A DNA stretch of 64,000 nucleotides from Anaerocaecibacter muris. Its GTDB lineage: Bacteria > Bacillota > Clostridia > Christensenellales > Pumilibacteraceae. Positions 1 through 64,000 of this stretch are shown here, in pieces. Where the stretch lies: the NCBI RefSeq assembly GCF_943192945.1, contig NZ_CALPCE010000001.1, positions 1 to 64,000 on the forward strand. Reading direction: 5' to 3'. Position 1 is the first letter of the stretch. Every line of letters begins with the position of its first letter. The position numbers were made by a program, and so were the translations under genes. The notes beneath the pieces are model-generated. The model was not told where the DNA came from and did not search any database. It was given only the letters and a program-made list of their open reading frames with translations.

Positions 1-228
1 ACAATAACAAGTGCGGCTACGCCTTGATTTCTCCGCTACGTTCGCTTACGCTCACTTCGGTCGAAATGATGGGGAAACGGCGCGGTCAATTCGGTCGAAA
101 TGATGGGGGAACGGCACGTGCGCTTTGTATAACATATAAACATCTTTTATCATAAGAGTAAAAGCCCCAACCACCCATCATTCCGAGCCTGTCGAGGAAT
201 TAAGGCGAACCGCCGCAGAGTTCGGCGG
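1..228. repeat. Bipartite interspersed repeat, copy 1
   Basis: The left module (about 12-74) contains GCCTTGATTTCTCC, then an imperfect palindrome of CGCT/AGCG-like steps, then GGTCGAAATGATGG. An extra GGTCGAAATGATGG sits near 92-107. The right module (about 172-228) begins CCATCATTCCGAGC and ends in a CGAACCGCCGCAGAG tail. The same two modules, in the same order and around a different middle, recur at 19210-19380. No open reading frame of its own is convincing. It behaves like a small non-autonomous or REP-like element; its mobility is inferred only from its repetition. Confidence 0.75.
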
Positions 229-306
229 AACAATAACAAGTGCGGCTACGCCTTGATTTCTCCGCTACGTTCGCTTACGCTCACTTCGGTCGAAATGATG
301 GGGAAA
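229..306. repeat. Second exact copy of the left repeat module
   Basis: Bases 230-306 are identical to bases 1-77 of the window, a direct repeat of 77 bp separated by the right module of copy 1. The first copy begins exactly at the window edge, so the true repeat may extend further left. It lies just downstream of the leftward rpsT gene and its terminator. Confidence 0.85.
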
Positions 307-314
307 ATAGCAAG

Positions 315-344
315 AGAAAACCGCCTCGAAAAAATCGGGGCGGT
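315..344 (-). terminator. Intrinsic terminator of rpsT
   Basis: Read on the minus strand, ACCGCCCCGA (344-335) pairs with TCGAGGCGGT (329-320) around a 5-nt T-rich loop and is followed by TTTTC. All ten pairs form, one as a G-T wobble. It lies 24 nt beyond the rpsT stop. Confidence 0.75.
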
Positions 345-367
345 AATTGTTTGAAATAATTTCCAAA

Positions 368-922
368 TTATTCGGCTTTGGGCGCTTCTTCGACGGGCGC
401 TTCGGCGGGTTTTTCTTCCGCTTTCTTGGTCGTCTTTTTGGGCGCTTTTTCCTTAACGGGCTTTTCGGCTTTGGCGGGCTTTTCTTCCGCTTTTTCCTTT
501 ACCGCTTTTTTCTTTTTCTGCTCGACTTTTTCCGCTTCCTTTTCGAGCTGTTTGGCGCGGAATTCGGCGCGAGCCGCTTCGCGCGCTTCTTTGGCGGCGC
601 GAGCTTTTTCGGCGGCGATGGTCTTGTTGTCCTTTTTGACGACAACGGTAACTTTGCCGCTCTTAATGTCGCTCAAACGCTTGGAAATAGCCGACTTTTT
701 GTTGGCGGCGGCGTTTTTGTGCATGATGCCCGCAGTAACACCCTTGTCGATAATGGACACGGTGATGGGAAGCAGGCGTTCCGCTTCTTCGATGTTGGCG
801 GTGTCGATAGCTTTATTGAACGCTTTGATTGCGTTGTTGACTCTGGAACGGTCGGCGCGGTTGCGCGCGTTCTTCTTTTTGGTAATCAGTACGCGTTTTT
901 TCGCGGATTTGATGTTGGGCAC
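368..922 (-). CDS. rpsT: 30S ribosomal protein S20 with long charged C-terminal extension
   Basis: S20 binds 16S rRNA early in small-subunit assembly. Residues 1 to about 90 are a recognisable S20: MPNIKSAKKR start, RNRADRSRVNNAIK, and a helix with HKNAAANKKS. Bacterial S20 is normally about 85-90 residues. Here the frame continues without a stop to 184 residues in a low-complexity Lys/Glu/Ala/Pro tail. The tail begins as a likely charged helix (residues 90-130) and ends in KAEKP/KEKAP-type repeats. The start ATG at 922 has GGAG-type complementarity just upstream. The gene is divergent from gpr, and the two genes are neighbours in other spore formers as well. The core call is secure; the role of the tail is unknown. 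Confidence 0.95.
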   Translation of the reverse strand: MPNIKSAKKRVLITKKKNARNRADRSRVNNAIKAFNKAIDTANIEEAERLLPITVSIIDKGVTAGIMHKNAAANKKSAISKRLSDIKSGKVTVVVKKDNKTIAAEKARAAKEAREAARAEFRAKQLEKEAEKVEQKKKKAVKEKAEEKPAKAEKPVKEKAPKKTTKKAEEKPAEAPVEEAPKAE

Positions 923-1045
923 GATATTACTCCTTTTATCGCTTTTTTTTGTTTTGCCTGATTATCACTGCCGCAGACATAAAATAGAGGGTTTTTGCCG
1001 ACGGATATGCGCGTGATTAACCTATAGCGTTTAATTGCAATTCGT

Positions 1046-1074
1046 ATTATAGCATACAAAATAAACTTTTGCAA
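1046..1074 (-). promoter_or_regulatory. rpsT promoter
   Basis: On the minus strand a TTGCAA -35 (1074-1069) and a perfect TATAAT -10 (1051-1046) are separated by 17 bp. Transcription would start near 1040, leaving a leader of about 118 nt before the rpsT ATG. A long leader is common for autoregulated ribosomal protein genes, but no specific S20-binding structure was identified. Confidence 0.6.
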
Positions 1075-1124
1075 CTGTTTGTCGCAATGCGTTTAAATTT
1101 TTTTCTTTTACAAACAATAATTTT

Positions 1125-1898
1125 ATGAGGCAAAACGCGGGATATACGGATATGGCGGTGGAGTTTTACAGGCACAAGCACGTGCGCGACGACGGTCTTA
1201 TCCGCTATTACGAAGTGGACGTGGACGGCAAGCTGTCCAAAAAACTGGGCAAGCCGTGCGGCAAATACGCAACGCTCGAAACGCCCGCCGTACTGTCGGG
1301 CAGGACGGAGGAATACGGCAGGGTGTCGGACGCGCTCGGCGCGTGCTTAAAAGGCTATCTTAAAGACTGCGACAAAATTCTCGCGGTGGGGTTGGGCAAT
1401 CCCGATCTTACGGCGGACGCGCTGGGCGACAGGGTGTTTAAACGCTTGACCGTTACGCGTCATCTCAACGACAAAAAATATTTATGCGCGCTCACGCCAA
1501 ATGTGCTTGGCATGACGGGCATAGAGAGCTACGATATTATTTCCGCCGTAGCCGACCGCATAAAGCCCGACGCGGTGCTCGTTATAGACGCGCTCACCGC
1601 CGCCGCGCCGAGCCGCATAGCCTCGGCTTTTCAGGTGACTGACAGCGGTATAACCCCGGGGAGCGGAGTGGAAAATCACAGGCGCAGGCTGGACGAAAAA
1701 TCGCTCGGGTTCAGGGTAGTGTCCGTGGGTGTGCCGCTCGTTGTGTATTCGTCCACGATCGCGCGCGAGTTCTGTTCCGCCGCGGAGGGCGGCGCGGGCG
1801 ATATGATAGTAACGCCCAAGGACGTGGATATACTCGTCGAGGACTGCGCGAAAATTATATCGGGCGCGATAAACGGCGCGTTCGCCGTCGGGGCATGA
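1125..1898 (+). CDS. gpr: Germination protease GPR (spore protease)
   Basis: GPR is the A25-family protease that degrades small acid-soluble spore proteins during germination. The early YTDMAVE matches the R/YTDLAVE region where the zymogen propeptide ends. The core carries VGLGNPDLTADALG with VTRHL after it, GIESYDI, and VLVIDALTA, the family hallmarks. At 257 residues it is shorter than the Bacillus enzyme (about 370), lacking both a long propeptide and part of the C-terminal region. It is the first gene rightward after the rpsT divergence. The ATG at 1125 is preceded by an AT-rich stretch without a clear Shine-Dalgarno. A later in-frame ATG at 1152 would cut into the conserved TDMAVE segment, so 1125 is preferred. 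Its presence indicates an endospore former. Confidence 0.9.
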   Translation: MRQNAGYTDMAVEFYRHKHVRDDGLIRYYEVDVDGKLSKKLGKPCGKYATLETPAVLSGRTEEYGRVSDALGACLKGYLKDCDKILAVGLGNPDLTADALGDRVFKRLTVTRHLNDKKYLCALTPNVLGMTGIESYDIISAVADRIKPDAVLVIDALTAAAPSRIASAFQVTDSGITPGSGVENHRRRLDEKSLGFRVVSVGVPLVVYSSTIAREFCSAAEGGAGDMIVTPKDVDILVEDCAKIISGAINGAFAVGA

Positions 1899-1962
1899 GA
1901 ACAGTATGAAATTTCGGCGGAAGCGGTAACGCTTTTGCCGCGCGCGGCATAAATACAATGTT

Positions 1963-2688
1963 ATGCGTGCAAATCCGATAGGCGTGTTTGACAGCGGCGT
2001 GGGCGGACTGAACGTACTGCGCAAGTGCGCGGAGCTTATGCCCGACGAAAAGTTTATTTATCTTGCGGACGAAGCCCGTATGCCTTACGGCGTGAAGCCC
2101 GCCGCCGAAATTCGGCTCGCCGCGTTGCAGAGCGCGGAGCGGCTGTTTTCCATGAATTGCAAAGCGCTCGTCGTGGCGTGCAACACCGCGACCGTCACCG
2201 CGATAGACGATATTCGCGCGCTGTTTTCCGCGCGCCCCGTCATAGGACTGGAACCCGCGGTAAAACCGTGTTATCGGGAATTGGGCAAATCGGGCAAAGC
2301 CGTTGCGCTCGTCACCGCCGCTACATACAATTCCGCAAAGTTCGCGCGGCTCGTCGATAATTGCGACGGCAAGATTATCCCGCTTGCCGTGCCCGAGCTT
2401 GCAAAGCTGATAGAAGATCACACCGACGATATTCGCGCAATCGCGCCGTTTGTGCGCGACGTACTCGCGCCGTACAAAAACGCCGAGGCGGTTATCCTCG
2501 GCTGTTCGCATTATACATACATCGCGGATTTGATACGCGAGGCTTACGACGGCGATGTCAAAATTTACGACGGCGCGACGGGCGCGGCGGAGCGCTTGCG
2601 TTATTGCCTCGCTATTTCGGATTTGACCGCGCCTATCGGCGTGGGCGGCGGCATACGGTTCTATTCCACTTATGTCCGCGATGTGTAA
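1963..2688 (+). CDS. murI: Glutamate racemase
   Basis: Converts L-glutamate to D-glutamate for the peptidoglycan stem peptide, in the cytoplasm. It shows the family signature: GVFDSGVGGLNV with Asp10/Ser11, VACNTATV with catalytic Cys73, and ILGCSHY with the second catalytic Cys181 and His183. At 241 residues it is slightly shorter than the usual 260-270. The ATG at 1963 follows gpr by 64 nt with no visible Shine-Dalgarno; an AAATACAAT stretch precedes it. The gene fits the window's other wall-precursor genes (glmS, glmM, ddl, uppP). Confidence 0.95.
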   Translation: MRANPIGVFDSGVGGLNVLRKCAELMPDEKFIYLADEARMPYGVKPAAEIRLAALQSAERLFSMNCKALVVACNTATVTAIDDIRALFSARPVIGLEPAVKPCYRELGKSGKAVALVTAATYNSAKFARLVDNCDGKIIPLAVPELAKLIEDHTDDIRAIAPFVRDVLAPYKNAEAVILGCSHYTYIADLIREAYDGDVKIYDGATGAAERLRYCLAISDLTAPIGVGGGIRFYSTYVRDV

Positions 2689-2692
2689 CAAT

Positions 2693-2738
2693 GATGTGCG
2701 ATATATAGACTATAAGATGTGCGATATATAGACTATAA
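2693..2738. repeat. Two tandem 23-bp repeats after murI
   Basis: GATGTGCGATATATAGACTA followed by TAA occurs at 2693-2715 and again, identical and adjacent, at 2716-2738. The second copy leads directly into AAGGATATAAAAG. A GTCGCGCA/TGCGCGAC stem (2752-2759 with 2775-2782) follows, without a T-run. The function is unknown; it lies between convergent murI and apgM. Confidence 0.7.
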
Positions 2739-2793
2739 AAGGATATAAAAGTCGCGCACCGTAAACAAGCCGATGCGCGACGCGTTATATAAG

Positions 2794-4014
2794 TTATATT
2801 TGTTTGTTTCCGAATAAAACCTGTATTACTTCGTAACCGTTTTCCAAGTACACGCCCGATTGCGCGGCGGATTTTTCGGTAAAGCGTTGCGCACCGCCGT
2901 TAATTGCGCGCTCGCTGTCGTAGATCAAAAACGGCACGGGTTCTTTGGTGTGCGTGCGCACGGACAGCGGCGTTGCGTGGTCGGGCATGACCGATATTGC
3001 AAAATGCGCGCCGCTATCTTTTAGATAGGCTAACAGCGGTTTTAAAACGCGTTCGTCGATGCGCTCTATTGCGGTAATCTTGCCGCCGCGGTCGCCCTGA
3101 TGCCCGCACTCGTCGGGTCCTTCGAGGTGGACGAAACAGTAATCGCACTCGGCGAGCGCGCGTTTTGCCTCTTCGGTTTTGGCTTGATAATCTGTGTCAA
3201 CCGTGCCTGTCGCAGTGGGAATATCGATTACGTTCATGCCGCCCGCTTTGCCTATGCCTTTTACCAAATCCACAGCCGAAATTACGGTTGCGGTTTTTCC
3301 GAATTTTGTCGCAAAGTCGGTAAGCTCGGGCTTTGATCCTTCGCCCCAAAACCACACCGAGTCGGCGGGATTTTTGCCGCTGTTTACGCGCGCAACATTG
3401 ACGGGGTGTGTTTTAAGTATTTGTGCGGAACGCTCGATTATGCGCGTAAAAATTTCGCTCTTGCCGTTCTTGGGCAAGCTGTTTTTTACGGGCTTGCCCG
3501 TAATGTCGTGCGGCGGAGTAAATTCCGTTCCGCTCAACCCCGCGCCGCGTATGACGGCGGCGTGGCGGTAGCTTACGCCCGAATACAGTTCCGCGCCGTA
3601 TTCGCCGAACAGCGGTTGCAACGCGCAAATAAGTTGCGCCGCTTCCTCTGTCGAAATTTCGCCAGCCGAATAGTCTATCATGGTTCGGTCGGACAGTTCG
3701 CGCTCGTCCGACAGCGTTACAAGGTTTACTCGCAACGTAGCGTCGGCAGGATCGAGCCGTATGCCCATAGACAACGCTTCGAGCGGGGATCTGCCGGTAT
3801 AGCAGTCGCGCGGGTCGTAACCGAGCGCGGCAAGGTTGCAAACGTCCGAACCCGCTTTCATGCCGTCGGGCACGGTTTTGACAAGTCCGATAACGCCCGA
3901 ATTGCACAGCATGTCCATAGTAGGCTTGCGCGCTTCGTCCATGGGCGTAAGCCCGCGCTCGTCGGGGTAATCCGCCATGCCGTCGCACAAAATCGTAAGG
4001 TATTTCTTTTTCAT
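2794..4014 (-). CDS. apgM: Cofactor-independent phosphoglycerate mutase, archaeal type
   Basis: Interconverts 3- and 2-phosphoglycerate in glycolysis and gluconeogenesis. It belongs to the alkaline-phosphatase superfamily (ApgM/aPGAM). Metal and phosphoserine motifs are visible: LCDGMADYP with Asp11, GSDVCNLAALGYDP with the probable catalytic Ser56, the HLEGPDECGHQGD metal loop, and SVMPDHATP near the C-terminus. The length of 406 residues is typical for ApgM and well below GpmI (about 510). It lies 116 nt downstream of glmS on the same strand; that gap holds no clear terminator, so read-through is possible. A phosphonopyruvate decarboxylase-related reading is less likely. Confidence 0.9.
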   Translation of the reverse strand: MKKKYLTILCDGMADYPDERGLTPMDEARKPTMDMLCNSGVIGLVKTVPDGMKAGSDVCNLAALGYDPRDCYTGRSPLEALSMGIRLDPADATLRVNLVTLSDERELSDRTMIDYSAGEISTEEAAQLICALQPLFGEYGAELYSGVSYRHAAVIRGAGLSGTEFTPPHDITGKPVKNSLPKNGKSEIFTRIIERSAQILKTHPVNVARVNSGKNPADSVWFWGEGSKPELTDFATKFGKTATVISAVDLVKGIGKAGGMNVIDIPTATGTVDTDYQAKTEEAKRALAECDYCFVHLEGPDECGHQGDRGGKITAIERIDERVLKPLLAYLKDSGAHFAISVMPDHATPLSVRTHTKEPVPFLIYDSERAINGGAQRFTEKSAAQSGVYLENGYEVIQVLFGNKQI

Positions 4015-4130
4015 GGTTAGTTCCTATGCCCGCAAGCCGCGGGTCGAAAGCAGGGTAGCCGAATATGCAGACCGAAACCCGCGCGCGAAATAGGTTGACC
4101 GCAGTACGCTTTTTTCGCGGGCGCGGTTTG

Positions 4131-5957
4131 TTATTCCACGGTGACCGACTTTGCGAGGTTGCGCGGTTTGTCTATGTCGCACCCGCGCGCGGCGGCTACG
4201 TAATAGGCGAACACCTGCAAAACGACCGCAGTCAGTATGGGCGTGAGATCATCGTCGCAGTCGGGAATAAGGAGCAAGCCGTCCGAGTTTTCGCGTATTT
4301 GTTCGTTCTTGGGCGAGGCGACGGAAAGCACCGTGCCGCCGCGCGACTGCACCGCTTTTATATTGGACAGCATTTTGGAATACAACGCCGACTGCGTGAC
4401 GAGCGCGAGCGTGATTGTGCCGTTTTCTATTAGCGAAATCGTGCCGTGTTTAAGCTCGCCCGCGGCGTAAGCCTCGGCGTGGATATACGAAATTTCTTTT
4501 AGTTTGAGCGCGCCTTCGAGCGAGGCGGCGTAGTCCGTGCCGCGCCCGATAAAAAACACGCACTTATGCGCGGCGTATTCGTCGGCGTAATTTTTAATCT
4601 GCTCGATGTCGGCGAGCGCGCGGGTGATTTTGTCGGGAAGCTCGGTGAGTTCTTTAAGCATTTCCGAATAGCGCGCATCCGAAACGGTGTGTTTTATCTT
4701 GGCGATTTTAAGCCCCACGAGGTAGAGCGCGGCGACCTGCGTCGTGTAACCTTTGGTCGTCGCCACGGCAATTTCGGGTCCTGCGTAGGTATACAGTACG
4801 TCGTCCGCCTCGCGCGCAATCGCGCTTTCGACGACGTTGACTATCGCTATCGTGTGCGACCCGCGTTTTTTGGCGAGTCGAAGCGCGGCGAGGGTGTCCG
4901 CCGTTTCGCCGCTCTGACTGATAATAACGGTGAGAGTGCGGTTGTCGGTAATGGGGTCGGAGTAAACGTATTCGCTCGCAAGCTCGCAATTAACGCGTAT
5001 GCGGCAATATTTTTCGATAAACGCTTTGCCGACTATACCCGCGTGGTACGCAGAGCCGCAACCGACGATGTCTATTTTTTCTATCCTGTTGACATTCTTT
5101 GCGTCGAACGCTATTTTGTCGAGAACAATTTGATTGCCCTTAACGCGCGGACGCACCGTCGCGGTGATCGCGCGGGGCTGTTCGTAAATTTCTTTCAGCA
5201 TGAAATGCGGATAGCCGCCCTTTTCGGCTTGGGAAATATCCCAGTCCACGCGGTAGGGCGTTTTTTTCAACGGCTTGCCGTCACCGTCGTAAAATGTGAC
5301 CGCGTGCGCGGTGAGCTTGGCTATTTCGCCGTCGCCGAGCTGAACAAAGTCGTGCGTATGTTCGAGCGCGGCGGCAAAATCGGACGCGATAAAGTTTTCG
5401 TTTGCGCCCAGACCCACTACGAGCGGATTGTCCTTGCGGATAGCGTAAATGACGTCGGGGTAGTCCGCGCACAGTATGCCCACGGCGTAAGACCCGCTTA
5501 TGCGGCGCATTACGGTGAGTATGGCGTCCAGTTCGTCGCCTTCGTAATAATATTGCAAAAGCTGGGCGATAACCTCGCTGTCGGTATCGCTCGCAAACTT
5601 GACGCCCTGCGCGATAAGCTCCGCTTTAAGCTCGGCAAAGTTTTCGATTATGCCGTTGTGCACGACGGCGAACATGCCGTTTTGCGACACGTGCGGGTGC
5701 GAGTTTACGTCGCTCGGCACGCCGTGCGTCGCCCAGCGCGTGTGTCCTATGCCCACCGTTCCGTGCGGGGTTTTGCCGCCGTTTGTTTTTTCGTCGAGAG
5801 CTTTAATCTTGCCCACGGCTTTCACGACGCTAATCGCACCGCCGTCGGTAACGGCTATGCCGCTCGAATCGTATCCGCGATATTCGAGGCGTTCCAGCCC
5901 TTTAAGCAGTATGGGCGCGGCTTGCTTGCCGCCCGAGTAACCTATAATTCCGCACAT
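4131..5957 (-). CDS. glmS: Glutamine-fructose-6-phosphate aminotransferase
   Basis: Makes glucosamine-6-phosphate, the first committed step to UDP-GlcNAc. The protein starts MCGIIGYSGG, placing the Ntn-type catalytic cysteine at residue 2 after Met removal. It has the class II glutamine amidotransferase motifs GHTRWATHG and HNGIIENF. Two SIS domains follow (GCGSAYHAG, SQSGETADT, FIGRGTDYA) and the C-terminus KPRNLAKSVTVE is canonical. The length of 608 residues is normal. It sits 10 nt behind the membrane exporter gene, so the two are probably one transcript. There is no room for a glmS ribozyme directly upstream, so control by glucosamine-6-phosphate through that riboswitch is not evident here. 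Confidence 0.98.
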   Translation of the reverse strand: MCGIIGYSGGKQAAPILLKGLERLEYRGYDSSGIAVTDGGAISVVKAVGKIKALDEKTNGGKTPHGTVGIGHTRWATHGVPSDVNSHPHVSQNGMFAVVHNGIIENFAELKAELIAQGVKFASDTDSEVIAQLLQYYYEGDELDAILTVMRRISGSYAVGILCADYPDVIYAIRKDNPLVVGLGANENFIASDFAAALEHTHDFVQLGDGEIAKLTAHAVTFYDGDGKPLKKTPYRVDWDISQAEKGGYPHFMLKEIYEQPRAITATVRPRVKGNQIVLDKIAFDAKNVNRIEKIDIVGCGSAYHAGIVGKAFIEKYCRIRVNCELASEYVYSDPITDNRTLTVIISQSGETADTLAALRLAKKRGSHTIAIVNVVESAIAREADDVLYTYAGPEIAVATTKGYTTQVAALYLVGLKIAKIKHTVSDARYSEMLKELTELPDKITRALADIEQIKNYADEYAAHKCVFFIGRGTDYAASLEGALKLKEISYIHAEAYAAGELKHGTISLIENGTITLALVTQSALYSKMLSNIKAVQSRGGTVLSVASPKNEQIRENSDGLLLIPDCDDDLTPILTAVVLQVFAYYVAAARGCDIDKPRNLAKSVTVE

Positions 5958-5967
5958 AGATAGCTCC

Positions 5968-6681
5968 TTATTGCAAAGACGAATCGGAATTGTCGTTGTC
6001 GGCGTTCGCGCCGTTTTGCGCGTCGCTCGGCTTGTAGATTATAAGTTTAATTATTAAAAACAGTACGACGAGCACCGCTATAATAAAAAACGCCAAAGTG
6101 ATCCACGTCACGTAATCTTTAAACAGATAGGTTATAAGCGTAATTATGCCGCACGCGACCGCGTTGCCCGCAATCACGCCGATGAGCGATTTGACAAAGC
6201 CTATTTTCAGTATGGACGCGACAGCGCTGCCCGTCCATACGCCCGTAAGCGGCAGGGGAACGGCGACGAACAACGCCACGCCGCCCATCTTTTTTACGTC
6301 GCTTTTGGTGACGGCAAACTTTTTGTTTTTGCCGCCGACTTCGCCGGGGGTTTGCTCGACTTGCGGGCTGTCTTTAAGCGAGCGCGATTTCTTTTCGAAC
6401 TTGTCGTACAAAAACTTGCCGAGCTTGGAAAACAGCTTGGTGCGCGACAGCGCGTTGATTATAGGTATAAACACTATAAGCAGTATCGGCGCGATAAGCG
6501 ACGATCCCAAAAAGGCATAGCCGAACGCTTCGAGCGGCGACAGCCCCATGCCCGCGCTCATGCCGAACGGTATGGCAAACCGCGCTTCGGCGATAGGTAT
6601 AATTGACAGCAGTATTACGGCAAGCGGCGCGCCCAGCGCGTTGTTCATGGCGTTGCCTATACTTTCGATAAATGCGTCCAT
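5968..6681 (-). CDS. Small multidrug-export family membrane protein (COG2426-like)
   Basis: A polytopic inner-membrane protein of 237 residues resembling the Sm_multidrug_ex family, whose substrates are poorly known. Visible features are a first hydrophobic segment (about residues 15-35) with SIIPIAEARFAIPFG, a second segment around GYAFLGSSLIAPILLIVF, and a cytoplasmic lysine-rich loop (80-130). These are followed by VALFVAVPLPLTGVWTGSAVAS, a strong family motif, and two C-terminal segments. The tail is Asn/Asp-rich. The start ATG at 6681 lies 8 nt after a TATAAT -10 box, so translation may begin with almost no leader. It leads the glmS transcript. The transport function is inferred from the family only. 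Confidence 0.8.
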   Translation of the reverse strand: MDAFIESIGNAMNNALGAPLAVILLSIIPIAEARFAIPFGMSAGMGLSPLEAFGYAFLGSSLIAPILLIVFIPIINALSRTKLFSKLGKFLYDKFEKKSRSLKDSPQVEQTPGEVGGKNKKFAVTKSDVKKMGGVALFVAVPLPLTGVWTGSAVASILKIGFVKSLIGVIAGNAVACGIITLITYLFKDYVTWITLAFFIIAVLVVLFLIIKLIIYKPSDAQNGANADNDNSDSSLQ

Positions 6682-6689
6682 ACCGATAT

Positions 6690-6719
6690 ATTATAAGCAA
6701 TAATCGGCGTTTATGTCAA
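6690..6719 (-). promoter_or_regulatory. Promoter of exporter-glmS operon (leaderless)
   Basis: On the minus strand TTGACA (6719-6714) and TATAAT (6695-6690) are separated by 18 bp. The ATG at 6681 lies only 8 nt past the -10 box, so the mRNA would have a leader of about 0-3 nt and no Shine-Dalgarno. Confidence 0.75.
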
Positions 6720-6778
6720 CAAAATCGCCGCACTGCGGCTTTATAAGCGGTTAAATCCAAAAAAATTTAACTATAATA

Positions 6779-6807
6779 TTGACAATATCCGCAAAATATA
6801 ATATACT
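6779..6807 (+). promoter_or_regulatory. glmM promoter
   Basis: TTGACA at 6779-6784 and TATACT at 6802-6807, with a 17-bp spacer. It is divergent from the exporter-glmS promoter, so glucosamine-6-phosphate synthesis (glmS) and isomerisation (glmM) are fired from one 100-bp region. A GGGAGG ribosome binding site follows at 6847-6852. Confidence 0.8.
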
Positions 6808-6864
6808 TTTAATGTCAAAAATTCATATAATAATATCCGTAGCGTTGGGAGGCGTACAATACTC

Positions 6865-8148
6865 ATGGGTAAATATTTCGGAACGGACGGTATCAGGGGC
6901 AAATACGGCGACAATTTGGACGCAGATCTTGCGTACAAAGTGGGGCTTGCGATAGTCGCTTACTTCGGAAAAGGTCAAGTGGTCGTCGGCAGAGATACGC
7001 GCGTATCCGGACCTGAAATTCAAGAGTCGCTGGTCAGCGGACTGAAACGCGGCGGCGCGGAAGTTCTTACCGTAGGAATATTGCCCACGCCCGCAATCGC
7101 GCGCATGGCAATCAAGTACAACGCGCTGTGCGGCATAGTAATTTCCGCATCGCACAACCCGCCCGAATACAACGGGATTAAAATATTCGACGGCAACGGC
7201 GTAAAGTTGAGCGAGGAGCAAGAGGGCAGTATCGAATATTATATCGACAACCCCACCGAAATGCGCGCCGTCGGGTCGGTGTGCGAAATTGCCGACGCGC
7301 AAAAACAGTATATAGACTATCTTGTGGAAACGGTCGATTACGACATGACGGGCGCAAAGGTGTGGCTCGACTGCGGTTACGGCGCGGCTTCGACCGTGGC
7401 GAAACAGGCGTTCGAGCGGCTGGGCGCGTCGGTGGAAATAGAAAACTTTAAACTTCGCGGCGAAAAGATTAACTGCGGGTGCGGCGCGCTTCACCCCGAT
7501 TACGTGCTTCACTCCATGGTCGGAACGGACTACAAACTCGGTTTTGCTTATGACGGCGACGCGGATCGGCTCTCGTTCGTATTCGACGGCAAGGTCATGG
7601 ACGGCGATTCGGTGCTGTACAATATCGGCAGGGAAATGCAGTTAAAAGACGACGTGGTCGTGGGAACAATCCTTTCCAACACCGCGCTCGAACGCAGACT
7701 GGAAAAGGACGGACGCAGACTTGTTCGCACGCCCGTCGGCGACAAGTACATTTGCGATCTTATGTTCAAAAAAGGTTACAACCTCGGCGGCGAGCAGAGC
7801 GGGCATTATATAGTATACCCGCAGGCGACTACGGGCGACGGCATTATGTCGAGCATGATTCTCACGAAAACGCTGTACAAAAACGGCAAGCTCGGCGAAT
7901 TTATGGAGTTAAACCTTTTCCCGCAAAAAGCTATCGCCGAATACGCCGATCAGTCCATAATGTACGAAAAGGAAATGATAGGGCTAATCGAGGACTACAC
8001 GGCTCGGCTTGCGGGCATAGGCAGACTTATAGTGCGCATGTCGGGCACGGAACCCAAAGTGCGCGTAATGTGCGAGTGCGAGGACGCGCGCAAGATAGAC
8101 GAAGTGCTTGCAGTATTCAAAAAATATATAAATACTCGAAAATCGTAA
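6865..8148 (+). CDS. glmM: Phosphoglucosamine mutase
   Basis: Converts glucosamine-6-phosphate to glucosamine-1-phosphate for UDP-GlcNAc. It opens KYFGTDGIRG, has the phosphoserine loop ISASHNPPEYNGIK with Ser96 as the expected phosphorylated residue, the Mg loop DGDADR near residue 229, GGEQSGH for sugar recognition, and the C-terminal phosphate-binding RMSGTEPKVRV. At 427 residues it is marginally shorter than the usual 445. Its own consensus promoter lies 60 nt upstream, and a GGGAGG ribosome binding site precedes ATG 6865. The next gene also has its own promoter. Confidence 0.97.
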   Translation: MGKYFGTDGIRGKYGDNLDADLAYKVGLAIVAYFGKGQVVVGRDTRVSGPEIQESLVSGLKRGGAEVLTVGILPTPAIARMAIKYNALCGIVISASHNPPEYNGIKIFDGNGVKLSEEQEGSIEYYIDNPTEMRAVGSVCEIADAQKQYIDYLVETVDYDMTGAKVWLDCGYGAASTVAKQAFERLGASVEIENFKLRGEKINCGCGALHPDYVLHSMVGTDYKLGFAYDGDADRLSFVFDGKVMDGDSVLYNIGREMQLKDDVVVGTILSNTALERRLEKDGRRLVRTPVGDKYICDLMFKKGYNLGGEQSGHYIVYPQATTGDGIMSSMILTKTLYKNGKLGEFMELNLFPQKAIAEYADQSIMYEKEMIGLIEDYTARLAGIGRLIVRMSGTEPKVRVMCECEDARKIDEVLAVFKKYINTRKS

Positions 8149-8188
8149 TTTCCGCCGCATAACTGAACAAACTAATGACGTTGCGGGT

Positions 8189-8217
8189 TTGACAAAATAA
8201 CGCAAACGTGTTATCAT
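8189..8217 (+). promoter_or_regulatory. Promoter of the CapD/PglF-like gene
   Basis: TTGACA at 8189-8194, 17-bp spacer, TATCAT at 8212-8217, followed by a GAGGAA ribosome binding site and ATG 8247. It separates this gene transcriptionally from glmM. Confidence 0.75.
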
Positions 8218-8246
8218 AACAGCGCAAACGGCTGAAACGAGGAATA

Positions 8247-10328
8247 ATGGCAAAGCAAACGAAAAAAAACGCCGACGGGCGGACGGAGCGCAAGCCCCGA
8301 GGAATAAAAAACAAAGCCAACAATATGCGGGCTTTATCGTTGCGTTACCGCGGCGTTATTTTGACTTTTATACTCGATATAGGTTTCTGCCTCGCGTCGT
8401 TCTGGGCGGCTCGCGCGGCTATGTTCAAAGAGGTGGCGTTTCCCGTAAACTACACCAACTTTGAAATTCCCATAATGATAATAATGACGGCTATACCCGT
8501 CTGTCTTTTGGCGTTGTTTAACTGTTACAACGTAATGTGGAAGTTTGCGGGACGCATAGAATTTATTAAGTTTGTCGGATCGTATATCGTTTCCGTCGTC
8601 ATTTTATTTATAATAAAAGCCATACTCGACGCGTCGTTCAACGTTCAGCTTTGGGGTACGCAGATAGTAATATATATCGTGTTTGCGCTTGTGCTAACCT
8701 CTATTCCGCGTTTTTCCAGTCTTATCGTCGGGTATGTCAAGCACGTCAGGCGCGGCAACCTGTCGTCGGGCGCAAGCGAACCGCCCAAGCGCACTATCAT
8801 TTACGGCGCGGGCAACGTCGGGTCGGTACTAAACAACAGATTTATAATCAATCCCGACGAAGGGTATTTGCCCGTCGCGTTTATCGACGACGATAACGAC
8901 AAGCACGGGCGTTCGATAGGCGGCAACCCCGTCGCGGGCGGACTGGACGACGTCGAAGCCATCTTCGAGCATTTTGAGCCGGACGTGTTTGTCATAGCGA
9001 TAACCGACCTCACGAAATCCCAGCTTCGTACCATATACGAACGCTTGTCCAAATTCAATATCCCCATAAAAATGCTTCCGCCTATAAGCGACGCGCAGGG
9101 TATAGCCACAACGTCGCTCACTCTGCACGACATAAAAATTGAATCGTTGCTCGGCAGGGACGAATTTAAAGTGCGGCAGGAACTTGTGGACATGTCTGTA
9201 AAGGACAAGGTCGTCATGGTTACGGGCGGCGCGGGCAGCATAGGTTCGGAGCTTTGCCGTCAGGCGCTCAATTTCGGCTGTAAACATCTTGTCATTTTCG
9301 ATCAGCACGAAAACGGCATGTTCAATATCGACCAAGAGTTTGTCAAAAAATACGACCCGTCGCGGTACTCGCTTATAATGGGTACGGTGCGCGAAGCGGA
9401 CAAGCTGGCGGCGGTGCTCGAAAAGTTCAAGCCCGAAACGCTGTTCCACGCCGCGGCGTACAAGCATGTTCCCATGATGGAAATCGCGCCGACGGAAGCG
9501 GTAAAGAACAATGTGTTCGGCACGAAAAACGTAATAGAACAGTGCCAAAAAGCGGGAGTCAAGCGGTTCGTACTCGTATCTACCGACAAAGCGGTCAACC
9601 CCGCCAACGTCATGGGTGCGAGCAAACGCCTTGCGGAAATGCTTGTGCAAACCCGCGCGTCGCAGGGTAAAATGCAAATGGCGGCGGTGCGGTTCGGCAA
9701 CGTGTTGGGATCGTCGGGATCGGTTATTCCCACGTTTTTAAAGCAGATTCGCGACGGCGGACCCGTGACCGTTACCGACCGAAACATCAAGCGTTATTTT
9801 ATGACCATACCGGAAGCGGTGCGGCTTGTCCTGCAAACAGGCGCGCTCGCGTCGAGCGGCGAGGTGTTTGTTTTGGACATGGGCGATCCTGTGTACATCT
9901 ACGACCTTGCGTGCAATCTAATTCGGTTAAACGGCTATGTTCCCAATAAGGACATACAGATAAAAATTTCGGGCTTGCGCCCCGGCGAAAAGCTGTTCGA
10001 AGAATTGCGTTACGATAAAGAAAAAGTGGATAAAACCATGCACGAAGGAATTTTCGTAACCAAGCTCGAAAAGATAGACAAAAAGAAATTCGACGCCGAT
10101 CTCGCCGAGCTTAAAGCGATAGCGGAACGCGAGGACGAGGCGGGCATAGAGAAAAAGGTGTTCGACATAGTGCCGCGCGCCGCGCGTGAGCAGGCTATTA
10201 AGGAACGCGAATCGAGCATGCGCGCCGCGGCGGCGGAAGCCAAAATGACGGAAACGGAACAAGCCGAAACGGTTGAGCAAGGCGAGCGCACCGCGCCGAC
10301 ATCGGGCGAAACGCAAGCGGTTGCGTAA
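8247..10328 (+). CDS. Membrane UDP-sugar 4,6-dehydratase (CapD/PglF/WbpM-like)
   Basis: A large membrane nucleotide-sugar dehydratase, 693 residues, as used for capsule, O-glycan or protein-glycan sugars. Four hydrophobic segments span about residues 33-170. A first Rossmann fold (YGAGNVGS, near 184) is followed by the catalytic Rossmann fold with TGGAGSIGSE near 326, DVTN-type contacts, and STDKAVNPANVMGASKR. There the usual catalytic Tyr is replaced by Met, as in the large membrane forms PglF and WbpM. GLRPGEKLFEEL closes the domain. The last 90 residues are a charged Ala/Glu tail. No glycosyltransferases or other glycan genes are adjacent, so the product sugar cannot be assigned. Confidence 0.9.
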   Translation: MAKQTKKNADGRTERKPRGIKNKANNMRALSLRYRGVILTFILDIGFCLASFWAARAAMFKEVAFPVNYTNFEIPIMIIMTAIPVCLLALFNCYNVMWKFAGRIEFIKFVGSYIVSVVILFIIKAILDASFNVQLWGTQIVIYIVFALVLTSIPRFSSLIVGYVKHVRRGNLSSGASEPPKRTIIYGAGNVGSVLNNRFIINPDEGYLPVAFIDDDNDKHGRSIGGNPVAGGLDDVEAIFEHFEPDVFVIAITDLTKSQLRTIYERLSKFNIPIKMLPPISDAQGIATTSLTLHDIKIESLLGRDEFKVRQELVDMSVKDKVVMVTGGAGSIGSELCRQALNFGCKHLVIFDQHENGMFNIDQEFVKKYDPSRYSLIMGTVREADKLAAVLEKFKPETLFHAAAYKHVPMMEIAPTEAVKNNVFGTKNVIEQCQKAGVKRFVLVSTDKAVNPANVMGASKRLAEMLVQTRASQGKMQMAAVRFGNVLGSSGSVIPTFLKQIRDGGPVTVTDRNIKRYFMTIPEAVRLVLQTGALASSGEVFVLDMGDPVYIYDLACNLIRLNGYVPNKDIQIKISGLRPGEKLFEELRYDKEKVDKTMHEGIFVTKLEKIDKKKFDADLAELKAIAEREDEAGIEKKVFDIVPRAAREQAIKERESSMRAAAAEAKMTETEQAETVEQGERTAPTSGETQAVA

Positions 10329-10408
10329 AACCGAATATAAAAAACGTTACGGCGCGCATAATCGCGCCCGCGCCGTAATATAGATTAGACGGCACGAGGA
10401 GGCGTATA

Positions 10409-11200
10409 TTGAATATGGTTTGGTGGCAAGCCATGATTTTGGGGCTTGTTCAAGGATTTACCGAATTTTTACCTGTGTCGTCGAGCGGACACTTGATACT
10501 TGTTCGCGAGTTGATGGGGCTAAATAACGGCGTAAACGCACAGTTCAACCTTATGTTCGACATAATGGCGCATATGGGCACGCTTATCGCCGTCGTAATC
10601 GTATTGTTCAAACCTATTCTCGACCTGTTTAAAAAGCCGTTTAAGCGGCTCGCTATGCTTGTTGTTGCGAGTATTCCCGCGGTCATTGTCGGGTTTACTT
10701 GCAAGGATTATATAGAACAGTATTTTTCCACGGCAAAATATCTTTGCTTCTTTTTCCTGTTCACCGCGGTGATAATGCTTGTTAGCGAGTTTTTGGCAAA
10801 ACGCAACAAATCGCCGCAAGAGCTCGGCTGGGGCGGCGCGGTAGCCATGGGCGTAATGCAGGGCGTCGGCGTGTTTCCGGGCGTGTCGCGGTCCGGTTCG
10901 ACCATATTCGGCGGCACGGTTGCCGGCACGGACTCCAAACAGGTCGCAACGTTTTCGTTCTTAATGAGTATTCCCATAATACTCGGGTCGCTGTTTTTGA
11001 GCGTACTGGACGCGGCGCAAGCGGGCGCAATGGCGCAAATAGACTGGTTCAGCATATTTATCGGCGCGGCGTCGGCGTTTGCGTCGGGGTATTTTGCGGT
11101 GCGGGTTATGCTCAAACTCATAGCAAAAGCCAACTTTAAATGGTTTTCGCTGTACTTGGTCGCCGTCGCCGTCGGCTGTTTCTTCGGATATTTTCTGTAA
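10409..11200 (+). CDS. uppP: Undecaprenyl-diphosphatase (bacitracin resistance family)
   Basis: Dephosphorylates undecaprenyl pyrophosphate at the membrane to recycle the wall lipid carrier. Family motifs are QGFTEFLPVSSSGHL near the N-terminus and FPGVSRSGSTI in the middle, holding the catalytic Glu, His, Ser and Arg residues. There are seven to eight hydrophobic segments and the length of 263 residues is typical. The start is set at TTG 10409 because AGGAGG at 10396-10401 lies 7 nt upstream of it. The in-frame ATG six bases later would leave a 13-nt spacing. Confidence 0.95.
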   Translation: MNMVWWQAMILGLVQGFTEFLPVSSSGHLILVRELMGLNNGVNAQFNLMFDIMAHMGTLIAVVIVLFKPILDLFKKPFKRLAMLVVASIPAVIVGFTCKDYIEQYFSTAKYLCFFFLFTAVIMLVSEFLAKRNKSPQELGWGGAVAMGVMQGVGVFPGVSRSGSTIFGGTVAGTDSKQVATFSFLMSIPIILGSLFLSVLDAAQAGAMAQIDWFSIFIGAASAFASGYFAVRVMLKLIAKANFKWFSLYLVAVAVGCFFGYFL

Positions 11201-11270
11201 TAAAAATTCGGCGGGCTGTTCTAAACCCGCAATCGACGACGTACAATAAAAATAACGTACAATCAAATAA

Positions 11271-11300
11271 TTCACATTATGCGCGCGGCAATCATATAAA
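11271..11300 (+). promoter_or_regulatory. ddl promoter (apparently leaderless)
   Basis: TTCACA at 11271-11276 and TATAAA at 11295-11300, spacer 18 bp. The ddl ATG at 11307 begins 6 nt after the -10 box, where transcription itself should start. No Shine-Dalgarno is present. Confidence 0.65.
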
Positions 11301-11306
11301 ACAAAT

Positions 11307-12395
11307 ATGATTGCTGTATTTTTCGGTGGTAGGTCGTGCGAGCACGACATTAGCGTGATAACGGGCTTGCAGGCTATGTCGGCATGCTCCAAAAAATGCG
11401 TCGGCGTGTATATCGACGGCGACGGAACGTGGTGGGCGGCGGACGCAAAGCGATTTTCGAGCGTGAACGCCGTAAAGAGCATGAAGTTCGACGGCAAGCG
11501 CGTACATATAAGACCGAGCGAACCGTATCTGTATCAAAAGAACAAACGCGAGTACAAGATAGACGTTGCATTGCTTTGTATGCACGGTATGCTCGGCGAG
11601 GACGGCACGTTGCAGGGCATGATGGAAATGTGCGGCATACCGTACACGGGCAGCGGCGTTGCCGCTTCGGCTATCGGTATGAACAAACTCCGATCGAAAG
11701 TCGTGTTCGAGCGCGCGGGACTTAACGTCTTGCCGTATATATCGGTAAACAAGACCGAATATTCCGCCGACCCGTCGGTCGCGGTCAAAGGCGTAAACGA
11801 AATTACGGGCTATCCCGTAATCGTCAAGCCGTGTAACCTCGGCAGTTCCATAGGCATAAGCATGGCGCACAATCAGACCGAACTGTTTGCGGCGCTCCGC
11901 GTTGCGTTCGAGTGGGACGACGTCGCGGTCGTGGAAAAGGCGCTCGAAAATTTTACAGAAGTCAACTGCGCCGTGCTGGGCGACGGGGAGTTCGACGGCG
12001 AACTGACCGTGTCGGACACCGAACAGCCCGTCGGCTGGAAAAACTTTTTGACGTTTACGGATAAATACGCGGGCGACGTAAAAGCCACGCGACACAAAAT
12101 CCCCGCCGAAGTCGGCGAGGAAGTAAACGCGGTTGTGCGCGAGCATGCGGAACGCGCGTTCCGCGCCGTCGGGTGCGGCGGCGTTGCGCGCGTGGATTTT
12201 CTCGTCAAGGACGGGCAAGTGTACGTCAACGAAATAAACACAATCCCCGGGTCGTTGTCGTGCGCGCTGTTCAAAAGCGACATGACTTTTTCCAAACTGA
12301 TTGACAGGCTTATAGACTGCGCCGTGCGCCGCAAGCGGCGGTTTGACGAACTTAAACGCACGTATACGCCGTTAAGCCCGATAATAGGCAAGTGA
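11307..12395 (+). CDS. ddl: D-alanine-D-alanine ligase
   Basis: ATP-grasp enzyme joining two D-alanines for the peptidoglycan pentapeptide. Motifs in order: FFGGRSCEHDISVITG (substrate 1 site), MHGMLGEDGTLQGMMEMCGIPYTGSG, VIVKPCNLGSSIGIS (ATP-grasp loop), and RVDFLVKDGQVYVNEINTIPG with the Mg-binding Glu and Asn. At 362 residues it fits the longer Ddl class. It appears to start without a leader after its own promoter. A run of intergenic repeats follows it before the germination operon. Confidence 0.97.
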   Translation: MIAVFFGGRSCEHDISVITGLQAMSACSKKCVGVYIDGDGTWWAADAKRFSSVNAVKSMKFDGKRVHIRPSEPYLYQKNKREYKIDVALLCMHGMLGEDGTLQGMMEMCGIPYTGSGVAASAIGMNKLRSKVVFERAGLNVLPYISVNKTEYSADPSVAVKGVNEITGYPVIVKPCNLGSSIGISMAHNQTELFAALRVAFEWDDVAVVEKALENFTEVNCAVLGDGEFDGELTVSDTEQPVGWKNFLTFTDKYAGDVKATRHKIPAEVGEEVNAVVREHAERAFRAVGCGGVARVDFLVKDGQVYVNEINTIPGSLSCALFKSDMTFSKLIDRLIDCAVRRKRRFDELKRTYTPLSPIIGK

Positions 12396-12427
12396 GTGTG
12401 AAAAGGCTTTAACCGTATGCGGCGGGT

Positions 12428-12563
12428 CGCCTTGATTTCTCGACAAGCTCGAAATGATGGGTGATTTGGCTTTACACGCCTATTATTTCGATCGAAGTGC
12501 GCGTGCCTTTTTCCCATCATTTCGACCGTATCGCGCCTCGCGCGCGTAGCGGAGAAATCAAGC
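12428..12563. repeat. Inverted copy pair of the GATTTCTC/GAAATGATGGG repeat
   Basis: The left part at 12428-12461 reads CCTTGATTTCTC, then GAAATGATGGG. The right part at about 12513-12563 is the same module inverted (CCCATCATTTCGACC, then GGAGAAATCAAG). The 50 bp between them are unique. A transcript could fold into a long stem. It occupies most of the 264-nt gap between ddl and the germination operon. Confidence 0.75.
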
Positions 12564-12659
12564 CGACAGCCGCATAAAGAAAAGTCAATACACCGCCGCA
12601 ATTTCGTGTTTATACACCGTTCCCGTATAATAGCGCGTTGCGTTCCGCAAAATATCGGT

Positions 12660-14072
12660 ATGGAAAACGTCGAGCGAATTTTGGGCGAGTTTGCCACGCC
12701 GAATAACGTAGTTACGCACGAATTTAAGTGCGGAAAGCTGTTGGGCGCGGTTATAGTTAATCCCGACCTATCCGACGCGAGCGTGCCTCGCGCGGTTATT
12801 TACGCGTTGGAAAACTGCGCACAAAAGCTGGACTCGCTCGACGATTTCGACAGGTACGCTCTGCTCGAATACGACATAAAAATTTCCTCGAACGTGCAGG
12901 ACTGTATAAACAAACTTCTAAACGGCGATATGCTGTTGTGCGTGGAGGGCGACGCGCGGTATGCGGTAATCAACGCGCGTTCATACACGACGCGCGCCAT
13001 TATGGAGCCTCCGACCGAAACGGTCATGCGCGGTCCGCGCGAGGGGTTTATCGAAGATTTAAAAACCAATCTCTCGCTGTTGGAGCGTCGGCTCAAAACG
13101 CCCGACCTCGCAATAGACCGCATGGAAATAGGCAGGCGCACAAAGACCAACGTCGCGGTGTGCTATCTTAATTCTGTCGCGGCGCCGCAGGTCGTGCAAA
13201 AAATAAAAAGTCGACTCAAAAAGATAGACATCGACGGCATTGTTGACAGTCACTATCTTGTGCCGTACCTCGAAGAAAAGCCGTACTCGGTTTTTACGCA
13301 GACGGGTATCAGCGAAAAGCCGGACGTGGTCGCCGCCAAACTGCTCGAAGGGCGCGTTGCGCTCGTAGTGGACGGGTCGCCCATGGTGTTGACCGTGCCG
13401 TTTGTGCTGATAGAGGAATTTCAATCGGGCGAGGACTACTATCAGCGCGCGCCTTACAGCACGTTCGTGCGCATACTGCGGTACTTGGGTCTGATTTTGG
13501 CGACGCTGTTGCCCGCGCTGTACGTAGCAATGCAAAACTTCCACTACACGCTTATCCCCGTTCGGTTTATGATAACATTGATGACGGCAATAAAGGGGTT
13601 GCCGTTGTCGCCGCTTGCCGAAACGCTGTTTGTTCTGTTGCTGTTTGAAATCATACGCGAAGCGAGCGTGCGCATGCCGCGCGCCGTGGGCATGGCGATG
13701 AGCATTGTGGGCGCGCTCGTGCTGGGCGAAACGGCTGTGAACGCGGGAATAATCAGCTCGCCCGCGGTAATGATAACGGCGTTGAGTTCCATTGCGCTGT
13801 TCACCGTGCCCAATCTTATAGGACCTATGAGCATACTGCGCTTGGCGTTTACGCTAATCGGCGGACTGTGCGGGCTGTTCGGGCTTATACTCGCCGTGCT
13901 GTTCGCACTGCATTACGTCTGTTCGCTCAACGCTTACGATTCGCCGTATCTCGCGCCGTTCGCGCCGCTCGTGTATTCCGACTTTAAGGACGCGATAGAA
14001 CGCGGTCCGCTCACGACAATGAAAAAGCGACCCAAAAGCATACCCAATCAAAACCCGACCCGACAAATATAA
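12660..14072 (+). CDS. Spore germination protein, GerAA/GerKA family
   Basis: A-subunit of a nutrient germinant receptor in the spore inner membrane. It has an N-terminal soluble region (to about residue 270) with FIEDLKTNLSLLERR and PQVVQKIKSRLKKIDIDGIVDS, a family hallmark. A membrane region follows: FVRILRYLGLILATLLPALYVA, FVLLLFEIIREASVRMP, and IGPMSILRLAFTLIGG. The product is 470 residues from ATG 12660. An upstream in-frame GTG at 12606 would add 18 residues, but neither start has a clear Shine-Dalgarno. ATG is preferred because MENVERILGEF resembles a family N-terminus. It is followed by the B and C subunit genes in the canonical order. Confidence 0.9.
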   Translation: MENVERILGEFATPNNVVTHEFKCGKLLGAVIVNPDLSDASVPRAVIYALENCAQKLDSLDDFDRYALLEYDIKISSNVQDCINKLLNGDMLLCVEGDARYAVINARSYTTRAIMEPPTETVMRGPREGFIEDLKTNLSLLERRLKTPDLAIDRMEIGRRTKTNVAVCYLNSVAAPQVVQKIKSRLKKIDIDGIVDSHYLVPYLEEKPYSVFTQTGISEKPDVVAAKLLEGRVALVVDGSPMVLTVPFVLIEEFQSGEDYYQRAPYSTFVRILRYLGLILATLLPALYVAMQNFHYTLIPVRFMITLMTAIKGLPLSPLAETLFVLLLFEIIREASVRMPRAVGMAMSIVGALVLGETAVNAGIISSPAVMITALSSIALFTVPNLIGPMSILRLAFTLIGGLCGLFGLILAVLFALHYVCSLNAYDSPYLAPFAPLVYSDFKDAIERGPLTTMKKRPKSIPNQNPTRQI

Positions 14073-14135
14073 TACCGTAAACGCGCGCGCTGTTTTGTGC
14101 CGCTACGGCAACCGACGCGCGGTCGGCTACATATT

Positions 14136-15326
14136 ATGAACGCACAAAGCACGGGAAAAGTTAATAACAAGATAGGCGCGGGCGAATCGGCGCAGGACGC
14201 GGGCAGCACCAACACCGCCGAGAGCAAACAGGCGACAAGCCGACAGCTGATTGCGATTATATTTATACTCGCAATAGCTACGAAGATGTTTCTACTGCCA
14301 ATCTTTCTAATACGCACGACGGGACGCGACGCGTATATAGCAATGGCGATAGGCGGAGGCATAGACCTTGTTGCGCTTGGCGTTATGATAGCGGCAATGT
14401 ACCTTTCGCGCGAGGTCGATTTTTTCACGCTGTTGAGTTCGACTATCGGCAAGGTCGGAGCCAAAATCGCGGTCGCGCTTATAGGGTTGTTTTTGTTCTT
14501 CAAACTCAACACCGCGGTCGCGGAAATTTTGGCGTTTTACGGCAACAACGTACTCAACGGGTTTAACGTATCGCTCATGACAATCGTGCTGTTGGTGTTC
14601 TTTGCGGCTGTGGGCGTGCATACGCTTCGCGCGCTATGTCGGCTTAACGAATTGCTTGTGCCGCTTATCGTCGCGTGCCTGACAGTGCTTGCGGTAATAG
14701 TGATACTGACGGGATTCGACCTTGCCAATATTTTTCCGTCGTTACAAAACCCCGAGAGCTTTACCGACGGGCTTATGCGCCATGCGGCGTGGATAGGCGA
14801 TTTTACGCCGCTCGTGCTGTTTATGGGACGAACCAAACTTAAAAAGAGCACGGGCGCGTTCGCCGCGGGCGCGGGCGCGATAGGCACAGCCGTCGCGGTG
14901 TTTTTTACCATGATAATGAGCGCGGCGTTCGGCAATGTGCCTATGCTCGCCGACAGCACGACCAACCTGTCCAACATTTTGCAGTTTTCCATAGGCAATG
15001 TTTACGGCAGAATAGACATGTTTTCATCGATACTGTGGAGCATATCCGTATTTATCGAAGCCGCGCTGTTCTTTTATGCGACATGCCGGTGCGTCGCGTT
15101 CGTGATAGGCAAAAACGCGCACTTTTGGATTTCTCTCGCTGTGACGGTGCTTGTATATATCGCGCAGGTGTTTGCGCTTGCGGACAGGACCTTGTTCTCG
15201 CTTGCGGTAACGTCGTTGCCGACGTCCGCCGTAATCTTTGCGTTCACGATTGCCGTGCCGACGCTTGCCGTAACGTGCGCGCTCGTACAACGCAACAAAC
15301 GCAATCGGGCGGAGCGTGATTCATGA
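14136..15326 (+). CDS. Spore germination protein, GerAB/GerKB family permease
   Basis: B-subunit of the germinant receptor, an APC-superfamily membrane protein thought to bind germinants. From ATG 14136 it has about 396 residues: a hydrophilic N-terminal 40 residues, then about ten hydrophobic segments starting QLIAIIFILAIATKMFLLPI. The RDAYIAMAIGG and ETFY-like loops are family-typical. Its 3' end overlaps the C-subunit gene by the ATGA at 15323-15326, implying translational coupling. An in-frame start at 14097 exists but lacks support. Confidence 0.88.
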   Translation: MNAQSTGKVNNKIGAGESAQDAGSTNTAESKQATSRQLIAIIFILAIATKMFLLPIFLIRTTGRDAYIAMAIGGGIDLVALGVMIAAMYLSREVDFFTLLSSTIGKVGAKIAVALIGLFLFFKLNTAVAEILAFYGNNVLNGFNVSLMTIVLLVFFAAVGVHTLRALCRLNELLVPLIVACLTVLAVIVILTGFDLANIFPSLQNPESFTDGLMRHAAWIGDFTPLVLFMGRTKLKKSTGAFAAGAGAIGTAVAVFFTMIMSAAFGNVPMLADSTTNLSNILQFSIGNVYGRIDMFSSILWSISVFIEAALFFYATCRCVAFVIGKNAHFWISLAVTVLVYIAQVFALADRTLFSLAVTSLPTSAVIFAFTIAVPTLAVTCALVQRNKRNRAERDS

Positions 15327-16516
15327 CGACCAAGAAAAAACTTATCGTGTATAAAATATTGCTGTTTGCTTTTGCTTTTCTCGTCGCGTTCATGCCGTCT
15401 ACGGTGTCGCGCAGTCGGGAGGTAAACAGCAGGGTTATCGTCGAGATTATCGGCGTGGACGGCGGCGAGAGCGTAAGCATTACGGCGCAGTACGTCATGC
15501 CGACGGAGGCGCAAGGATCGACAAGCAAAGACACCGTCACCGTCGAAGCGGACACGCTCGCCGAGGCAGTGGAAGCGCTTAATACCGCGCTCGGCAGGCG
15601 CGCGGAGCTGGGGCACTGCTCCATGGTAATTGTAGGCAAGGACGCGAGCGCGGATCTTTTGGGCGAGCTGATGTCGTCTACCGACGTCACGGCGGACGTG
15701 TACTTGTCGGCTGCGGAGGACAAGGCGAGCGATCTTGTGGGCGACCTGACTGCGTTCATGAAAAAGACGGGCGCGACCGACGCGGACTTTATCGCTTACG
15801 GCGCGCAAAAAGCGCACGTTGCGACTAACACGTTGTTGGGTTTTCTGTCCGACCTCGGAAGCGCGTCCGAAAGCGCGTATATTCCGCTCGTGGAAATGAT
15901 ACAAAGCGAGGACGCGGGTCAAGGCGGCGGCGCGTCGTCGGGCGGCGAACAGGGCGGTTCCGGCGGTTCGGGCAGTTCGGGCGGCGGCGAGAGTAAAGGC
16001 GGCGGCGCGGGCGAAGCGCAACCGACGGGCATGAAAGTGGAGCGGCTCGCGCTGTACAACAAGGACGGACGCGCGGGGATTTTGGACAATACTGCGGCGC
16101 GCGGCGTGGCGTGGGTGAGCGCGCCTGTCGAAAAAGGCATAGTCGCCGCCGACGTGGAGTTTGACGGCGAGGATATAAAAAACGTGACGGGGCGATTGCT
16201 CAAAAAGTACGTCAATATCAAAGTCAAGCCGTATTCGGCGACGGTCAAACTCAAAGCGTATATCGAGCCGAACGGCGACAAGTTCAACGCGCTCGACGCG
16301 GACAAGTCGGGCGCGGCTAAAAAGGCGGTGCGCGACGGGTTTGCCAAGGCGATAAAAGAGGAAATGGAATCGGCGTACCGAACCGCGAGTGACATGGAGT
16401 GCGACCCGCTGTTTATAGGCAGACAGTTTTACCGCTTTATGCCGAAGTTTTTCAGTCAATCGTATCTGCCCGCCAACGTGAACGTCGAGTTCGTAGTCGA
16501 AGTGATTTTAAGATAA
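15323..16516 (+). CDS. Spore germination protein, GerAC family, without lipobox
   Basis: C-subunit of the germinant receptor, normally a lipoprotein on the outer face of the spore inner membrane. The hydrophobic N-terminus (about residues 8-24) is followed by SRSREVNSRVIVEIIGVDGG, which aligns with the conserved start of mature GerAC. The lipobox cysteine expected just before is missing. A Gly/Ser-rich linker (about residues 195-232) separates the N-terminal domain from the C-terminal domain (VAWVSAPVEKGIV, then FIGRQFYRFMPKFF). The length of 397 residues is usual. It may be membrane-anchored by an uncleaved helix instead of lipid. Confidence 0.82.
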   Translation: MTTKKKLIVYKILLFAFAFLVAFMPSTVSRSREVNSRVIVEIIGVDGGESVSITAQYVMPTEAQGSTSKDTVTVEADTLAEAVEALNTALGRRAELGHCSMVIVGKDASADLLGELMSSTDVTADVYLSAAEDKASDLVGDLTAFMKKTGATDADFIAYGAQKAHVATNTLLGFLSDLGSASESAYIPLVEMIQSEDAGQGGGASSGGEQGGSGGSGSSGGGESKGGGAGEAQPTGMKVERLALYNKDGRAGILDNTAARGVAWVSAPVEKGIVAADVEFDGEDIKNVTGRLLKKYVNIKVKPYSATVKLKAYIEPNGDKFNALDADKSGAAKKAVRDGFAKAIKEEMESAYRTASDMECDPLFIGRQFYRFMPKFFSQSYLPANVNVEFVVEVILR

Positions 16517-16557
16517 ATCGAAGTAATAATATTGTCGTAAAGGCGTGTAAAAAACGC

Positions 16558-16586
16558 TTGACAAACGGCGGAAAATGTTATAAACT
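16558..16586 (+). promoter_or_regulatory. rpsU promoter
   Basis: TTGACA at 16558-16563 and TAAACT at 16581-16586 with a 17-bp spacer (an overlapping TATAAA lies at 16579). The AAGGAGGTG ribosome binding site follows at 16617-16624. Confidence 0.7.
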
Positions 16587-16630
16587 GAACAGGTTAAATC
16601 GGAGTTCTCGGAACGAAGGAGGTGTGAACA

Positions 16631-16804
16631 ATGGCAGTAATCCGCGTAGGCGAAAACGAATCGCTCGACAGCGCGCTCAAACGTTTTAAGCGCAAATGTC
16701 AAAAGGATAACATTTTGGGCGATATGCGCAAAAAGGAGTACTATGAAAAACCCTCCGTTAAGCGCAAGAAAAAGAAGGAAGCCGCCCGTAAACGTTTTCG
16801 TTAA
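16631..16804 (+). CDS. rpsU: 30S ribosomal protein S21
   Basis: Small basic protein of the 30S platform near the anti-Shine-Dalgarno region. Translation gives 57 residues beginning [20 protein letters not shown], with [22 protein letters not shown] and a Lys/Arg-rich tail ending KRFR, which is a standard S21. A very strong AAGGAGGTG lies 6 nt before ATG 16631. Downstream are a conserved 49-nt repeat and about 600 nt without genes. Confidence 0.97.
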
Positions 16805-16831
16805 GCTCGTATGCATCGGCATATACGGCGT

Positions 16832-16880
16832 CAGCCATCGCGTCGCCCTCGGTCATTTACGTCTGTGTAAACTCCCGTCG
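16832..16880 (+). repeat. 49-nt hairpin repeat, copy A
   Basis: Starts 28 nt after the rpsU stop. It matches copy B at 44279-44327 over 49 nt without gaps (about 40 identical). Its central hairpin is TTTAC (16856-16860), a 6-nt loop, then GTAAA (16867-16871). Compared with copy B, two of the five pairs change on both sides. The core CGCCCTCGGTCAT and ACTCCCGTCG flanks are invariant. Confidence 0.75.
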
Positions 16881-17240
16881 TGCGCCGCTCGGACTTCCTT
16901 GTCTATGCCGCGCCTCCGCGCTTAACGCGCTTGATTGTTTGTTAAAGCAAAAGCGCAGCTATCGCTTATCGATGCTTAATCGCATCTTTCAAGCAATAGC
17001 GCAACGCTTGCTTTATACGTTTTATCGAACGGCTGACAGTGCTCCGACTCAAAGTAAAAGGAATTTACCGCGACAAGATTCGCGGCATAAATTTATTTTC
17101 GCGGCGTCTACCGAAAATCGGGCGCCGCTTTTCTATTGCGCCGACCACAACATATATTACCTTAATCGCGCCGCAGACAACAGCATGTTGCGGTGCATAA
17201 AAGGTCTTAAATGTTTACAAAAATATCATACTGAAACGGG
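16881..17240. other. Non-coding stretch between rpsU and the Spo0A-C-like gene
   Basis: No reading frame here shows recognisable protein character or a ribosome binding site. The stretch includes several short Cys/Arg-rich chance frames. No tRNA or known riboswitch was recognised. It may hold the 3' part of the 49-nt repeat element or an unrecognised RNA, but nothing specific can be supported. Confidence 0.4.
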
Positions 17241-17269
17241 TTGACAACGGTCGAAAAATGCGGTTTAAT
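17241..17269 (+). promoter_or_regulatory. Promoter of the Spo0A-C-like gene
   Basis: TTGACA at 17241-17246 and TTTAAT at 17264-17269, 17-bp spacer. The ATG is at 17419, giving a leader of about 140 nt with no recognised riboswitch. Confidence 0.7.
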
Positions 17270-17418
17270 TGTATTACTTCACTTTTACGGCCGTTTGCGA
17301 GCATTTTCGCAAGGGCGCACAAGACGGGAATAAACGTTGCGTTAAGCCGCATTTATTTGCCGTCTGCGCGCGGCGGGCGGCGCGCTTTGCGGTCGAGATC
17401 ATTTTAGGAGGTCATATT

Positions 17419-17745
17419 ATGAAACGGCATGATTTTATTGTCGGCACTATGGTCAAGACGGGGTTTCGCACCTCGCTAAAAGGGTTCAATCAGTTTTGCA
17501 TGTGCGTGGAGCTGTATTCCGACGATCGCAACGCCACGATCGAAAGCATATACAGACGCGTCGCGCTCGACTGCAACTGCACCAAAAGTTCGGTAGAAAA
17601 AAACTTGCGCAGGCTTATAGAAAGTTCGAGCGCAAGCTCCGCCATAGGCAGGCTTTTCGGTATGGATTTTAAAGACACGGGCAATAAGGAAATTCTGTCC
17701 ATGTTCTCCAACTATATAGCTTTGCAAAGCGAACAATACGCATAG
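17419..17745 (+). CDS. Stand-alone Spo0A C-terminal-like DNA-binding protein
   Basis: A 108-residue protein resembling the effector domain of the sporulation regulator Spo0A without any receiver domain. LKGFNQFCMCVELY corresponds to the first helices. IYRRVALDCNCTKSSVEKNLRRLIE matches the Spo0A helix-turn-helix pattern ([23 protein letters not shown]). GRLFGMDFKDTGNKEILSMFSNYIAL matches its C-terminal helices. An AGGAGG (17406-17411) precedes ATG 17419. A strong bidirectional terminator follows. Phosphorylation control is not possible in this protein itself. It may act as a DNA-binding partner or competitor of full Spo0A. Targets are unknown. Confidence 0.75.
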   Translation: MKRHDFIVGTMVKTGFRTSLKGFNQFCMCVELYSDDRNATIESIYRRVALDCNCTKSSVEKNLRRLIESSSASSAIGRLFGMDFKDTGNKEILSMFSNYIALQSEQYA

Positions 17746-17753
17746 CTGGGCGC

Positions 17754-17785
17754 AAAAAAGCGCCCGACGCGTCGGACGCTTTTGT
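17754..17785. terminator. Bidirectional terminator between the Spo0A-C-like gene and argH
   Basis: AAAAGCG (17756-17762) pairs with CGCTTTT (17777-17783), with CCGA/TCGG above it and one mismatch. A-runs on the left and T-runs on the right serve both convergent genes. Confidence 0.8.
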
Positions 17786-17819
17786 ACGTGACTGTAAATA
17801 ACCGAGTTGTTGCGCGGCG

Positions 17820-19193
17820 TTACAGCCTGTCGCACTCGGCGCGCAACGTTGCTATTTGTCTGTCGAGTTCGCTCGGCGCGCACCCGCCTATAACGTTGCG
17901 GCGCGCGATCGCGCTTTGCGGTTGGACGGCAGTCAATATTCCGCCGTCGAACAGCGGACTGAATTGCTTATATTCTTCGACGGTCATGTTTTGCAAAGTT
18001 TTGCCGTTTTCGACGCAGTACAGTACAATCCTGCCCGTAACTTCGTGCGCCGAACGGAAGGGCAAGCCGCGGCTTGCAAGATAGTCCGCGCACTCGGTCG
18101 CGCACGAATATCCGCCTGCGGCGGCGGCGTTGAGCGCGGCGCGGTTGAACCCGACTTTATTTATAAACGCCGTAAATACGCGTAACGACAGTTCCAAAGT
18201 CGCGTCCGCGTCGAACAGCGGTTCTTTGTCCTCTTGCATATCTTTGTTGTAGGCGAGCGGCAGACCTTTCATTACGGTAAGCATGGTAACAAGGTCGCCG
18301 ACGACCCGCCCGCTTTTCCCGCGTAACAGTTCGTTTACGTCGGGATTTTTCTTTTGCGGCATGATGGACGAACCCGTGCTGTATTCGTCGGGCAGGGCAA
18401 TGAACCCGAACTCCTCGCCCGACCAATACACAAACTCCTCGTTGATGCGCGACAGGTGCAACATTGTTTGCGCCGCGCACGACAGATATTCAATCGCAAA
18501 GTCGCGGTCGCTCACGCCGTCGAGCGAGTTTTGAGTAACGCCGTCAAAGCCCAACAGCTTCGCCGTGTATTCGCGGTCGATAGGGAACGTGGTCGAGGCG
18601 CACGCGCCGCTCCCGAGCGGCAAAACGTTTACGCGCTTGCGGCAGTCCTTAAACCTGTCGGCGTCGCGCACAAACATGTTGGCATACGCGCACAGATAAT
18701 GTCCGAGCGTCGTGGGTTGAGCTTTTTGCATGTGCGTGTATGCGGGCATGGCGGTTAGTTTTTCCGCGTCCGCCTTGTCCGTGAGCGCGCGCGCAAGCGA
18801 TTTCAGCAGGGCGACGGTTTTGTCGATACAGTCGCGCAAATACAGCCTGATGTCGGTCGCGACTTGATCGTTGCGACTGCGCGCCGTGTGCAGTTTTTTG
18901 CCGACGTCGCCCGCGCGCCGCACCAACTCGTTTTCTACGAACGAATGAATATCCTCCGCGCCGACTATTTCCAGCTTGCCGCCGTCTATATCCGCAAGAA
19001 TTCCGTCGAGCGCGGCGCAAATCGCGTCGCGTTCTTTCGCGTCGATTATGCCGCATTTGCCGAGCATTTTGCAGTGCGCAACCGAACCCGCAATGTCCTG
19101 ACGGTACATCGTTCGGTCAAACGCCAACGAGTCGTTAAACAACTCCGCTATTTCGTTGAGTTCGGCAGTAAACCTGCCCGACCATAGTTTCAT
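17820..19193 (-). CDS. argH: Argininosuccinate lyase
   Basis: Cleaves argininosuccinate to arginine and fumarate, the last step of arginine synthesis. It has the fumarase/aspartase superfamily signature GSSIMPQKKNPDVNE with the catalytic serine loop. Other hallmarks are the N-terminal KLWSGRFT, HTARSRNDQ, and THMQKAQPTT. The length of 457 residues is normal. An AAGGA ribosome binding site precedes ATG 19193 on the minus strand. argG lies upstream on the same strand but is separated by 481 nt of repeats, so the two may not be one simple operon. Confidence 0.98.
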   Translation of the reverse strand: MKLWSGRFTAELNEIAELFNDSLAFDRTMYRQDIAGSVAHCKMLGKCGIIDAKERDAICAALDGILADIDGGKLEIVGAEDIHSFVENELVRRAGDVGKKLHTARSRNDQVATDIRLYLRDCIDKTVALLKSLARALTDKADAEKLTAMPAYTHMQKAQPTTLGHYLCAYANMFVRDADRFKDCRKRVNVLPLGSGACASTTFPIDREYTAKLLGFDGVTQNSLDGVSDRDFAIEYLSCAAQTMLHLSRINEEFVYWSGEEFGFIALPDEYSTGSSIMPQKKNPDVNELLRGKSGRVVGDLVTMLTVMKGLPLAYNKDMQEDKEPLFDADATLELSLRVFTAFINKVGFNRAALNAAAAGGYSCATECADYLASRGLPFRSAHEVTGRIVLYCVENGKTLQNMTVEEYKQFSPLFDGGILTAVQPQSAIARRNVIGGCAPSELDRQIATLRAECDRL

Positions 19194-19209
19194 AAATAGA
19201 TCCTTTAAA

Positions 19210-19380
19210 GTGCGGCTGACGCCTTGATTTCTCCGCTTCGCTCGCTATGCTCGCTACGGTCGAAATGATGAGAGAAAGGGTTTGGCGCGTCTTTGTGTGC
19301 TATGTCGTATAATAGGAGTGTAAAGCCCAAACCCCCATCATTCCGAGCTTGTCGAGGAATCCAGGCGAACCGCCGCAGAG
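19210..19380. repeat. Bipartite interspersed repeat, copy 2
   Basis: The left module at 19210-19270 (GCCTTGATTTCTCCGC, CGCT-rich palindrome, GGTCGAAATGATG) and the right module at about 19334-19380 (CCATCATTCCGAGC, then GGCGAACCGCCGCAGAG) have the same order as copy 1 at the window start. The middle (19271-19333) is unrelated to that of copy 1. The element lies between argG and argH. Confidence 0.75.
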
Positions 19381-19484
19381 TGGACAAGCCGTTACGCTTG
19401 TCATGTTAACGTAACGCAATTATTCGGGAGCAAACACAATAAACGGTCAAAGCCCACACACGGCAGAAATCCAAGCTGTGCTTG

Positions 19485-19620
19485 GTGCGGCTTACGCCTT
19501 GATTTCTCCTCCAATCAAAGATTGGATTTCTTTCGTGTGTTTACTGAAATTGCCGATTGAGTTTTCACCCGATTAAGTGCATGCGTAAAGTCATGGCACT
19601 TCAGTCGAAATGATGGGGAA
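19485..19620. repeat. Variant repeat: GATTTCTCC module split by unrelated sequence
   Basis: GCCTTGATTTCTCC at about 19496-19509 is separated by roughly 90 bp from AGTCGAAATGATGGGGAA at 19603-19620. In the other copies these halves are 20-35 bp apart. A local inverted pair CCAATC/GATTGG lies inside. It may be an expanded or disrupted copy of the left module. Confidence 0.5.
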
Positions 19621-19674
19621 AAAGACATTGCAATTAACGCTTAAAATTCACATGCGTAAAGTTTTCTTGCCGAC

Positions 19675-20883
19675 TTATTTTTTATTCTTTTCGAGCATTT
19701 TGGCGCGCACTTTAAGCGGCAAGCCGAAAAGATTGATAAAGCCCGCCGAGTCCTTTTGGTCATAGACCTCGTCCGCGCCGAACGTGGCAATATCCTCGTC
19801 GTACAGCGAGTAGGGCGAAGTCATGCCCGCGGGCGTAATCTTGCCCTTAAACAGTTTGAGTTTTACATTGCCCGTGACATACTCCTGCGTGCTGTCCACG
19901 AATGCGGACAACGCTTCGCGGAGCGGGGTGTACCACTTGCCGTCGTAAACAAGGTCGGCGAATTTGAGCGCGACGTGTTCTTTAAAATGCGCGGTGTCGC
20001 GGTCGAGCGTAATTTCTTCGAGGTTTTTGTGCGCGGCGTAAAGTATGGAGCCTGCGGGGTTTTCGTAAACGCCGCGCGACTTCATGCCGACAAGCCTGTT
20101 TTCTACCATGTCGTCCACGCCCACGCCGTGGCGCGCGCCTATTTCGTTAAGCGTTTCTATGAGCGCGACGGGCGCGAGCTTTTTGCCGTTTACGGCGACA
20201 GGCACGCCCTTGACCCAATCGATAGAAACGTATTCGGGCGCGTCGGGCGTATCCTTAACGGGCTTGCTGATAAGCAGCATTTCGTCTTTGGGCGCGTTGG
20301 CGGGGTCTTCGAGGTCGCTGCCCTCGTGCGAGAGGTGCCAAAGATTGCGGTCCATGGAATAGTTATGCGCCTTTGTAACGGGCACGTCCAGCCCGTGCGC
20401 AACGGCGTAATCGATTTCCTCGTCGCGCGACTTGATGTCCCAAATCCGCCACGGCGCAATTATTTTCATATCGGGCGCGAGCGCCTTGATAGACAGCTCG
20501 AACCGCACTTGGTCGTTGCCTTTGCCCGTGCAACCGTGACAAATAGCGTCCGCCTTTTCCTTCTTGGCAATTTCGACCAAGCGTTTGGCGATAACGGGAC
20601 GCGCGAATGACGTGCCCAAAAGATACTTGCCCTCGTACACCGCGCCCGCCTTAATGGTGGGGAAAATGCAATCGGTGACAAACTCCTCGGTTAAATCCTC
20701 GATGTAAAGTTTTTCCGCGCCGCTCTTTGCCGCTTTTTCTTTGAGCGGCGCAAGCTCCTCGCCTTGACCGACGTCGGCGGCGACGGCGATAACTTCGCAG
20801 TCGTAATTCTCTTTGAGCCACGGGATAATTATGGTCGTGTCCAGACCGCCCGAATAAGCCAAAACAACTTTCATTTTTGCCAT
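19675..20883 (-). CDS. argG: Argininosuccinate synthase
   Basis: Condenses citrulline and aspartate with ATP. It begins [17 protein letters not shown], whose SGGLDT is the PP-loop of N-type ATP pyrophosphatases. Further hallmarks are [30 protein letters not shown], and [11 protein letters not shown]. The length of 402 residues is standard. The minus-strand ribosome binding site AAGGAG is well placed before ATG 20883. Together with argH it indicates arginine biosynthesis from citrulline. No clear ArgR box was recognised upstream. Confidence 0.98.
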
Positions 20884-21134
20884 GATATGTACTTCTCCTT
20901 AAAAAGTAAGTTTACGCGAATATTATACATCATTATAAGTCAAATAGCAATCAAAACCGCGCGCATTGCCGATATATCGCGCGGAAAATACCGAGCAAAA
21001 TTGCGCGCGTCCGCTCGCCCGTGCTGTGCATAACTAAAAGCCCGCGCCGCCGCCGTTATACGGCTAAACCCTTGCCGAACCGCCTTTTGGGATAAAAAAT
21101 ACAGGCTTAAAAGCGCGCGCAAAGGCGCGTTCGC

Positions 21135-21165
21135 TTGACAAGGGGGGGGGGGGGTATGGTACAAT
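21135..21165 (+). promoter_or_regulatory. Promoter with 13-G homopolymer spacer upstream of surface lipoproteins
   Basis: TTGACA at 21135-21140 and TACAAT at 21160-21165 flank a 19-bp spacer consisting of A, thirteen G (21142-21154) and TATGG. The 17-bp optimum would be reached with eleven G. Slippage in such a tract changes spacer length and so promoter strength, as known for Neisseria porA and opc. Transcription would start about 90 nt before the lipoprotein ATG at 21262. Confidence 0.75.
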
Positions 21166-21210
21166 AACACAATTATAGATAACGTGTCTGTAATTTTTTA
21201 AACTGTTTTT

Positions 21211-21232
21211 GTTCGGGAAAAACCGCCCGAAC
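21211..21232 (+). other. Leader hairpin before the first surface lipoprotein
   Basis: GTTCGGG (21211-21217) pairs perfectly with CCCGAAC (21226-21232) around an 8-nt loop. No T-run follows, so it is a leader structure rather than a terminator. It lies 30 nt upstream of the start codon. Confidence 0.5.
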
Positions 21233-21261
21233 GCATTGCGTTACACGGTTTGCGAGGTATT

Positions 21262-24200
21262 ATGAAAAACAAGCGAACGCATGGAATTTACATAACAATT
21301 TCCGCGGCGGCGGCAATAGCCGTTGCGGGCGCGCTGTTGACTGCGTGCGGCGACGACAAGCCGCCCGCCCAAACTCCCGATAAATATTCGGTAGCGTACA
21401 GTCTTGACGGCGGCGTCGGCACGTTGCCGACCGAAACGGACAAAGCTGCGGGCGAAAAGTTTAGCCTTGCGGCGGCGACGGGCTTGACCAAAGAGGACTA
21501 CACGTTCGACGGCTGGCACGACGGAGCGGTAAAGTACGACGCGGGCGCGGAATACACAATGCCCGCGCACAGCGTGACTTTCACGGCGCAGTGGAAACCC
21601 GACGAGGGTAGCGACCCGTCCGACGTCGAGTTTAAAATTGTTTACGAATATAACCTCGGCGAAGTGCCGCACGGCGGAACGGTCAAACCGTCAACGGGCG
21701 CGTCGGGCAGTTCCGTAACGGTCAAGGACGGCAGGGCGTTCAACCCGCGCGGCTATAAGTTTGTCGGCTGGTCAACAAAGCCCGACGGCATTGTGTCGCT
21801 TACGGGTACAAAAGAGGACGGACAGTATCTCGCGGGCGAAACAATCGTAATGGGCGAAAGCGATATTACGCTGTACGCGCAGTGGGCTGTTGAATATACT
21901 GACGCGCGCGAAGCGTCGGCGGATAAAATTTGCGTATACAAACCGTTAATCGGCAAGGGCTTGGGCGCGGCTATATTGGTGCGCAGCGGCAAAGCGGACA
22001 AACTCGGCTTTGTCGAAAGCTCGGAAAGCACGCAATCGGGCTATGACGAGTTCGAGTTCTTTTTCGACGAAAGCGAGGGCGGCAACCTTGTAGGCAGACT
22101 GTACGCCGATAATACTTATGCCGCTATCGACGGCACCCAAGGCGTGTACTTGCAGTACGACTATGTTTATAAGGACAACGGACGGTACGTGCTTGCAACC
22201 GACGGTTACGGCTTTGCCACAATTTCGGAAATTGTCGGCAGTCAAACCGCAGTTCGGTTCAGCGGTTATTACGAATACGACAGGCAGTACGGCGATTATA
22301 CATACGTTTTTAAAAACGAGGAAACCAACGCGACGGGTCAAGGCTATTTCACGATAGAAAAGACCGAGGTAAGCGGCACGTCGTTCGACGGTCGGTTCCG
22401 CTTGCAGGGCGAGGAAAGCGGGTCGTACCTGCTGTACGACAACGGCGAGCTGTTAAACTACCGCTTGGATGCCAACGGTTACGGTTTTGCTAAAATCTAT
22501 GCCTACGACTCCGTTTCGCAAACTACCGAGCTTGTCGCCTCGGGCACATACTGCGGCACGGAAAATTACGACGGCTTTTTGGGCGAGTGGGAGTTTACCC
22601 CGACAACGGGCGACGGCTTTAAGTTTATACTCAACGTGTTGTATGTCGGTACCGACGTCGTGCCCGTGTATGTGGAATACAACCCCGACTATGCGCGCAC
22701 GTTCACCGCGGAAAGCGGCGATGGCACGCTTGTGCTCGACGGGTATATCGGCGCTACGTACACGACGGGCGGCGCGAAGTATGACGGCAATGTCACGGTC
22801 GGCGAAAACCTTATAACGTTTGTTCCGTATGAGGACGACGGCGAGGGCGGCGCGACCGCGGGCGCGGCTATGTACTTTAACGTCAACTGGGAAAACAACA
22901 CGTTTAAAGTCAATACGACGGGCTTCGTTATTGACAGCACGACGCTCATAGACTACAAGGGAACTTCCAAAATAATAGAAATTCCCGACGAAGTAACCGA
23001 AATCGCCGACGGCGCGTGCAACTACGTAAATACCGACGTGTCGCTCGTGTCGGTAACTATTCCCGCGAGCGTGACGGCAATAGGCAAGCTCGCGTTCCAA
23101 AACCAATATACATTGCGCCGCGCGGTGTTCCTGTCGCCGACGCCTATAAATATCGACTTTTCCAACGAAGCCAACCCGTTCCGCTGGGGCGCGGGCGACA
23201 TGACAATCGTTGTGCCGGAAGGCAGTCAGAACGCTTACAAAGCGGCGTGGACTAACTGCCCGTTCGCCATAAAAGGCAGTGTGGAAGTTACAAAGCTACC
23301 CGAGTTCGAAATTGTGGACGGCGTGCTTGTTCGCTACAATAAACAGCCCGACACGGCGGAACTTTTGGACATTGTTATTCCCGCAGAAGTGACGGAAATT
23401 TCCGCAAAAGCGTTCCGCGGCTTTGAATTTGTGCGAAGCGTAAATTTGACCAACGTCGAAAAAGTAGGCGACGGCGCGTTCGAGAGCTGCGTAAACCTCG
23501 AAACAGTCGTTATGAACAAAGTGAAAGTGTTGGCGGACGGCGCGTTCTCCAACTGCTACAAACTCGGTTCGACCGCGAACGGAGTTATAGAATTGCCCGC
23601 AATCGTCACGGTGGGCGCAAACGCGTTCCAAAGCTGTATCGCGTTAAAACTCGTCAAGTTCGGCGCGAGCCTTGCGGAAATAGGCGACATGGCGTTCCGT
23701 GAGTGCCATATTTTTGAAAACGAACCCGCGCTGTTTATAGAACTGGACGGCGTAACTCCGCCGAGCATGGGCGAAAAAGTTTCTACCGGCAATATTTCGT
23801 TCAGAATAAAAGTCAAAAATATCGACGTCGCAATTGCTTGTTTCGAGGCGGCGGGCTGGAATTCGTATTGCAGACACCTGTATATCGAATCGGGCGCGGA
23901 AAGAGGCAAGTACATGTGCGGCGCGGAGCTTTTGGACATCGACGGCAGAGCGACGTTCCAATCGACGTACTTGATGATGTACAAGATTGACGGCGCAAAA
24001 ATAACGTTCTACGAATACGACGCGTCAATAGGCGACTACTCGACGTATGAGGGCACGATAGAAAACGACGTTATTTCGGTCAACTTCTACAATGCGGATT
24101 ACGAGTTCCGCAAGGTCAACGGCGTTGTTACGTATACAACCGCGGACGGCAAATATACGCTCAAATGCGACCCGCTCGCGCTGTTGCCCGAAAGTTACGA

Positions 24201-24651
24201 AAACAATCAGGGCGAAGCGACGGTAGAGTTTAACGGCGTAAACGTCAAAATGACTGTAAACGGTTTCGGCACGAAAAAGATACTCGACTTTACGGACAGC
24301 GACGGAAAACGTTACGACATAACGATAACGTTCGACGGCAATACGCTTGTCGTCAAAAAATCGCCCGCGGAAATATTTATTCGGAATATAACCGCCGCCG
24401 ACGGAAGCGTTATCAACCTGCATTACAGAGGAACGCTTGTGTACGTGTTCGGCGAACTCAAAATAAACGTCGGCACGGAAACCGAGCCCAAATATATCGT
24501 TTGGAGCGATCTCGGCGCAATAGCCTTGTTCTCGGCGGACGACGAAAACGTGTTCACTTTCAGCGTGCGCTATCTCAATGTCAAGTACACCGTGACCGTA
24601 ACGCTCAACGCCGAGCGGACGACGTTCGAGTATACGTATACGGCGCAATAA
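21262..24651 (+). CDS. Large surface lipoprotein with Listeria-Bacteroides repeats and BspA-like LRRs
   Basis: A secreted lipoprotein of 1129 residues. The signal peptide ends in the lipobox LLTAC with Cys29. Residues of about 37-110 form a Listeria-Bacteroides (InlB B-type) repeat: LDGGVGTLPTETDK, then FDGWHDGAVKYDAGAEYTMP, then VTFTAQW. A second, divergent repeat (about 120-210) ends LYAQW. Mid-protein beta-rich segments carry repeated GYGFA motifs. BspA-type leucine-rich repeats (about 570-840) include IPASVTAIGKLAFQN, VGDGAFESCVNLETV, and IGDMAFREC. The start is ATG 21262, 3 nt after a weak GAGGT. It is probably cotranscribed with the next lipoprotein. Family members bind host or matrix proteins or polysaccharides; the ligand here is unknown. 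Confidence 0.88.
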   Translation: MKNKRTHGIYITISAAAAIAVAGALLTACGDDKPPAQTPDKYSVAYSLDGGVGTLPTETDKAAGEKFSLAAATGLTKEDYTFDGWHDGAVKYDAGAEYTMPAHSVTFTAQWKPDEGSDPSDVEFKIVYEYNLGEVPHGGTVKPSTGASGSSVTVKDGRAFNPRGYKFVGWSTKPDGIVSLTGTKEDGQYLAGETIVMGESDITLYAQWAVEYTDAREASADKICVYKPLIGKGLGAAILVRSGKADKLGFVESSESTQSGYDEFEFFFDESEGGNLVGRLYADNTYAAIDGTQGVYLQYDYVYKDNGRYVLATDGYGFATISEIVGSQTAVRFSGYYEYDRQYGDYTYVFKNEETNATGQGYFTIEKTEVSGTSFDGRFRLQGEESGSYLLYDNGELLNYRLDANGYGFAKIYAYDSVSQTTELVASGTYCGTENYDGFLGEWEFTPTTGDGFKFILNVLYVGTDVVPVYVEYNPDYARTFTAESGDGTLVLDGYIGATYTTGGAKYDGNVTVGENLITFVPYEDDGEGGATAGAAMYFNVNWENNTFKVNTTGFVIDSTTLIDYKGTSKIIEIPDEVTEIADGACNYVNTDVSLVSVTIPASVTAIGKLAFQNQYTLRRAVFLSPTPINIDFSNEANPFRWGAGDMTIVVPEGSQNAYKAAWTNCPFAIKGSVEVTKLPEFEIVDGVLVRYNKQPDTAELLDIVIPAEVTEISAKAFRGFEFVRSVNLTNVEKVGDGAFESCVNLETVVMNKVKVLADGAFSNCYKLGSTANGVIELPAIVTVGANAFQSCIALKLVKFGASLAEIGDMAFRECHIFENEPALFIELDGVTPPSMGEKVSTGNISFRIKVKNIDVAIACFEAAGWNSYCRHLYIESGAERGKYMCGAELLDIDGRATFQSTYLMMYKIDGAKITFYEYDASIGDYSTYEGTIENDVISVNFYNADYEFRKVNGVVTYTTADGKYTLKCDPLALLPESYENNQGEATVEFNGVNVKMTVNGFGTKKILDFTDSDGKRYDITITFDGNTLVVKKSPAEIFIRNITAADGSVINLHYRGTLVYVFGELKINVGTETEPKYIVWSDLGAIALFSADDENVFTFSVRYLNVKYTVTVTLNAERTTFEYTYTAQ

Positions 24652-24686
24652 TTTATCAAAAAACAACCCATTAAAAGGAGAATTTT

Positions 24687-26795
24687 ATGAACAAAAAACT
24701 GTTTAAGACGGTAGCGGCGATTACGTCCGTGCTCGCGCTCGGTTCGGCGGTTGTCGCTTGCAACGACGGCAATACTCCCGCAGGCCCCTCGGAGCCCGTA
24801 AAGTACGCCGTATCTTACGCGCTTAACGGCGGCGCAGGAACATTGCCGACCGAAACGGACAAAAAAGAGGGCGAAAAGTTTACGCTTGCGTCGGCGACGG
24901 GCTTGTCCAAAGAGAATTACACGTTTGACGGCTGGCACGACGGAACGACCAAGTATGCGGCGGGCGCGGAATACACAATGCCCGCGCATGCCGTAACCTT
25001 TACCGCGCAGTGGAAAGAGAACGAGGGTAAAGTCGAATTTAAAGTTACTTACAGCCTTAACGGCGGCGTGGGAACGTTGCCGACCGAAACCAACAAAAAA
25101 GAGGGCGAAAAGTTTACGCTTGCGTCGGCGACGGGCTTGTCCAAAGAGGACTACACGTTCGACGGCTGGCACGACGGAGCGGTTAAGTACGACGCGGGCG
25201 CGCAATACACAATGCCCGCGCACGACGTGACCTTGACCGCGGTGTGGAAAGCGGGCAAGCCGTCTATCGGCAATACCGTCGAGTTCGAGGGTGAGTGTGA
25301 AGTGCCGCCCGTACACCAAGGATTGACGCAGTTCGACGGCGGAGTGGTGGTCGGTCTTAAATTAGACGGTAGTACGGGAAAGGCGTATTACAAACTACAA
25401 GGCGCAGACTGGGTTGACGGTAAGTGGTTTAATAATAATACTAATTCCATGCATAAACCCGACGTTTACGGATCCGATGCGTATTATTACGAAATTAAGA
25501 TAGGCACTGTTGCGCATTATGTTCTTGTTAAGTCTGATCTGTCAAAGTTATACCTATGCGACCGCGACGACGAGCTTATGGCAAACGGCGAGTTTACAAT
25601 GGTCAACATAAACAATCCCGATAAGCCGGTCGATCCCGATAATCCCGAACAGCCCGTAACAAAATACACCGTTACTTATGTAAAGCCGTCGGGCGTAGAG
25701 GGGACTGTGCCCGCAGTCGTCGAGGTAGAGGAGAACGGCAAGCATACGCTTTTGGCAAGCCCGTTTACCAAAACAGGTTGGACGTTCTACAAGTGGCAAG
25801 TGAACGACGAAATAAACCTGCGCAAAGCTAATACGCAATATACTATAACTAAAAATACAACCGTCACGCCTGTGTTCCAAAAAACATATAGCGGCGAAAT
25901 AATGGAATACGATGAAGATAAGGATGATTATGTCCCTAAACAATACACGATTATATTAGCCGATAACGACAACGCTTATCTTAAAGGCGGCATGTCCGAT
26001 TCACTTTGGGGCGGATATACGCGCAACGGCAACAGAGTTGTTATAGACAGCAACAGCATGGGCGAGCTTTACCTCGATATTAACGACACTAACGGAACGT
26101 TCAAGGTGGTAACGCTCGACGTCTTGCAGGGTTTTGAATTTACGGCAAAAGACGGAACTACAAAACTTACTTTCGACGGAGAGGGACATGCAAAACTCGG
26201 CAATACGGACTGCACTTATACGTGGGACGAAAACGCGGGGCTGACCATTAACTTGTCTGTCGGCGGAAATACCGTTCCCGTTAAGTTGGAGGGAACATAT
26301 CCTAATTTTGTTATCAACGTCACGATAACCGTTGGCGGAACAGATTATATTTTCGGCGACGGCGGCAACATTGAACCCGAAGAACCGCTCGAAGGCAAAC
26401 TCTATGATTTTGCGGGCGAGGGATCTGCAAATGCCGTTAAGTACGGTTATGCAAGCGCAGCCGATGCGGAAGCCGCAAACCAAGTATTGACAGTGCAGAA
26501 TACTTTTGGCGCCGAACATAAATTTTATAACGCTTCTGTGTATTTCGTTCCGAAAAATAATAACAAGCTAATGATATACATTTACAGAACAGCGACATTA
26601 AATGTTGCCAATCCCCAAATAAACGGATCGCCAATCAACGACCCCGATATTGATAATCAGGTTGTTGTTATAACGAGTGGCAGTTACGGCGAGTCTTTTA
26701 AAATCAGTTTCAGAGTTGTTGACGGAAAGCGCACAATGACTATTAAATACGGTGATCAGTCCGTTACATGGGTAGAAATGACTGTGGCAGAGTAA
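24687..26795 (+). CDS. Surface lipoprotein with tandem Listeria-Bacteroides repeats
   Basis: A lipoprotein of 702 residues with the lipobox AVVAC and Cys25. Two near-identical Listeria-Bacteroides repeats follow (about residues 38-110 and 116-188), each with GTLPTET(D/N)KKEGEKFTL and FDGWHDG. A third, divergent copy near 330-400 starts YTVTYVKPSG. The rest is beta-rich and unrecognised, ending without a sortase signal. AAGGAG at 24675-24680 drives ATG 24687. The gene lies 35 nt behind its larger paralogue and shares with it highly similar DNA in the repeat units, which could recombine. The 3' half uses more A/T-ending codons than neighbouring genes. A bidirectional terminator follows. Confidence 0.85.
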   Translation: MNKKLFKTVAAITSVLALGSAVVACNDGNTPAGPSEPVKYAVSYALNGGAGTLPTETDKKEGEKFTLASATGLSKENYTFDGWHDGTTKYAAGAEYTMPAHAVTFTAQWKENEGKVEFKVTYSLNGGVGTLPTETNKKEGEKFTLASATGLSKEDYTFDGWHDGAVKYDAGAQYTMPAHDVTLTAVWKAGKPSIGNTVEFEGECEVPPVHQGLTQFDGGVVVGLKLDGSTGKAYYKLQGADWVDGKWFNNNTNSMHKPDVYGSDAYYYEIKIGTVAHYVLVKSDLSKLYLCDRDDELMANGEFTMVNINNPDKPVDPDNPEQPVTKYTVTYVKPSGVEGTVPAVVEVEENGKHTLLASPFTKTGWTFYKWQVNDEINLRKANTQYTITKNTTVTPVFQKTYSGEIMEYDEDKDDYVPKQYTIILADNDNAYLKGGMSDSLWGGYTRNGNRVVIDSNSMGELYLDINDTNGTFKVVTLDVLQGFEFTAKDGTTKLTFDGEGHAKLGNTDCTYTWDENAGLTINLSVGGNTVPVKLEGTYPNFVINVTITVGGTDYIFGDGGNIEPEEPLEGKLYDFAGEGSANAVKYGYASAADAEAANQVLTVQNTFGAEHKFYNASVYFVPKNNNKLMIYIYRTATLNVANPQINGSPINDPDIDNQVVVITSGSYGESFKISFRVVDGKRTMTIKYGDQSVTWVEMTVAE

Positions 26796-26807
26796 AGCAA
26801 AGCAAAC

Positions 26808-26836
26808 AAAAAGGTTGTCGGTTGACAACCTTTTTT
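26808..26836. terminator. Bidirectional terminator after the lipoprotein pair
   Basis: AAAAAGGTTGTC (26808-26819), a GGTT loop, then GACAACCTTTTTT (26824-26836). It ends the rightward lipoprotein transcript. Its A-run on the left gives a T-run for the leftward EIIC-like gene. Confidence 0.9.
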
Positions 26837-26863
26837 CGTGCAAGATGTTTGTTATTATTCTTT

Positions 26864-28231
26864 TTAAATTTTCATATCGCCGAATTTAATCCATTTCTTT
26901 TTGCGCATTATTTCGGACACTCCTAACGCTACGGCGGCGGGCACTATTATATAACACACAAGCACGGCTATAAGCACATACCACCACGATATGCCGTTCG
27001 TTACGGAAGTCGTAAACGTGTTTATTACTCCGACCAGCCCCGCCGTGCCCATGCCCGAACCCGTCGCGTCGCACATTATTTTAAACGCCGCGGAAGCGAG
27101 CGGACCCGCCACTGCGGACGCGGCTACCGCGGGTATCAGTATTCTCGGGTTTTTGCCGAGGTTCGGTATTTGCAACATGCTTGTGCCTATGCCTTGCGAC
27201 ACAAGCCCGCCCCAACGGTTTTCGCGGAAGCTCGCCACCGCAAACCCCACCATATGCGCGCAACATCCCGCGCATGCCGCCGCCGCGCCTATTTGCGCGT
27301 TGTATGTAAGTTGCGGCGTGTTTATAAGCGACGAGTTGAATATCATTACGCCGAACGCCGCGCTCGAAGTGGGCAGGGTGAGCAGTAAGCCCATAATCAC
27401 GGCGACGAGTATGCCGAACGAAACGGGCTCCCAGCCTATCGCCAAAGACACGCCTTTGCCGAGCAGTGCGAACAGTATGCCGAACGGTATGCCGAGCGCG
27501 ATCGCGCCGATCGTGCCCGTAAATATCGCCGTAAGCGGCACGACTATTATATCGACGGGAGTTTTGCCCTCTACGCGTCGCGTTATTTCTATCGCCGTCA
27601 CCGCCGCGACAAACGCGCCCACGGGGTCGCCTATGCCTATCGACGGGGTTTTGCTCGCGCCGTATACGTGTATTCCCGACAGCGCGAAAATGTTTGTTAT
27701 GTTTGCGCCGACCATGCCCGCGACCGCCGCGGAAAACGCGGTCAGTTTGTTGGCTTTAAGGCTGTGCGCAATGCCCACGCCTATGCCCGCGCCCATTATC
27801 GACTTCGCCACCGAACCTATGTAAAACAGCAGATCGCCGAACGCGTTTTTGCCCGCTTTGTTGATTAAAAATCCGACTTCGCCGATTATCGTTCCTATTA
27901 TCAGCGTGCAAAACAGTCCGAGCGCCATACCGGAAAACGCTTCTATAAAATACCTGTGCGCAAAGTATTTAAGCCATTGTTTTGCCGTGCGCTTTTCCTT
28001 TACCGCTTGCGCTTGTTCCGTTCGATCGGCTTGCGCGGTTTCGTTCTGCTCGGGTTCGCTCGCGTTAAGCTCCGCCGCGGCGTTCAGCTGTTGTTCGACG
28101 TTTTGCGGCGTTTCGTCGGCGGGGTTAACTTGCGCGCCTGTCGCAAGTTCGTCCGTATCGCGCTGTTGAGCTTGCGCGGTGGCGTCCGCGCTTATCTCCG
28201 CGGCGCTTTGTGCTTCTTTTTTGTTTTTCAT
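26864..28231 (-). CDS. PTS EIIC-like membrane transporter (PTS_EIIC_2 type)
   Basis: A polytopic membrane protein of 455 residues. The first 90 residues are hydrophilic and rich in Ala, Glu and Gln. Hydrophobic segments follow, with YFIEAFSGMALGLFCTLIIGTIIGE, GAGIGVGIAHSLKANKLTAFSAAVAGMVGAN, and GDPVGAFVAAVTAIEITRRVEGKTPVDIIVVP. These resemble the family annotated as a phosphotransferase EIIC, but no EIIA or EIIB gene is nearby. It may therefore work without phosphorylation. ATG 28231 is chosen because GGGAG lies 8 nt upstream on the minus strand; the TTG at 28249 has no such site. The substrate is unknown. Confidence 0.78.
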   Translation of the reverse strand: MKNKKEAQSAAEISADATAQAQQRDTDELATGAQVNPADETPQNVEQQLNAAAELNASEPEQNETAQADRTEQAQAVKEKRTAKQWLKYFAHRYFIEAFSGMALGLFCTLIIGTIIGEVGFLINKAGKNAFGDLLFYIGSVAKSIMGAGIGVGIAHSLKANKLTAFSAAVAGMVGANITNIFALSGIHVYGASKTPSIGIGDPVGAFVAAVTAIEITRRVEGKTPVDIIVVPLTAIFTGTIGAIALGIPFGILFALLGKGVSLAIGWEPVSFGILVAVIMGLLLTLPTSSAAFGVMIFNSSLINTPQLTYNAQIGAAAACAGCCAHMVGFAVASFRENRWGGLVSQGIGTSMLQIPNLGKNPRILIPAVAASAVAGPLASAAFKIMCDATGSGMGTAGLVGVINTFTTSVTNGISWWYVLIAVLVCYIIVPAAVALGVSEIMRKKKWIKFGDMKI

Positions 28232-28267
28232 GTGTTTGCTCCCGTGCAAAACAACTTATTTGCTACA

Positions 28268-28297
28268 AGTATAGCACCGCGCGGCGGCGGGTGTCAA
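28268..28297 (-). promoter_or_regulatory. Promoter of the EIIC-like gene
   Basis: Minus-strand TTGACA (28297-28292) and TATACT (28273-28268), separated by an 18-bp GC-rich spacer. The leader to ATG 28231 is about 30 nt. Confidence 0.75.
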
Positions 28298-28408
28298 TCA
28301 TATCCCCGTCGATTGAAAAATGTTTTGCCGTTTATCGCGGGCGCGGCGGCGGTCGGGAGGGGAAACGGAAGTAATAATGTTAGTTGTCGTCTTTTGTGCG
28401 GAAATCGT

Positions 28409-28438
28409 TTGACAAAGCGGAAAACTATATGATATAAT
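28409..28438 (+). promoter_or_regulatory. rpsO promoter
   Basis: Consensus TTGACA at 28409-28414 and TATAAT at 28433-28438, 18-bp spacer. The leader to ATG 28521 is about 75 nt. Confidence 0.8.
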
Positions 28439-28520
28439 TTTTTACGTACCTTATTCTCGGTATTACGCTCTCCACGTACTACGGAAGTTTAAGGCGAATA
28501 AATTTTGTCGGAGGATAAAA

Positions 28521-28784
28521 ATGGACAAACAGGTAAAGGCGGAAATCATCGCCAAGTACGCAACTCACGAAGGCGACACGGGAAGCCCCGAAGTGCAAAT
28601 CGCGCTTTTGACGTGGCGAATCAATCACTTGACCGAACATCTTAAAGTTCACGCCAAGGATCATCATTCGCGCCGCGGACTTCTGCAAATGGTAGGTAGC
28701 CGCCGCAGTCAGCTCAACTATCTTAAAGATATAGACATCGAGCGTTACCGCAGTCTTGTAGCAAAACTCGAACTGCGCAAATAA
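28521..28784 (+). CDS. rpsO: 30S ribosomal protein S15
   Basis: Primary 16S rRNA-binding protein of the platform. The 87-residue product has the S15 hallmarks [28 protein letters not shown] and [21 protein letters not shown], ending in [17 protein letters not shown] precedes ATG 28521. It is followed by pnp, an order conserved in many bacteria. The 210-nt interval includes an imperfect hairpin near 28790-28815 (ACCGCCGTGA with TCACGCGGT) without a T-run. Confidence 0.98.
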
Positions 28785-28994
28785 TCACAAACCGCCGTGA
28801 TAATGCCTCACGCGGTCTTGCTATCGTTTGCGGCGCTAAACGCGTTGCTTGCCCTGCCGTCGGACAAGGGTATCCGCGGCGACAAGTTCTGTTTATCGCT
28901 TAAAGATGTTACGGCAATACCGCATACAGCGTTATAGGCGGTTTTTCATAATTACGCATTCAATCGGTTATCAATTTAGGAGAAATATATATTT

Positions 28995-31226
28995 ATGGAT
29001 TGCAATGTTTTTAAGACCGAGATCGGCGGCAGAGAAGTAACCGTCGAAACGGGCAAGTATGCGGGTCAGGCTAACGGCTCGTGTATCATTAGGTGCGGCG
29101 ACACCGTCGTTATGACCAACGTAACAATGGCGGACGCGCCGCGCCCCGGCATGGACTATTTCCCGCTCGGCGTGGACTTCGAGGAAAAGCTGTACGCTAT
29201 CGGCAAAATTCCCGGCAGTTTCAAGCGTCGCGAGGGCAGAGGCAGCGACAAGGCGATTTTGACGTCGCGGCTTATCGACCGCCCCATACGCCCGCTGTTC
29301 CCCAAAGGCTTGTTTAACGACGTGTCGGTCGTCGCGACCGCGCTGTCGGTGGACACCAATATCCCGCCCGAAGTTTTCGGTATGCTCGGCAGTTCTATCG
29401 CGCTTTCCATTTCGGATATTCCGTTTATGGGACCTACCGGCTCGGTAGTCGTCGGTTGCGTTGACGGCAAGTATATAATCAACCCCGACAACGAACAGCG
29501 CGCCAAGAGCAACATGCACGTATACGTTTCGGGCACGAAAGACGCTATTATGATGGTCGAAGCGGGCGCGAGCGAGGTTTCCGAGGAAGAAATGCTCGGC
29601 GGTATTATGTTCGCGCACGAGGAGATCAAAAAACAGGTTAAGTTCATTAACGACATTGTCGCAAAGGTCGGCAAGCCCAAGCTCGAAATGGAACTGTACC
29701 ATATCGGCGAGGACGTTGATAAAGCCGTCCGCAAGTACGCCGACAAAAAACTCGACAAAGCGCTCGACACGTTCGACCGCGCGGAACGTCAAGCCAATCA
29801 GGACGAAGTTCAAGCGGACGTCATGGAACACTTTAAAGAGGAGTTTGAGGGACGCGAGCGCGAAATAGGCGATTCGCTGTACTACTTGACCAAAGAGAAA
29901 GTGCGCGAAAAGATTTTGTCCAAGGGCATTCGTCCCGACGGGCGCAAGACCACGGACATCCGCGATATTTGGTGCGAAGTGGGAGTGCTCCCGCGCACGC
30001 ACGGCTCGGCGGTGTTTACCCGCGGTCAGTCGCAGGCTCTTTCCATCTGTACGCTCGGCACCGCGCGCGACGCGCAAAAGCTGGACAACCTCGACGACGA
30101 GGAAACCAAGCGTTATATGCACCAGTACAACATGCCGCCTTACTCGACGGGCGAGGCAAAACCGCTTCGCGCCCCCGGTCGGCGCGAAATAGGTCACGGC
30201 GCGCTCGCGGAACGCGCGCTCGAACCCGTTATTCCGTCCGAGGACGTGTTCCCGTACACCATACGCGTCGTGTCGGAAATCCTGTCGTCCAACGGCTCCA
30301 CGTCGCAAGCGAGCGTTTGCGGCTCGACGCTGTCGCTCATGGACGCGGGCGTGCCCATTAAAGCGCCCGTCGCGGGTATCGCCATGGGGCTTATCAAGGA
30401 CGAGGCGAAAAATCGCCTTGCAATCCTGTCGGATATTCAGGGCTTGGAGGACTTCCTCGGCGACATGGACTTTAAGGTAGCGGGCACGGAAAAGGGCATT
30501 ACCGCTATCCAAATGGACATCAAGATTAAAGGTATCGACGAAAATATCCTGCGCACCGCGCTCGAACAAGCGCGCGTCGGCAGACTGCATATCCTCGGCA
30601 AAATGCTTGCTGTTTTGGACAAGCCCCGTCCCGAGCTTTCGCAGTACGCGCCCAAGATTATCATGTTTAACATCGATCCCGAAAAGATCGGCGACGTTAT
30701 CGGCAAGTCGGGCAAGACAATCAACAAGATTGTTGACGACACGGGCGTCAAGATCGACATCGAAGAGGACGGCAGAGTGTTTATTGCGGGCGTAGATCCC
30801 GTTATGACCGAAAAGGCAAAGGAGATTATCCTTTCCATCGTCAAAGACCCAGAAATCGGCGACGTGTACGAAGGTCCCGTCGTTACCGTCCGCGACGATC
30901 TGGGCGCGTTTGTAGAGCTTGCGCCCGGGCGCGACGGCATGATTCATATCGCCAAGCTCGGCAAGTTCGTCGGCAAACGGCTCGATTCGGTATCGGCTGT
31001 GCTCAAAGAGGGCGATACCGTCAAGGTTGAGGTCGTCAGTTTTACGAAGCAGGGCAAAATAGATCTTAAACTGCTCGAAAAACTTACGGGCGACCCCATC
31101 GAAAAAGCGCCCGAGGGCGAATGGCAGGAAGACCGCCCCGCGCGCGGCGAACGCCGTCCGCGTCCCGACCGCCCGTCGCGCCCTCGCCGCGACAGAGGCG
31201 AAAAAAGCGACAAAGGCGATAAATAA
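28995..31226 (+). CDS. pnp: Polyribonucleotide nucleotidyltransferase (PNPase)
   Basis: Phosphorolytic 3'-5' exoribonuclease, trimeric, acting in RNA decay. The 743 residues comprise the first RNase PH domain (with GSFKRREGRGSDKAILTSRLIDRPIRP), an alpha-helical linker, and a second RNase PH domain (GVLPRTHGSAVFTRGQSQ, then SLMDAGVPIKAPVAGIAMGL). A KH domain (VIGKSGKTINKI) and an S1 domain (GPVVTVRDDLGAFVELAPGRDGMIH) follow. An Arg/Pro/Asp-rich tail of about 30 residues follows S1. AGGAGA lies 11 nt before ATG 28995. It ends in a terminator that overlaps the start region of the next gene. Confidence 0.98.
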   Translation: MDCNVFKTEIGGREVTVETGKYAGQANGSCIIRCGDTVVMTNVTMADAPRPGMDYFPLGVDFEEKLYAIGKIPGSFKRREGRGSDKAILTSRLIDRPIRPLFPKGLFNDVSVVATALSVDTNIPPEVFGMLGSSIALSISDIPFMGPTGSVVVGCVDGKYIINPDNEQRAKSNMHVYVSGTKDAIMMVEAGASEVSEEEMLGGIMFAHEEIKKQVKFINDIVAKVGKPKLEMELYHIGEDVDKAVRKYADKKLDKALDTFDRAERQANQDEVQADVMEHFKEEFEGREREIGDSLYYLTKEKVREKILSKGIRPDGRKTTDIRDIWCEVGVLPRTHGSAVFTRGQSQALSICTLGTARDAQKLDNLDDEETKRYMHQYNMPPYSTGEAKPLRAPGRREIGHGALAERALEPVIPSEDVFPYTIRVVSEILSSNGSTSQASVCGSTLSLMDAGVPIKAPVAGIAMGLIKDEAKNRLAILSDIQGLEDFLGDMDFKVAGTEKGITAIQMDIKIKGIDENILRTALEQARVGRLHILGKMLAVLDKPRPELSQYAPKIIMFNIDPEKIGDVIGKSGKTINKIVDDTGVKIDIEEDGRVFIAGVDPVMTEKAKEIILSIVKDPEIGDVYEGPVVTVRDDLGAFVELAPGRDGMIHIAKLGKFVGKRLDSVSAVLKEGDTVKVEVVSFTKQGKIDLKLLEKLTGDPIEKAPEGEWQEDRPARGERRPRPDRPSRPRRDRGEKSDKGDK

Positions 31227-31237
31227 AAAACGATAAT

Positions 31238-31279
31238 AAAAGCACCTCGACCGCAATATAAATAGTCGAGGTGCTTTTT
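31238..31279 (+). terminator. pnp terminator whose 3' arm contains the next gene's ribosome binding site
   Basis: AAAAGCACCTCGAC (31238-31251) pairs perfectly with GTCGAGGTGCTTTT (31265-31278) around a 13-nt loop, followed by T and then ATG 31280. GAGGTG (31268-31273) in the 3' arm lies 6 nt before that ATG, exactly where a Shine-Dalgarno should be. The hairpin would hide it in read-through transcripts. Confidence 0.85.
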
Positions 31280-32005
31280 ATGGTAGACGCACGCAGAGCA
31301 AAATTTTTTCGCATAGTTTTGGGCAATATAATTATGTGCGCGACGGTCGCGGCGTTGCTTTCGGTAACGGTCGCCGTCGGCGGCGCAAAGTCGAGCGCGC
31401 AGAGCGGCGAGCCGTACTATGCGGGCAAGTCGGACACCAAAGTTTCGCTCATGGTCAACGTGTATTGGGGTACGGAATATATTCAACCCATGCTCGACAT
31501 AATGTCGAGGTACAACGTAAAAACGACGTTCTTCGTCGGCGGATCGTGGGCGGCGGGCAATTCCGAAACGCTTAAAAAAATTCACGCCGCAGGTCACGAA
31601 ATAGGCAACCACGGTTACTATCACAAGGACCACTCCAAAATAGACGGCGCGTATAATCGCAAGGAAATAGAGTCGGCGCACGACGCTGTCAAGCACGCGT
31701 TAGGCATTGATATGACGCTGTTTGCGCCGCCGTCGGGCGCGTTCTGCGCGCAAACTCTATCCGTCGCGGCGGAACTTGGATACCGCACCGTTATGTGGAC
31801 GCGCGACACTATCGACTGGCGCGACCACGACGCAAATCTCATCTACAAACGCGCCGTAAAAAACATCAAGGGCGGCGACCTGATACTAATGCACCCGACC
31901 GAATGTACGCTCAACGCGCTCGAACGCATTATAACCGAGGTGTTTTCGGCGGGGTTGCATATCGCGCCCGTCAGCGAAGTTTTGGAAAGCGACGTAATAC
32001 TCTGA
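31280..32005 (+). CDS. Polysaccharide deacetylase-fold protein with altered catalytic motif
   Basis: A NodB-homology protein of 241 residues with an N-terminal membrane or signal segment (about residues 12-34), so probably extracytoplasmic. Motif 2 is intact: GHEIGNHGYYHKDH gives metal ligands His111 and His115. Motif 1, typically TFDDG or TFDISWG, reads LMVNVYWG, so the catalytic Asp position holds Asn60. The RPPYG motif reads APPSGAF. The C-terminal ILMHPTECT is like PdaB/YlxY-type sporulation deacetylases. It may be a non-catalytic or altered enzyme acting on wall or spore polymers. It starts the unit with the M16 protease and dUTPase-like genes. Confidence 0.8.
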   Translation: MVDARRAKFFRIVLGNIIMCATVAALLSVTVAVGGAKSSAQSGEPYYAGKSDTKVSLMVNVYWGTEYIQPMLDIMSRYNVKTTFFVGGSWAAGNSETLKKIHAAGHEIGNHGYYHKDHSKIDGAYNRKEIESAHDAVKHALGIDMTLFAPPSGAFCAQTLSVAAELGYRTVMWTRDTIDWRDHDANLIYKRAVKNIKGGDLILMHPTECTLNALERIITEVFSAGLHIAPVSEVLESDVIL

Positions 32006-32109
32006 CCGAAACAACGCAGGGATCGTGCGGCGCGGGCGCGGCGCAATCGGACGAATATTGTTTTACGCGCGGCGAGCGGGCATGCTCGGCGCAAATTACA
32101 AGGAACGAC

Positions 32110-33366
32110 ATGACAGTAAAAAAATACAAAAGCGGTCTAACCGTAATAGTGGAGCGCAACGCGGCGTTGCGGTCGGTCACGGCGGGCATTATGGTGGGCG
32201 CGGGGAGCGCATACGAAACACCCGAAAACAACGGCATTTCGCACTTTATAGAACACATGCAGTTTAAAGGCACGGACAAACGCACGGCGGAAAACATCGT
32301 GTCTGAGTTCGACCGCGCAGGCTCCGTGTACAACGCATTTACGGGCAAGGAATACACTTGCTACTATTTTAAGTCTATCGACGAAAAGGTGCGCGACTGC
32401 TTTGACGTGCTTGCCGATTTATATCTTAATTCCACGTTCAACGCGGCGGAACTCGACCGCGAACGCAAGGTTATTATCGAAGAAATAAACATGAGCAAGG
32501 ACGAGCCGGACGGGGTGTGTTACGACGTGCTCTATAAATCGGCGTTCGGTGCGAACTCGCTCGGCATGGAAATTTTAGGCACCAAAGACAATGTGTCGCG
32601 CTTTTGCAAAGCTGATATTCTCGATTACAAAAAGCGAAACTACATTGCGAGCAACACCGTCGTCGCGTTTGTCGGCAATATTACGGAATCCGCCGCAACG
32701 GATTTGGTGGAGGAGTATATGGGCGAGCTTACTGCCGCGCCGTATGCCGCGCCGCCCGCGCTTTTGCCGCAACCGTTTTTGTCGGGTTACGGCGAGTTTA
32801 TACGCGATTACGAACAGTCGGAAATTTCAATCGCGTATCCGTCGTTTGCGCTGGGCGACGACCGTTCGGCAACGCAATCCGCGCTCGACTGCATACTCGG
32901 CAACGGCATGAGTTCGCGGTTGTTTCAGCGGTTGCGCGAAAAAATGGGGCTTGTGTACAGCGTGTACACTTCGCCGTGGCTGGGAAAGACCAACGGCATG
33001 TTCTCGGTGTGCGCCAACGTCAACGCTTGCAATATAGAGAGTTCGCTCGGCGCGATTAAAAACGAAATCGACGCGCTGTGTGCGGACGGCGTTACCGACG
33101 ACGAAACCGAAAAAGCAAAAATGCAACTGAAAGTAACCGCGCTGTTCGGCAAGGAAAACCCCATGAATTACATGCTTGCGCTCATGCGGCGGCGCGTAAT
33201 TCTCGGCACGGACTACAATCTTGACGAACTGCTGAAAAAGATAGAACGCATTACGTCAAACGATATAAACGCGCTTGCGCGGGAATTGTTTGCCGCGCCC
33301 GCGACCATAGCTTACGCGGGCAAAAAGCCGCCCGTCGCGGTAGATAAAGCCTATTACAACGGTTGA
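32110..33366 (+). CDS. M16 family zinc peptidase (processing protease)
   Basis: A 418-residue M16B-type metallopeptidase resembling Bacillus MlpA/YmxG. The inverted zinc motif HFIEH (His45, Glu48, His49) is present, with the third ligand expected in ERKVIIEEINMSKDEP. The C-terminal half has the second M16 domain (GLVYSVYTSPWLGKTNGMFSV). The start is ATG 32110, preceded by AAGGA at 32099-32103. The frame is open further upstream over the preceding gene, but that extension is out of character. Adjacency to a deacetylase-fold gene after pnp parallels the pnpA-ylxY-mlpA order in Bacillus, supporting both assignments. Confidence 0.9.
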   Translation: MTVKKYKSGLTVIVERNAALRSVTAGIMVGAGSAYETPENNGISHFIEHMQFKGTDKRTAENIVSEFDRAGSVYNAFTGKEYTCYYFKSIDEKVRDCFDVLADLYLNSTFNAAELDRERKVIIEEINMSKDEPDGVCYDVLYKSAFGANSLGMEILGTKDNVSRFCKADILDYKKRNYIASNTVVAFVGNITESAATDLVEEYMGELTAAPYAAPPALLPQPFLSGYGEFIRDYEQSEISIAYPSFALGDDRSATQSALDCILGNGMSSRLFQRLREKMGLVYSVYTSPWLGKTNGMFSVCANVNACNIESSLGAIKNEIDALCADGVTDDETEKAKMQLKVTALFGKENPMNYMLALMRRRVILGTDYNLDELLKKIERITSNDINALARELFAAPATIAYAGKKPPVAVDKAYYNG

Positions 33367-33383
33367 GGAGGTCGATTGTAACC

Positions 33384-33785
33384 ATGGAAAAACAGATAGA
33401 AAAAGCCGCCATAAAGACGGATAAAACCGAGGACAAACTGGACGTTTTGTTCCGCATGCAAGCGGGACTGGACAGCTACATACGCGAAAAGCGCGGGCTG
33501 GATTACTCGCGCGGCGAGTGGGTTTGCAAAAAGGCTCTCGCGCTAATGGTCGAGCTGGGCGAGGTCGTGGAGGAAGCCAAGTATAAGTGGTGGAAAAACG
33601 CGACGGAAATAGACGACGCCAAACTCAAAGAGGAAATTGTGGACGTTTTGCACTTCTTTTTGGGCATGTGCATAGACAGCGGCATGACCGCCGACGAACT
33701 GTTTAATATTTATCTTGCCAAAAACAAGGAAAATTACGACCGACAAAACGGGCTGTCGCAAAAGCACGGTTACGAACTTAATTAA
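33384..33785 (+). CDS. Dimeric dUTPase-like (MazG-fold) protein
   Basis: An all-alpha NTP-pyrophosphatase-type protein of 133 residues. The motifs LDVLFRMQAGLDSYI, KKALALMVELGEVVEEAKYKWWK (the EE metal helix) and EEIVDVLHFFLGMCIDSGM (E-x2-D) match the dUTPase_2 family, which hydrolyses dUTP or dCTP. Metal-binding Glu and Asp residues are all present. AGGAGGT lies 11 nt before ATG 33384. It follows the M16 gene closely and is followed by a strong terminator, so it is the last gene of that unit. Phage homologues exist, but nothing here suggests a prophage. Confidence 0.85.
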   Translation: MEKQIEKAAIKTDKTEDKLDVLFRMQAGLDSYIREKRGLDYSRGEWVCKKALALMVELGEVVEEAKYKWWKNATEIDDAKLKEEIVDVLHFFLGMCIDSGMTADELFNIYLAKNKENYDRQNGLSQKHGYELN

Positions 33786-33792
33786 AAAACAT

Positions 33793-33826
33793 GCGATTGC
33801 GGTTATTCGCGATCGCTTTTGTTTTT
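33793..33826 (+). terminator. Terminator after the dUTPase-like gene
   Basis: GCGATTGCG (33793-33801) pairs with CGCGATCGC (33808-33816), one T-G wobble, 6-nt loop, then TTTTGTTTTT. Confidence 0.85.
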
Positions 33827-33930
33827 AAAGACGACTCGCCGCGCCGCAGAAATCGAAATTCGCGCGCGACAGGACTGTTTTGCGCGCGTTTTGCCGTGCG
33901 ACTGTTCCTCCGAGCGCAATAAACGGACGG

Positions 33931-33967
33931 TTTCGGCATTTTCGGGAAAATTGCCGAAAAGTTTTTT
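33931..33967 (+). terminator. Second terminator-like hairpin before ftsK
   Basis: TTTCGGCATTTTC (33931-33943) pairs with GAAAATTGCCGAAA (33946-33959), one bulged T, followed by AGTTTTTT. No gene ends between this and the terminator at 33793-33826. It may back up that terminator or end a short separate transcript. Confidence 0.6.
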
Positions 33968-33996
33968 CCCGTACTCGATTTTTTACCTTAAAAACC

Positions 33997-34025
33997 TTGA
34001 AAAGCGTGGAATTGTATGGTATAAT
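33997..34025 (+). promoter_or_regulatory. ftsK/spoIIIE promoter
   Basis: TTGAAA at 33997-34002 and a perfect TATAAT at 34020-34025, 17-bp spacer. GAGAGG at 34071-34076 precedes the GTG start. Confidence 0.75.
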
Positions 34026-34082
34026 TGATATTGCGTAGAAATATGTGCTGATTTTCTATGACTTTTTACCGAGAGGCGTATA

Positions 34083-37000
34083 GTGGCACAGAAGCGAAAT
34101 CGGAAGAGAAAGAACGGTAATATAGGAAACCACGACGTACTGGGTATGACGCTTGTCGTTATCTCGGTGTTTTTGTTGTTGTGCATTGTTATTAAACCTG
34201 TACTCGGTGTGTTCAGCGAGGCTATTTTCGGCGTTGTGCTCGGCGTGTTCGGCATAGCGGCGTATCCCATGTTGATCGCAACAACGCTCATGGGCGTGTT
34301 TTTGCTGTTGAAGCGCGGCGTAAACGCTTCGCGCAAGACCGTTATTTGCACTGTGCTTTTGATATTTTTCGCGCTCATTATTTTACAGCTTGCCACTACG
34401 CATAAATTTTTAAAGGGCGGATTTTCCGATTATATAGACAACGTGTATTCCGCCAAGTATTCGGCGGGCGGCGTTGTTATGGGCGCAATCGCTTACGGCT
34501 TGCAAGCGCTTATTACGGAAATAGCGTGCTATGTTGTGTTCTCTGTCGCGGTGATCGCGGTCGTGCTTGTCATGACTTCCGCGTTGTCGCGTATTAAAGC
34601 GTCCGTGCGTAAACGCCGCGCCGCAAAAGCGGGCGAGGAGCAGGAAGAAATAGAAACGCCGGTGCCGTCGTTCTATCCCGACGAGGCACAACGCGTTATT
34701 ACCGCCGCGCCGCGCGCGGGGTTGTTTGTCGGAACAATCGAGCGCGCCGCGCCCGAGTTCGCCGTCGAAAAAGGCAACGTCACCGACCTGCCCGTTACGA
34801 CGCGTCGCGCAGTCAGCGATTATGCGCAGTCTCCCGTTATCGAACGGGAGAAAGCGCCCGACGAGGACGCGTCGCGTTCCGCAGCGCATTTCAAGCTGTA
34901 CAGCGATTCGGAAGAAATCAAAAAGAAGTCCGCCGCGGAGTTCCGCAAGGCGAATAATATCGCGCCGCCCGACGAGGAGCGCGACGGCGATTTGCGCAAC
35001 GAACGTCGATACGGCGAGGACATTGTCGAGCCGTTTATACGCGTCGGCAACGATGCGGCTAATATCGAAAAGCCGCGCAGAGTGGATTACGACGGCACGC
35101 CCAACAATTTGCACGCGCTGTATTTTCCGCCCGAAAAGAATATAGAGTTCAACGACGACGGTATAGAAAACGCGGACGAGCTTAACCCGCGCAAACAGAC
35201 CAAGCAGTACGACGACTACGACGTCGAGCAACCGCGCGCGCCGCGCATGGGCTTTACTCCGTCGTTCGGCGTGCCCAAACGCGACGTCGTTTTGGAGCCT
35301 GTGGAAAAGATTATCGACGCGTCCGCGCCGCTTTACGAACAGCGCGCGGAAGAGCCCGTTAAGTCGGTTGACGAACGGTTTATGCAAGCGGTAGAGGAGG
35401 AGCGCAAGACCCCGCCGCTCGAAACGGAACGCTTTAAGCCCGAGGATATAATCGACGCTTACGAAGTGCGCGGCAGGTTTACTCCCGCGCAGGACGACGA
35501 GTTTGCGTTCTCGGACGACGACAGGGACGACATACTCGACGGAAGCAATCCGTCGCAGGCAGAACCCGCGCCGCGCCCCGTTTTCGGCAGACCCGATCCC
35601 GCGGAAAAAACGGTTATATCGGAGGATATACTCGACGGCTCGCTGTCGCTTTCCATTTCGGACGCGCCCGCCATCGATTTGTCCGAAACGCACGACAACG
35701 TAAGCGATATTATTAACGGCGACGATTTGTCGGGCATGTATATTTCGGCGGACGACGACGCGCCCGTTGCGCCATCACCCAAGGCGGTCAAACGTCAAAA
35801 GAGCAACGCGCCGCTCGAAAACCAAATCACTATAGACGCCGTTCTCAAAGAAAAGGCGGAAGAATCCGTTGTCGCGACGCAGGTCAGACAGTACAAAAAG
35901 TACAACTATGCGCCGCCGCCGATCGACCTTTTAAAGATTTACGAAAAAGTGGATTCGTCTGAGGACGAACTGCAAATGAACGCGCAGATCTTGGAAGACG
36001 TCGTCTCGCGCTTTTTAAAGACGCAAGTAAAGGTTATAAATATCGTACCCGGTCCGCAGATTACGCAGTACGAGCTGGACGTTCCGTCAGGTACGTCGGT
36101 CAAGAGCATCGAATCGCGTTCGGCGGACATTGCTTACGAGCTTGCGGCGGTCAGCGGCATACGCGTCGAAGCACCTATCCCCGGCAAGCGCGCCGTCGGC
36201 ATAGAAGTGCCCAACAAGTACAAGTCCATTGTCGGTCTGCGCGAAATCGTCGATTCGACAACGTTTACAAAACCCAAATCGCCGCTTGTGTTTTCGGTGG
36301 GTAAGGATATAGGCGGATCGCTTATAGTATGCGACCTCGAAAAGGTGCCGCACTTATTGATAGCGGGACAAACCGGCAGCGGTAAGAGCGCGGGGCTTAA
36401 CAGTCTTATAGTAAGTCTTTTGTACAAGTCCAGTCCCGAGGATTTGCGGTTTATACTCATAGACCCCAAACGCGTGGAGTTCAGCAAATTCCGCGGCATG
36501 CCGCACTTGCTATTTGAAAAGACCATTACCGAGCCGAACGAGGCGCTTAACGCGCTTAAATGGGCGGCGAACGAAATGGACAGACGCTTTATCGTCATGC
36601 AGAAATGCGCATGCAGTAAGCTGTCCGAATACAACAACCAGCCCGACGTTCTCAACGGCAAAATAAACAAGCTCCCGCATATCGTCATAATAATCGACGA
36701 GCTTGCCAACCTTATGCAGTCGGCGGTTTCGGGCGAAATTGAAAGCAAAATCAGCTCGATAGCCGCGCTTGCTCGCGCCGCGGGCATACACTTGATAGTG
36801 GCGACGCAGCGTCCGTCGGCGGACGTTATTACGGGCACGATAAAAGCCAACCTCACGAGCCGTATTGCGTTTAAGGTTCCCGACGCGACAAACTCGCGCA
36901 TTATAATCGACGAGGTGGGCGCGGAAGCGCTTGCGGGTGACGGCGATATGCTGTTCTATCCGCAGGATTACTACGCGGCAAAACGCGTACAGGGTTCGTT

Positions 37001-37382
37001 TGTCAGCGGCGAGGAAGTGTTGGCGGTCGTCAGCTATCTCAAAGAGCATTACGAGTGCGACTTCGACGAGGAAGCTCAAAAGTTCGTCTGCGGCGCAGAG
37101 GACGGATCGGGCAGAGGCGGCGCGGACGGCGAGGGCGGCGGCAACAATATCGACCCGCTTGCCCCGCGCATTATGGCGCACGCAATCAAGAGCAAGCAGA
37201 TTTCCACGTCGGTTATTCAGCGCAGGTTTTCAATCGGGTACGCCCGTGCCGCGCGCATAATCGACAGTATGGAGGACTGCGGGTATATAGGACCGAGCAC
37301 GGGCAACAGCAAGCCGCGCGACGTTATTATGACGGCGGAACAGTACCGCGAAACGTTCGGTCACGACGTGGACGACAATTAA
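34083..37382 (+). CDS. FtsK/SpoIIIE family DNA translocase
   Basis: A hexameric membrane-anchored ATPase that pumps DNA through the division or sporulation septum. Four hydrophobic segments lie in residues of about 20-175, then a long acidic, Pro-rich disordered linker (about 180-590). The alpha/beta motor follows, with Walker A AGQTGSGKS near 760, Walker B IVIIIDELANLM, and VATQRPSADVITG. A C-terminal gamma winged helix (STSVIQRRFSIGYARAARIIDSMEDCGYIG) reads polar DNA sites. The length of 1099 residues exceeds Bacillus SpoIIIE (about 790) mainly through the linker. It starts at GTG 34083, with GAGG 6 nt upstream. FtsK and SpoIIIE roles cannot be separated from sequence alone. Confidence 0.95.
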   Translation: MAQKRNRKRKNGNIGNHDVLGMTLVVISVFLLLCIVIKPVLGVFSEAIFGVVLGVFGIAAYPMLIATTLMGVFLLLKRGVNASRKTVICTVLLIFFALIILQLATTHKFLKGGFSDYIDNVYSAKYSAGGVVMGAIAYGLQALITEIACYVVFSVAVIAVVLVMTSALSRIKASVRKRRAAKAGEEQEEIETPVPSFYPDEAQRVITAAPRAGLFVGTIERAAPEFAVEKGNVTDLPVTTRRAVSDYAQSPVIEREKAPDEDASRSAAHFKLYSDSEEIKKKSAAEFRKANNIAPPDEERDGDLRNERRYGEDIVEPFIRVGNDAANIEKPRRVDYDGTPNNLHALYFPPEKNIEFNDDGIENADELNPRKQTKQYDDYDVEQPRAPRMGFTPSFGVPKRDVVLEPVEKIIDASAPLYEQRAEEPVKSVDERFMQAVEEERKTPPLETERFKPEDIIDAYEVRGRFTPAQDDEFAFSDDDRDDILDGSNPSQAEPAPRPVFGRPDPAEKTVISEDILDGSLSLSISDAPAIDLSETHDNVSDIINGDDLSGMYISADDDAPVAPSPKAVKRQKSNAPLENQITIDAVLKEKAEESVVATQVRQYKKYNYAPPPIDLLKIYEKVDSSEDELQMNAQILEDVVSRFLKTQVKVINIVPGPQITQYELDVPSGTSVKSIESRSADIAYELAAVSGIRVEAPIPGKRAVGIEVPNKYKSIVGLREIVDSTTFTKPKSPLVFSVGKDIGGSLIVCDLEKVPHLLIAGQTGSGKSAGLNSLIVSLLYKSSPEDLRFILIDPKRVEFSKFRGMPHLLFEKTITEPNEALNALKWAANEMDRRFIVMQKCACSKLSEYNNQPDVLNGKINKLPHIVIIIDELANLMQSAVSGEIESKISSIAALARAAGIHLIVATQRPSADVITGTIKANLTSRIAFKVPDATNSRIIIDEVGAEALAGDGDMLFYPQDYYAAKRVQGSFVSGEEVLAVVSYLKEHYECDFDEEAQKFVCGAEDGSGRGGADGEGGGNNIDPLAPRIMAHAIKSKQISTSVIQRRFSIGYARAARIIDSMEDCGYIGPSTGNSKPRDVIMTAEQYRETFGHDVDDN

Positions 37383-37453
37383 CGCGCTTGCGCGCGGACA
37401 GCGCGCGTCGCGAATGAACTATCAATTTATACGATTGGAGCAAAACTATTTAG

Positions 37454-38806
37454 ATGAAAAACGTTGCCGTAATATCACTTGGGTGTGATAAAAACAGAAT
37501 AGACACCGAGCACATGCTGTACAAACTGGCGTGCGCGGGTTACGCTGTGAGCGACGTTGAAAACGCCGAGGTTATTATCGTCAATACTTGCGCGTTTATA
37601 GAGAGCGCGCGCGAGGAGAGTATCGATAATATTTTGCAATGCGCTCGGCTCAAAACGACGGGCAAGTGCGAAAAACTTATCGTTACGGGCTGTCTGCCGC
37701 AAAAGCACCGCGAGGAACTGAAAGACGCTCTGCCCGAAGTCGACGGTTTTTTGGGCGCGTTCGAGTACGATAAAATAGCAGAACTGATTGCGGACGGGAA
37801 CGGCGCGGAAGCCGCGGCGACCGCCAATAGTTCGGCGGCGGACGGCTGTTCGGAATTTTGCGCCGCAGAAAACTGCGGGCGTATTCTTACTACTTTTCCG
37901 CACGTTGCATATTTGAAAATAGCGGAGGGGTGCAACAACAAATGCACGTTTTGCACCATACCGTCCATACGCGGCGCATACCGTTCGCGCCCCGTTGCGG
38001 ACATAGTGCGCGAGGCGCGCGGGCTTGTTGCCGACGGAGTGAAGGAACTTATTTTGGTAGCGCAGGACGTTACGCGGTACGGCGAGGATATAGGCGCGTC
38101 GATAGTCGAACTGCTTACTCAACTGGAAACGACGGGCGCGGACGTTATACGTTTGCTGTATTGCTATCCCGAACGGGTGACGGACGAACTTATCGACAAA
38201 ATAGCTACGTCGCCCAAGATCGCCAAGTATATAGATATTCCCGTTCAGCACAGTTCGGATAAAATATTGAAACTGATGAACAGAAAGACGACGGGCGCGG
38301 CGGTCGAAGCGTTGATAAACAAACTGCACGCGCGCGGCATTGTAGTGCGTACCACGCTCATGGTCGGGTTCCCCGGGGAAACGCAAAAGGAGTTCGACGA
38401 GCTTTGCGAGTTTGTAAATCGCGCCAAGCCCGAATATGCGGGAGTGTTTGCGTATTCCAAAGAGGACGGCACGCCCGCGGCGTGGTTGCCCATGCATGTG
38501 CGCAAGGCGGATAAAATAAAGCGCGTGCGCGCGCTCGGCAAGATTTGCACGGAAGTAACGCGCGAGTTCAATAAGTCGATCGTCGGCAAAAAGATAAAAG
38601 TGCTTTACGAAGACGTCGATTTCGACAAAAATATGTTCGTCGGGCGCGCGGAGTTCCACACCCCCGAAGTGGACGGTTTGGTATACTTTACGGGCGCGCA
38701 AGCGGACGTGGGCAAGTTTTACGAAGTGGAAATTACAAAGAGCGACAATTACGATTTGTACGGCAAATGTACGGAGGTGCATAATGAAGATGAATTTACC
38801 GAATAA
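37454..38806 (+). CDS. rimO: Ribosomal protein S12 methylthiotransferase
   Basis: Radical SAM enzyme that adds a methylthio group to an Asp of ribosomal protein S12. The N-terminal UPF0004 domain opens VISLGCDKNRIDTEHM, with further cluster cysteines in IVNTCAFI and VTGCLPQ. The radical SAM cluster is EGCNNKCTFCTIPSIRG, followed by a TRAM domain at the C-terminus. At 450 residues it is standard, and SLGCDKN favours RimO over MiaB. A GGAG precedes ATG 37454. The last 17-23 nt overlap the start of pgsA, suggesting coupled translation. Confidence 0.95.
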   Translation: MKNVAVISLGCDKNRIDTEHMLYKLACAGYAVSDVENAEVIIVNTCAFIESAREESIDNILQCARLKTTGKCEKLIVTGCLPQKHREELKDALPEVDGFLGAFEYDKIAELIADGNGAEAAATANSSAADGCSEFCAAENCGRILTTFPHVAYLKIAEGCNNKCTFCTIPSIRGAYRSRPVADIVREARGLVADGVKELILVAQDVTRYGEDIGASIVELLTQLETTGADVIRLLYCYPERVTDELIDKIATSPKIAKYIDIPVQHSSDKILKLMNRKTTGAAVEALINKLHARGIVVRTTLMVGFPGETQKEFDELCEFVNRAKPEYAGVFAYSKEDGTPAAWLPMHVRKADKIKRVRALGKICTEVTREFNKSIVGKKIKVLYEDVDFDKNMFVGRAEFHTPEVDGLVYFTGAQADVGKFYEVEITKSDNYDLYGKCTEVHNEDEFTE

Positions 38807-39374
38807 GCTGACTATATTTCGCATACTGATGATACCCGTGTTTATAGTGCTGTTCTTCGTCGAGTTCGAGGGGCACACGCTCGCCGCCGCGCTTGTTTAC
38901 GTCGTGGCGTGCTTTACAGATTTTTTCGACGGCTATATTGCGCGCAAACAAAACCTTGTTACCAACTTCGGTAAGTTTGTCGATCCGATAGCGGACAAAA
39001 TGATTATAGCTTGCTCGCTTATCGCTATCTGCGTTACCGAGCCTATCGTCGCGCCCGCGCACGTTTACAAAATTCTCGTCGCCGTGTTTACCATGCTCAT
39101 ACTTTCGCGCGAACTTATGATAAGCGTGTTCCGCACGGTCGCCGCAGACAAGGGCGTTGTGCTCGCCGCCGACATGATAGGCAAGTTTAAAACGCTTGTG
39201 CAAATGATGGCGTTGTTTGCGCTGTTGCCCGTTGCGGACTTTGTAGTGTGGAACGAGCTTGCGGGCATAGTGTTCTATTACGGCGGGTTTATACTGCTTT
39301 CTATCGCAACGCTGTTGACCGTTATATCGGGCGTGCATTATATCGTGAAAAACAGGTCTGTTTTGGAGGGATAA
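38784..39374 (+). CDS. pgsA: CDP-diacylglycerol-glycerol-3-phosphate 3-phosphatidyltransferase
   Basis: Integral membrane enzyme making phosphatidylglycerophosphate. It carries the CDP-alcohol phosphotransferase motif DGYIARKQ, then GKFVDPIADK (D-G-x2-A-R-x8-G-x3-D-x3-D), with four to five hydrophobic segments in 196 residues. Two starts are possible: ATG 38784 (4 nt from GGAGGTG) and ATG 38790 (10 nt from it). The latter gives the common MNLPNKLT start. It overlaps rimO and is followed directly by the CinA-family gene, an arrangement also found in Bacillus (pgsA-cinA-recA). Confidence 0.95.
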   Translation: MKMNLPNKLTIFRILMIPVFIVLFFVEFEGHTLAAALVYVVACFTDFFDGYIARKQNLVTNFGKFVDPIADKMIIACSLIAICVTEPIVAPAHVYKILVAVFTMLILSRELMISVFRTVAADKGVVLAADMIGKFKTLVQMMALFALLPVADFVVWNELAGIVFYYGGFILLSIATLLTVISGVHYIVKNRSVLEG

Positions 39375-40490
39375 ATGAAGGTCGGGTTTTTATCGGTAGA
39401 ACGGCAGACGGTTGACGTGCGCGAAGCGAAAATCGCGCTGTTCGACAGCGGACACAGCGCGGAAATGTTTATGACGGTCGAGCCCGAAAATATCGATTGG
39501 GCGCTTGTGCAAATGCGCACGGTGTGCGACGCCATCGTCGTGGACGGCAATACTTCCGCGTTTTACGATACTTATAAAGACACGCTGTCGTCCCGTCCCG
39601 ATCATTTCGAGCTGGACGAAAAACTGCACAGCGTCGCGCGCGAGGTCACGCCCGAATTTTTGACGGATAAGTTTATACCGCTGCTCAATAAAAAAGTAAA
39701 AAAGCGTTATGCCGTTATGGTTTTCAAAACTTACGGCAAGTCGGTTGCGGAACTCAAAACATTGCTTAAAGACTACACGTCCAAAAAGAGCAAAGTGCAG
39801 ATAGCGTTCTTTCCCGAATTTTTGGAGTGTGAGGTGCACGCGCGCTGTTCGACAAATATCGCGCAGGACGAAATGAACGTTATTTCCGCGCGGCTGGATA
39901 GCTTGCTCGGCGGTTGCACGTATTCTTACGAGCGCGTCGGCATTGCGGAGCGCGTCGCGCAAATGCTCAAAGAAGAAGGACTTAAAATCAAGATCGCCGA
40001 ATCGTTTACGGGCGGCGCGCTGGGGTCTGCGTTTACTTCCATAGCGGGCGCGAGCGAATATCTTGTCGAGGACGTCGTCACTTACACCGTCGGATCGAAG
40101 CATAAGCGTTTGGGCGTGCCGCTCGAAGTAATAGCCGAAAAGGGCGTTGTCAGCGGCGACACCGCTTACGGCATGGCGGTAGGACTTATGTCGAGCGGCG
40201 ATTGCGATATTGCCGTCGCCACGACGGGCAATGCGGGTCCGTCGGCGCAGGGCGGAGCGGTCGGACTGTGCTTTATCGCGCTCGGCATTACGAGCGAAAA
40301 GAGCATAGCCGTCATTAAATATTCGTTCGACGGCGATCGCGATTACAACATAAAAAGCGGGGTTAAAAACGCGCTGTTCCTCATGTACGAAAGTCTTGTC
40401 GGATACCGCGCGCAACAAAGCAAACTCCGTCAGGCGCAGGCGCAAGAGCGCGCGCAACAACAGTCAACGTTAATAAACGGGCAACCGTAA
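39375..40490 (+). CDS. cinA: CinA family protein with divergent N-terminal half
   Basis: The C-terminal half (about residues 200-345) is a clear CinA domain, the nicotinamide-nucleotide amidase fold: AESFTGGALGSAFTSIAGASEYL, VVTYTVGSKHKRLGV, VSGDTAYGMAVGLM, and TTGNAGPSAQGG. The middle (about 110-200) has the KH-like pattern of full CinA (VFKTYGKSVAELKTLL). The first 110 residues do not show the usual MoCF (COG1058) motifs and seem degenerate or replaced. The 371 residues compare with about 415 in complete CinA. A GGAGG lies just before ATG 39375. The pgsA-cinA-recA order is conserved in Firmicutes and supports the name. Confidence 0.82.
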   Translation: MKVGFLSVERQTVDVREAKIALFDSGHSAEMFMTVEPENIDWALVQMRTVCDAIVVDGNTSAFYDTYKDTLSSRPDHFELDEKLHSVAREVTPEFLTDKFIPLLNKKVKKRYAVMVFKTYGKSVAELKTLLKDYTSKKSKVQIAFFPEFLECEVHARCSTNIAQDEMNVISARLDSLLGGCTYSYERVGIAERVAQMLKEEGLKIKIAESFTGGALGSAFTSIAGASEYLVEDVVTYTVGSKHKRLGVPLEVIAEKGVVSGDTAYGMAVGLMSSGDCDIAVATTGNAGPSAQGGAVGLCFIALGITSEKSIAVIKYSFDGDRDYNIKSGVKNALFLMYESLVGYRAQQSKLRQAQAQERAQQQSTLINGQP

Positions 40491-40502
40491 AAGAGGTATA
40501 AA

Positions 40503-41588
40503 ATGGATAAGAAGGAAAAATTTAAGGTTTACAATACCGACATGTCGCAAGCGGAAAAGGAAAAAGCGCTTGCCGATACGATAGCTCAAATCGAAAAGAC
40601 TTACGGCAAAGGCTCGATTATGCGCATGACCGACTCGGTCGCGACGCAGATCGACGCTATCCCCACGGGCTGTTTGTCGCTTGACCTTGCGCTCGGTATA
40701 GGCGGATTGCCGCGCGGCAGAATAGTCGAAGTTTACGGTCCCGAGTCGAGCGGTAAAACCACACTCGCGCTTCACGTCATTGCCGAAACGCAAAAGACGG
40801 GTGGCATGGTCGCATTTATCGACGCGGAGCACGCGCTCGACCCCGTGTACGCGCAACACCTCGGAATAGATCTCTCGCGTCTGTACATATGCCAACCCGA
40901 CAACGGCGAGCAGGCGCTCGACATTGCCGAAGCGTTGGTGCGTTCGAGCGCAATGGACGTCGTTGTTATCGACTCCGTCGCCGCGCTCACGCCGCAAGCG
41001 GAAATCAACGGCGAAATAGGCGAAAGTCACGTCGGCTTGCAAGCTCGGCTCATGTCGCAGGCCCTGCGCAAGATCGCGGGCGTGTGCAACAAGACAAAAA
41101 CTTGCATTATATTTATCAACCAGCTCCGCGAAAAAATCGGCGTTATGTACGGTAATCCCGAAGTCACCCCCGGCGGCAAAGCGCTTAAATTTTACGCGAG
41201 CGTCCGCCTCGACGTGCGCAAAGGCGAGGCTATTAAGGACGGCGGCAACGTCGTGGGCAGCCGCACCAAAGTAAAGGTCGTTAAAAACAAACTCGCGCCG
41301 CCGTTCAAAACGGTCGAGTTCGACTTGATTTTCGGCAAGGGCATATCCAACGAGGGCGTTGTGCTCGACATGGCTATCGATCAAGGGCTTATCGTCAAAA
41401 GCGGGTCGTGGTTCTCGTATAAGGACGAGCGGCTCGGTCAGGGCAGAGAAACCGTCAAGCAGATTATTCTTTCCCGTCCCGAAGTCATGGAAGAACTGGA
41501 AACCAAAATCCGCGAGCTTGTTTCGCAAAAGGGCGGCTTGCCGTTTGAAGAGGGCGAAACCGAGGAAACGGACGGCGACGCCGAATAG
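40503..41588 (+). CDS. recA: Recombinase RecA
   Basis: Strand-exchange ATPase and SOS coprotease. Walker [10 protein letters not shown] at residues 79-87, [15 protein letters not shown] (Walker B), LMSQALRKI (L1), [17 protein letters not shown] (L2), and [12 protein letters not shown] are all canonical, with an acidic C-terminal tail. The length of 361 residues is slightly long because of about 13 extra N-terminal residues before [14 protein letters not shown] 40503 is kept because AGAGG lies just upstream, but the second Met at 40542 is a possible start. No clear LexA box was recognised close upstream; it follows cinA by 12 nt. Confidence 0.98.
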
Positions 41589-41611
41589 TATTTAATTAAG
41601 GAACTGTAAAC

Positions 41612-42190
41612 GTGTTCGATTACATTTCGGGTAAAGTAGCCGCGGTCGGCGAAAACCGCGTGGTGATAGATTGCGGCGGAGTGGGGTTTGCGCTCACTGC
41701 GTCCGCTTTCACTTGTGCGGATTGCAGTCGGAAAACGGAAGTAAAAATGCCGGCATACCTTGCCGTGCGCGAGGACGCTTTGGAGCTTTACGGGTTTGCA
41801 AGCGAGCGCGAACGCGACTTATTTTTGATGTTGATCAACGTTTCGGGCGTCGGTCCCAAACTCGCTGTCGCCGTGCTCGGCGGCATGCCGCAGGACAGAC
41901 TTACAGCGGCGATTGCGGCGGGCGACGTTGCGGCGCTTTCGTCCATTAAGGGCGTGGGCAAAAAGACCGCGGAACGCATTGCTCTGGAACTCAAAAGCAA
42001 GATTGCGGACGTGTTCGGCGCGGCGGTGGGCGGCGACGTGGGTCAAGCAATACAGCTTGCCGACGAGGACGCTGTGCTCGCGCTTGTCAGCCTCGGTTAC
42101 GAGCGCAAGGAGGCGGAAGCCGCCGTGCGCAAGGTTGCCAAGCCCGATATGACGACCGAACAGTTGATTCGCGCCGTGCTTCGCGGGTAG
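41612..42190 (+). CDS. ruvA: Holliday junction branch migration protein RuvA
   Basis: Tetrameric junction-binding protein that loads RuvB. The N-terminal OB fold starts MFDYISGKVAAV. The middle has two helix-hairpin-helix motifs (LINVSGVGPKLAVAVLGG and LSSIKGVGKKTAERIALELK). A C-terminal RuvB-interacting helical domain ends ALVSLGYERKEAEAAVRKV. The 192 residues are typical. It starts at GTG 41612 with weak GGAA upstream. It lies between recA and ruvB in one rightward unit. Confidence 0.95.
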   Translation: MFDYISGKVAAVGENRVVIDCGGVGFALTASAFTCADCSRKTEVKMPAYLAVREDALELYGFASERERDLFLMLINVSGVGPKLAVAVLGGMPQDRLTAAIAAGDVAALSSIKGVGKKTAERIALELKSKIADVFGAAVGGDVGQAIQLADEDAVLALVSLGYERKEAEAAVRKVAKPDMTTEQLIRAVLRG

Positions 42191-42199
42191 CGGTGAATA

Positions 42200-43246
42200 A
42201 TGAACGATAAACGTTTTATTGCCAATAGAGAGCTTATTACCGACGACGGCGATATTTCGTTGCGTCCCACGACGTTCGACGATTATATCGGTCAAGACAA
42301 AGTAAAAGCCAATCTTAAAGTGTACGTAGCGGCGAGCAAAGCGCGCGGCGAAGCGCTCGACCACGTTTTGCTGTACGGTCCGCCGGGGCTGGGCAAAACG
42401 ACGCTCGCGCATATTATCGCTTCGGAACTGGGCGTGGAGATTAAAGTCACGAGCGGCCCCGGGATAGAGCGCGCCGCAAACCTCGCTTCGCTGTTGACAA
42501 ACATGCAAGAGCGCGACGTGCTGTTCCTCGACGAAATCCACAGGCTCAACCACTCGATTGAAGAAGTGCTATATCCCGCAATGGAGGATTTTGCGCTCGA
42601 CATTTCGACGGGCAAGGGCGCGGGCGCAACGTCGTTGCGGCTCAATCTCAATAAGTTTACGCTTATAGGCGCGACGACGCGCGCGGGCATGCTTACCGGT
42701 CCGTTGCGCGACAGGTTCGGCGTTATTTGCAGGCTCGAACCGTACACGGCGGAAGACCTTGTGCGCATAGTCAAGCGGTCGGCAAGGCTGTTGAAAATAT
42801 CCATTGCCGACGACGCCGCGCTCGAACTCGCGTCGCGGTCGCGCGGCACACCGCGTATCGCCAACCGTTTGTTAAAACGCGTGCGCGATTTTGCACAGGT
42901 GTACAACGACGGAATTATCAGTTTGCCCATAACCGTCAAAGCGCTCAACGATATGGAAATAGACCCGCTCGGACTGGATTATAACGATATTAAGTTGCTG
43001 TCCGCGCTTGTCGATAAGTTCGACGGCGGTCCGACGGGATTGGATACGCTTGCGGCGGCGATAAACGAGGACGCGGGCACGATAGAGGACGTTATAGAAC
43101 CGTATCTTATTCAGCTCGGATTTATAGCGCGCACGCCGCGCGGCAGAATTGCGCTCAAAGCGGCGTTCAAGCATTTGGGCGTCGCGCCGTCGAGCAAGGC
43201 GGCGGAACAGCTATCGTTTTTCGGTGCGGACGGTAAAAATGAATAA
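42200..43246 (+). CDS. ruvB: Holliday junction branch migration helicase RuvB
   Basis: AAA+ hexameric motor of the RuvAB complex. [16 protein letters not shown] opens the ATPase. Walker A is GPPGLGKTT (about residues 60-68), Walker [10 protein letters not shown], sensor 1 [19 protein letters not shown], and the C-terminal winged helix includes [29 protein letters not shown] (given here by its start and end only as a guide). The 348 residues are standard. Its stop overlaps the start of queA by 8 nt, a common neighbour arrangement. Confidence 0.98.
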
Positions 43247-44261
43247 AAGCGATTTTTATTACGACCTGCCCAAAGAGCAGATAGCTCAAACCCCCGTCGA
43301 GCCGCGCGACAGCGCGCGGCTTTTGGTATATGACCGAAAAACGGACGCCGTTACGCACAGGCATTTTTACGATTTGCCCAATCTTTTGCGTGCGGACGAC
43401 TTGCTTGTCGTCAACAACACCAAAGTTTTGCCCGCGCGCGTGACAGGCGTAAAGGTCGATACGGGCGCGCAGATTTCGTTCCTGCTTCATAAACGCGTCG
43501 ATAAAAATACGTGGGAAACGCTTTGCCGTCCCGCAAAGCGCGCCAAGGTCGGAACGGTTTTGCGGTTTGCGCCCGACATGACGGGCGTAGTCACGGCGGA
43601 GGGCGAGGAAGGCGCGCGCACGCTTCGGTTCGAGTACGACGGAGTGTTCGAGGAAATACTAAACCGCATAGGCGAAGTTCCTCTGCCGCATTATATCCAT
43701 AAGCAGTTGAAAAGTATCGACCGTTATCAAACGGTGTACGCGGATAAGGTCGGGTCGTCCGCCGCGCCGACGGCGGGTTTGCACTTTACCGAACGGCTGA
43801 TATCGGAGCTTAAACAAAAAGGTATAGAGTTTGCCGAAGTGCTGTTGCACGTAGGGTTGGGCACGTTTTTGCCAGTCAAGACCGACGACGTGGAAAACCA
43901 TAAAATGCACAGCGAATATTACTGCGTTACCGACGGCGCGGCGGCGCAAATAAACGCCGCAAAAGCCGCGGGCAGACGCGTTATAGCCGTGGGTACTACA
44001 TCCGTGCGCGTGCTCGAATCGAGTTCGACCGACGACGGAATTGTGCATGCGGGTAGCGGCGATACGAGCATATTCATATATCCGCCGTATAAATTCAAAG
44101 CAGTGGACGGGCTGATTACAAATTTTCACTTGCCCGAATCCACGCTCATCATGCTTGTAAGCGCGCTTATCGGCAGAGAAAAAACGCTCGATCTATATAA
44201 TACCGCCGTGGCAGAGGGGTATAGATTTTTTTCATTCGGCGACGCCTGTTTCTTCCAATAA
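43239..44261 (+). CDS. queA: S-adenosylmethionine:tRNA ribosyltransferase-isomerase
   Basis: Transfers and isomerises the ribosyl group of SAM onto preQ1 in tRNA, making epoxyqueuosine. The sequence has [63 protein letters not shown], and [19 protein letters not shown], all diagnostic. It is 340 residues from ATG 43239, which overlaps ruvB; the longer upstream open frame is inside ruvB. With tgt 0.9 kb downstream it forms part of the queuosine pathway. The 49-nt repeat copy B follows directly. Confidence 0.97.
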
Positions 44262-44278
44262 GCGTCGCAATAGTTCGT

Positions 44279-44327
44279 CAGCCGTCGCGCCGCCCTCGGT
44301 CATGTAGGTGGGTCTACACTCCCGTCG
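44279..44327 (+). repeat. 49-nt hairpin repeat, copy B
   Basis: Starts 18 nt after the queA stop. It aligns without gaps to 16832-16880. The hairpin is TGTAG (44303-44307), a 6-nt loop, and CTACA (44314-44318). Relative to copy A the second and fifth pairs change from T-A to G-C and from C-G to G-C. The flanks CGCCCTCGGTCAT and ACTCCCGTCG are unchanged. Confidence 0.75.
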
Positions 44328-44456
44328 CACCCTCGTAACTGTTGCCCGTCTTGATCGCATCTTCGCACTCACACGGGCAAAGTAGACGCAAACTCCTTAC
44401 GATCTTGTCGCTTGGACTTCGTTTCTGTCATCTATGGCATTGTTTGTTTGGCTTTT

Positions 44457-44507
44457 AACATAATATGCGCACGATATATTGACATGTTGCGTATAATATG
44501 TTAAAAT
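44457..44507 (+). promoter_or_regulatory. Toxin-antitoxin promoter with inverted-repeat operator
   Basis: TTGACA (44479-44484), 17-bp spacer, TAAAAT (44502-44507). AACATAATATGCGCA (44457-44471) and TGCGTATAATATGTT (44488-44502) are inverted copies matching at 13 of 15 positions and straddle the -35. This fits autorepression by a RelB/DinJ antitoxin. AGGAG follows before ATG 44537. Confidence 0.7.
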
Positions 44508-44536
44508 AGCGTTGAAAAATAAAAGGAGACACTAAT

Positions 44537-44803
44537 ATGGCTAAAATTTCCACTAATATAAGCATTGACGCCGATGTAAAAAAACAAGCGCAGGAATTGT
44601 TTGCAGATTTGGGGCTTGATTTGTCCACGGCTATAAATATTTATTTGAAAAAAGCTATATCGGAACAGGGTATACCTTTTGACGTTTCGCGTGAAGCGCC
44701 TAATTCCGTAACGGTAAAGGCTATCGCGGATGCTGTAAACGACAATGACGTTTACGGACCGTTTGATAGCGTGGAAGCTCTTATGGAGTCTTTAAATGCT
44801 TAA
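44537..44803 (+). CDS. RelB/DinJ family antitoxin
   Basis: An 88-residue ribbon-helix-helix antitoxin. AKISTNISIDADVKKQAQELF, then LGLDLSTAINIYLKKAI, is the RelB/DinJ N-terminal DNA-binding pattern. EQGIPFDVSREAPN follows, as in DinJ, and the C-terminal helix would wrap the toxin. AAAAGGAG lies 7 nt before ATG 44537. It overlaps the toxin gene by 8 nt. It probably represses its own promoter through the inverted repeat upstream. Confidence 0.92.
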   Translation: MAKISTNISIDADVKKQAQELFADLGLDLSTAINIYLKKAISEQGIPFDVSREAPNSVTVKAIADAVNDNDVYGPFDSVEALMESLNA

Positions 44804-45074
44804 AATCGAATATCAAGGGCAGTTTAAAAAAGATTTTAAACTTGCCGTTAAAAGAGGTTTCGACGTCGGCGAGTTGCAAAAGGTTATATCGATTCTTGTT
44901 AGCGAGCAACCTTTGCCCGAAAAGTATCGCGACCACGCTTTGACTAACTCAAAAGAATACATAAACGTGCGCGAATGCCATATCCAGCCCGATTGGTTGC
45001 TTATCTATAAAATATATAAAGACAGCTTGATTTTAAAGCTAATCAGGACAGGCTCGCACTCGGATTTGATTTAA
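44796..45074 (+). CDS. YafQ family mRNA interferase toxin
   Basis: A 92-residue RelE-superfamily ribonuclease that cuts mRNA on the ribosome. Conserved YafQ features: QFKKDFKLAVKRG, PLPEKYRDHAL (catalytic-region His), VRECHIQPDWLLIYKI, and RTGSHSDL with the C-terminal catalytic His. All expected residues seem present, so the toxin is likely active. It overlaps its antitoxin gene by 8 nt. The 130 nt after it hold no recognisable feature before tgt. Confidence 0.92.
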   Translation: MLKIEYQGQFKKDFKLAVKRGFDVGELQKVISILVSEQPLPEKYRDHALTNSKEYINVRECHIQPDWLLIYKIYKDSLILKLIRTGSHSDLI

Positions 45075-45175
45075 TCGGTTTCACGCAAAAATGCAGGCGC
45101 AGTATTGTTTATGTTGTTACGGAAATTTAATCGCACGGTAATTATATGCGTTATGCGCCTTGACTACAATCTTAA

Positions 45176-47021
<1,846 letters not shown>

Positions 47022-47034
47022 GAGTTACTGTGCT

Positions 47035-47526
47035 ATGCGCATTTTGGGAATAGACCCCGGGTACGCCACGGTCGGCTACGGCATAATAGAAAACGACAAC
47101 GGCAAGTTCCGCCCGCTCGATTACGGCGCGGTGGAAACGCCCGCGAATCTTGCCACGCCCGAACGGTTGATAATGATAGAAAACGGGATTACCGAGCTTG
47201 TCAAGTCCGTCGAGCCCGACGAAATAGCGGTGGAGGAGTTGTTTTTTAACACCAATATCACGACGGGAATCAAGGTCGCACAGGCGCGCGGCGTTATACT
47301 TTTATCGTGCGCCAAGCTGTGCGATAAGCTGTTCGAGTACACGCCGTTGCAGATAAAATCCACCGTTACGGGCAACGGCACGGCGAGCAAAACACAGGTG
47401 CAATTTATGGTGCGGTCGCTTTTGCGACTTAAAGAAACGCCCAAGCCCGACGACGCGGCGGACGCGTTGGCGGCGGCGATCTGTCATGCGCTGTGCGCGC
47501 AGGGCGTTAAGCGCGGGCTTAAATAA
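47035..47526 (+). CDS. ruvC: Holliday junction resolvase RuvC
   Basis: Dimeric endonuclease that resolves junctions moved by RuvAB. ILGIDPGYATVGYG supplies the first catalytic Asp, IAVEELFFNTN the Glu, and KPDDAADALAAAICH the last two Asp residues. The 163 residues are standard. It lies 3.8 kb from ruvAB in a different rightward block; recA-ruvAB and ruvC separation is common in Firmicutes. Confidence 0.96.
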   Translation: MRILGIDPGYATVGYGIIENDNGKFRPLDYGAVETPANLATPERLIMIENGITELVKSVEPDEIAVEELFFNTNITTGIKVAQARGVILLSCAKLCDKLFEYTPLQIKSTVTGNGTASKTQVQFMVRSLLRLKETPKPDDAADALAAAICHALCAQGVKRGLK

Positions 47527-47541
47527 AACGGGGTAACGGCT

Positions 47542-48552
47542 ATGCAAAACGGTGTAATTATTCCCGACGGGTACAAGTCGGTGTTGAGCCTGCGCGAAAC
47601 GCAACAGGCTATAAAGTACATTAAGGACGTGTTTCAGCAGACGCTCGCGTCTTTTCTCGTTCTCGACAGAGTTACCGCGCCGCTCATCGTTCCCGCTAAC
47701 AGCGGTATAAACGACGATCTTAACGGCGTGGAACGCAAGGTCGATTTTTCGATTGCCGCCGTCGGTTGCGACGCGGAAATCGTGCAGTCGCTCGCCAAGT
47801 GGAAACGGCTGGCGCTGTACCGTTACGGTTACGGCGCGGGCGAGGGCATTTATACCGATATGAACGCGGTGCGTCGCGACGACGCCGTCGATAATATTCA
47901 TTCCGTTTTCGTAGATCAGTGGGATTGGGAAAAGGTGATTACGCGTGAGGACAGGACGGTCGAATATCTTAAAGATACGGTGTGCTCGATTGTCAAAGCC
48001 GTGGTTTATGCCAACAGAAAAGTGCGGTTGCGCTATCCCAAACTCGATATTCATATTGCGGAAAAACCGTATTTTATTACGGCGGAGGAGTTGCGGGCGG
48101 CTTATCCCGATTTGCCGCCTAAAGCGCGCGAGCGCGAAATTTGCAGGGCGCACGGCACTGTTTTTATTATAGGCATAGGCGACAGGCTGTCCGACGGGAA
48201 CAAGCACGACAACCGCGCGCCCGATTACGACGATTGGAGTTTGAACGGCGATTTGCTTATATGGAACGGCGTGCTTGACGACGCGCTGGAAATTTCATCT
48301 ATGGGCGTGCGAGCGGACGCGGCGGCGCTTCGCAGACAGTTGACGGAGTGCGGCGCGACGGACAGATACAAGCACGAATATCACAGACTGATAGACCAAA
48401 GCGTTTTGCCGTACACGATAGGCGGCGGCATAGGTCAGTCGCGCCTGTGCATGCTTATGCTCGGCAAAGCGCACATAGGCGAAGTTCAAGCGTCTATTTG
48501 GTCGGAACAAACGCTTGCCGAGTGTCGGGCGCGCGGCGTGGAATTGCTGTGA
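47542..48552 (+). CDS. asnA: Aspartate-ammonia ligase
   Basis: Makes asparagine from aspartate and ammonia with ATP; the fold is related to class II aminoacyl-tRNA synthetases. Diagnostic segments: SVLSLRETQQAIKYIKDVFQ, LVLDRVTAPLIVPANSGINDDLNGVERKV (start and end of one motif), YGYGAGEGIYTDMNAVRRDD, VDQWDWEKVI, and GGGIGQSRLCMLML. The 336 residues are standard. A GGGGTAA ribosome binding site precedes ATG 47542. The gene is followed by an independent strong promoter for the reductase. Confidence 0.97.
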   Translation: MQNGVIIPDGYKSVLSLRETQQAIKYIKDVFQQTLASFLVLDRVTAPLIVPANSGINDDLNGVERKVDFSIAAVGCDAEIVQSLAKWKRLALYRYGYGAGEGIYTDMNAVRRDDAVDNIHSVFVDQWDWEKVITREDRTVEYLKDTVCSIVKAVVYANRKVRLRYPKLDIHIAEKPYFITAEELRAAYPDLPPKAREREICRAHGTVFIIGIGDRLSDGNKHDNRAPDYDDWSLNGDLLIWNGVLDDALEISSMGVRADAAALRRQLTECGATDRYKHEYHRLIDQSVLPYTIGGGIGQSRLCMLMLGKAHIGEVQASIWSEQTLAECRARGVELL

Positions 48553-48558
48553 TACGGC

Positions 48559-48587
48559 TTGACAATCGCGACGGAATACAGTATAAT
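48559..48587 (+). promoter_or_regulatory. Promoter of the Fe-S aldo/keto reductase
   Basis: Full-consensus TTGACA (48559-48564), 17-bp spacer, TATAAT (48582-48587). GGGAGGAAG precedes ATG 48617. This is one of the two best promoters in the window. Confidence 0.85.
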
Positions 48588-48616
48588 ACCGAAAATTATT
48601 CGGATCGGGAGGAAGT

Positions 48617-49753
48617 ATGATTTACAAGCAGTTTAAGGATATTAAACTTTCCGCGCTCGGTTTCGGCACTATGCGGTTGCCGGTTAAAAACGGCGTGTAT
48701 TCCGATATTGACGAAGTCGCGGCGGGCGAAATGTTTGATTACGCAATCAGTCACGGCGTCAATTATTTCGACACGGCTTGGGGCTATCACGACGGCGAGT
48801 CGGAGCGGGTCGTGGGCAGGTTGCTCTCAAAGTATCCGCGCGACAAGTTTTATCTTGCGAGCAAGTTCCCCGGATACGACCTTGCCAACATGGACAAGGT
48901 AGAGAGTATTTTCGAGGCGCAACTCGAAAAGTGCAAAACCGATTACTTCGATTTTTATCTTTTCCATAACGTCTGCGAAATGAACGTCGACTCGTACCTC
49001 GACGAAAAGTTCGGCATTTTCGAGTATCTAAAAAAGCAAAAGGAAAACGGGCGGATAAAGCACCTCGGTTTTTCGGCGCACGGCGATTTGGCTTGCATGC
49101 GCAAGTTCCTCGAAAAGTACGGCGAGTATATGGAGTTTGGACAGCTCCAAATAAACTACATAGATTGGACGTTCCAGAACGCGCGGGAAAAAGTCGAACT
49201 GCTTAACGGTTACGGCATACCCGTGTGGGTCATGGAGCCTTTGCGCGGCGGCAAGCTCGCGCGGCTCGCGGACGAATACGAAAGCAAACTCAAAGCGGCG
49301 CGACCGAGCGAGCCTATACCCGCTTGGGCGTTTAGATTTTTGCAGTCGTTGCCCGAAGTGACTGTAACGCTGTCGGGCATGTCCGACTTCGATCAAGTCA
49401 AAGCTAATATCGCCACGTTTGAAGAATATAAGCCGCTAAATGCGGAGGAGTTGAAAACGCTTGCGGAAATAGTCGACAGCATGCTCGGCAAGACGGCGTT
49501 GCCCTGTACCGCATGCCGCTATTGCACGAGTCACTGCCCGCAGGGGCTGAATATCCCCGACCTTATCAAACTTTACAACGAACATAGGTTTACGGGCGGC
49601 GGATTTATCGCGCCCATGGTGCTCAATACAATTCCCGACGACAAGCGACCTTCGGCGTGCGTCGGTTGCGGCAGTTGCGAAAACGTTTGCCCGCAGAACA
49701 TCAAAGTTTCGGAAATGATGAAAGACTTTACGTCGAGGCTTAAAAACAATTAA
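48617..49753 (+). CDS. Aldo/keto reductase with C-terminal 4Fe-4S domain
   Basis: An oxidoreductase of 378 residues. The TIM-barrel part has the AKR residues in ALGFGTMRLP, YFDTAWGYHDGESE (catalytic Tyr) and YLASKFPGYD (Lys), then LGFSAHGD. The C-terminal 80 residues contain two ferredoxin-type cysteine motifs: CTACRYCTSHCPQGLNIP, and CVGCGSCENVCPQNIK. These would hold 4Fe-4S clusters. This architecture is widespread in anaerobes and probably links ferredoxin to reduction of an unknown carbonyl substrate. It has its own consensus promoter. The ECF-like gene follows at 12 nt. Confidence 0.9.
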   Translation: MIYKQFKDIKLSALGFGTMRLPVKNGVYSDIDEVAAGEMFDYAISHGVNYFDTAWGYHDGESERVVGRLLSKYPRDKFYLASKFPGYDLANMDKVESIFEAQLEKCKTDYFDFYLFHNVCEMNVDSYLDEKFGIFEYLKKQKENGRIKHLGFSAHGDLACMRKFLEKYGEYMEFGQLQINYIDWTFQNAREKVELLNGYGIPVWVMEPLRGGKLARLADEYESKLKAARPSEPIPAWAFRFLQSLPEVTVTLSGMSDFDQVKANIATFEEYKPLNAEELKTLAEIVDSMLGKTALPCTACRYCTSHCPQGLNIPDLIKLYNEHRFTGGGFIAPMVLNTIPDDKRPSACVGCGSCENVCPQNIKVSEMMKDFTSRLKNN

Positions 49754-49765
49754 GGAGAGTGTATT

Positions 49766-50347
49766 ATGATTGATTGCGCGCTTAATGCTAAAAACGCGGG
49801 AGCAAAACTCAAACTTACGGTTAAGTCGATTGTTTCGTTGGGCGTTGTCGCGCTTGCCGTAATATTGCCGCAAATTTTTCACGCCGTGCTCGGCGCGGCG
49901 GGCGGTGTTAGATGGTTGCCCATGTATTTGCCCGTTATGATAGGCGGGTGCTTGCTCGGCGTTTCGTGGGGCGCGGGCGTCGGCGCGCTGTCGCCGTTGA
50001 TTTCGTTTGCGTTCACTGCGCTGTTCGGCAATGCCATGCCTGCGGCGGCGCGACTTCCGTACATGATGGCGGAACTTGCCGTGTTCGGCGCGGTTTGCGG
50101 ACTGTTTGCACGGCGCATATACCTTAATTCGTTGTTTGTTCTTCCCGCGGTATTGCTGTCTGCGGTAGTCGGGCGCGCGGCGTTTTTGACGCTCGCCGCG
50201 ATATTTCAATCGGTTTCGACCGTTACGGCGGCTTCGGCTTGGGCTCAAATCCGCGCGGGGCTTGTCGGTTTATCTATGCAATGCGCGGTCGCCGCGCTTA
50301 CGGTTGCCGTAATTGCGGTTGCGCTTAAAAAGAACGACAGGACATGA
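49766..50347 (+). CDS. ECF transporter S-component-like membrane protein
   Basis: A 193-residue hydrophobic protein with about six membrane segments. YLPVMIGGCLLGVSWGAGVGALSPLISF and MPAAARLPYMMAELAVFGAVCGLF follow the pattern of energy-coupling-factor substrate-binding subunits, in which a conserved loop precedes a Gly-rich helix. The vitamin or cofactor specificity cannot be told. No ATPase or T subunit is present here, as expected for group II ECF systems. AAGGAGAG precedes ATG 49766. Its stop overlaps the next start by ATGA. Confidence 0.7.
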   Translation: MIDCALNAKNAGAKLKLTVKSIVSLGVVALAVILPQIFHAVLGAAGGVRWLPMYLPVMIGGCLLGVSWGAGVGALSPLISFAFTALFGNAMPAAARLPYMMAELAVFGAVCGLFARRIYLNSLFVLPAVLLSAVVGRAAFLTLAAIFQSVSTVTAASAWAQIRAGLVGLSMQCAVAALTVAVIAVALKKNDRT

Positions 50348-50790
50348 GTACATGTAAAAACGGCGCGGCGAATAACGCGCTTGCGATTATGCCGACGCTC
50401 GACGACGGCGGATATACATGCGTTCTGTCCGACGGAAAAAATACCGTCACGAGTAAAGAGCGCGGCGTTGCGCCGCTGTTGCAAATGATTGAGGGCGGCG
50501 GCGATTATCGCGGTTATTTTGCGGCGGATAAAGTGGTGGGCGCGGCGGCGGCTCTGCTTTATGCGTATATGGGCGTTGCGCAGCTGTGCGCGCACGTCAT
50601 GAGCGAGCGCGCGGCGCAGGTATGCGAACTGCACGGCATTGCTTACCGTTGCGATATGATTGTGCCGCATATCATCAACCGCAAAGGCGACGGCGTTTGT
50701 CCTATGGAACAAGCGGTTGCGCAAACGGACGACCCGCGCGCCGCTGTATCGATTATAGCAGATAAACTTAAAGCTATGAGCGCGACGTGA
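50344..50790 (+). CDS. DUF1893 family protein (TM1506-like)
   Basis: A 148-residue soluble protein. VLSDGKNTVTSKERGVAPLLQMI, then DKVVGAAAALLYAYMGV, and the C-terminal VPHIINRKGDGVCPMEQAV match DUF1893, a deaminase-like fold of unknown activity. The conserved Cys in GVCPME is present. It is translationally coupled to the ECF-like membrane protein by a 4-nt overlap, which suggests that the two share a metabolite. Confidence 0.85.
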   Translation: MSTCKNGAANNALAIMPTLDDGGYTCVLSDGKNTVTSKERGVAPLLQMIEGGGDYRGYFAADKVVGAAAALLYAYMGVAQLCAHVMSERAAQVCELHGIAYRCDMIVPHIINRKGDGVCPMEQAVAQTDDPRAAVSIIADKLKAMSAT

Positions 50791-50906
50791 GCGTGCGGCG
50801 CGATTTGCGGACGTAAATACGAATAATGCGTGATACAAGATTATTGAGTGCGAGCTATTGGGCGGGGAATTTGCGTTTTTAATTTTTACAAACTGCGCGC
50901 AAATAA

Positions 50907-50935
50907 TTGACTTTGTCCGATTAAAATGATAATAT
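50907..50935 (+). promoter_or_regulatory. Probable tRNA-Trp promoter
   Basis: TTGACT (50907-50912) and TAATAT (50930-50935) with a 17-bp spacer, 10 nt before the tRNA. An alternative -10 is GATAAT at 50928. Confidence 0.55.
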
Positions 50936-50945
50936 ATAGTTGCAT

Positions 50946-51021
50946 AGGGGCGTAGCTCAGTTGGTAGAGTCGCGGTCTCCAAAACCGTTGGTCGCGTGTT
51001 CGAGTCGCGTCGCCCCTGCCA
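50946..51021 (+). tRNA. tRNA-Trp (anticodon CCA)
   Basis: A complete cloverleaf. The acceptor stem AGGGGCG (50946-50952) pairs with CGCCCCT (51011-51017). The D-arm GCTC/GAGT encloses AGTTGGTA. The anticodon stem GCGGT/ACCGT has loop CTCCAAA (anticodon CCA). The T-arm is GCGTG/CGCGT with loop TTCGAGT. The discriminator is G, and CCA is encoded at 51019-51021. A few stem positions are G-T wobbles. Confidence 0.95.
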
Positions 51022-51113
51022 TAATCCCACTCTGACGGGTGGGTATTTTTTTTGACGGCGGCGCGCACTCCGCTATGAGGCGGACAGCCAAAAAATAATT
51101 AAAGGTAACGTTT

Positions 51114-51548
51114 ATGAAAACGGTAGAAATTTATACCGACGGCGCGTGTAGCGGCAACCCCGGCAAGGGCGGGTGGTGCGCGATACTCATGTACGGCGGC
51201 AAAGAGAAAATACTGTCGGGCGGCGACCCCGACACAACCAACAACCGCATGGAGGTTTACGCCGCCGTCGCGGGGCTGTCCGCGCTCAAAGAGCGGTGCG
51301 CGGTCAATCTGTATTCCGATTCGGCGTATCTTGTAAACGCGGTCGAGCAACGTTGGCTGGACGGTTGGCGCGCGCGCGGCTGGGTTACGGCGGGCAATCA
51401 GCCCGTAAAAAACAAGGATTTATGGCTGTCGCTGTGCGAGTGTTTGCAACGGCACGAGGTTACTTTTATCAAGGTTAAAGGGCATGCCGACAACGAGTAT
51501 AACAATCTTTGCGACAAGTATGCCCGCGCGGAAATAGGCAAGCTGTAA
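51114..51548 (+). CDS. rnhA: Ribonuclease HI
   Basis: Cleaves RNA in RNA-DNA hybrids. The catalytic residues lie in EIYTDGACSGNPGKGGW (Asp), NNRMEVYAAVAGL (Glu), LYSDSAYLVNAV (Asp), and KGHADNEYNNLCD (Asp). It also has the basic-protrusion region GWRARGWVTAGNQPVKNKDLW. The 144 residues are typical of bacterial type 1 enzymes. An AAAGG ribosome binding site precedes ATG 51114. Confidence 0.97.
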   Translation: MKTVEIYTDGACSGNPGKGGWCAILMYGGKEKILSGGDPDTTNNRMEVYAAVAGLSALKERCAVNLYSDSAYLVNAVEQRWLDGWRARGWVTAGNQPVKNKDLWLSLCECLQRHEVTFIKVKGHADNEYNNLCDKYARAEIGKL

Positions 51549-51570
51549 ACGTTTTTGATCGGAGTGTATT

Positions 51571-52176
51571 ATGATGACGGTAGAACGCGCCGAGCGCGAA
51601 ATTGAAATTGCCGAGGGCATGACAAAGGGGTTGTGGGCGCCGCACAGCCGCGTGACCGCAGTCAATGCGCGCATAATCGCCGAGAACTGCGGCATGGACG
51701 GGGATAAGGCGTACATACTGGGTTTGCTTCACGACATAGGTCGGCGCAAAGGGTCGTGGGGCGTCGATCATATTTTCGACGGTTACGAGTATATGACGGG
51801 GCTGGGCGAACATGAGATAGCACGCATATCCATGACTCATTCTTATCCCGAAATTCCTAATTCCGGCGAATATATTGCGGCGGTCAAATGCTCGGACGAG
51901 CGCAGGGCGTTTTTAAAGAGTTATCTCGACGGCATAGTGTACGACGATTACGACAGGCTGATACAGCTTTGCGATTCCATATCTTTGCCGACGGGCGCGT
52001 GTATAATAGAAAAACGGCTTGTGGACGTTGCACTTCGGCACGGCATGAAAGAATTTTCGGTAGATAAGTGGAAGTCGTTTATGCGCATTAAAAAGAAGTT
52101 CGACGATATGTGCGGTTGTAATATTTATACGCTGTTGCCCAATATCGTGGAAAATTCGTTTGAAAACTTGATATAG
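51571..52176 (+). CDS. HD-domain phosphohydrolase-like protein
   Basis: A 201-residue protein with an HD metal-binding motif in LGLLHDIGRRKG and an upstream His in GLWAPHSRVTAVNARI. A further ISMTHSYP could provide another ligand. This fits small HD hydrolases acting on nucleotides. The substrate is unknown. It lies 22 nt after rnhA behind a GGAG site. Two adjacent ATG codons (51571 and 51574) are equally plausible starts. Confidence 0.8.
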   Translation: MMTVERAEREIEIAEGMTKGLWAPHSRVTAVNARIIAENCGMDGDKAYILGLLHDIGRRKGSWGVDHIFDGYEYMTGLGEHEIARISMTHSYPEIPNSGEYIAAVKCSDERRAFLKSYLDGIVYDDYDRLIQLCDSISLPTGACIIEKRLVDVALRHGMKEFSVDKWKSFMRIKKKFDDMCGCNIYTLLPNIVENSFENLI

Positions 52177-52227
52177 AATATCAATCGCATAATACGAAAT
52201 CGTTGCTTTATATTTGCGATTTTTACA

Positions 52228-52233
52228 TATAAT
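52228..52233 (+). promoter_or_regulatory. -10 box directly before the VTT-domain gene
   Basis: A perfect TATAAT lies 6 nt before GTG 52240 and no Shine-Dalgarno is present. The candidate -35 (TTGCTT at 52203-52208) has an over-long spacer of 19 bp, so the promoter is less certain than that of ddl. Confidence 0.45.
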
Positions 52234-52239
52234 ATTTAT

Positions 52240-53097
52240 GTGAAAGCGCAGACCAAAACGGCGCTCGCCAAAGCGGGGGTCGGAATTATGTGCGCGGTTA
52301 TGACCGCGCTGTGCGGATTGTTTATGTACGACCGCAGTAAAATAATGTACTATACCGCCGTCGTTTTGTTTGCGATAGCCGCGGTCGCGTATTGCGCGCT
52401 CGACGGCGAAAAGTATCCGCACGCCTCGCGCACGGTGCTTGTCGGCGCGATATTGACGGCGATCGTGGTCGGCTGTTATATAATTTACGTGACGACGGGG
52501 CTGTCCGACAGGTTCAACGACTTCGACGCGCTCAAACAGTTCATACTGGACAGCGGGTTTTGGGGCGCGCTTGTTTTTATAGGACTGACGGTGTTTCAAG
52601 TTGTGGTTTTGCCCATACCCGAAGCGGTAACTATTTTGCTGGGCGTGGCGATTTACGGCGCGACGTGGAGTTTCGTTCTGTCGGTTATCGGCACGGTAAT
52701 AGGCTCGCTTATTTCGTTCATGCTCGGCAAGGTGTTCGGGCGCAAGCTGTGCAACTGGATGTTCGGTGCGGACAACACCGAAAAGTACGCGCGGATTTTG
52801 AGCGAAAAGGGCAAGTTTTTGTTTATAATCATGCTGTTGTTTCCCGCGTTTCCCGACGACATGCTGTGCATGATAGCGGGGATTACTTCGATGTCGTATG
52901 CGTATTTTACCGTTATTTGCCTTGTGACGCGACCCGTAATGATAGGATTGACGGCGTACCTCGGCAGCGGCGCGATACCGTTTTCGGGCTGGGGAATACC
53001 CGTGTGGATTGCGCTTGTGTGCCTTATGTTTGCGGCGTTCGTTGTTATAAGCGGACTGCGCAAGAGCATAGAAAGCAGAAAGCCCAAGCGCAGATAG
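52240..53097 (+). CDS. DedA/VTT domain membrane protein (TVP38/TMEM64 type)
   Basis: A 285-residue membrane protein with about six hydrophobic segments. The VTT core is VVLPIPEAVTILLGVAIYG, then SVIGTVIGSLISFMLGKVFGRKL, and FPAFPDDMLCMIAGITSMSY, including the conserved Pro-x-Pro and Gly-x-x-x-Gly/Phe-x-x-Gly-Arg elements. Relatives take part in lipid scrambling or envelope homeostasis; the precise role here is unknown. The GTG start at 52240 is used because upstream frames close at once. Confidence 0.85.
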   Translation: MKAQTKTALAKAGVGIMCAVMTALCGLFMYDRSKIMYYTAVVLFAIAAVAYCALDGEKYPHASRTVLVGAILTAIVVGCYIIYVTTGLSDRFNDFDALKQFILDSGFWGALVFIGLTVFQVVVLPIPEAVTILLGVAIYGATWSFVLSVIGTVIGSLISFMLGKVFGRKLCNWMFGADNTEKYARILSEKGKFLFIIMLLFPAFPDDMLCMIAGITSMSYAYFTVICLVTRPVMIGLTAYLGSGAIPFSGWGIPVWIALVCLMFAAFVVISGLRKSIESRKPKRR

Positions 53098-53143
53098 TAT
53101 TATGCGGGCGGATAATATATTTTATCGTCGCGATTAAATTCGC

Positions 53144-53173
53144 TTGACAAGCGCGGTGCGATAGTGCTAAACT
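53144..53173 (+). promoter_or_regulatory. thrS promoter
   Basis: TTGACA (53144-53149) and TAAACT (53168-53173), 18-bp spacer, with the T-box leader starting near 53180. Confidence 0.75.
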
Positions 53174-53179
53174 GTGATA

Positions 53180-53392
53180 AATGAATATTCCGTTGCGGAC
53201 AAGTAGCCGCGTTCGTGATTTACAGAGAGCAAGGGGTTGCTGGAACCTTGTATGATCGACGCCAAGCGAAACCACCGCGTTTGTACGGAACCGCTTGCGG
53301 TAGCAAGACAACGAGGCGCAGTTTTTTGCGCGAAGTAAGGTGGAACCACGGTTGCAAGCCGTCCTTATGTTTTAAGGGCGGTTTTATTTTTT
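53180..53392 (+). promoter_or_regulatory. T-box riboswitch of thrS
   Basis: The leader senses uncharged tRNA-Thr. The T-box core AAGGTGGAACCACG lies at 53337-53350. Its UGGA would pair with a tRNA 3' end of U-CCA, consistent with a U discriminator on tRNA-Thr. Candidate specifier codons ACC-ACC (Thr) follow GCGAA at 53271-53276. The upstream AGAGAG (about 53223-53229) fits the stem I GA motif. The terminator (53359-53392) competes with the antiterminator formed by the T-box. Confidence 0.93.
53359..53392 (+). terminator. T-box regulated terminator
   Basis: CCGTCCTTA (53359-53367) pairs with TAAGGGCGG (53373-53381), followed by TTTTATTTTTT. Nine pairs form, with one G-T. Confidence 0.9.
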
Positions 53393-53437
53393 GTCAACTC
53401 CGCTCGGTAAAAAAAAGTTATCGGAGGTCGAAAGACT

Positions 53438-55372
53438 ATGAAAATTACGTTAAAGGACGGAAATTCCGTCGAGGTCGAAAGCGGTATCACCGCGGAACAG
53501 GTCGCAAAAAACATAAGCGATAATCTTTTGCGCGCCGCGCTGTGTGCGCGCGTCAACGGCGAGCTTGTCGATTTAAAAACGCCGCTGACAAGCGATTGCA
53601 CGCTCGAAATAGTTACGTACAAAGACGAGGACGGACGCGAAGTGTACCGCCATACCGCGTCGCACATACTCGCGCAGGCGATTAAAAACGTTTATCCCGC
53701 GGCGCAACTCGCAATCGGTCCCGCGACGGCGACGGGGTTTTATTACGACGTCGATCTGCCGTTTGCCATTACAATGGACGATCTCGAAGCGGTCGAGAAC
53801 GAAATGAACGAAATTATTGCCGCCGATTTGCCGATTGAACGCGAGGTCGTCACGCGTAAAGCCGCGCTTGCGAAAATGCAAGGGTTCGGCGAGTCGTATA
53901 AAATGCAACTCATAGAGGAATTGCCTGCGCGCAGTAAAATAACTTTTTACCGTCAGGGCAATTTCGTCGATCTTTGTCGCGGTCCGCACTTGCCGAGCAC
54001 GGGCAAGGTCAAGCACATAAAACTTGTTCAGCTCGCGGGCGCGTACTGGAAGGGCGACGAGCACAATAAAATGTTGACGCGCATTTACGGCGTTGCGTTC
54101 GAGAAAAAATCGGAAGTCGAGGAGTACCTTTCCAAGCTCGCCGAAGCCAAAAAGCGCGATCACAACAAGCTCGGTCGGGATATGGGCTTGTTCATGACCG
54201 AAGAGCGCGTGGGGCAAGGTTTGCCGCTGTTCATGCCCAAGGGCGCGAAGATGATGCAGACAATGCAACGGTTTGTCGAGGACGAGGAAGAACGGCGCGG
54301 CTACATGCTCACAAAAACGCCGTACATGGCAAAGAGCGATCTTTACAAGTTGAGCGGGCATTGGGATCACTACCGCGACGGCATGTTCATTATAGGCGAC
54401 GAGGTTATGGACGACGAGGTGCTTGCGCTTCGACCCATGACCTGTCCGTTCCAGTACATGATTTATAAAAACGGGCTGAAAAGCTACCGCGATTTGCCCT
54501 GCCGCTATGCGGAAACGAGCACGCTTTACCGCAAAGAGGCGAGCGGCGAGATGCACGGTCTTATCCGCGTAAGGCAGTTTACGCTTGCCGACGGGCATAT
54601 AATCTGTACGCCCGAACAGCTTGAAAACGAATTTAAAGGCTGTTTGGATTTGTGCGAATTTATGCTCAATACGTTCGGACTGCGCGACGATATATTCTAT
54701 CGGTTCTCGCGCTGGGATCCAAAGGACAAAGAGAAGTATATTAACGAGCCGAAGAAGTGGAAGGAAGCCGAGGACACCATGAAACATATCCTCGACGACC
54801 TCGGCGTGGAGTACGTGGAAGGAATAGGCGAGGCGGCGTTTTACGGTCCGAAGCTCGATATTCAGTCGCGCAACGTTTACGGCAAAGTCGATACCCTGCT
54901 TACCATACAGGTCGATATGTTCCTTGCCGAACGTTTCGATATGACTTACGTTGACGAAAACGGCGAAAAGAAAACGCCCTACATTATTCATCGCAGTTCG
55001 ATAGGCTGTTACGAGCGCACGCTCGCTCTGCTTATAGAAAAGTTCGGCGGCGCGTTCCCGTTATGGCTGTCGCCCGAACAAGTGCGCGTGCTGTCGCTTA
55101 CCGAGCGCACCGCAGACAAGTGCATAGAAATTACCGAGTGGCTTAAAAAGCGCGGCGTGCTCGCTACTGCGGACAACCGCAACGAAAAAATCGGTTACAA
55201 GATACGCGAAGCGCAGGTCGATAAAGTGCCGTACATGCTCATTATCGGCGACAAGGAAGCGGCGCAGAACGTCGTGTCCGTCCGTCACCGCAACGACGAT
55301 CTCGGCGCAATGAGCTTTGACGAGTTCTATTCCAAGATACGCGAGGAAATAGACACCAAGGCGATTAACTGA
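53438..55372 (+). CDS. thrS: Threonyl-tRNA synthetase
   Basis: Class II synthetase charging tRNA-Thr. The 644 residues comprise a TGS domain (1 to about 65) and an editing domain (HTASHILAQAIKNVYP, then CRGPHLPSTGKVKHIKL). The catalytic core has MTCPFQ (zinc Cys), RYAETSTLYRKEASGEMHGL (motif 2), DGHI (zinc His), and IHRSSIGCYERTLALLIE (motif 3). An anticodon-binding domain starts LWLSPEQVRVL. A GGAGG lies before ATG 53438. It is controlled by the T-box leader. Confidence 0.98.
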   Translation: MKITLKDGNSVEVESGITAEQVAKNISDNLLRAALCARVNGELVDLKTPLTSDCTLEIVTYKDEDGREVYRHTASHILAQAIKNVYPAAQLAIGPATATGFYYDVDLPFAITMDDLEAVENEMNEIIAADLPIEREVVTRKAALAKMQGFGESYKMQLIEELPARSKITFYRQGNFVDLCRGPHLPSTGKVKHIKLVQLAGAYWKGDEHNKMLTRIYGVAFEKKSEVEEYLSKLAEAKKRDHNKLGRDMGLFMTEERVGQGLPLFMPKGAKMMQTMQRFVEDEEERRGYMLTKTPYMAKSDLYKLSGHWDHYRDGMFIIGDEVMDDEVLALRPMTCPFQYMIYKNGLKSYRDLPCRYAETSTLYRKEASGEMHGLIRVRQFTLADGHIICTPEQLENEFKGCLDLCEFMLNTFGLRDDIFYRFSRWDPKDKEKYINEPKKWKEAEDTMKHILDDLGVEYVEGIGEAAFYGPKLDIQSRNVYGKVDTLLTIQVDMFLAERFDMTYVDENGEKKTPYIIHRSSIGCYERTLALLIEKFGGAFPLWLSPEQVRVLSLTERTADKCIEITEWLKKRGVLATADNRNEKIGYKIREAQVDKVPYMLIIGDKEAAQNVVSVRHRNDDLGAMSFDEFYSKIREEIDTKAIN

Positions 55373-55397
55373 TAGCGTAAAATCTTTATGCAATATA

Positions 55398-55424
55398 AGA
55401 GGCTCGAAGCGTCGAGCCTTTTAT
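55398..55424 (+). terminator. thrS terminator
   Basis: AGGCTCGA (55400-55407), an AGCG loop, then TCGAGCCT (55412-55419) followed by TTTT. The mirror T-run for the convergent leftward gene is poor. Confidence 0.8.
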
Positions 55425-55449
55425 GTTGCTGTGGTAAAAAAGTTGTGCG

Positions 55450-55872
55450 TTAGTTTAAGTCGAACTTATTGTAATTGACGAGACGCAAGTATAAAAACGC
55501 CGTGCCCAAAAACATGACGATGTCGGCGGCATCTTTGTATGGCGGCATGATAAGCGACTGTACGCAGTCTGCGGCGCTTTGAGAATATGTTGCGTTAAAA
55601 ATTTCGTCCGCGGGCGCGGGCAGATTTTTAAGCGCGCGGATGATTGCCGACGACACAGCGTTTTCCGATTTTTGTTCGATTTCTCCGATCGCGCGGCACG
55701 CGTCGCGGAAAGTGACGGAACCGTCGGACGTGAGAATTACGGCGTTTTTAAAACGCCTGTACGCGCGTTCGCTCCTGTCGAGTTTAAAGCAGGCGAGGTA
55801 CAGGTCCGCAAGGTAGTTTATTTCCGCGTCGTTCAATAGTTGCGCGGCTCTTGTTGCCGTAGGTTTTTTCAT
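55450..55872 (-). CDS. Small protein of the padR operon, possibly Spo0A-C-like
   Basis: A 140-residue protein that is not confidently recognised. It has no membrane segment or signal. RRFKNAVILTSDGSVTFRDACRAI, then SENAVSSAIIRAL, and a final helix ADIVMFLGTAFLYLRL resemble, in order and spacing, the helices of the Spo0A effector domain. The resemblance is weak and was made by eye. It begins 25 nt after the recombinase stop on the same strand, so it is the third gene of the padR-recombinase operon. A small regulatory or DNA-binding role is a guess from context. Confidence 0.6.
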   Translation of the reverse strand: MKKPTATRAAQLLNDAEINYLADLYLACFKLDRSERAYRRFKNAVILTSDGSVTFRDACRAIGEIEQKSENAVSSAIIRALKNLPAPADEIFNATYSQSAADCVQSLIMPPYKDAADIVMFLGTAFLYLRLVNYNKFDLN

Positions 55873-55897
55873 GCGCGAGCGTTGCTTCCGTGCGGCG

Positions 55898-56983
55898 TTA
55901 TTCTTTGTCGTCCTGCGCGTCGTCGTCGCGATCGCGCAACTTGACTTTGTTGACTACGTCGCGGCGGATTTCGTCGCTCATTGCGGCGTAATGCTTGCGC
56001 GTCGTGTTCACGTCTTTGTGTCCGAGTACGTCCGCAACGACAAATATATCGTGCGTTTCGTGATACAGGTTAGTGCCGTATGTACTGCGCAGTTTATGCG
56101 GCGTTATCTTTTTAAACGGGGTAGTGACCTTGGCGTATTTTTTAACCATCATTTCGACGGCGCGCGGCGTTATGCGCCCGCCCTTATTGGATATAAACAG
56201 CGCGTCGCGGTCGTACACGCGTTTGCCGAACGGCGTTTGTTCGCTTACTTGATCGTCCAGCCATTTCAAATAATTGTCGAGAGCTTGCGCCACTTCGTCC
56301 GAAAAATACAGAACAGACGTGTTGCCGCCTTTGCGCGTGACAATAAAGCTGTTGTCGGAAAAGTTTATGTCTTTGCGGTTAAGCCCCACGCACTCGCTAA
56401 TGCGTATGCCCGTACCCAAAAACAGCGACAGCATAGCCTCGTCGCGTATGGCGGTTTTGTCGTGAAAACTTTTTTGCCTGCCCAAAAGATTATCGCCGTT
56501 TTCCGCTTCGTCGAGAATTTCGACCACTTCGTTCACGTCCAGCCTAACTATCGGTTTTAGGTGGATTTTGGGCGAATCGACCTTGGTCATAACGTCGCTG
56601 TCCAGCTTTTCTTTTTTGTAGAAGTATTTAAACATGGAGCGCAACGACGATACCTTGCGTTCCTTGGCGTGTTCCTTACAAGCGTACTTTTTGCCGCCGA
56701 TTGTGTACGACGACAGGTAGTCTATAAACGCCTCGACGTCGGTCGGCGTGACTTGCGCGAGATCGGATATAGTAAGCTCGCACATCTGTTTTGTTTTGAA
56801 TTTTTTGCGCGTCAAATAATCGCAAAAGACTCGAATATCGCGCAGATACCCGAGCCTTGTAAGCGGCATTGTCCGCATAGCTATACCGACGTTGAATTCC
56901 CGAACAAAGTCGGGCAGGGCGCATAAAATATCGTCTATTTCCGCGAGCGTCTTTTCGTTTCTTTGGTCGAAGTACGAATTCAC
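55898..56983 (-). CDS. Tyrosine recombinase (XerC/XerD-like integrase)
   Basis: A site-specific recombinase of 361 residues with the complete catalytic set: Arg194 (GTGIRISE), Lys218 (TRKGG), His296 and Arg299 (HKLR), His322 (GHKD), and nucleophile Tyr332 (TRKHYA). An N-terminal SAM-like core-binding domain (about residues 40-125) is present. It is longer than XerC/D (about 300) and ends in an Asp-rich tail. It lies 3 nt after the padR gene, in the same operon and divergent from a giant surface-protein gene. It could be the chromosome-dimer Xer enzyme, but the context also fits a dedicated DNA-inversion recombinase. No inverted recombination sites were found in the window. Confidence 0.88.
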   Translation of the reverse strand: MNSYFDQRNEKTLAEIDDILCALPDFVREFNVGIAMRTMPLTRLGYLRDIRVFCDYLTRKKFKTKQMCELTISDLAQVTPTDVEAFIDYLSSYTIGGKKYACKEHAKERKVSSLRSMFKYFYKKEKLDSDVMTKVDSPKIHLKPIVRLDVNEVVEILDEAENGDNLLGRQKSFHDKTAIRDEAMLSLFLGTGIRISECVGLNRKDINFSDNSFIVTRKGGNTSVLYFSDEVAQALDNYLKWLDDQVSEQTPFGKRVYDRDALFISNKGGRITPRAVEMMVKKYAKVTTPFKKITPHKLRSTYGTNLYHETHDIFVVADVLGHKDVNTTRKHYAAMSDEIRRDVVNKVKLRDRDDDAQDDKE

Positions 56984-56986
56984 GTT

Positions 56987-58681
56987 TTACTCCACCGCGT
57001 AACGTTCCGACTTTAACAACGACATGTATATCACTTCGCTTAACGGAATAAACAGCGCGTATGCGAGCGGGATTATAAGCGAGGGGATATATGCTTGCGA
57101 AAATCCGACGGGCATGCCCCAAATAAGGTTAAGACAGTAAACCACGACCGCGACTTGCAACATTATTATACAGCGTATAATGGTGGAAAAGCGGAAGTTG
57201 ACGTTTATCCTGTTCTTTTTGTCGGGGTTGGCGGCGAACCGTCCGACCGCCGTTATGAACATTATTATAGGCAACAGCCCCGCGCCGACGTATAACAAGT
57301 AGTCGTAACGCATGCGCATGCCCAGCCCCAAATAAAAGGTGAGAAACAGCGTAAGCCCTATTATAAACATGGCGGCGCACATTATAGTGTAGTGCGTCAT
57401 CATAAGCCTGTTGCCGTAATAGTAGTACTTGTGCGCGTACTGCTTTGCCGAATCGTTGTGGTTGCGCACGGTCACTTCGTTGCCCATACTGCGCGCCGTT
57501 TGCGTGACCTTGATAAAACGCTTTTCTTCGGGGTTTTCGCGCACTGCCGATCCGACCGCGGCTTGCTCCTGCGCGCGATTGTCGTATGCGTCGGTTTTTA
57601 CGTCGGGCGGCGCGACCTCGAACCGTTCCACGAGGTCGGACAGAACCGTTTTGTACGCTTTGCGCGCCTCGCTTTCTTCGTCCTGCTCGAAGCCGAACGC
57701 GGCGGGCGCGTTTTCCTTGACGACAACGGCGTTGTCGCGTGCCGCAGTAGCGGGCTGTTTGATATTTTCCGCAACTTCCGCGGGCGGCGCGACCCTTACG
57801 GGCGCGGGCGCGACGGAAGCGGCAGGTGCGGGCGCGGGAGGTTGCGCCGTTACGGGCGCGCTTTCCTGCGCGACGTTATACGCGGTTTTGCCGTGAACGT
57901 CCGAATAGCTTTCGCCCGTTTCGGACGCGTAATATCTGTCTATTATAGACCGCGGATCGAGCGCGGTGCGGGTTGCGGGCGGTTCTTCGATAACAGCCTG
58001 TTCCCTCGGTTGCTCACGCTCCTGCGCGGGGGAGGGTTGCTCGATTTGATCCGCATACGCAAATAAATTCTGTTGCGCGTATTCCTGTCGGGGCGCGGTG
58101 TTGCTATCCGCATAGCCGTCGCTGTACGAAAATAAATTTTGGGGAGCTTCCGTCGGCTCGGCATACTCGGGCGCTTTATACGCGGTTGCGTCGTCGATAG
58201 GTTGACTGTCCGCAAAGCCCGTCGCCGTTTCCGCCTGTTCGGAAACAGGTTCGCGCTTTTTGTCGCGTTTTTTGACCGAGCGGCGTTTGGGCACGGAATA
58301 GCCCTCGTCCTCGACGTCCGAATAATCGTCCGCGGGTTGTATGAACAGGTTGTCCGCCCCCGAAATAATGCCGCCGAACAGCGCGGTTGCGCGTTCGAAC
58401 TCGTTTTTGTAACGGATAAACACGTCCTTGCCGCTTTCGGTAAGCGAATAATACTTGCGCCTGCCGCCGTCGGACTCGGACGAATCCCAATAGGACGTTA
58501 CAAACCCCTGTTTTTCCAATCTTTTAAGGCACGCATAAACGGTGGGTTGCTTAATTTCCCACTGACCGTCGCCGCGCGCATTGATTTGCTTGATCAAATC
58601 ATAGCCGTAACGGTCACCTTCGTACAATACCTTTAATATAACGGTATCAACGTTTCCGCGAATTAAATCGCTTTCAGCCAT
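56987..58681 (-). CDS. PadR-type regulator fused to a four-helix membrane domain
   Basis: Residues 1 to about 105 are a PadR winged helix: RGNVDTVILKVLYEGDRYGYDLIKQI, then QPTVYACLKRLEKQGFVTSYW, and GGRRKYYSLTESGK. Residues of about 105-420 are low-complexity, rich in Ala, Glu, Pro and Gln, probably disordered. Residues of about 425-560 form four hydrophobic segments (starting MTHYTIMCAAMFIIGLTLFL), so the DNA-binding domain is tethered to the membrane. The 564 residues compare with 100-180 in ordinary PadR proteins. It has a consensus promoter overlapped by a 19-bp palindrome, and heads an operon with the recombinase and the small protein. AGAGGTG precedes ATG 58681. Confidence 0.88.
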   Translation of the reverse strand: MAESDLIRGNVDTVILKVLYEGDRYGYDLIKQINARGDGQWEIKQPTVYACLKRLEKQGFVTSYWDSSESDGGRRKYYSLTESGKDVFIRYKNEFERATALFGGIISGADNLFIQPADDYSDVEDEGYSVPKRRSVKKRDKKREPVSEQAETATGFADSQPIDDATAYKAPEYAEPTEAPQNLFSYSDGYADSNTAPRQEYAQQNLFAYADQIEQPSPAQEREQPREQAVIEEPPATRTALDPRSIIDRYYASETGESYSDVHGKTAYNVAQESAPVTAQPPAPAPAASVAPAPVRVAPPAEVAENIKQPATAARDNAVVVKENAPAAFGFEQDEESEARKAYKTVLSDLVERFEVAPPDVKTDAYDNRAQEQAAVGSAVRENPEEKRFIKVTQTARSMGNEVTVRNHNDSAKQYAHKYYYYGNRLMMTHYTIMCAAMFIIGLTLFLTFYLGLGMRMRYDYLLYVGAGLLPIIMFITAVGRFAANPDKKNRINVNFRFSTIIRCIIMLQVAVVVYCLNLIWGMPVGFSQAYIPSLIIPLAYALFIPLSEVIYMSLLKSERYAVE

Positions 58682-58692
58682 GCTTCACCTCT

Positions 58693-58711
58693 GTATCGTA
58701 TTATACAATAC
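58693..58711. promoter_or_regulatory. 19-bp palindrome over the padR -10 box
   Basis: GTATCGTATTATACAATAC reads as two 9-bp arms around a central T, matching at 8 of 9 positions. It covers the -10 of the padR promoter and so is a likely autoregulatory operator. Confidence 0.65.
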
Positions 58712-58728
58712 TATTATGCCTATGTCAA
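58700..58728 (-). promoter_or_regulatory. padR operon promoter
   Basis: Minus-strand TTGACA (58728-58723) and TATAAT (58705-58700) with a 17-bp spacer, full consensus. The leader is short and carries the AGAGGTG ribosome binding site. Confidence 0.85.
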
Positions 58729-58843
58729 TGTTTTTTTGCACAAATTAGCCAAACGACGGTATTCGCGCTTTAACGACACACCCGCTATGTCCGTAATTTT
58801 TATAATTAGAGGCGGGATAAAGTCGAAATTTGCACAAATATTA

Positions 58844-58872
58844 TTGACAAATTATGAACAATATGTTAACAT
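58844..58872 (+). promoter_or_regulatory. Promoter of the giant surface protein
   Basis: TTGACA (58844-58849) and TAACAT (58867-58872), spacer 17 bp. The -10 overlaps the perfect palindrome ATGTTAACAT (58863-58872). The leader to ATG 58959 is about 80 nt. Confidence 0.7.
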
Positions 58873-58910
58873 TTAACTGTATACACATATAAATGTGAAC
58901 AAATTGTTAA
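58855..58910. promoter_or_regulatory. Paired operator-like sites TGAACAnnnTGTTAA
   Basis: TGAACA-ATA-TGTTAA at 58855-58869 and TGAACA-AAT-TGTTAA at 58896-58910. They are identical outside the 3-nt centre and 41 bp apart, about four helical turns, so both face the same side. The first covers the promoter spacer and the -10. They suit a dimeric repressor; the divergent PadR protein is the obvious candidate. Confidence 0.65.
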
Positions 58911-58958
58911 CAAAATGCCGTTTGTCGGCGAACAACTTGCTTGAAGCGAGGTTACACG

Positions 58959-61900
58959 ATGAAACATAAAAAAGATAGCTTGACAGTCCCGTCGCGGGCT
59001 AAAAAGTTTTTGATAGCGGCAATCAGCGCGATTATCGCGGTTGCGCTCGTATTGACGTGCGCGCTGTGCTTTACGCAACAGGCAAAGCGGGTTGGAGTGA
59101 ACAACGAAGTGAACGGCGGCGCACAGCCGTCGCGCACGCTTTCGGCAAACCTCTCGGGCGATCAAACGGCGTTCGGCGCACTGCTCAACGGCGATATTAT
59201 AGATTTTACTTACAGCGGCGGAGTTCGCTCGATAACGTTGCCCAAAGGTACGTATACTTTGGAAGTGTGGGGCGCGCAGGGCGGCGGCGGCTATCAGAAC
59301 GGAGTTTTCAGTGCCGGCGTCGGATTGGGCGGCTACATGAAAGGAAATATAACGTTTTCCGCTACTACAACTGTTTATATATGTATAGGCGGAAAGGGTG
59401 CGGACGGCTTGTTAGGTAAATGGGGTAATCCTACGTCGTCTGCGGCGGGCGGATATAACGGCGGCGGTAATTCCGGTTGCGAAATGAATAACGACGCTAA
59501 CGACGAAGGCGGCGGCGGCGGCGGCGCGACTCACATGGCTACAACCAATAGAGGAACGCTTAATAATTACGCAAGTTATACGACTGAACTCCTTATTGTT
59601 GCGGGCGGCGGCGGCGGAACGTCCTTTAACCGTGCGGCAGGTTTGGGGCTGGGCGGCGGATCGAGCGGAACCAACGGTAATACCGGCGCCACCGGCGGAA
59701 CTCAAAGCGCATACGGCGCGGCAGGTACAAGCGGCGAAACGGGCGGAAACGGAAATCCGGGAACTTTCGGTAAAGGCGGCGCAGGCGGTCACGGCACTTC
59801 GGGCGGCGGCGGCGGCGGCGGCGGTTATCGCGGCGGCGGCGGCGCGGGTGTAGGCGGTGTAGGCGGCGGCGGCGCGGGTTATTTTAAAAGCGGTATGACC
59901 GCTACCGCGCAAAAAAACGGCGAGCAGTCGGGCAACGGCAAGGCGCGTATAACAGTCGTATCGGTCAATCAAAAGCCTACGGCTAAAAATAATACAACGC
60001 AGACAATCGCTTCGGGTTTGACGCTCGGAACGGCATATAATACCACTACCGGCAAAAAGGTATACGCGAGCGACTTTGCGCAGACTGCGAGCGGCACTGC
60101 TTTGGCGTTTACAAACGGCACTGCAAGCAATTTGGATTCGTTTACAACTACAGCCAACACGGGCTTGTTTTTGGATGCCGCTTGTACGAAAGTCGCTAAC
60201 TCATATATGGATTGGACGTGGAGCGGCAGTAGCTATTTTACCGTAACAAAGATTTACAAATATCCGAGAAACGGCGTAGACGGCTGTACGTCAAACGGCA
60301 GACTTACACTATACGCGCGAGTGCGCGATACGTTTGTATCGGATAGTACAAATGCCGTAAAACAGCGAGGATGGGCGGTTATTCCGTTCTATTTGACTGT
60401 CAATAAAAATACAATAGCGGAAAAAACGGCGAGTATAACGTCGCCGTCGGCTGTGTTTTTGGGTAAATCCAATACTGCAACCGCTCCCGCAAAAGACGCG
60501 AGCGCTTCCACGATTTACAATCCCAACGGGCAAAACATCTATACCGTTATAGCAAAATCGCCGTTGCGCATTAACCAGTCGTTCACGATAAACGCGTCTG
60601 ATTTGATTACGAGCAACTATAACGGAACTTATGCGCAAGCGGTCGTATCGCTGACAAATACGAGCGCGTTTGTAAACAGCAACGCAAACCGCAAGTTTAA
60701 GGTCAATCAGCTTGACGCAGGCTCCAAGGTAACGGCGTACACGTCTGCCAAAGCCGCGATTGCCAACGCGTTTACACAGTTGACGTTTACTTGTATAAAT
60801 CCCGATTCGACGTGGCAGGTTGTTCCCGCTACTGTTTATGTCGTGGAAAAAACAAGCGCATACGGATCGGGTTATCCCAACTGCGTTGCGGACGTTGCCG
60901 CGATAAATATCAATATTGTCTTTAAAGTAGACAATACGCGGCCTGTGCTCAATTCTGCGAGCAATATTTACAATCTTAAAGTAGGCGAAACCAAGGCGTT
61001 ATCTTTGGCGAGCTATTTTTCGGATGCGGACGGCGCGATTTCAACTTCCTCGCATAAGATAACCAACGTGATTGTTCCGTCGCACGAGTTTATGCAACTG
61101 GACAGATACGGCGACGTCGTTACGGTAGCTTCGCCCAACACGTCTTACTATAATATAGGAACGAAAACGGGCACGACGTCAAAAGACGGCATGTCCGACA
61201 GGGCGACGGGCTTTAATTCGGCGATTGCTTTTAACGCGACAAAGGGCGGCACGGACACTTCCAACGAGGCGTTTATGCGCTACACGTATTCGGGCGTAAC
61301 GCTTAACGTCGTGGGGTTGCGTTCGAGTTTTTCGCAGTATACTTCCGCGCGGGCGAGCGGCGCTCCCGGGCATTTCTATTTATTGATAAATATACAGGAT
61401 TTGCGCGAGCCGTCCGATACGGGAATTTGGTTGCCTATTGCATTTACGGTAGGGAAAGACACTTCGTATACGCCGGTTGCGGCTATAACTTCGCCCAATT
61501 CGGGCACTTGCACCGATAACCTTACGGGTCAGTCCGCGAGCGCGGCGTACCCGACGGCGGCGGGCGACGAAGGCGATTCGTTCTACTTTGCGCCTATGGC
61601 TATAAACTACAACGGATCGCACGTTGTGGGCAAGTACAAAGCGGAGGACGCGGACGGCAACAATACGGGCGCGTTGACCGACGCGGGACTTAAACCGCTT
61701 GCAATAGACGGCGACAGTTTTTCCACGTCCAACGGTCTTACGGGGCGCGGCGCAAAGCTCAATGAATTTTTGACTATAACGAGCGCGTGCACGCCCGAGT
61801 CCATAGTCAAGTCCGTTAGCTCTGCGGGTTATACGTTTGCAAACGGCGTTGCCGAAAATGTTTACTTCAAAGCGCAGTATATACCTATATATATAGAAAA

Positions 61901-64000
61901 AACTTATTTCGCCGCCGACCCGTATCTTAACGGGCGCGTGGTAGTCAATGCTACAAGTAACGTTGCGGGCATGGGCTTTAACTATTTGACGTTGACCGCC
62001 GACGGTGATTATTACGTGTTTAACGGCATAAAAATCACGCTCAAATCGGCGACCATGAACAGATATTTTTACGCCAATGTTTTGATTGCGGACAGTTCGG
62101 GCAAGTCAGTGTCGGGCGGCGTAAATATTGCAATACGCGTTACAAACTCCGCGCCGACCGTAATAACCGACGCCGATAAGGTTGCGACGTACCAAAGCGC
62201 GGACAATGCGTCTGCGGGCAGTTCTTACGAATACGATCCCGATAACGGAGTTACCACTCCCACATTTACGTATAAAATTCCGCTCGGATCGCGGTTTATC
62301 GTAACGCCTTACGACTTTGTTTACGATCCCGACATGGTGACCGTTCACGGCGAGCAAGCTATGCTTTTGGCAAACGGTTTTACGCTCAACGGACTTTCGG
62401 GCAGATATAACGCGAGCACGGGCACGCTTTCCACAAGTGCCGCCGCGTCGTCCGACAACACCGCGTTCGACGGTTTGTTCGACAAATCGGTGTATTCGGC
62501 GGAGTACTTGACAAGATTTGCCGAGCGGCTCGCGGTCGAAAACAATACGGTAGGCAAGGTGAGCAGAACGGCGAGCGGCACTGCGTCGAGCTCGGCTATC
62601 GACGCAAATCAAACCGTTCGGTTCGACAAGCTATACTTTACGCGCACGAGCGACACGTCCGACCCGTACACCTACAATCCTACGGGTACCGACTTTATTG
62701 TCAATAAATCCAACACCGACAGCTATATTTCGTGCGAATACGGCAAGTCGGTGCAGATAGGCTCCGTCACGTTCGGCATGGACTTTTTAATCTTTACCGC
62801 CGACACGCGCACGACGCGTCCCGCAATTATCGAGCTTGCGGTGCGCGACAGATACGGCGACGCTTCGACCGATAGCGGCACGGTTATTCCCGTGAGAATA
62901 ATGATAGAGGTTGTCAACACCTCGCCGCGCGTTAAGGACGTCAATCGTTACGCGGAACTTGCCGTTTCGCCTATAAACTCCGACGGACAAATTCAGATAA
63001 GCGAGGCGTTGTTCTCCGCAAACGGCAACAAGGGCGCGGACGGTCTTATGATAGATCCCGACGACGATTCGCCCGAATTTATCACTTCGCGCGGAACGTT
63101 CCTTGCAAACACACCCGACCTTGCCAAGGCTTACTCGCATATCACTTCGTTTACCGAAATTCCCGCGCAGTTCTCGACTGACAACGGCGTCGCAAGCGGC
63201 AGACCGCTGTCCGATTACGTGTCGGCTTCGCTTATTTCGCGTTTCGAGCTGTCCGCAAAGGCAGTAAGCTCGACAAAGGCTATCGAGAGCGGCGTATACG
63301 TTTATTTCTTCGTAAGCGACGGCAACGGCGGCTCGGCGCTCGGCTTTGTGCGTATCGAGGTGGTCAACTCCGAACCCGTGCGCAACGCTTCGCCCGAAAA
63401 CGGGTTTGACGGCAAAGACCCGCTGTGGGCTATCGAAACGACCAGCCTTGCCGATATTGCGCGCAACAGATATATAGTCGGCTCGACTGCGGCGGCGGAA
63501 AAACTCAAAGCCCAACGCGGCGCGACCGACGGCGATATTAAACTTATTTCCAACGATTACGACGGATTGCACAACGCAACCGTGCTTTCGCCCGTGACGG
63601 TAGTTAAGAACGCCGTTGACGGCAAGGACGTTACGAGTTATGTAAATCTCGACGTGCCCGAGGACAAAACGCAAGCTATTTCGCGCGCGACGTTTGAAAA
63701 CGCCGTGCCGTCCGTTGCCGTGGCGCTCAATTTTTCGTCCTCAACCGCGCCCGCCGCGGTCACGGTGTTTACCGCGCAAAAGACGGAAACGGGATATAAT
63801 CACATTGCGGCATTGCCCGAAAGTCAGTTCTATGTCGGGTTCCTGTTCATGCTGAACGGTAAATGGGTCGATCGCGACACGCTTTTGAACGAGCTTAACG
63901 GCAAGAGGATTGATCAAGTTTCGGACTGGTTCGACGAAAACGGTCGGTGGATTGCTACCGATTGGGCGTTGCATTTGCAGGCGGCGCGCGGCTTTAACGA
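58959..64000 (+). CDS. Giant surface protein with ALK/LTK-like glycine-rich domain (partial, 3' end outside)
   Basis: The reading frame is open from ATG 58959 to the window edge, at least 1680 residues with no stop. Residues of about 14-38 are a hydrophobic signal or anchor. Residues of about 80-333 form a glycine-rich domain of the ALK/LTK type. It starts FTYSGGVRSITLPKGTYTLEVWGAQGG, has VYICIGGKGADG, GGGGGGATHMAT and LLIVAGGGGG, then Gly-runs, and ends GKARITVVS. The remainder is a series of beta-rich domains ending in cadherin/tandem-type strands, such as VSDGNGGSALGFVRIEVVNSEP, RVTNSAPTV, EVVNTSPRV, and KVDNTRPV. No enzymatic motif was seen. It is probably an adhesin or matrix protein. 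It is divergent from the padR operon. Confidence 0.9.
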   Translation, partial: MKHKKDSLTVPSRAKKFLIAAISAIIAVALVLTCALCFTQQAKRVGVNNEVNGGAQPSRTLSANLSGDQTAFGALLNGDIIDFTYSGGVRSITLPKGTYTLEVWGAQGGGGYQNGVFSAGVGLGGYMKGNITFSATTTVYICIGGKGADGLLGKWGNPTSSAAGGYNGGGNSGCEMNNDANDEGGGGGGATHMATTNRGTLNNYASYTTELLIVAGGGGGTSFNRAAGLGLGGGSSGTNGNTGATGGTQSAYGAAGTSGETGGNGNPGTFGKGGAGGHGTSGGGGGGGGYRGGGGAGVGGVGGGGAGYFKSGMTATAQKNGEQSGNGKARITVVSVNQKPTAKNNTTQTIASGLTLGTAYNTTTGKKVYASDFAQTASGTALAFTNGTASNLDSFTTTANTGLFLDAACTKVANSYMDWTWSGSSYFTVTKIYKYPRNGVDGCTSNGRLTLYARVRDTFVSDSTNAVKQRGWAVIPFYLTVNKNTIAEKTASITSPSAVFLGKSNTATAPAKDASASTIYNPNGQNIYTVIAKSPLRINQSFTINASDLITSNYNGTYAQAVVSLTNTSAFVNSNANRKFKVNQLDAGSKVTAYTSAKAAIANAFTQLTFTCINPDSTWQVVPATVYVVEKTSAYGSGYPNCVADVAAININIVFKVDNTRPVLNSASNIYNLKVGETKALSLASYFSDADGAISTSSHKITNVIVPSHEFMQLDRYGDVVTVASPNTSYYNIGTKTGTTSKDGMSDRATGFNSAIAFNATKGGTDTSNEAFMRYTYSGVTLNVVGLRSSFSQYTSARASGAPGHFYLLINIQDLREPSDTGIWLPIAFTVGKDTSYTPVAAITSPNSGTCTDNLTGQSASAAYPTAAGDEGDSFYFAPMAINYNGSHVVGKYKAEDADGNNTGALTDAGLKPLAIDGDSFSTSNGLTGRGAKLNEFLTITSACTPESIVKSVSSAGYTFANGVAENVYFKAQYIPIYIEKTYFAADPYLNGRVVVNATSNVAGMGFNYLTLTADGDYYVFNGIKITLKSATMNRYFYANVLIADSSGKSVSGGVNIAIRVTNSAPTVITDADKVATYQSADNASAGSSYEYDPDNGVTTPTFTYKIPLGSRFIVTPYDFVYDPDMVTVHGEQAMLLANGFTLNGLSGRYNASTGTLSTSAAASSDNTAFDGLFDKSVYSAEYLTRFAERLAVENNTVGKVSRTASGTASSSAIDANQTVRFDKLYFTRTSDTSDPYTYNPTGTDFIVNKSNTDSYISCEYGKSVQIGSVTFGMDFLIFTADTRTTRPAIIELAVRDRYGDASTDSGTVIPVRIMIEVVNTSPRVKDVNRYAELAVSPINSDGQIQISEALFSANGNKGADGLMIDPDDDSPEFITSRGTFLANTPDLAKAYSHITSFTEIPAQFSTDNGVASGRPLSDYVSASLISRFELSAKAVSSTKAIESGVYVYFFVSDGNGGSALGFVRIEVVNSEPVRNASPENGFDGKDPLWAIETTSLADIARNRYIVGSTAAAEKLKAQRGATDGDIKLISNDYDGLHNATVLSPVTVVKNAVDGKDVTSYVNLDVPEDKTQAISRATFENAVPSVAVALNFSSSTAPAAVTVFTAQKTETGYNHIAALPESQFYVGFLFMLNGKWVDRDTLLNELNGKRIDQVSDWFDENGRWIATDWALHLQAARGFN

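Follow-up and report, generated by a model that had tools for sequence, protein, structure and literature searches.

A candidate phase-variable promoter with a poly-G spacer before two lipoprotein genes, and similar promoters across an uncultured Clostridia-like order

Results

A poly-G spacer lies upstream of two lipoprotein genes

We analyzed a 64,000-nucleotide stretch of DNA (the window) that carries the following features of interest:

21135..21140, + strand: -35 element TTGACA, read from the sequence; TTGACA also lies 5' of the gene in 11/11 orthologues examined
21142..21154, + strand: G13 homopolymer making up most of the spacer, the putative slip-prone tract (sequence, run count)
21155..21159, + strand: TATGG, in which TG at 21157-21158 forms an extended -10 with TACAAT (sequence)
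21160..21165, + strand: -10 element TACAAT, a 5/6 match (sequence, orthologue comparison)
21171..21200, + strand: hairpin rich in A+T in the early 5' leader, with a T run behind it (z of the 100-nt leader, -1.97)
21211..21232, + strand: second leader hairpin, GTTCGGG/CCCGAAC (leader folding)
21262..24651, + strand: lipoprotein gene 1 (1129 aa), with lipobox LLTAC, Listeria-Bacteroides repeat (Flg_new, InlB B-repeat) and BspA-type LRR_5
24687..26795, + strand: lipoprotein gene 2 (702 aa), with lipobox AVVAC and three Flg_new repeats
26808..26835, no strand assigned: inverted repeat where two convergent genes meet; the list of terminator-like sites gives it for the - strand only

The promoter elements follow one another as TTGACA, A (21141), G13, TATGG, and TACAAT, with a spacer of 19 bp (21141-21159) and 96 bp between the -10 element and the ATG at 21262. 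An earlier note on this DNA had described TTGACA, a 19-bp spacer with 13 G, and TACAAT about 100 bp before the gene, without naming the extended -10, and this description is exact in the sequence, G13 being the consensus length from an assembly in which a 13-base homopolymer may be misjudged. No other G or C run in the window reaches 9; 5 overlapping G/C 9-mers were counted versus 0.07 expected, and 0/100 shuffles reached 5. No second promoter-like pair was found in the window between the G13 tract and lipoprotein gene 1. We rejected TATGGT (21155-21160, 14-bp spacer) as an alternative -10 because it matches at just 4/6 positions, and also since the TG-N-TATAAT of the orthologues aligns with TGGTACAAT.

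The downstream pair (21262-26795) does consist of lipoproteins, as the note had proposed: a lipobox and Flg_new repeats are present in both proteins and LRR_5 in the first, and the products are presumably surface-exposed. Because only 35 bp separate the two genes, with no + strand terminator-like site listed between them, they are probably co-transcribed. The inverted repeat at 26808..26835 probably also ends their transcript. The divergent neighbor at 19675..20883 (- strand), which we take to be argininosuccinate synthase, is outside the switch. The first leader hairpin and its T run lie directly after the expected transcription start and are possibly an attenuator. A known regulatory RNA in the leader was rejected, the only Rfam match in the window being one tRNA, with none at the leader hairpins.

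Orthologous promoters conserve the hexamers and their spacing

We identified orthologues of lipoprotein gene 1 in 12 other genomes of the genus (44-52% identity) and compared promoters in the 11 with upstream DNA (all but G011). TTGACA and a TATAAT-like hexamer (4 to 6 of 6 matches) occur 5' of the gene in 11/11, with spacers of 17 bp in seven genomes and 18 bp in four, although 5/11 allow a second, equally scoring hexamer pairing. Because both hexamers recur in this way, the TTGACA and TACAAT of the window are very probably the real promoter, as the note had assumed. The tract itself was found at 0/11 of the orthologous promoters examined, and the lineage of the window has very probably filled its spacer with G's, making it now one or two bases longer than in its relatives. 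Since 19 bp is off the conserved 17/18-bp spacing, loss of one or two G's would restore it; the two-base contraction to an optimal 17 bp that the note had put forward is thus sufficient, and a single base would also do. With the tract absent from all 11 orthologues, the switch in the window would be young, and conservation speaks for the class of promoter rather than for this locus.

Spacer lengths are sharp in ordinary promoters and flat in poly-G/C promoters

We defined ordinary promoters as an exact TTGACA plus a TATAAT-like hexamer without a poly-G/C spacer and counted spacings of 10-25 bp, using DNA that had been examined for other reasons. In the DNA examined from the order, 46 ordinary spacers were of 17 bp, 14 of 18 bp, and 0 of 19 bp (n=89); in the window's own genome, the corresponding counts were 26, 7, and 0 (n=52). 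The spacers of poly-G/C promoters were instead distributed flatly over 15-21 bp, with 15/68 at 17-18 bp and 11/68 at 19 bp, and some are ambiguous (17, 19, or 21 bp for C6:138948 in the own genome) because a -10 was accepted anywhere from 0 to 10 bases past the tract. When an identical -10 rule was applied to both sets, 17-18 bp accounted for 19/92 poly-G/C versus 62/93 ordinary matches, a comparison that includes loci L178-L182, which were not drawn from the set of order genomes and were left out of the 78-site set described below. Such a flat spread would be expected of tract lengths that wander between strong and weak states. In the window, G13 gives 19 bp, a spacing at which ordinary promoters of the same genome have 0 matches; G11-G12 are accordingly predicted to be strong and G13 weak. 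The sharp ordinary spacing set against the flat poly-G distribution would let the state of each tract be read from sequence.

The same genome carries further spacer tracts

The 1.97-Mb genome contains 29 G-tracts of at least 9 on both strands. The pattern TTGACA-N0-5-G9 matched at seven distinct sites and its reverse at 0. These sites, with 0-4 bases between TTGACA and the tract, are the window (G13), C2:43369 (G13), C2:94537 (G13), C2:196896 (G14), C2:206811 (G12), C6:138948 (G13), and C11:10998 (G14). An eighth promoter, at C2:13105, has a C12 spacer (TTGACA-TA-C12-GTGC-TATTAT). Downstream of the eight tracts lie three clear lipoprotein genes (the window's counted), a gene whose 1335-aa product has a hydrophobic segment at its N terminus, an operon encoding a signal peptidase (TIGR02228 above and SipW below cut-off) together with two small secreted-type proteins, genes for two predicted membrane or lipoprotein-like proteins, and one ABC-transporter operon. 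The case of C2:43369 (own L042:3222-3289) is less clear and its operon may have a second promoter, because an extra TTGACA, accompanied by weak -10 candidates, separates the tract from the first gene.

Tracts were also observed away from promoter spacers. A G15 at L052:13052-13066 (G000:C6:48851-48865) falls in the overlap between a ParB_N-type ORF (12545-13087) and a DNA methylase ORF (N6_N4_Mtase, 13012-13797), and the methylase is possibly slippage-controlled; this G15 is preceded within 2.7 kb by three further tracts, perhaps in phage genes. Two tracts (L048:6013-6022 and L055:5981-5989) fall within lipoprotein-like ORFs, one a G10 in the signal peptide (MTSIVATLGAMTGGGLVACG) and the other, on the other strand, a C9 just past a lipobox-like AVAC (AVACGEDAPP). 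Both may be frame-type switches alongside the promoter-type ones. Four tracts (L041:3038, L045:3007, L047:2977, and L050:3042) belong to a repeated element: all have the left flank 'ggtcgaaatgat', and the right flank 'gataataaata..agataaaagata' is common to three.

Spacer tracts recur in the genus and the order

We searched for TTGACA-N0-5-G9 in related genomes, with the reversed pattern as control and the window's genome counted each time. The pattern occurred in 12/20 genomes of the genus (reversed, 0 in all 20), in 51/297 of the order (reversed, one match in one genome), and in 12/299 of the phylum (reversed, none). Without the window's genome, it was present in 17/21 genomes of the same family and in 33/275 from other families of the order. 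Poly-C spacer promoters were found in 4/20 genus genomes; among them are a C17 before a lipoprotein gene and C9 and C10 tracts before genes for other small proteins (L245 in G008, L246 in G012, and L244 in G002).

For closer study we assembled 78 distinct sites, an incomplete set made up of the own-genome and genus finds and 60 loci chosen among the order matches listed. These 60 loci yielded 60 sites, 55 of which have a -10 matching at 5 or 6 positions; a TG stands before the selected -10 at 38/60, and the rule for picking the -10 favors TG slightly. Leaving aside one site with too little sequence for the test, a -10 (at least 5/6) begins no more than 10 bases past the tract at 68/77 sites, compared with 216/3,600 random positions. 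Seven of the 78 sites lack a readable downstream ORF. By simple home-made rules for lipoboxes and membrane helices, a lipobox was found in 30/71 downstream ORFs and a lipobox or N-terminal membrane helix in 49/71, versus 2/35 and 6/35 for ordinary own-genome promoters, a control drawn from the own-genome DNA around G-tracts and from the window. The lipobox enrichment has a Fisher p of about 8e-5, although the rows are not independent and, because the sites are related, p-values are only guides.

Near-identical lipoprotein paralogues share the design within single genomes: five in G100 (G9 or G10), four in G125 (all G9), and four in G177 (G10 or G12). Poly-G promoters also precede response-regulator-like genes (L183, L184, and L185 in G012, L205 in G163, and L208 in G150), so that a switch could control a regulon; L183, L205, and L208 were scanned, and in all three a receiver domain is combined with a LytTR domain.

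When genome contigs from outside the order were scanned for the exact pattern, 85 stretches were returned. They come from gut MAGs of Clostridia and Bacilli, from Helicobacter, and from other sources, and 19 of them belong to one Candidatus Ancillula MAG (JAIRWY01). This MAG has 20 sites in 19 loci (L098, L100, L104, L105, L107, L114, L122, L123, L125, L127-L129, L143, L158-L160, L166, L167, and L172) under a pattern that needed at least G11, with nearly constant flanks. The sites are mostly TTGACA-AGC/AGCA-G11..15-TGC-TATAAT and form a within-genome spacer series of 17-21 bp. With tracts of G8 or more, at least 28 distinct sites were present among the matches listed, and none in reverse.

A G-tract of varying length persists at an ABC-transporter promoter in 9 of 14 readable species

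The ABC-transporter ATPase gene 3' of C6:138948 has orthologues in 17/20 genus genomes, and upstream DNA was readable for 14 of the 17. The other three are G002, in which the gene is cut at a contig end, and G009 and G011, whose contigs start 141 and 86 bp before the gene; elsewhere in these two genomes, contigs end in TTGACA-poly-G and may adjoin the ABC contigs. A G-tract is present in the promoter region of 9/14 readable species, with lengths from 9 to 15: G13 in G000, G11 in G003, G15 in G004, G12 in G008, G10 in G010, G10 in G013, G11 in G015, G10 in G018, and G9 in G019. The tract of G010 has no TTGACA in front, and G003 and G019 have an additional promoter-like pair upstream. Among the five species without a tract, G005, G006, and G007 have ordinary spacers of 18, 17, and 18 bp, and in G001 and G014 the gene stands behind another gene, with no promoter match.

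Retention of a tract in several species together with a shifting length is typical of contingency tracts under selection. The length variation observed here is between species; the closest pair compared, G012 and G016, both carry G11 at another promoter that they share. The earlier note had proposed counting G-tract length in related genomes. The tract was found at none of the 11 orthologous lipoprotein promoters examined, and at the ABC-transporter promoter the length ranges from 9 to 15 between species.

Discussion

A slipped-strand promoter is the favored reading

In line with the phase variation that the note had inferred, we consider it highly likely that the promoter in the window would prove to be a slipped-strand phase-variation promoter of the porA/opc/fetA type, given a homopolymer that sits between a -35 and a -10 whose hexamers recur in 11/11 orthologues examined. 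Replication slippage would add or remove G's in 21142-21154 and shift the -35 to -10 distance in single-base steps. RNA polymerase carrying the housekeeping sigma factor would work best at 17-18 bp, here G11-G12, and the present G13 (19 bp) would be a weak state. It would not be fully silent, because some transcription that does not depend on the -35 can start from the extended -10 (TGGTACAAT). The outcome would be heritable, reversible, and graded expression of two InlB-repeat/LRR lipoproteins (21262-26795), switched independently of the genome's other poly-G/C promoters, so that a clone would become a mix of surface types. From the DNA alone we infer the slippage rate, the variation within populations, the effect on expression, the surface exposure of the products, and the selection.

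MutS domain I was detected in 25/26 genomes, including the window's, the one miss being a 51%-complete genome. On this MutS result, we rejected the idea that the tracts stem from lost mismatch repair, and slippage is not boosted by MutS absence. Long G-tracts allow slippage even with mismatch repair, and slippage here would occur despite it.

One alternative, which we regard as unlikely, is that the tract is a tolerated mutational expansion, in a spacer with little demand on its sequence, that slips without being a functional switch, the extended -10 making expression nearly independent of spacing. The extended -10 could indeed make expression less spacing-dependent, and the TG at 38/60 poly-G promoters is in keeping with such tolerance, as is the absence of the window's tract from the 11 orthologues examined. 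Tolerance fits poorly, however, with tracts that recur in the genus and the order while the reversed control stays near zero, that have a -10 directly past them at 68/77 sites, and that favor lipoprotein and membrane genes. The tract at the ABC-transporter promoter also persists in 9/14 readable species, and ordinary promoters have 0 matches at 19 bp.

A second alternative is that the tract works through a strand-specific DNA or RNA structure (G-quadruplex or R-loop) or through protein binding rather than through hexamer spacing. The G lies on the non-template strand at 74 sites compared with 4 C sites, a ratio that overstates the strand bias because C sites were sought in the genus only. Poly-C spacers at the same position in 4/20 genus genomes argue against any strand-specific structure, and a -10 at promoter distance at 68/77 sites points to spacing, which leaves this explanation very improbable.

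Least probable of all is a sequencing or assembly artefact, a false poly-G from two-color Illumina chemistry: several related contigs do stop within about 65 bp downstream of the tract, but the one in the window is embedded in a 400-kb contig and flanked by a -35 and a -10, TTGACA accompanies the pattern on one side with no reversed match in the genus, and tracts recur at orthologous positions in separate genomes.

Contigs ending 0 to about 65 bp 3' of a G-tract are L063, L064, L068, L076, and L081; G079:C53:1, G056:C4:18, and G144:C77:6 are also listed at contig ends, on the downstream side in those noticed. We did not use these breaks as a sign of mixed tract lengths. Sequencing drop-off explains them equally, since two of the ends (L076 and L081) look like adapter read-through, presumably garbled adapter.

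Returning to the slipped-strand reading, we lean toward extending it to an order-wide, standing surface dial built from TTGACA, poly-G, and an often extended -10, with up to about eight independent tracts per genome. If this is true, the dial would act on lipoproteins, a signal-peptidase operon, LytTR-type regulators, and an ABC transporter, and clones would explore many surface states. It would also amount to a promoter-based multi-locus phasome, partly conserved (the ABC-transporter tract), in bacteria not known as pathogens.

Comparison with known systems

In the open-licence literature we found no description of spacer-tract phase variation in this group and no papers on phase variation in Ancillula, Christensenellales, or Candidatus Borkfalkia; the accessible part of PMC10745880 has nothing on spacers. 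As far as this literature search shows, the mechanism is known and the setting is new: a multi-locus promoter-based phasome with several spacer tracts per genome in an uncultured Clostridia-like order. A review asks, in its section 8, why multi-locus phase-variable genomes seem restricted to pathogens (PMC11868660). The seven companion promoters and the pattern in 17/21 family genomes suggest that uncultured Clostridia-like lineages, for which no pathogenic life is known, harbor genomes of this kind. How tract lengths at these promoters behave within hosts over time is a question open to metagenomic reads.

Switching of porA, opc, and fetA in Neisseria has been proven experimentally. According to PMC2791445, the -10 and -35 of these genes are separated by unstable homopolymeric stretches, and promoter repeats modulate the level of expression. 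The promoters described here resemble those of Neisseria meningitidis porA, opc, and fetA in having a homopolymer in the spacer, surface-protein genes downstream, and modulation at the promoter level. They differ in that the Neisseria cases are single genes of a Gram-negative pathogen, whereas here about 8 promoters per genome serve lipoprotein paralogue families and are known from sequence alone.

Bifidobacterium breve is Gram-positive. In this gut commensal, replication slippage in a sortase-pilus G-tract controls a surface structure, and the tract is intragenic rather than in a promoter spacer as here (PMC9187656). This pilus tract, as described there, is the nearest gut case that we found.

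In the multi-locus simple-repeat phasomes of Campylobacter, Helicobacter, and Neisseria, reading-frame tracts dominate. Phasomes of this kind (PMC6321876, PMC2823697, and PMC5953494) are similar to the present case in their many repeat tracts per genome and their surface functions. Unlike in those phasomes, spacer tracts are prominent here, alongside a few intragenic ones.
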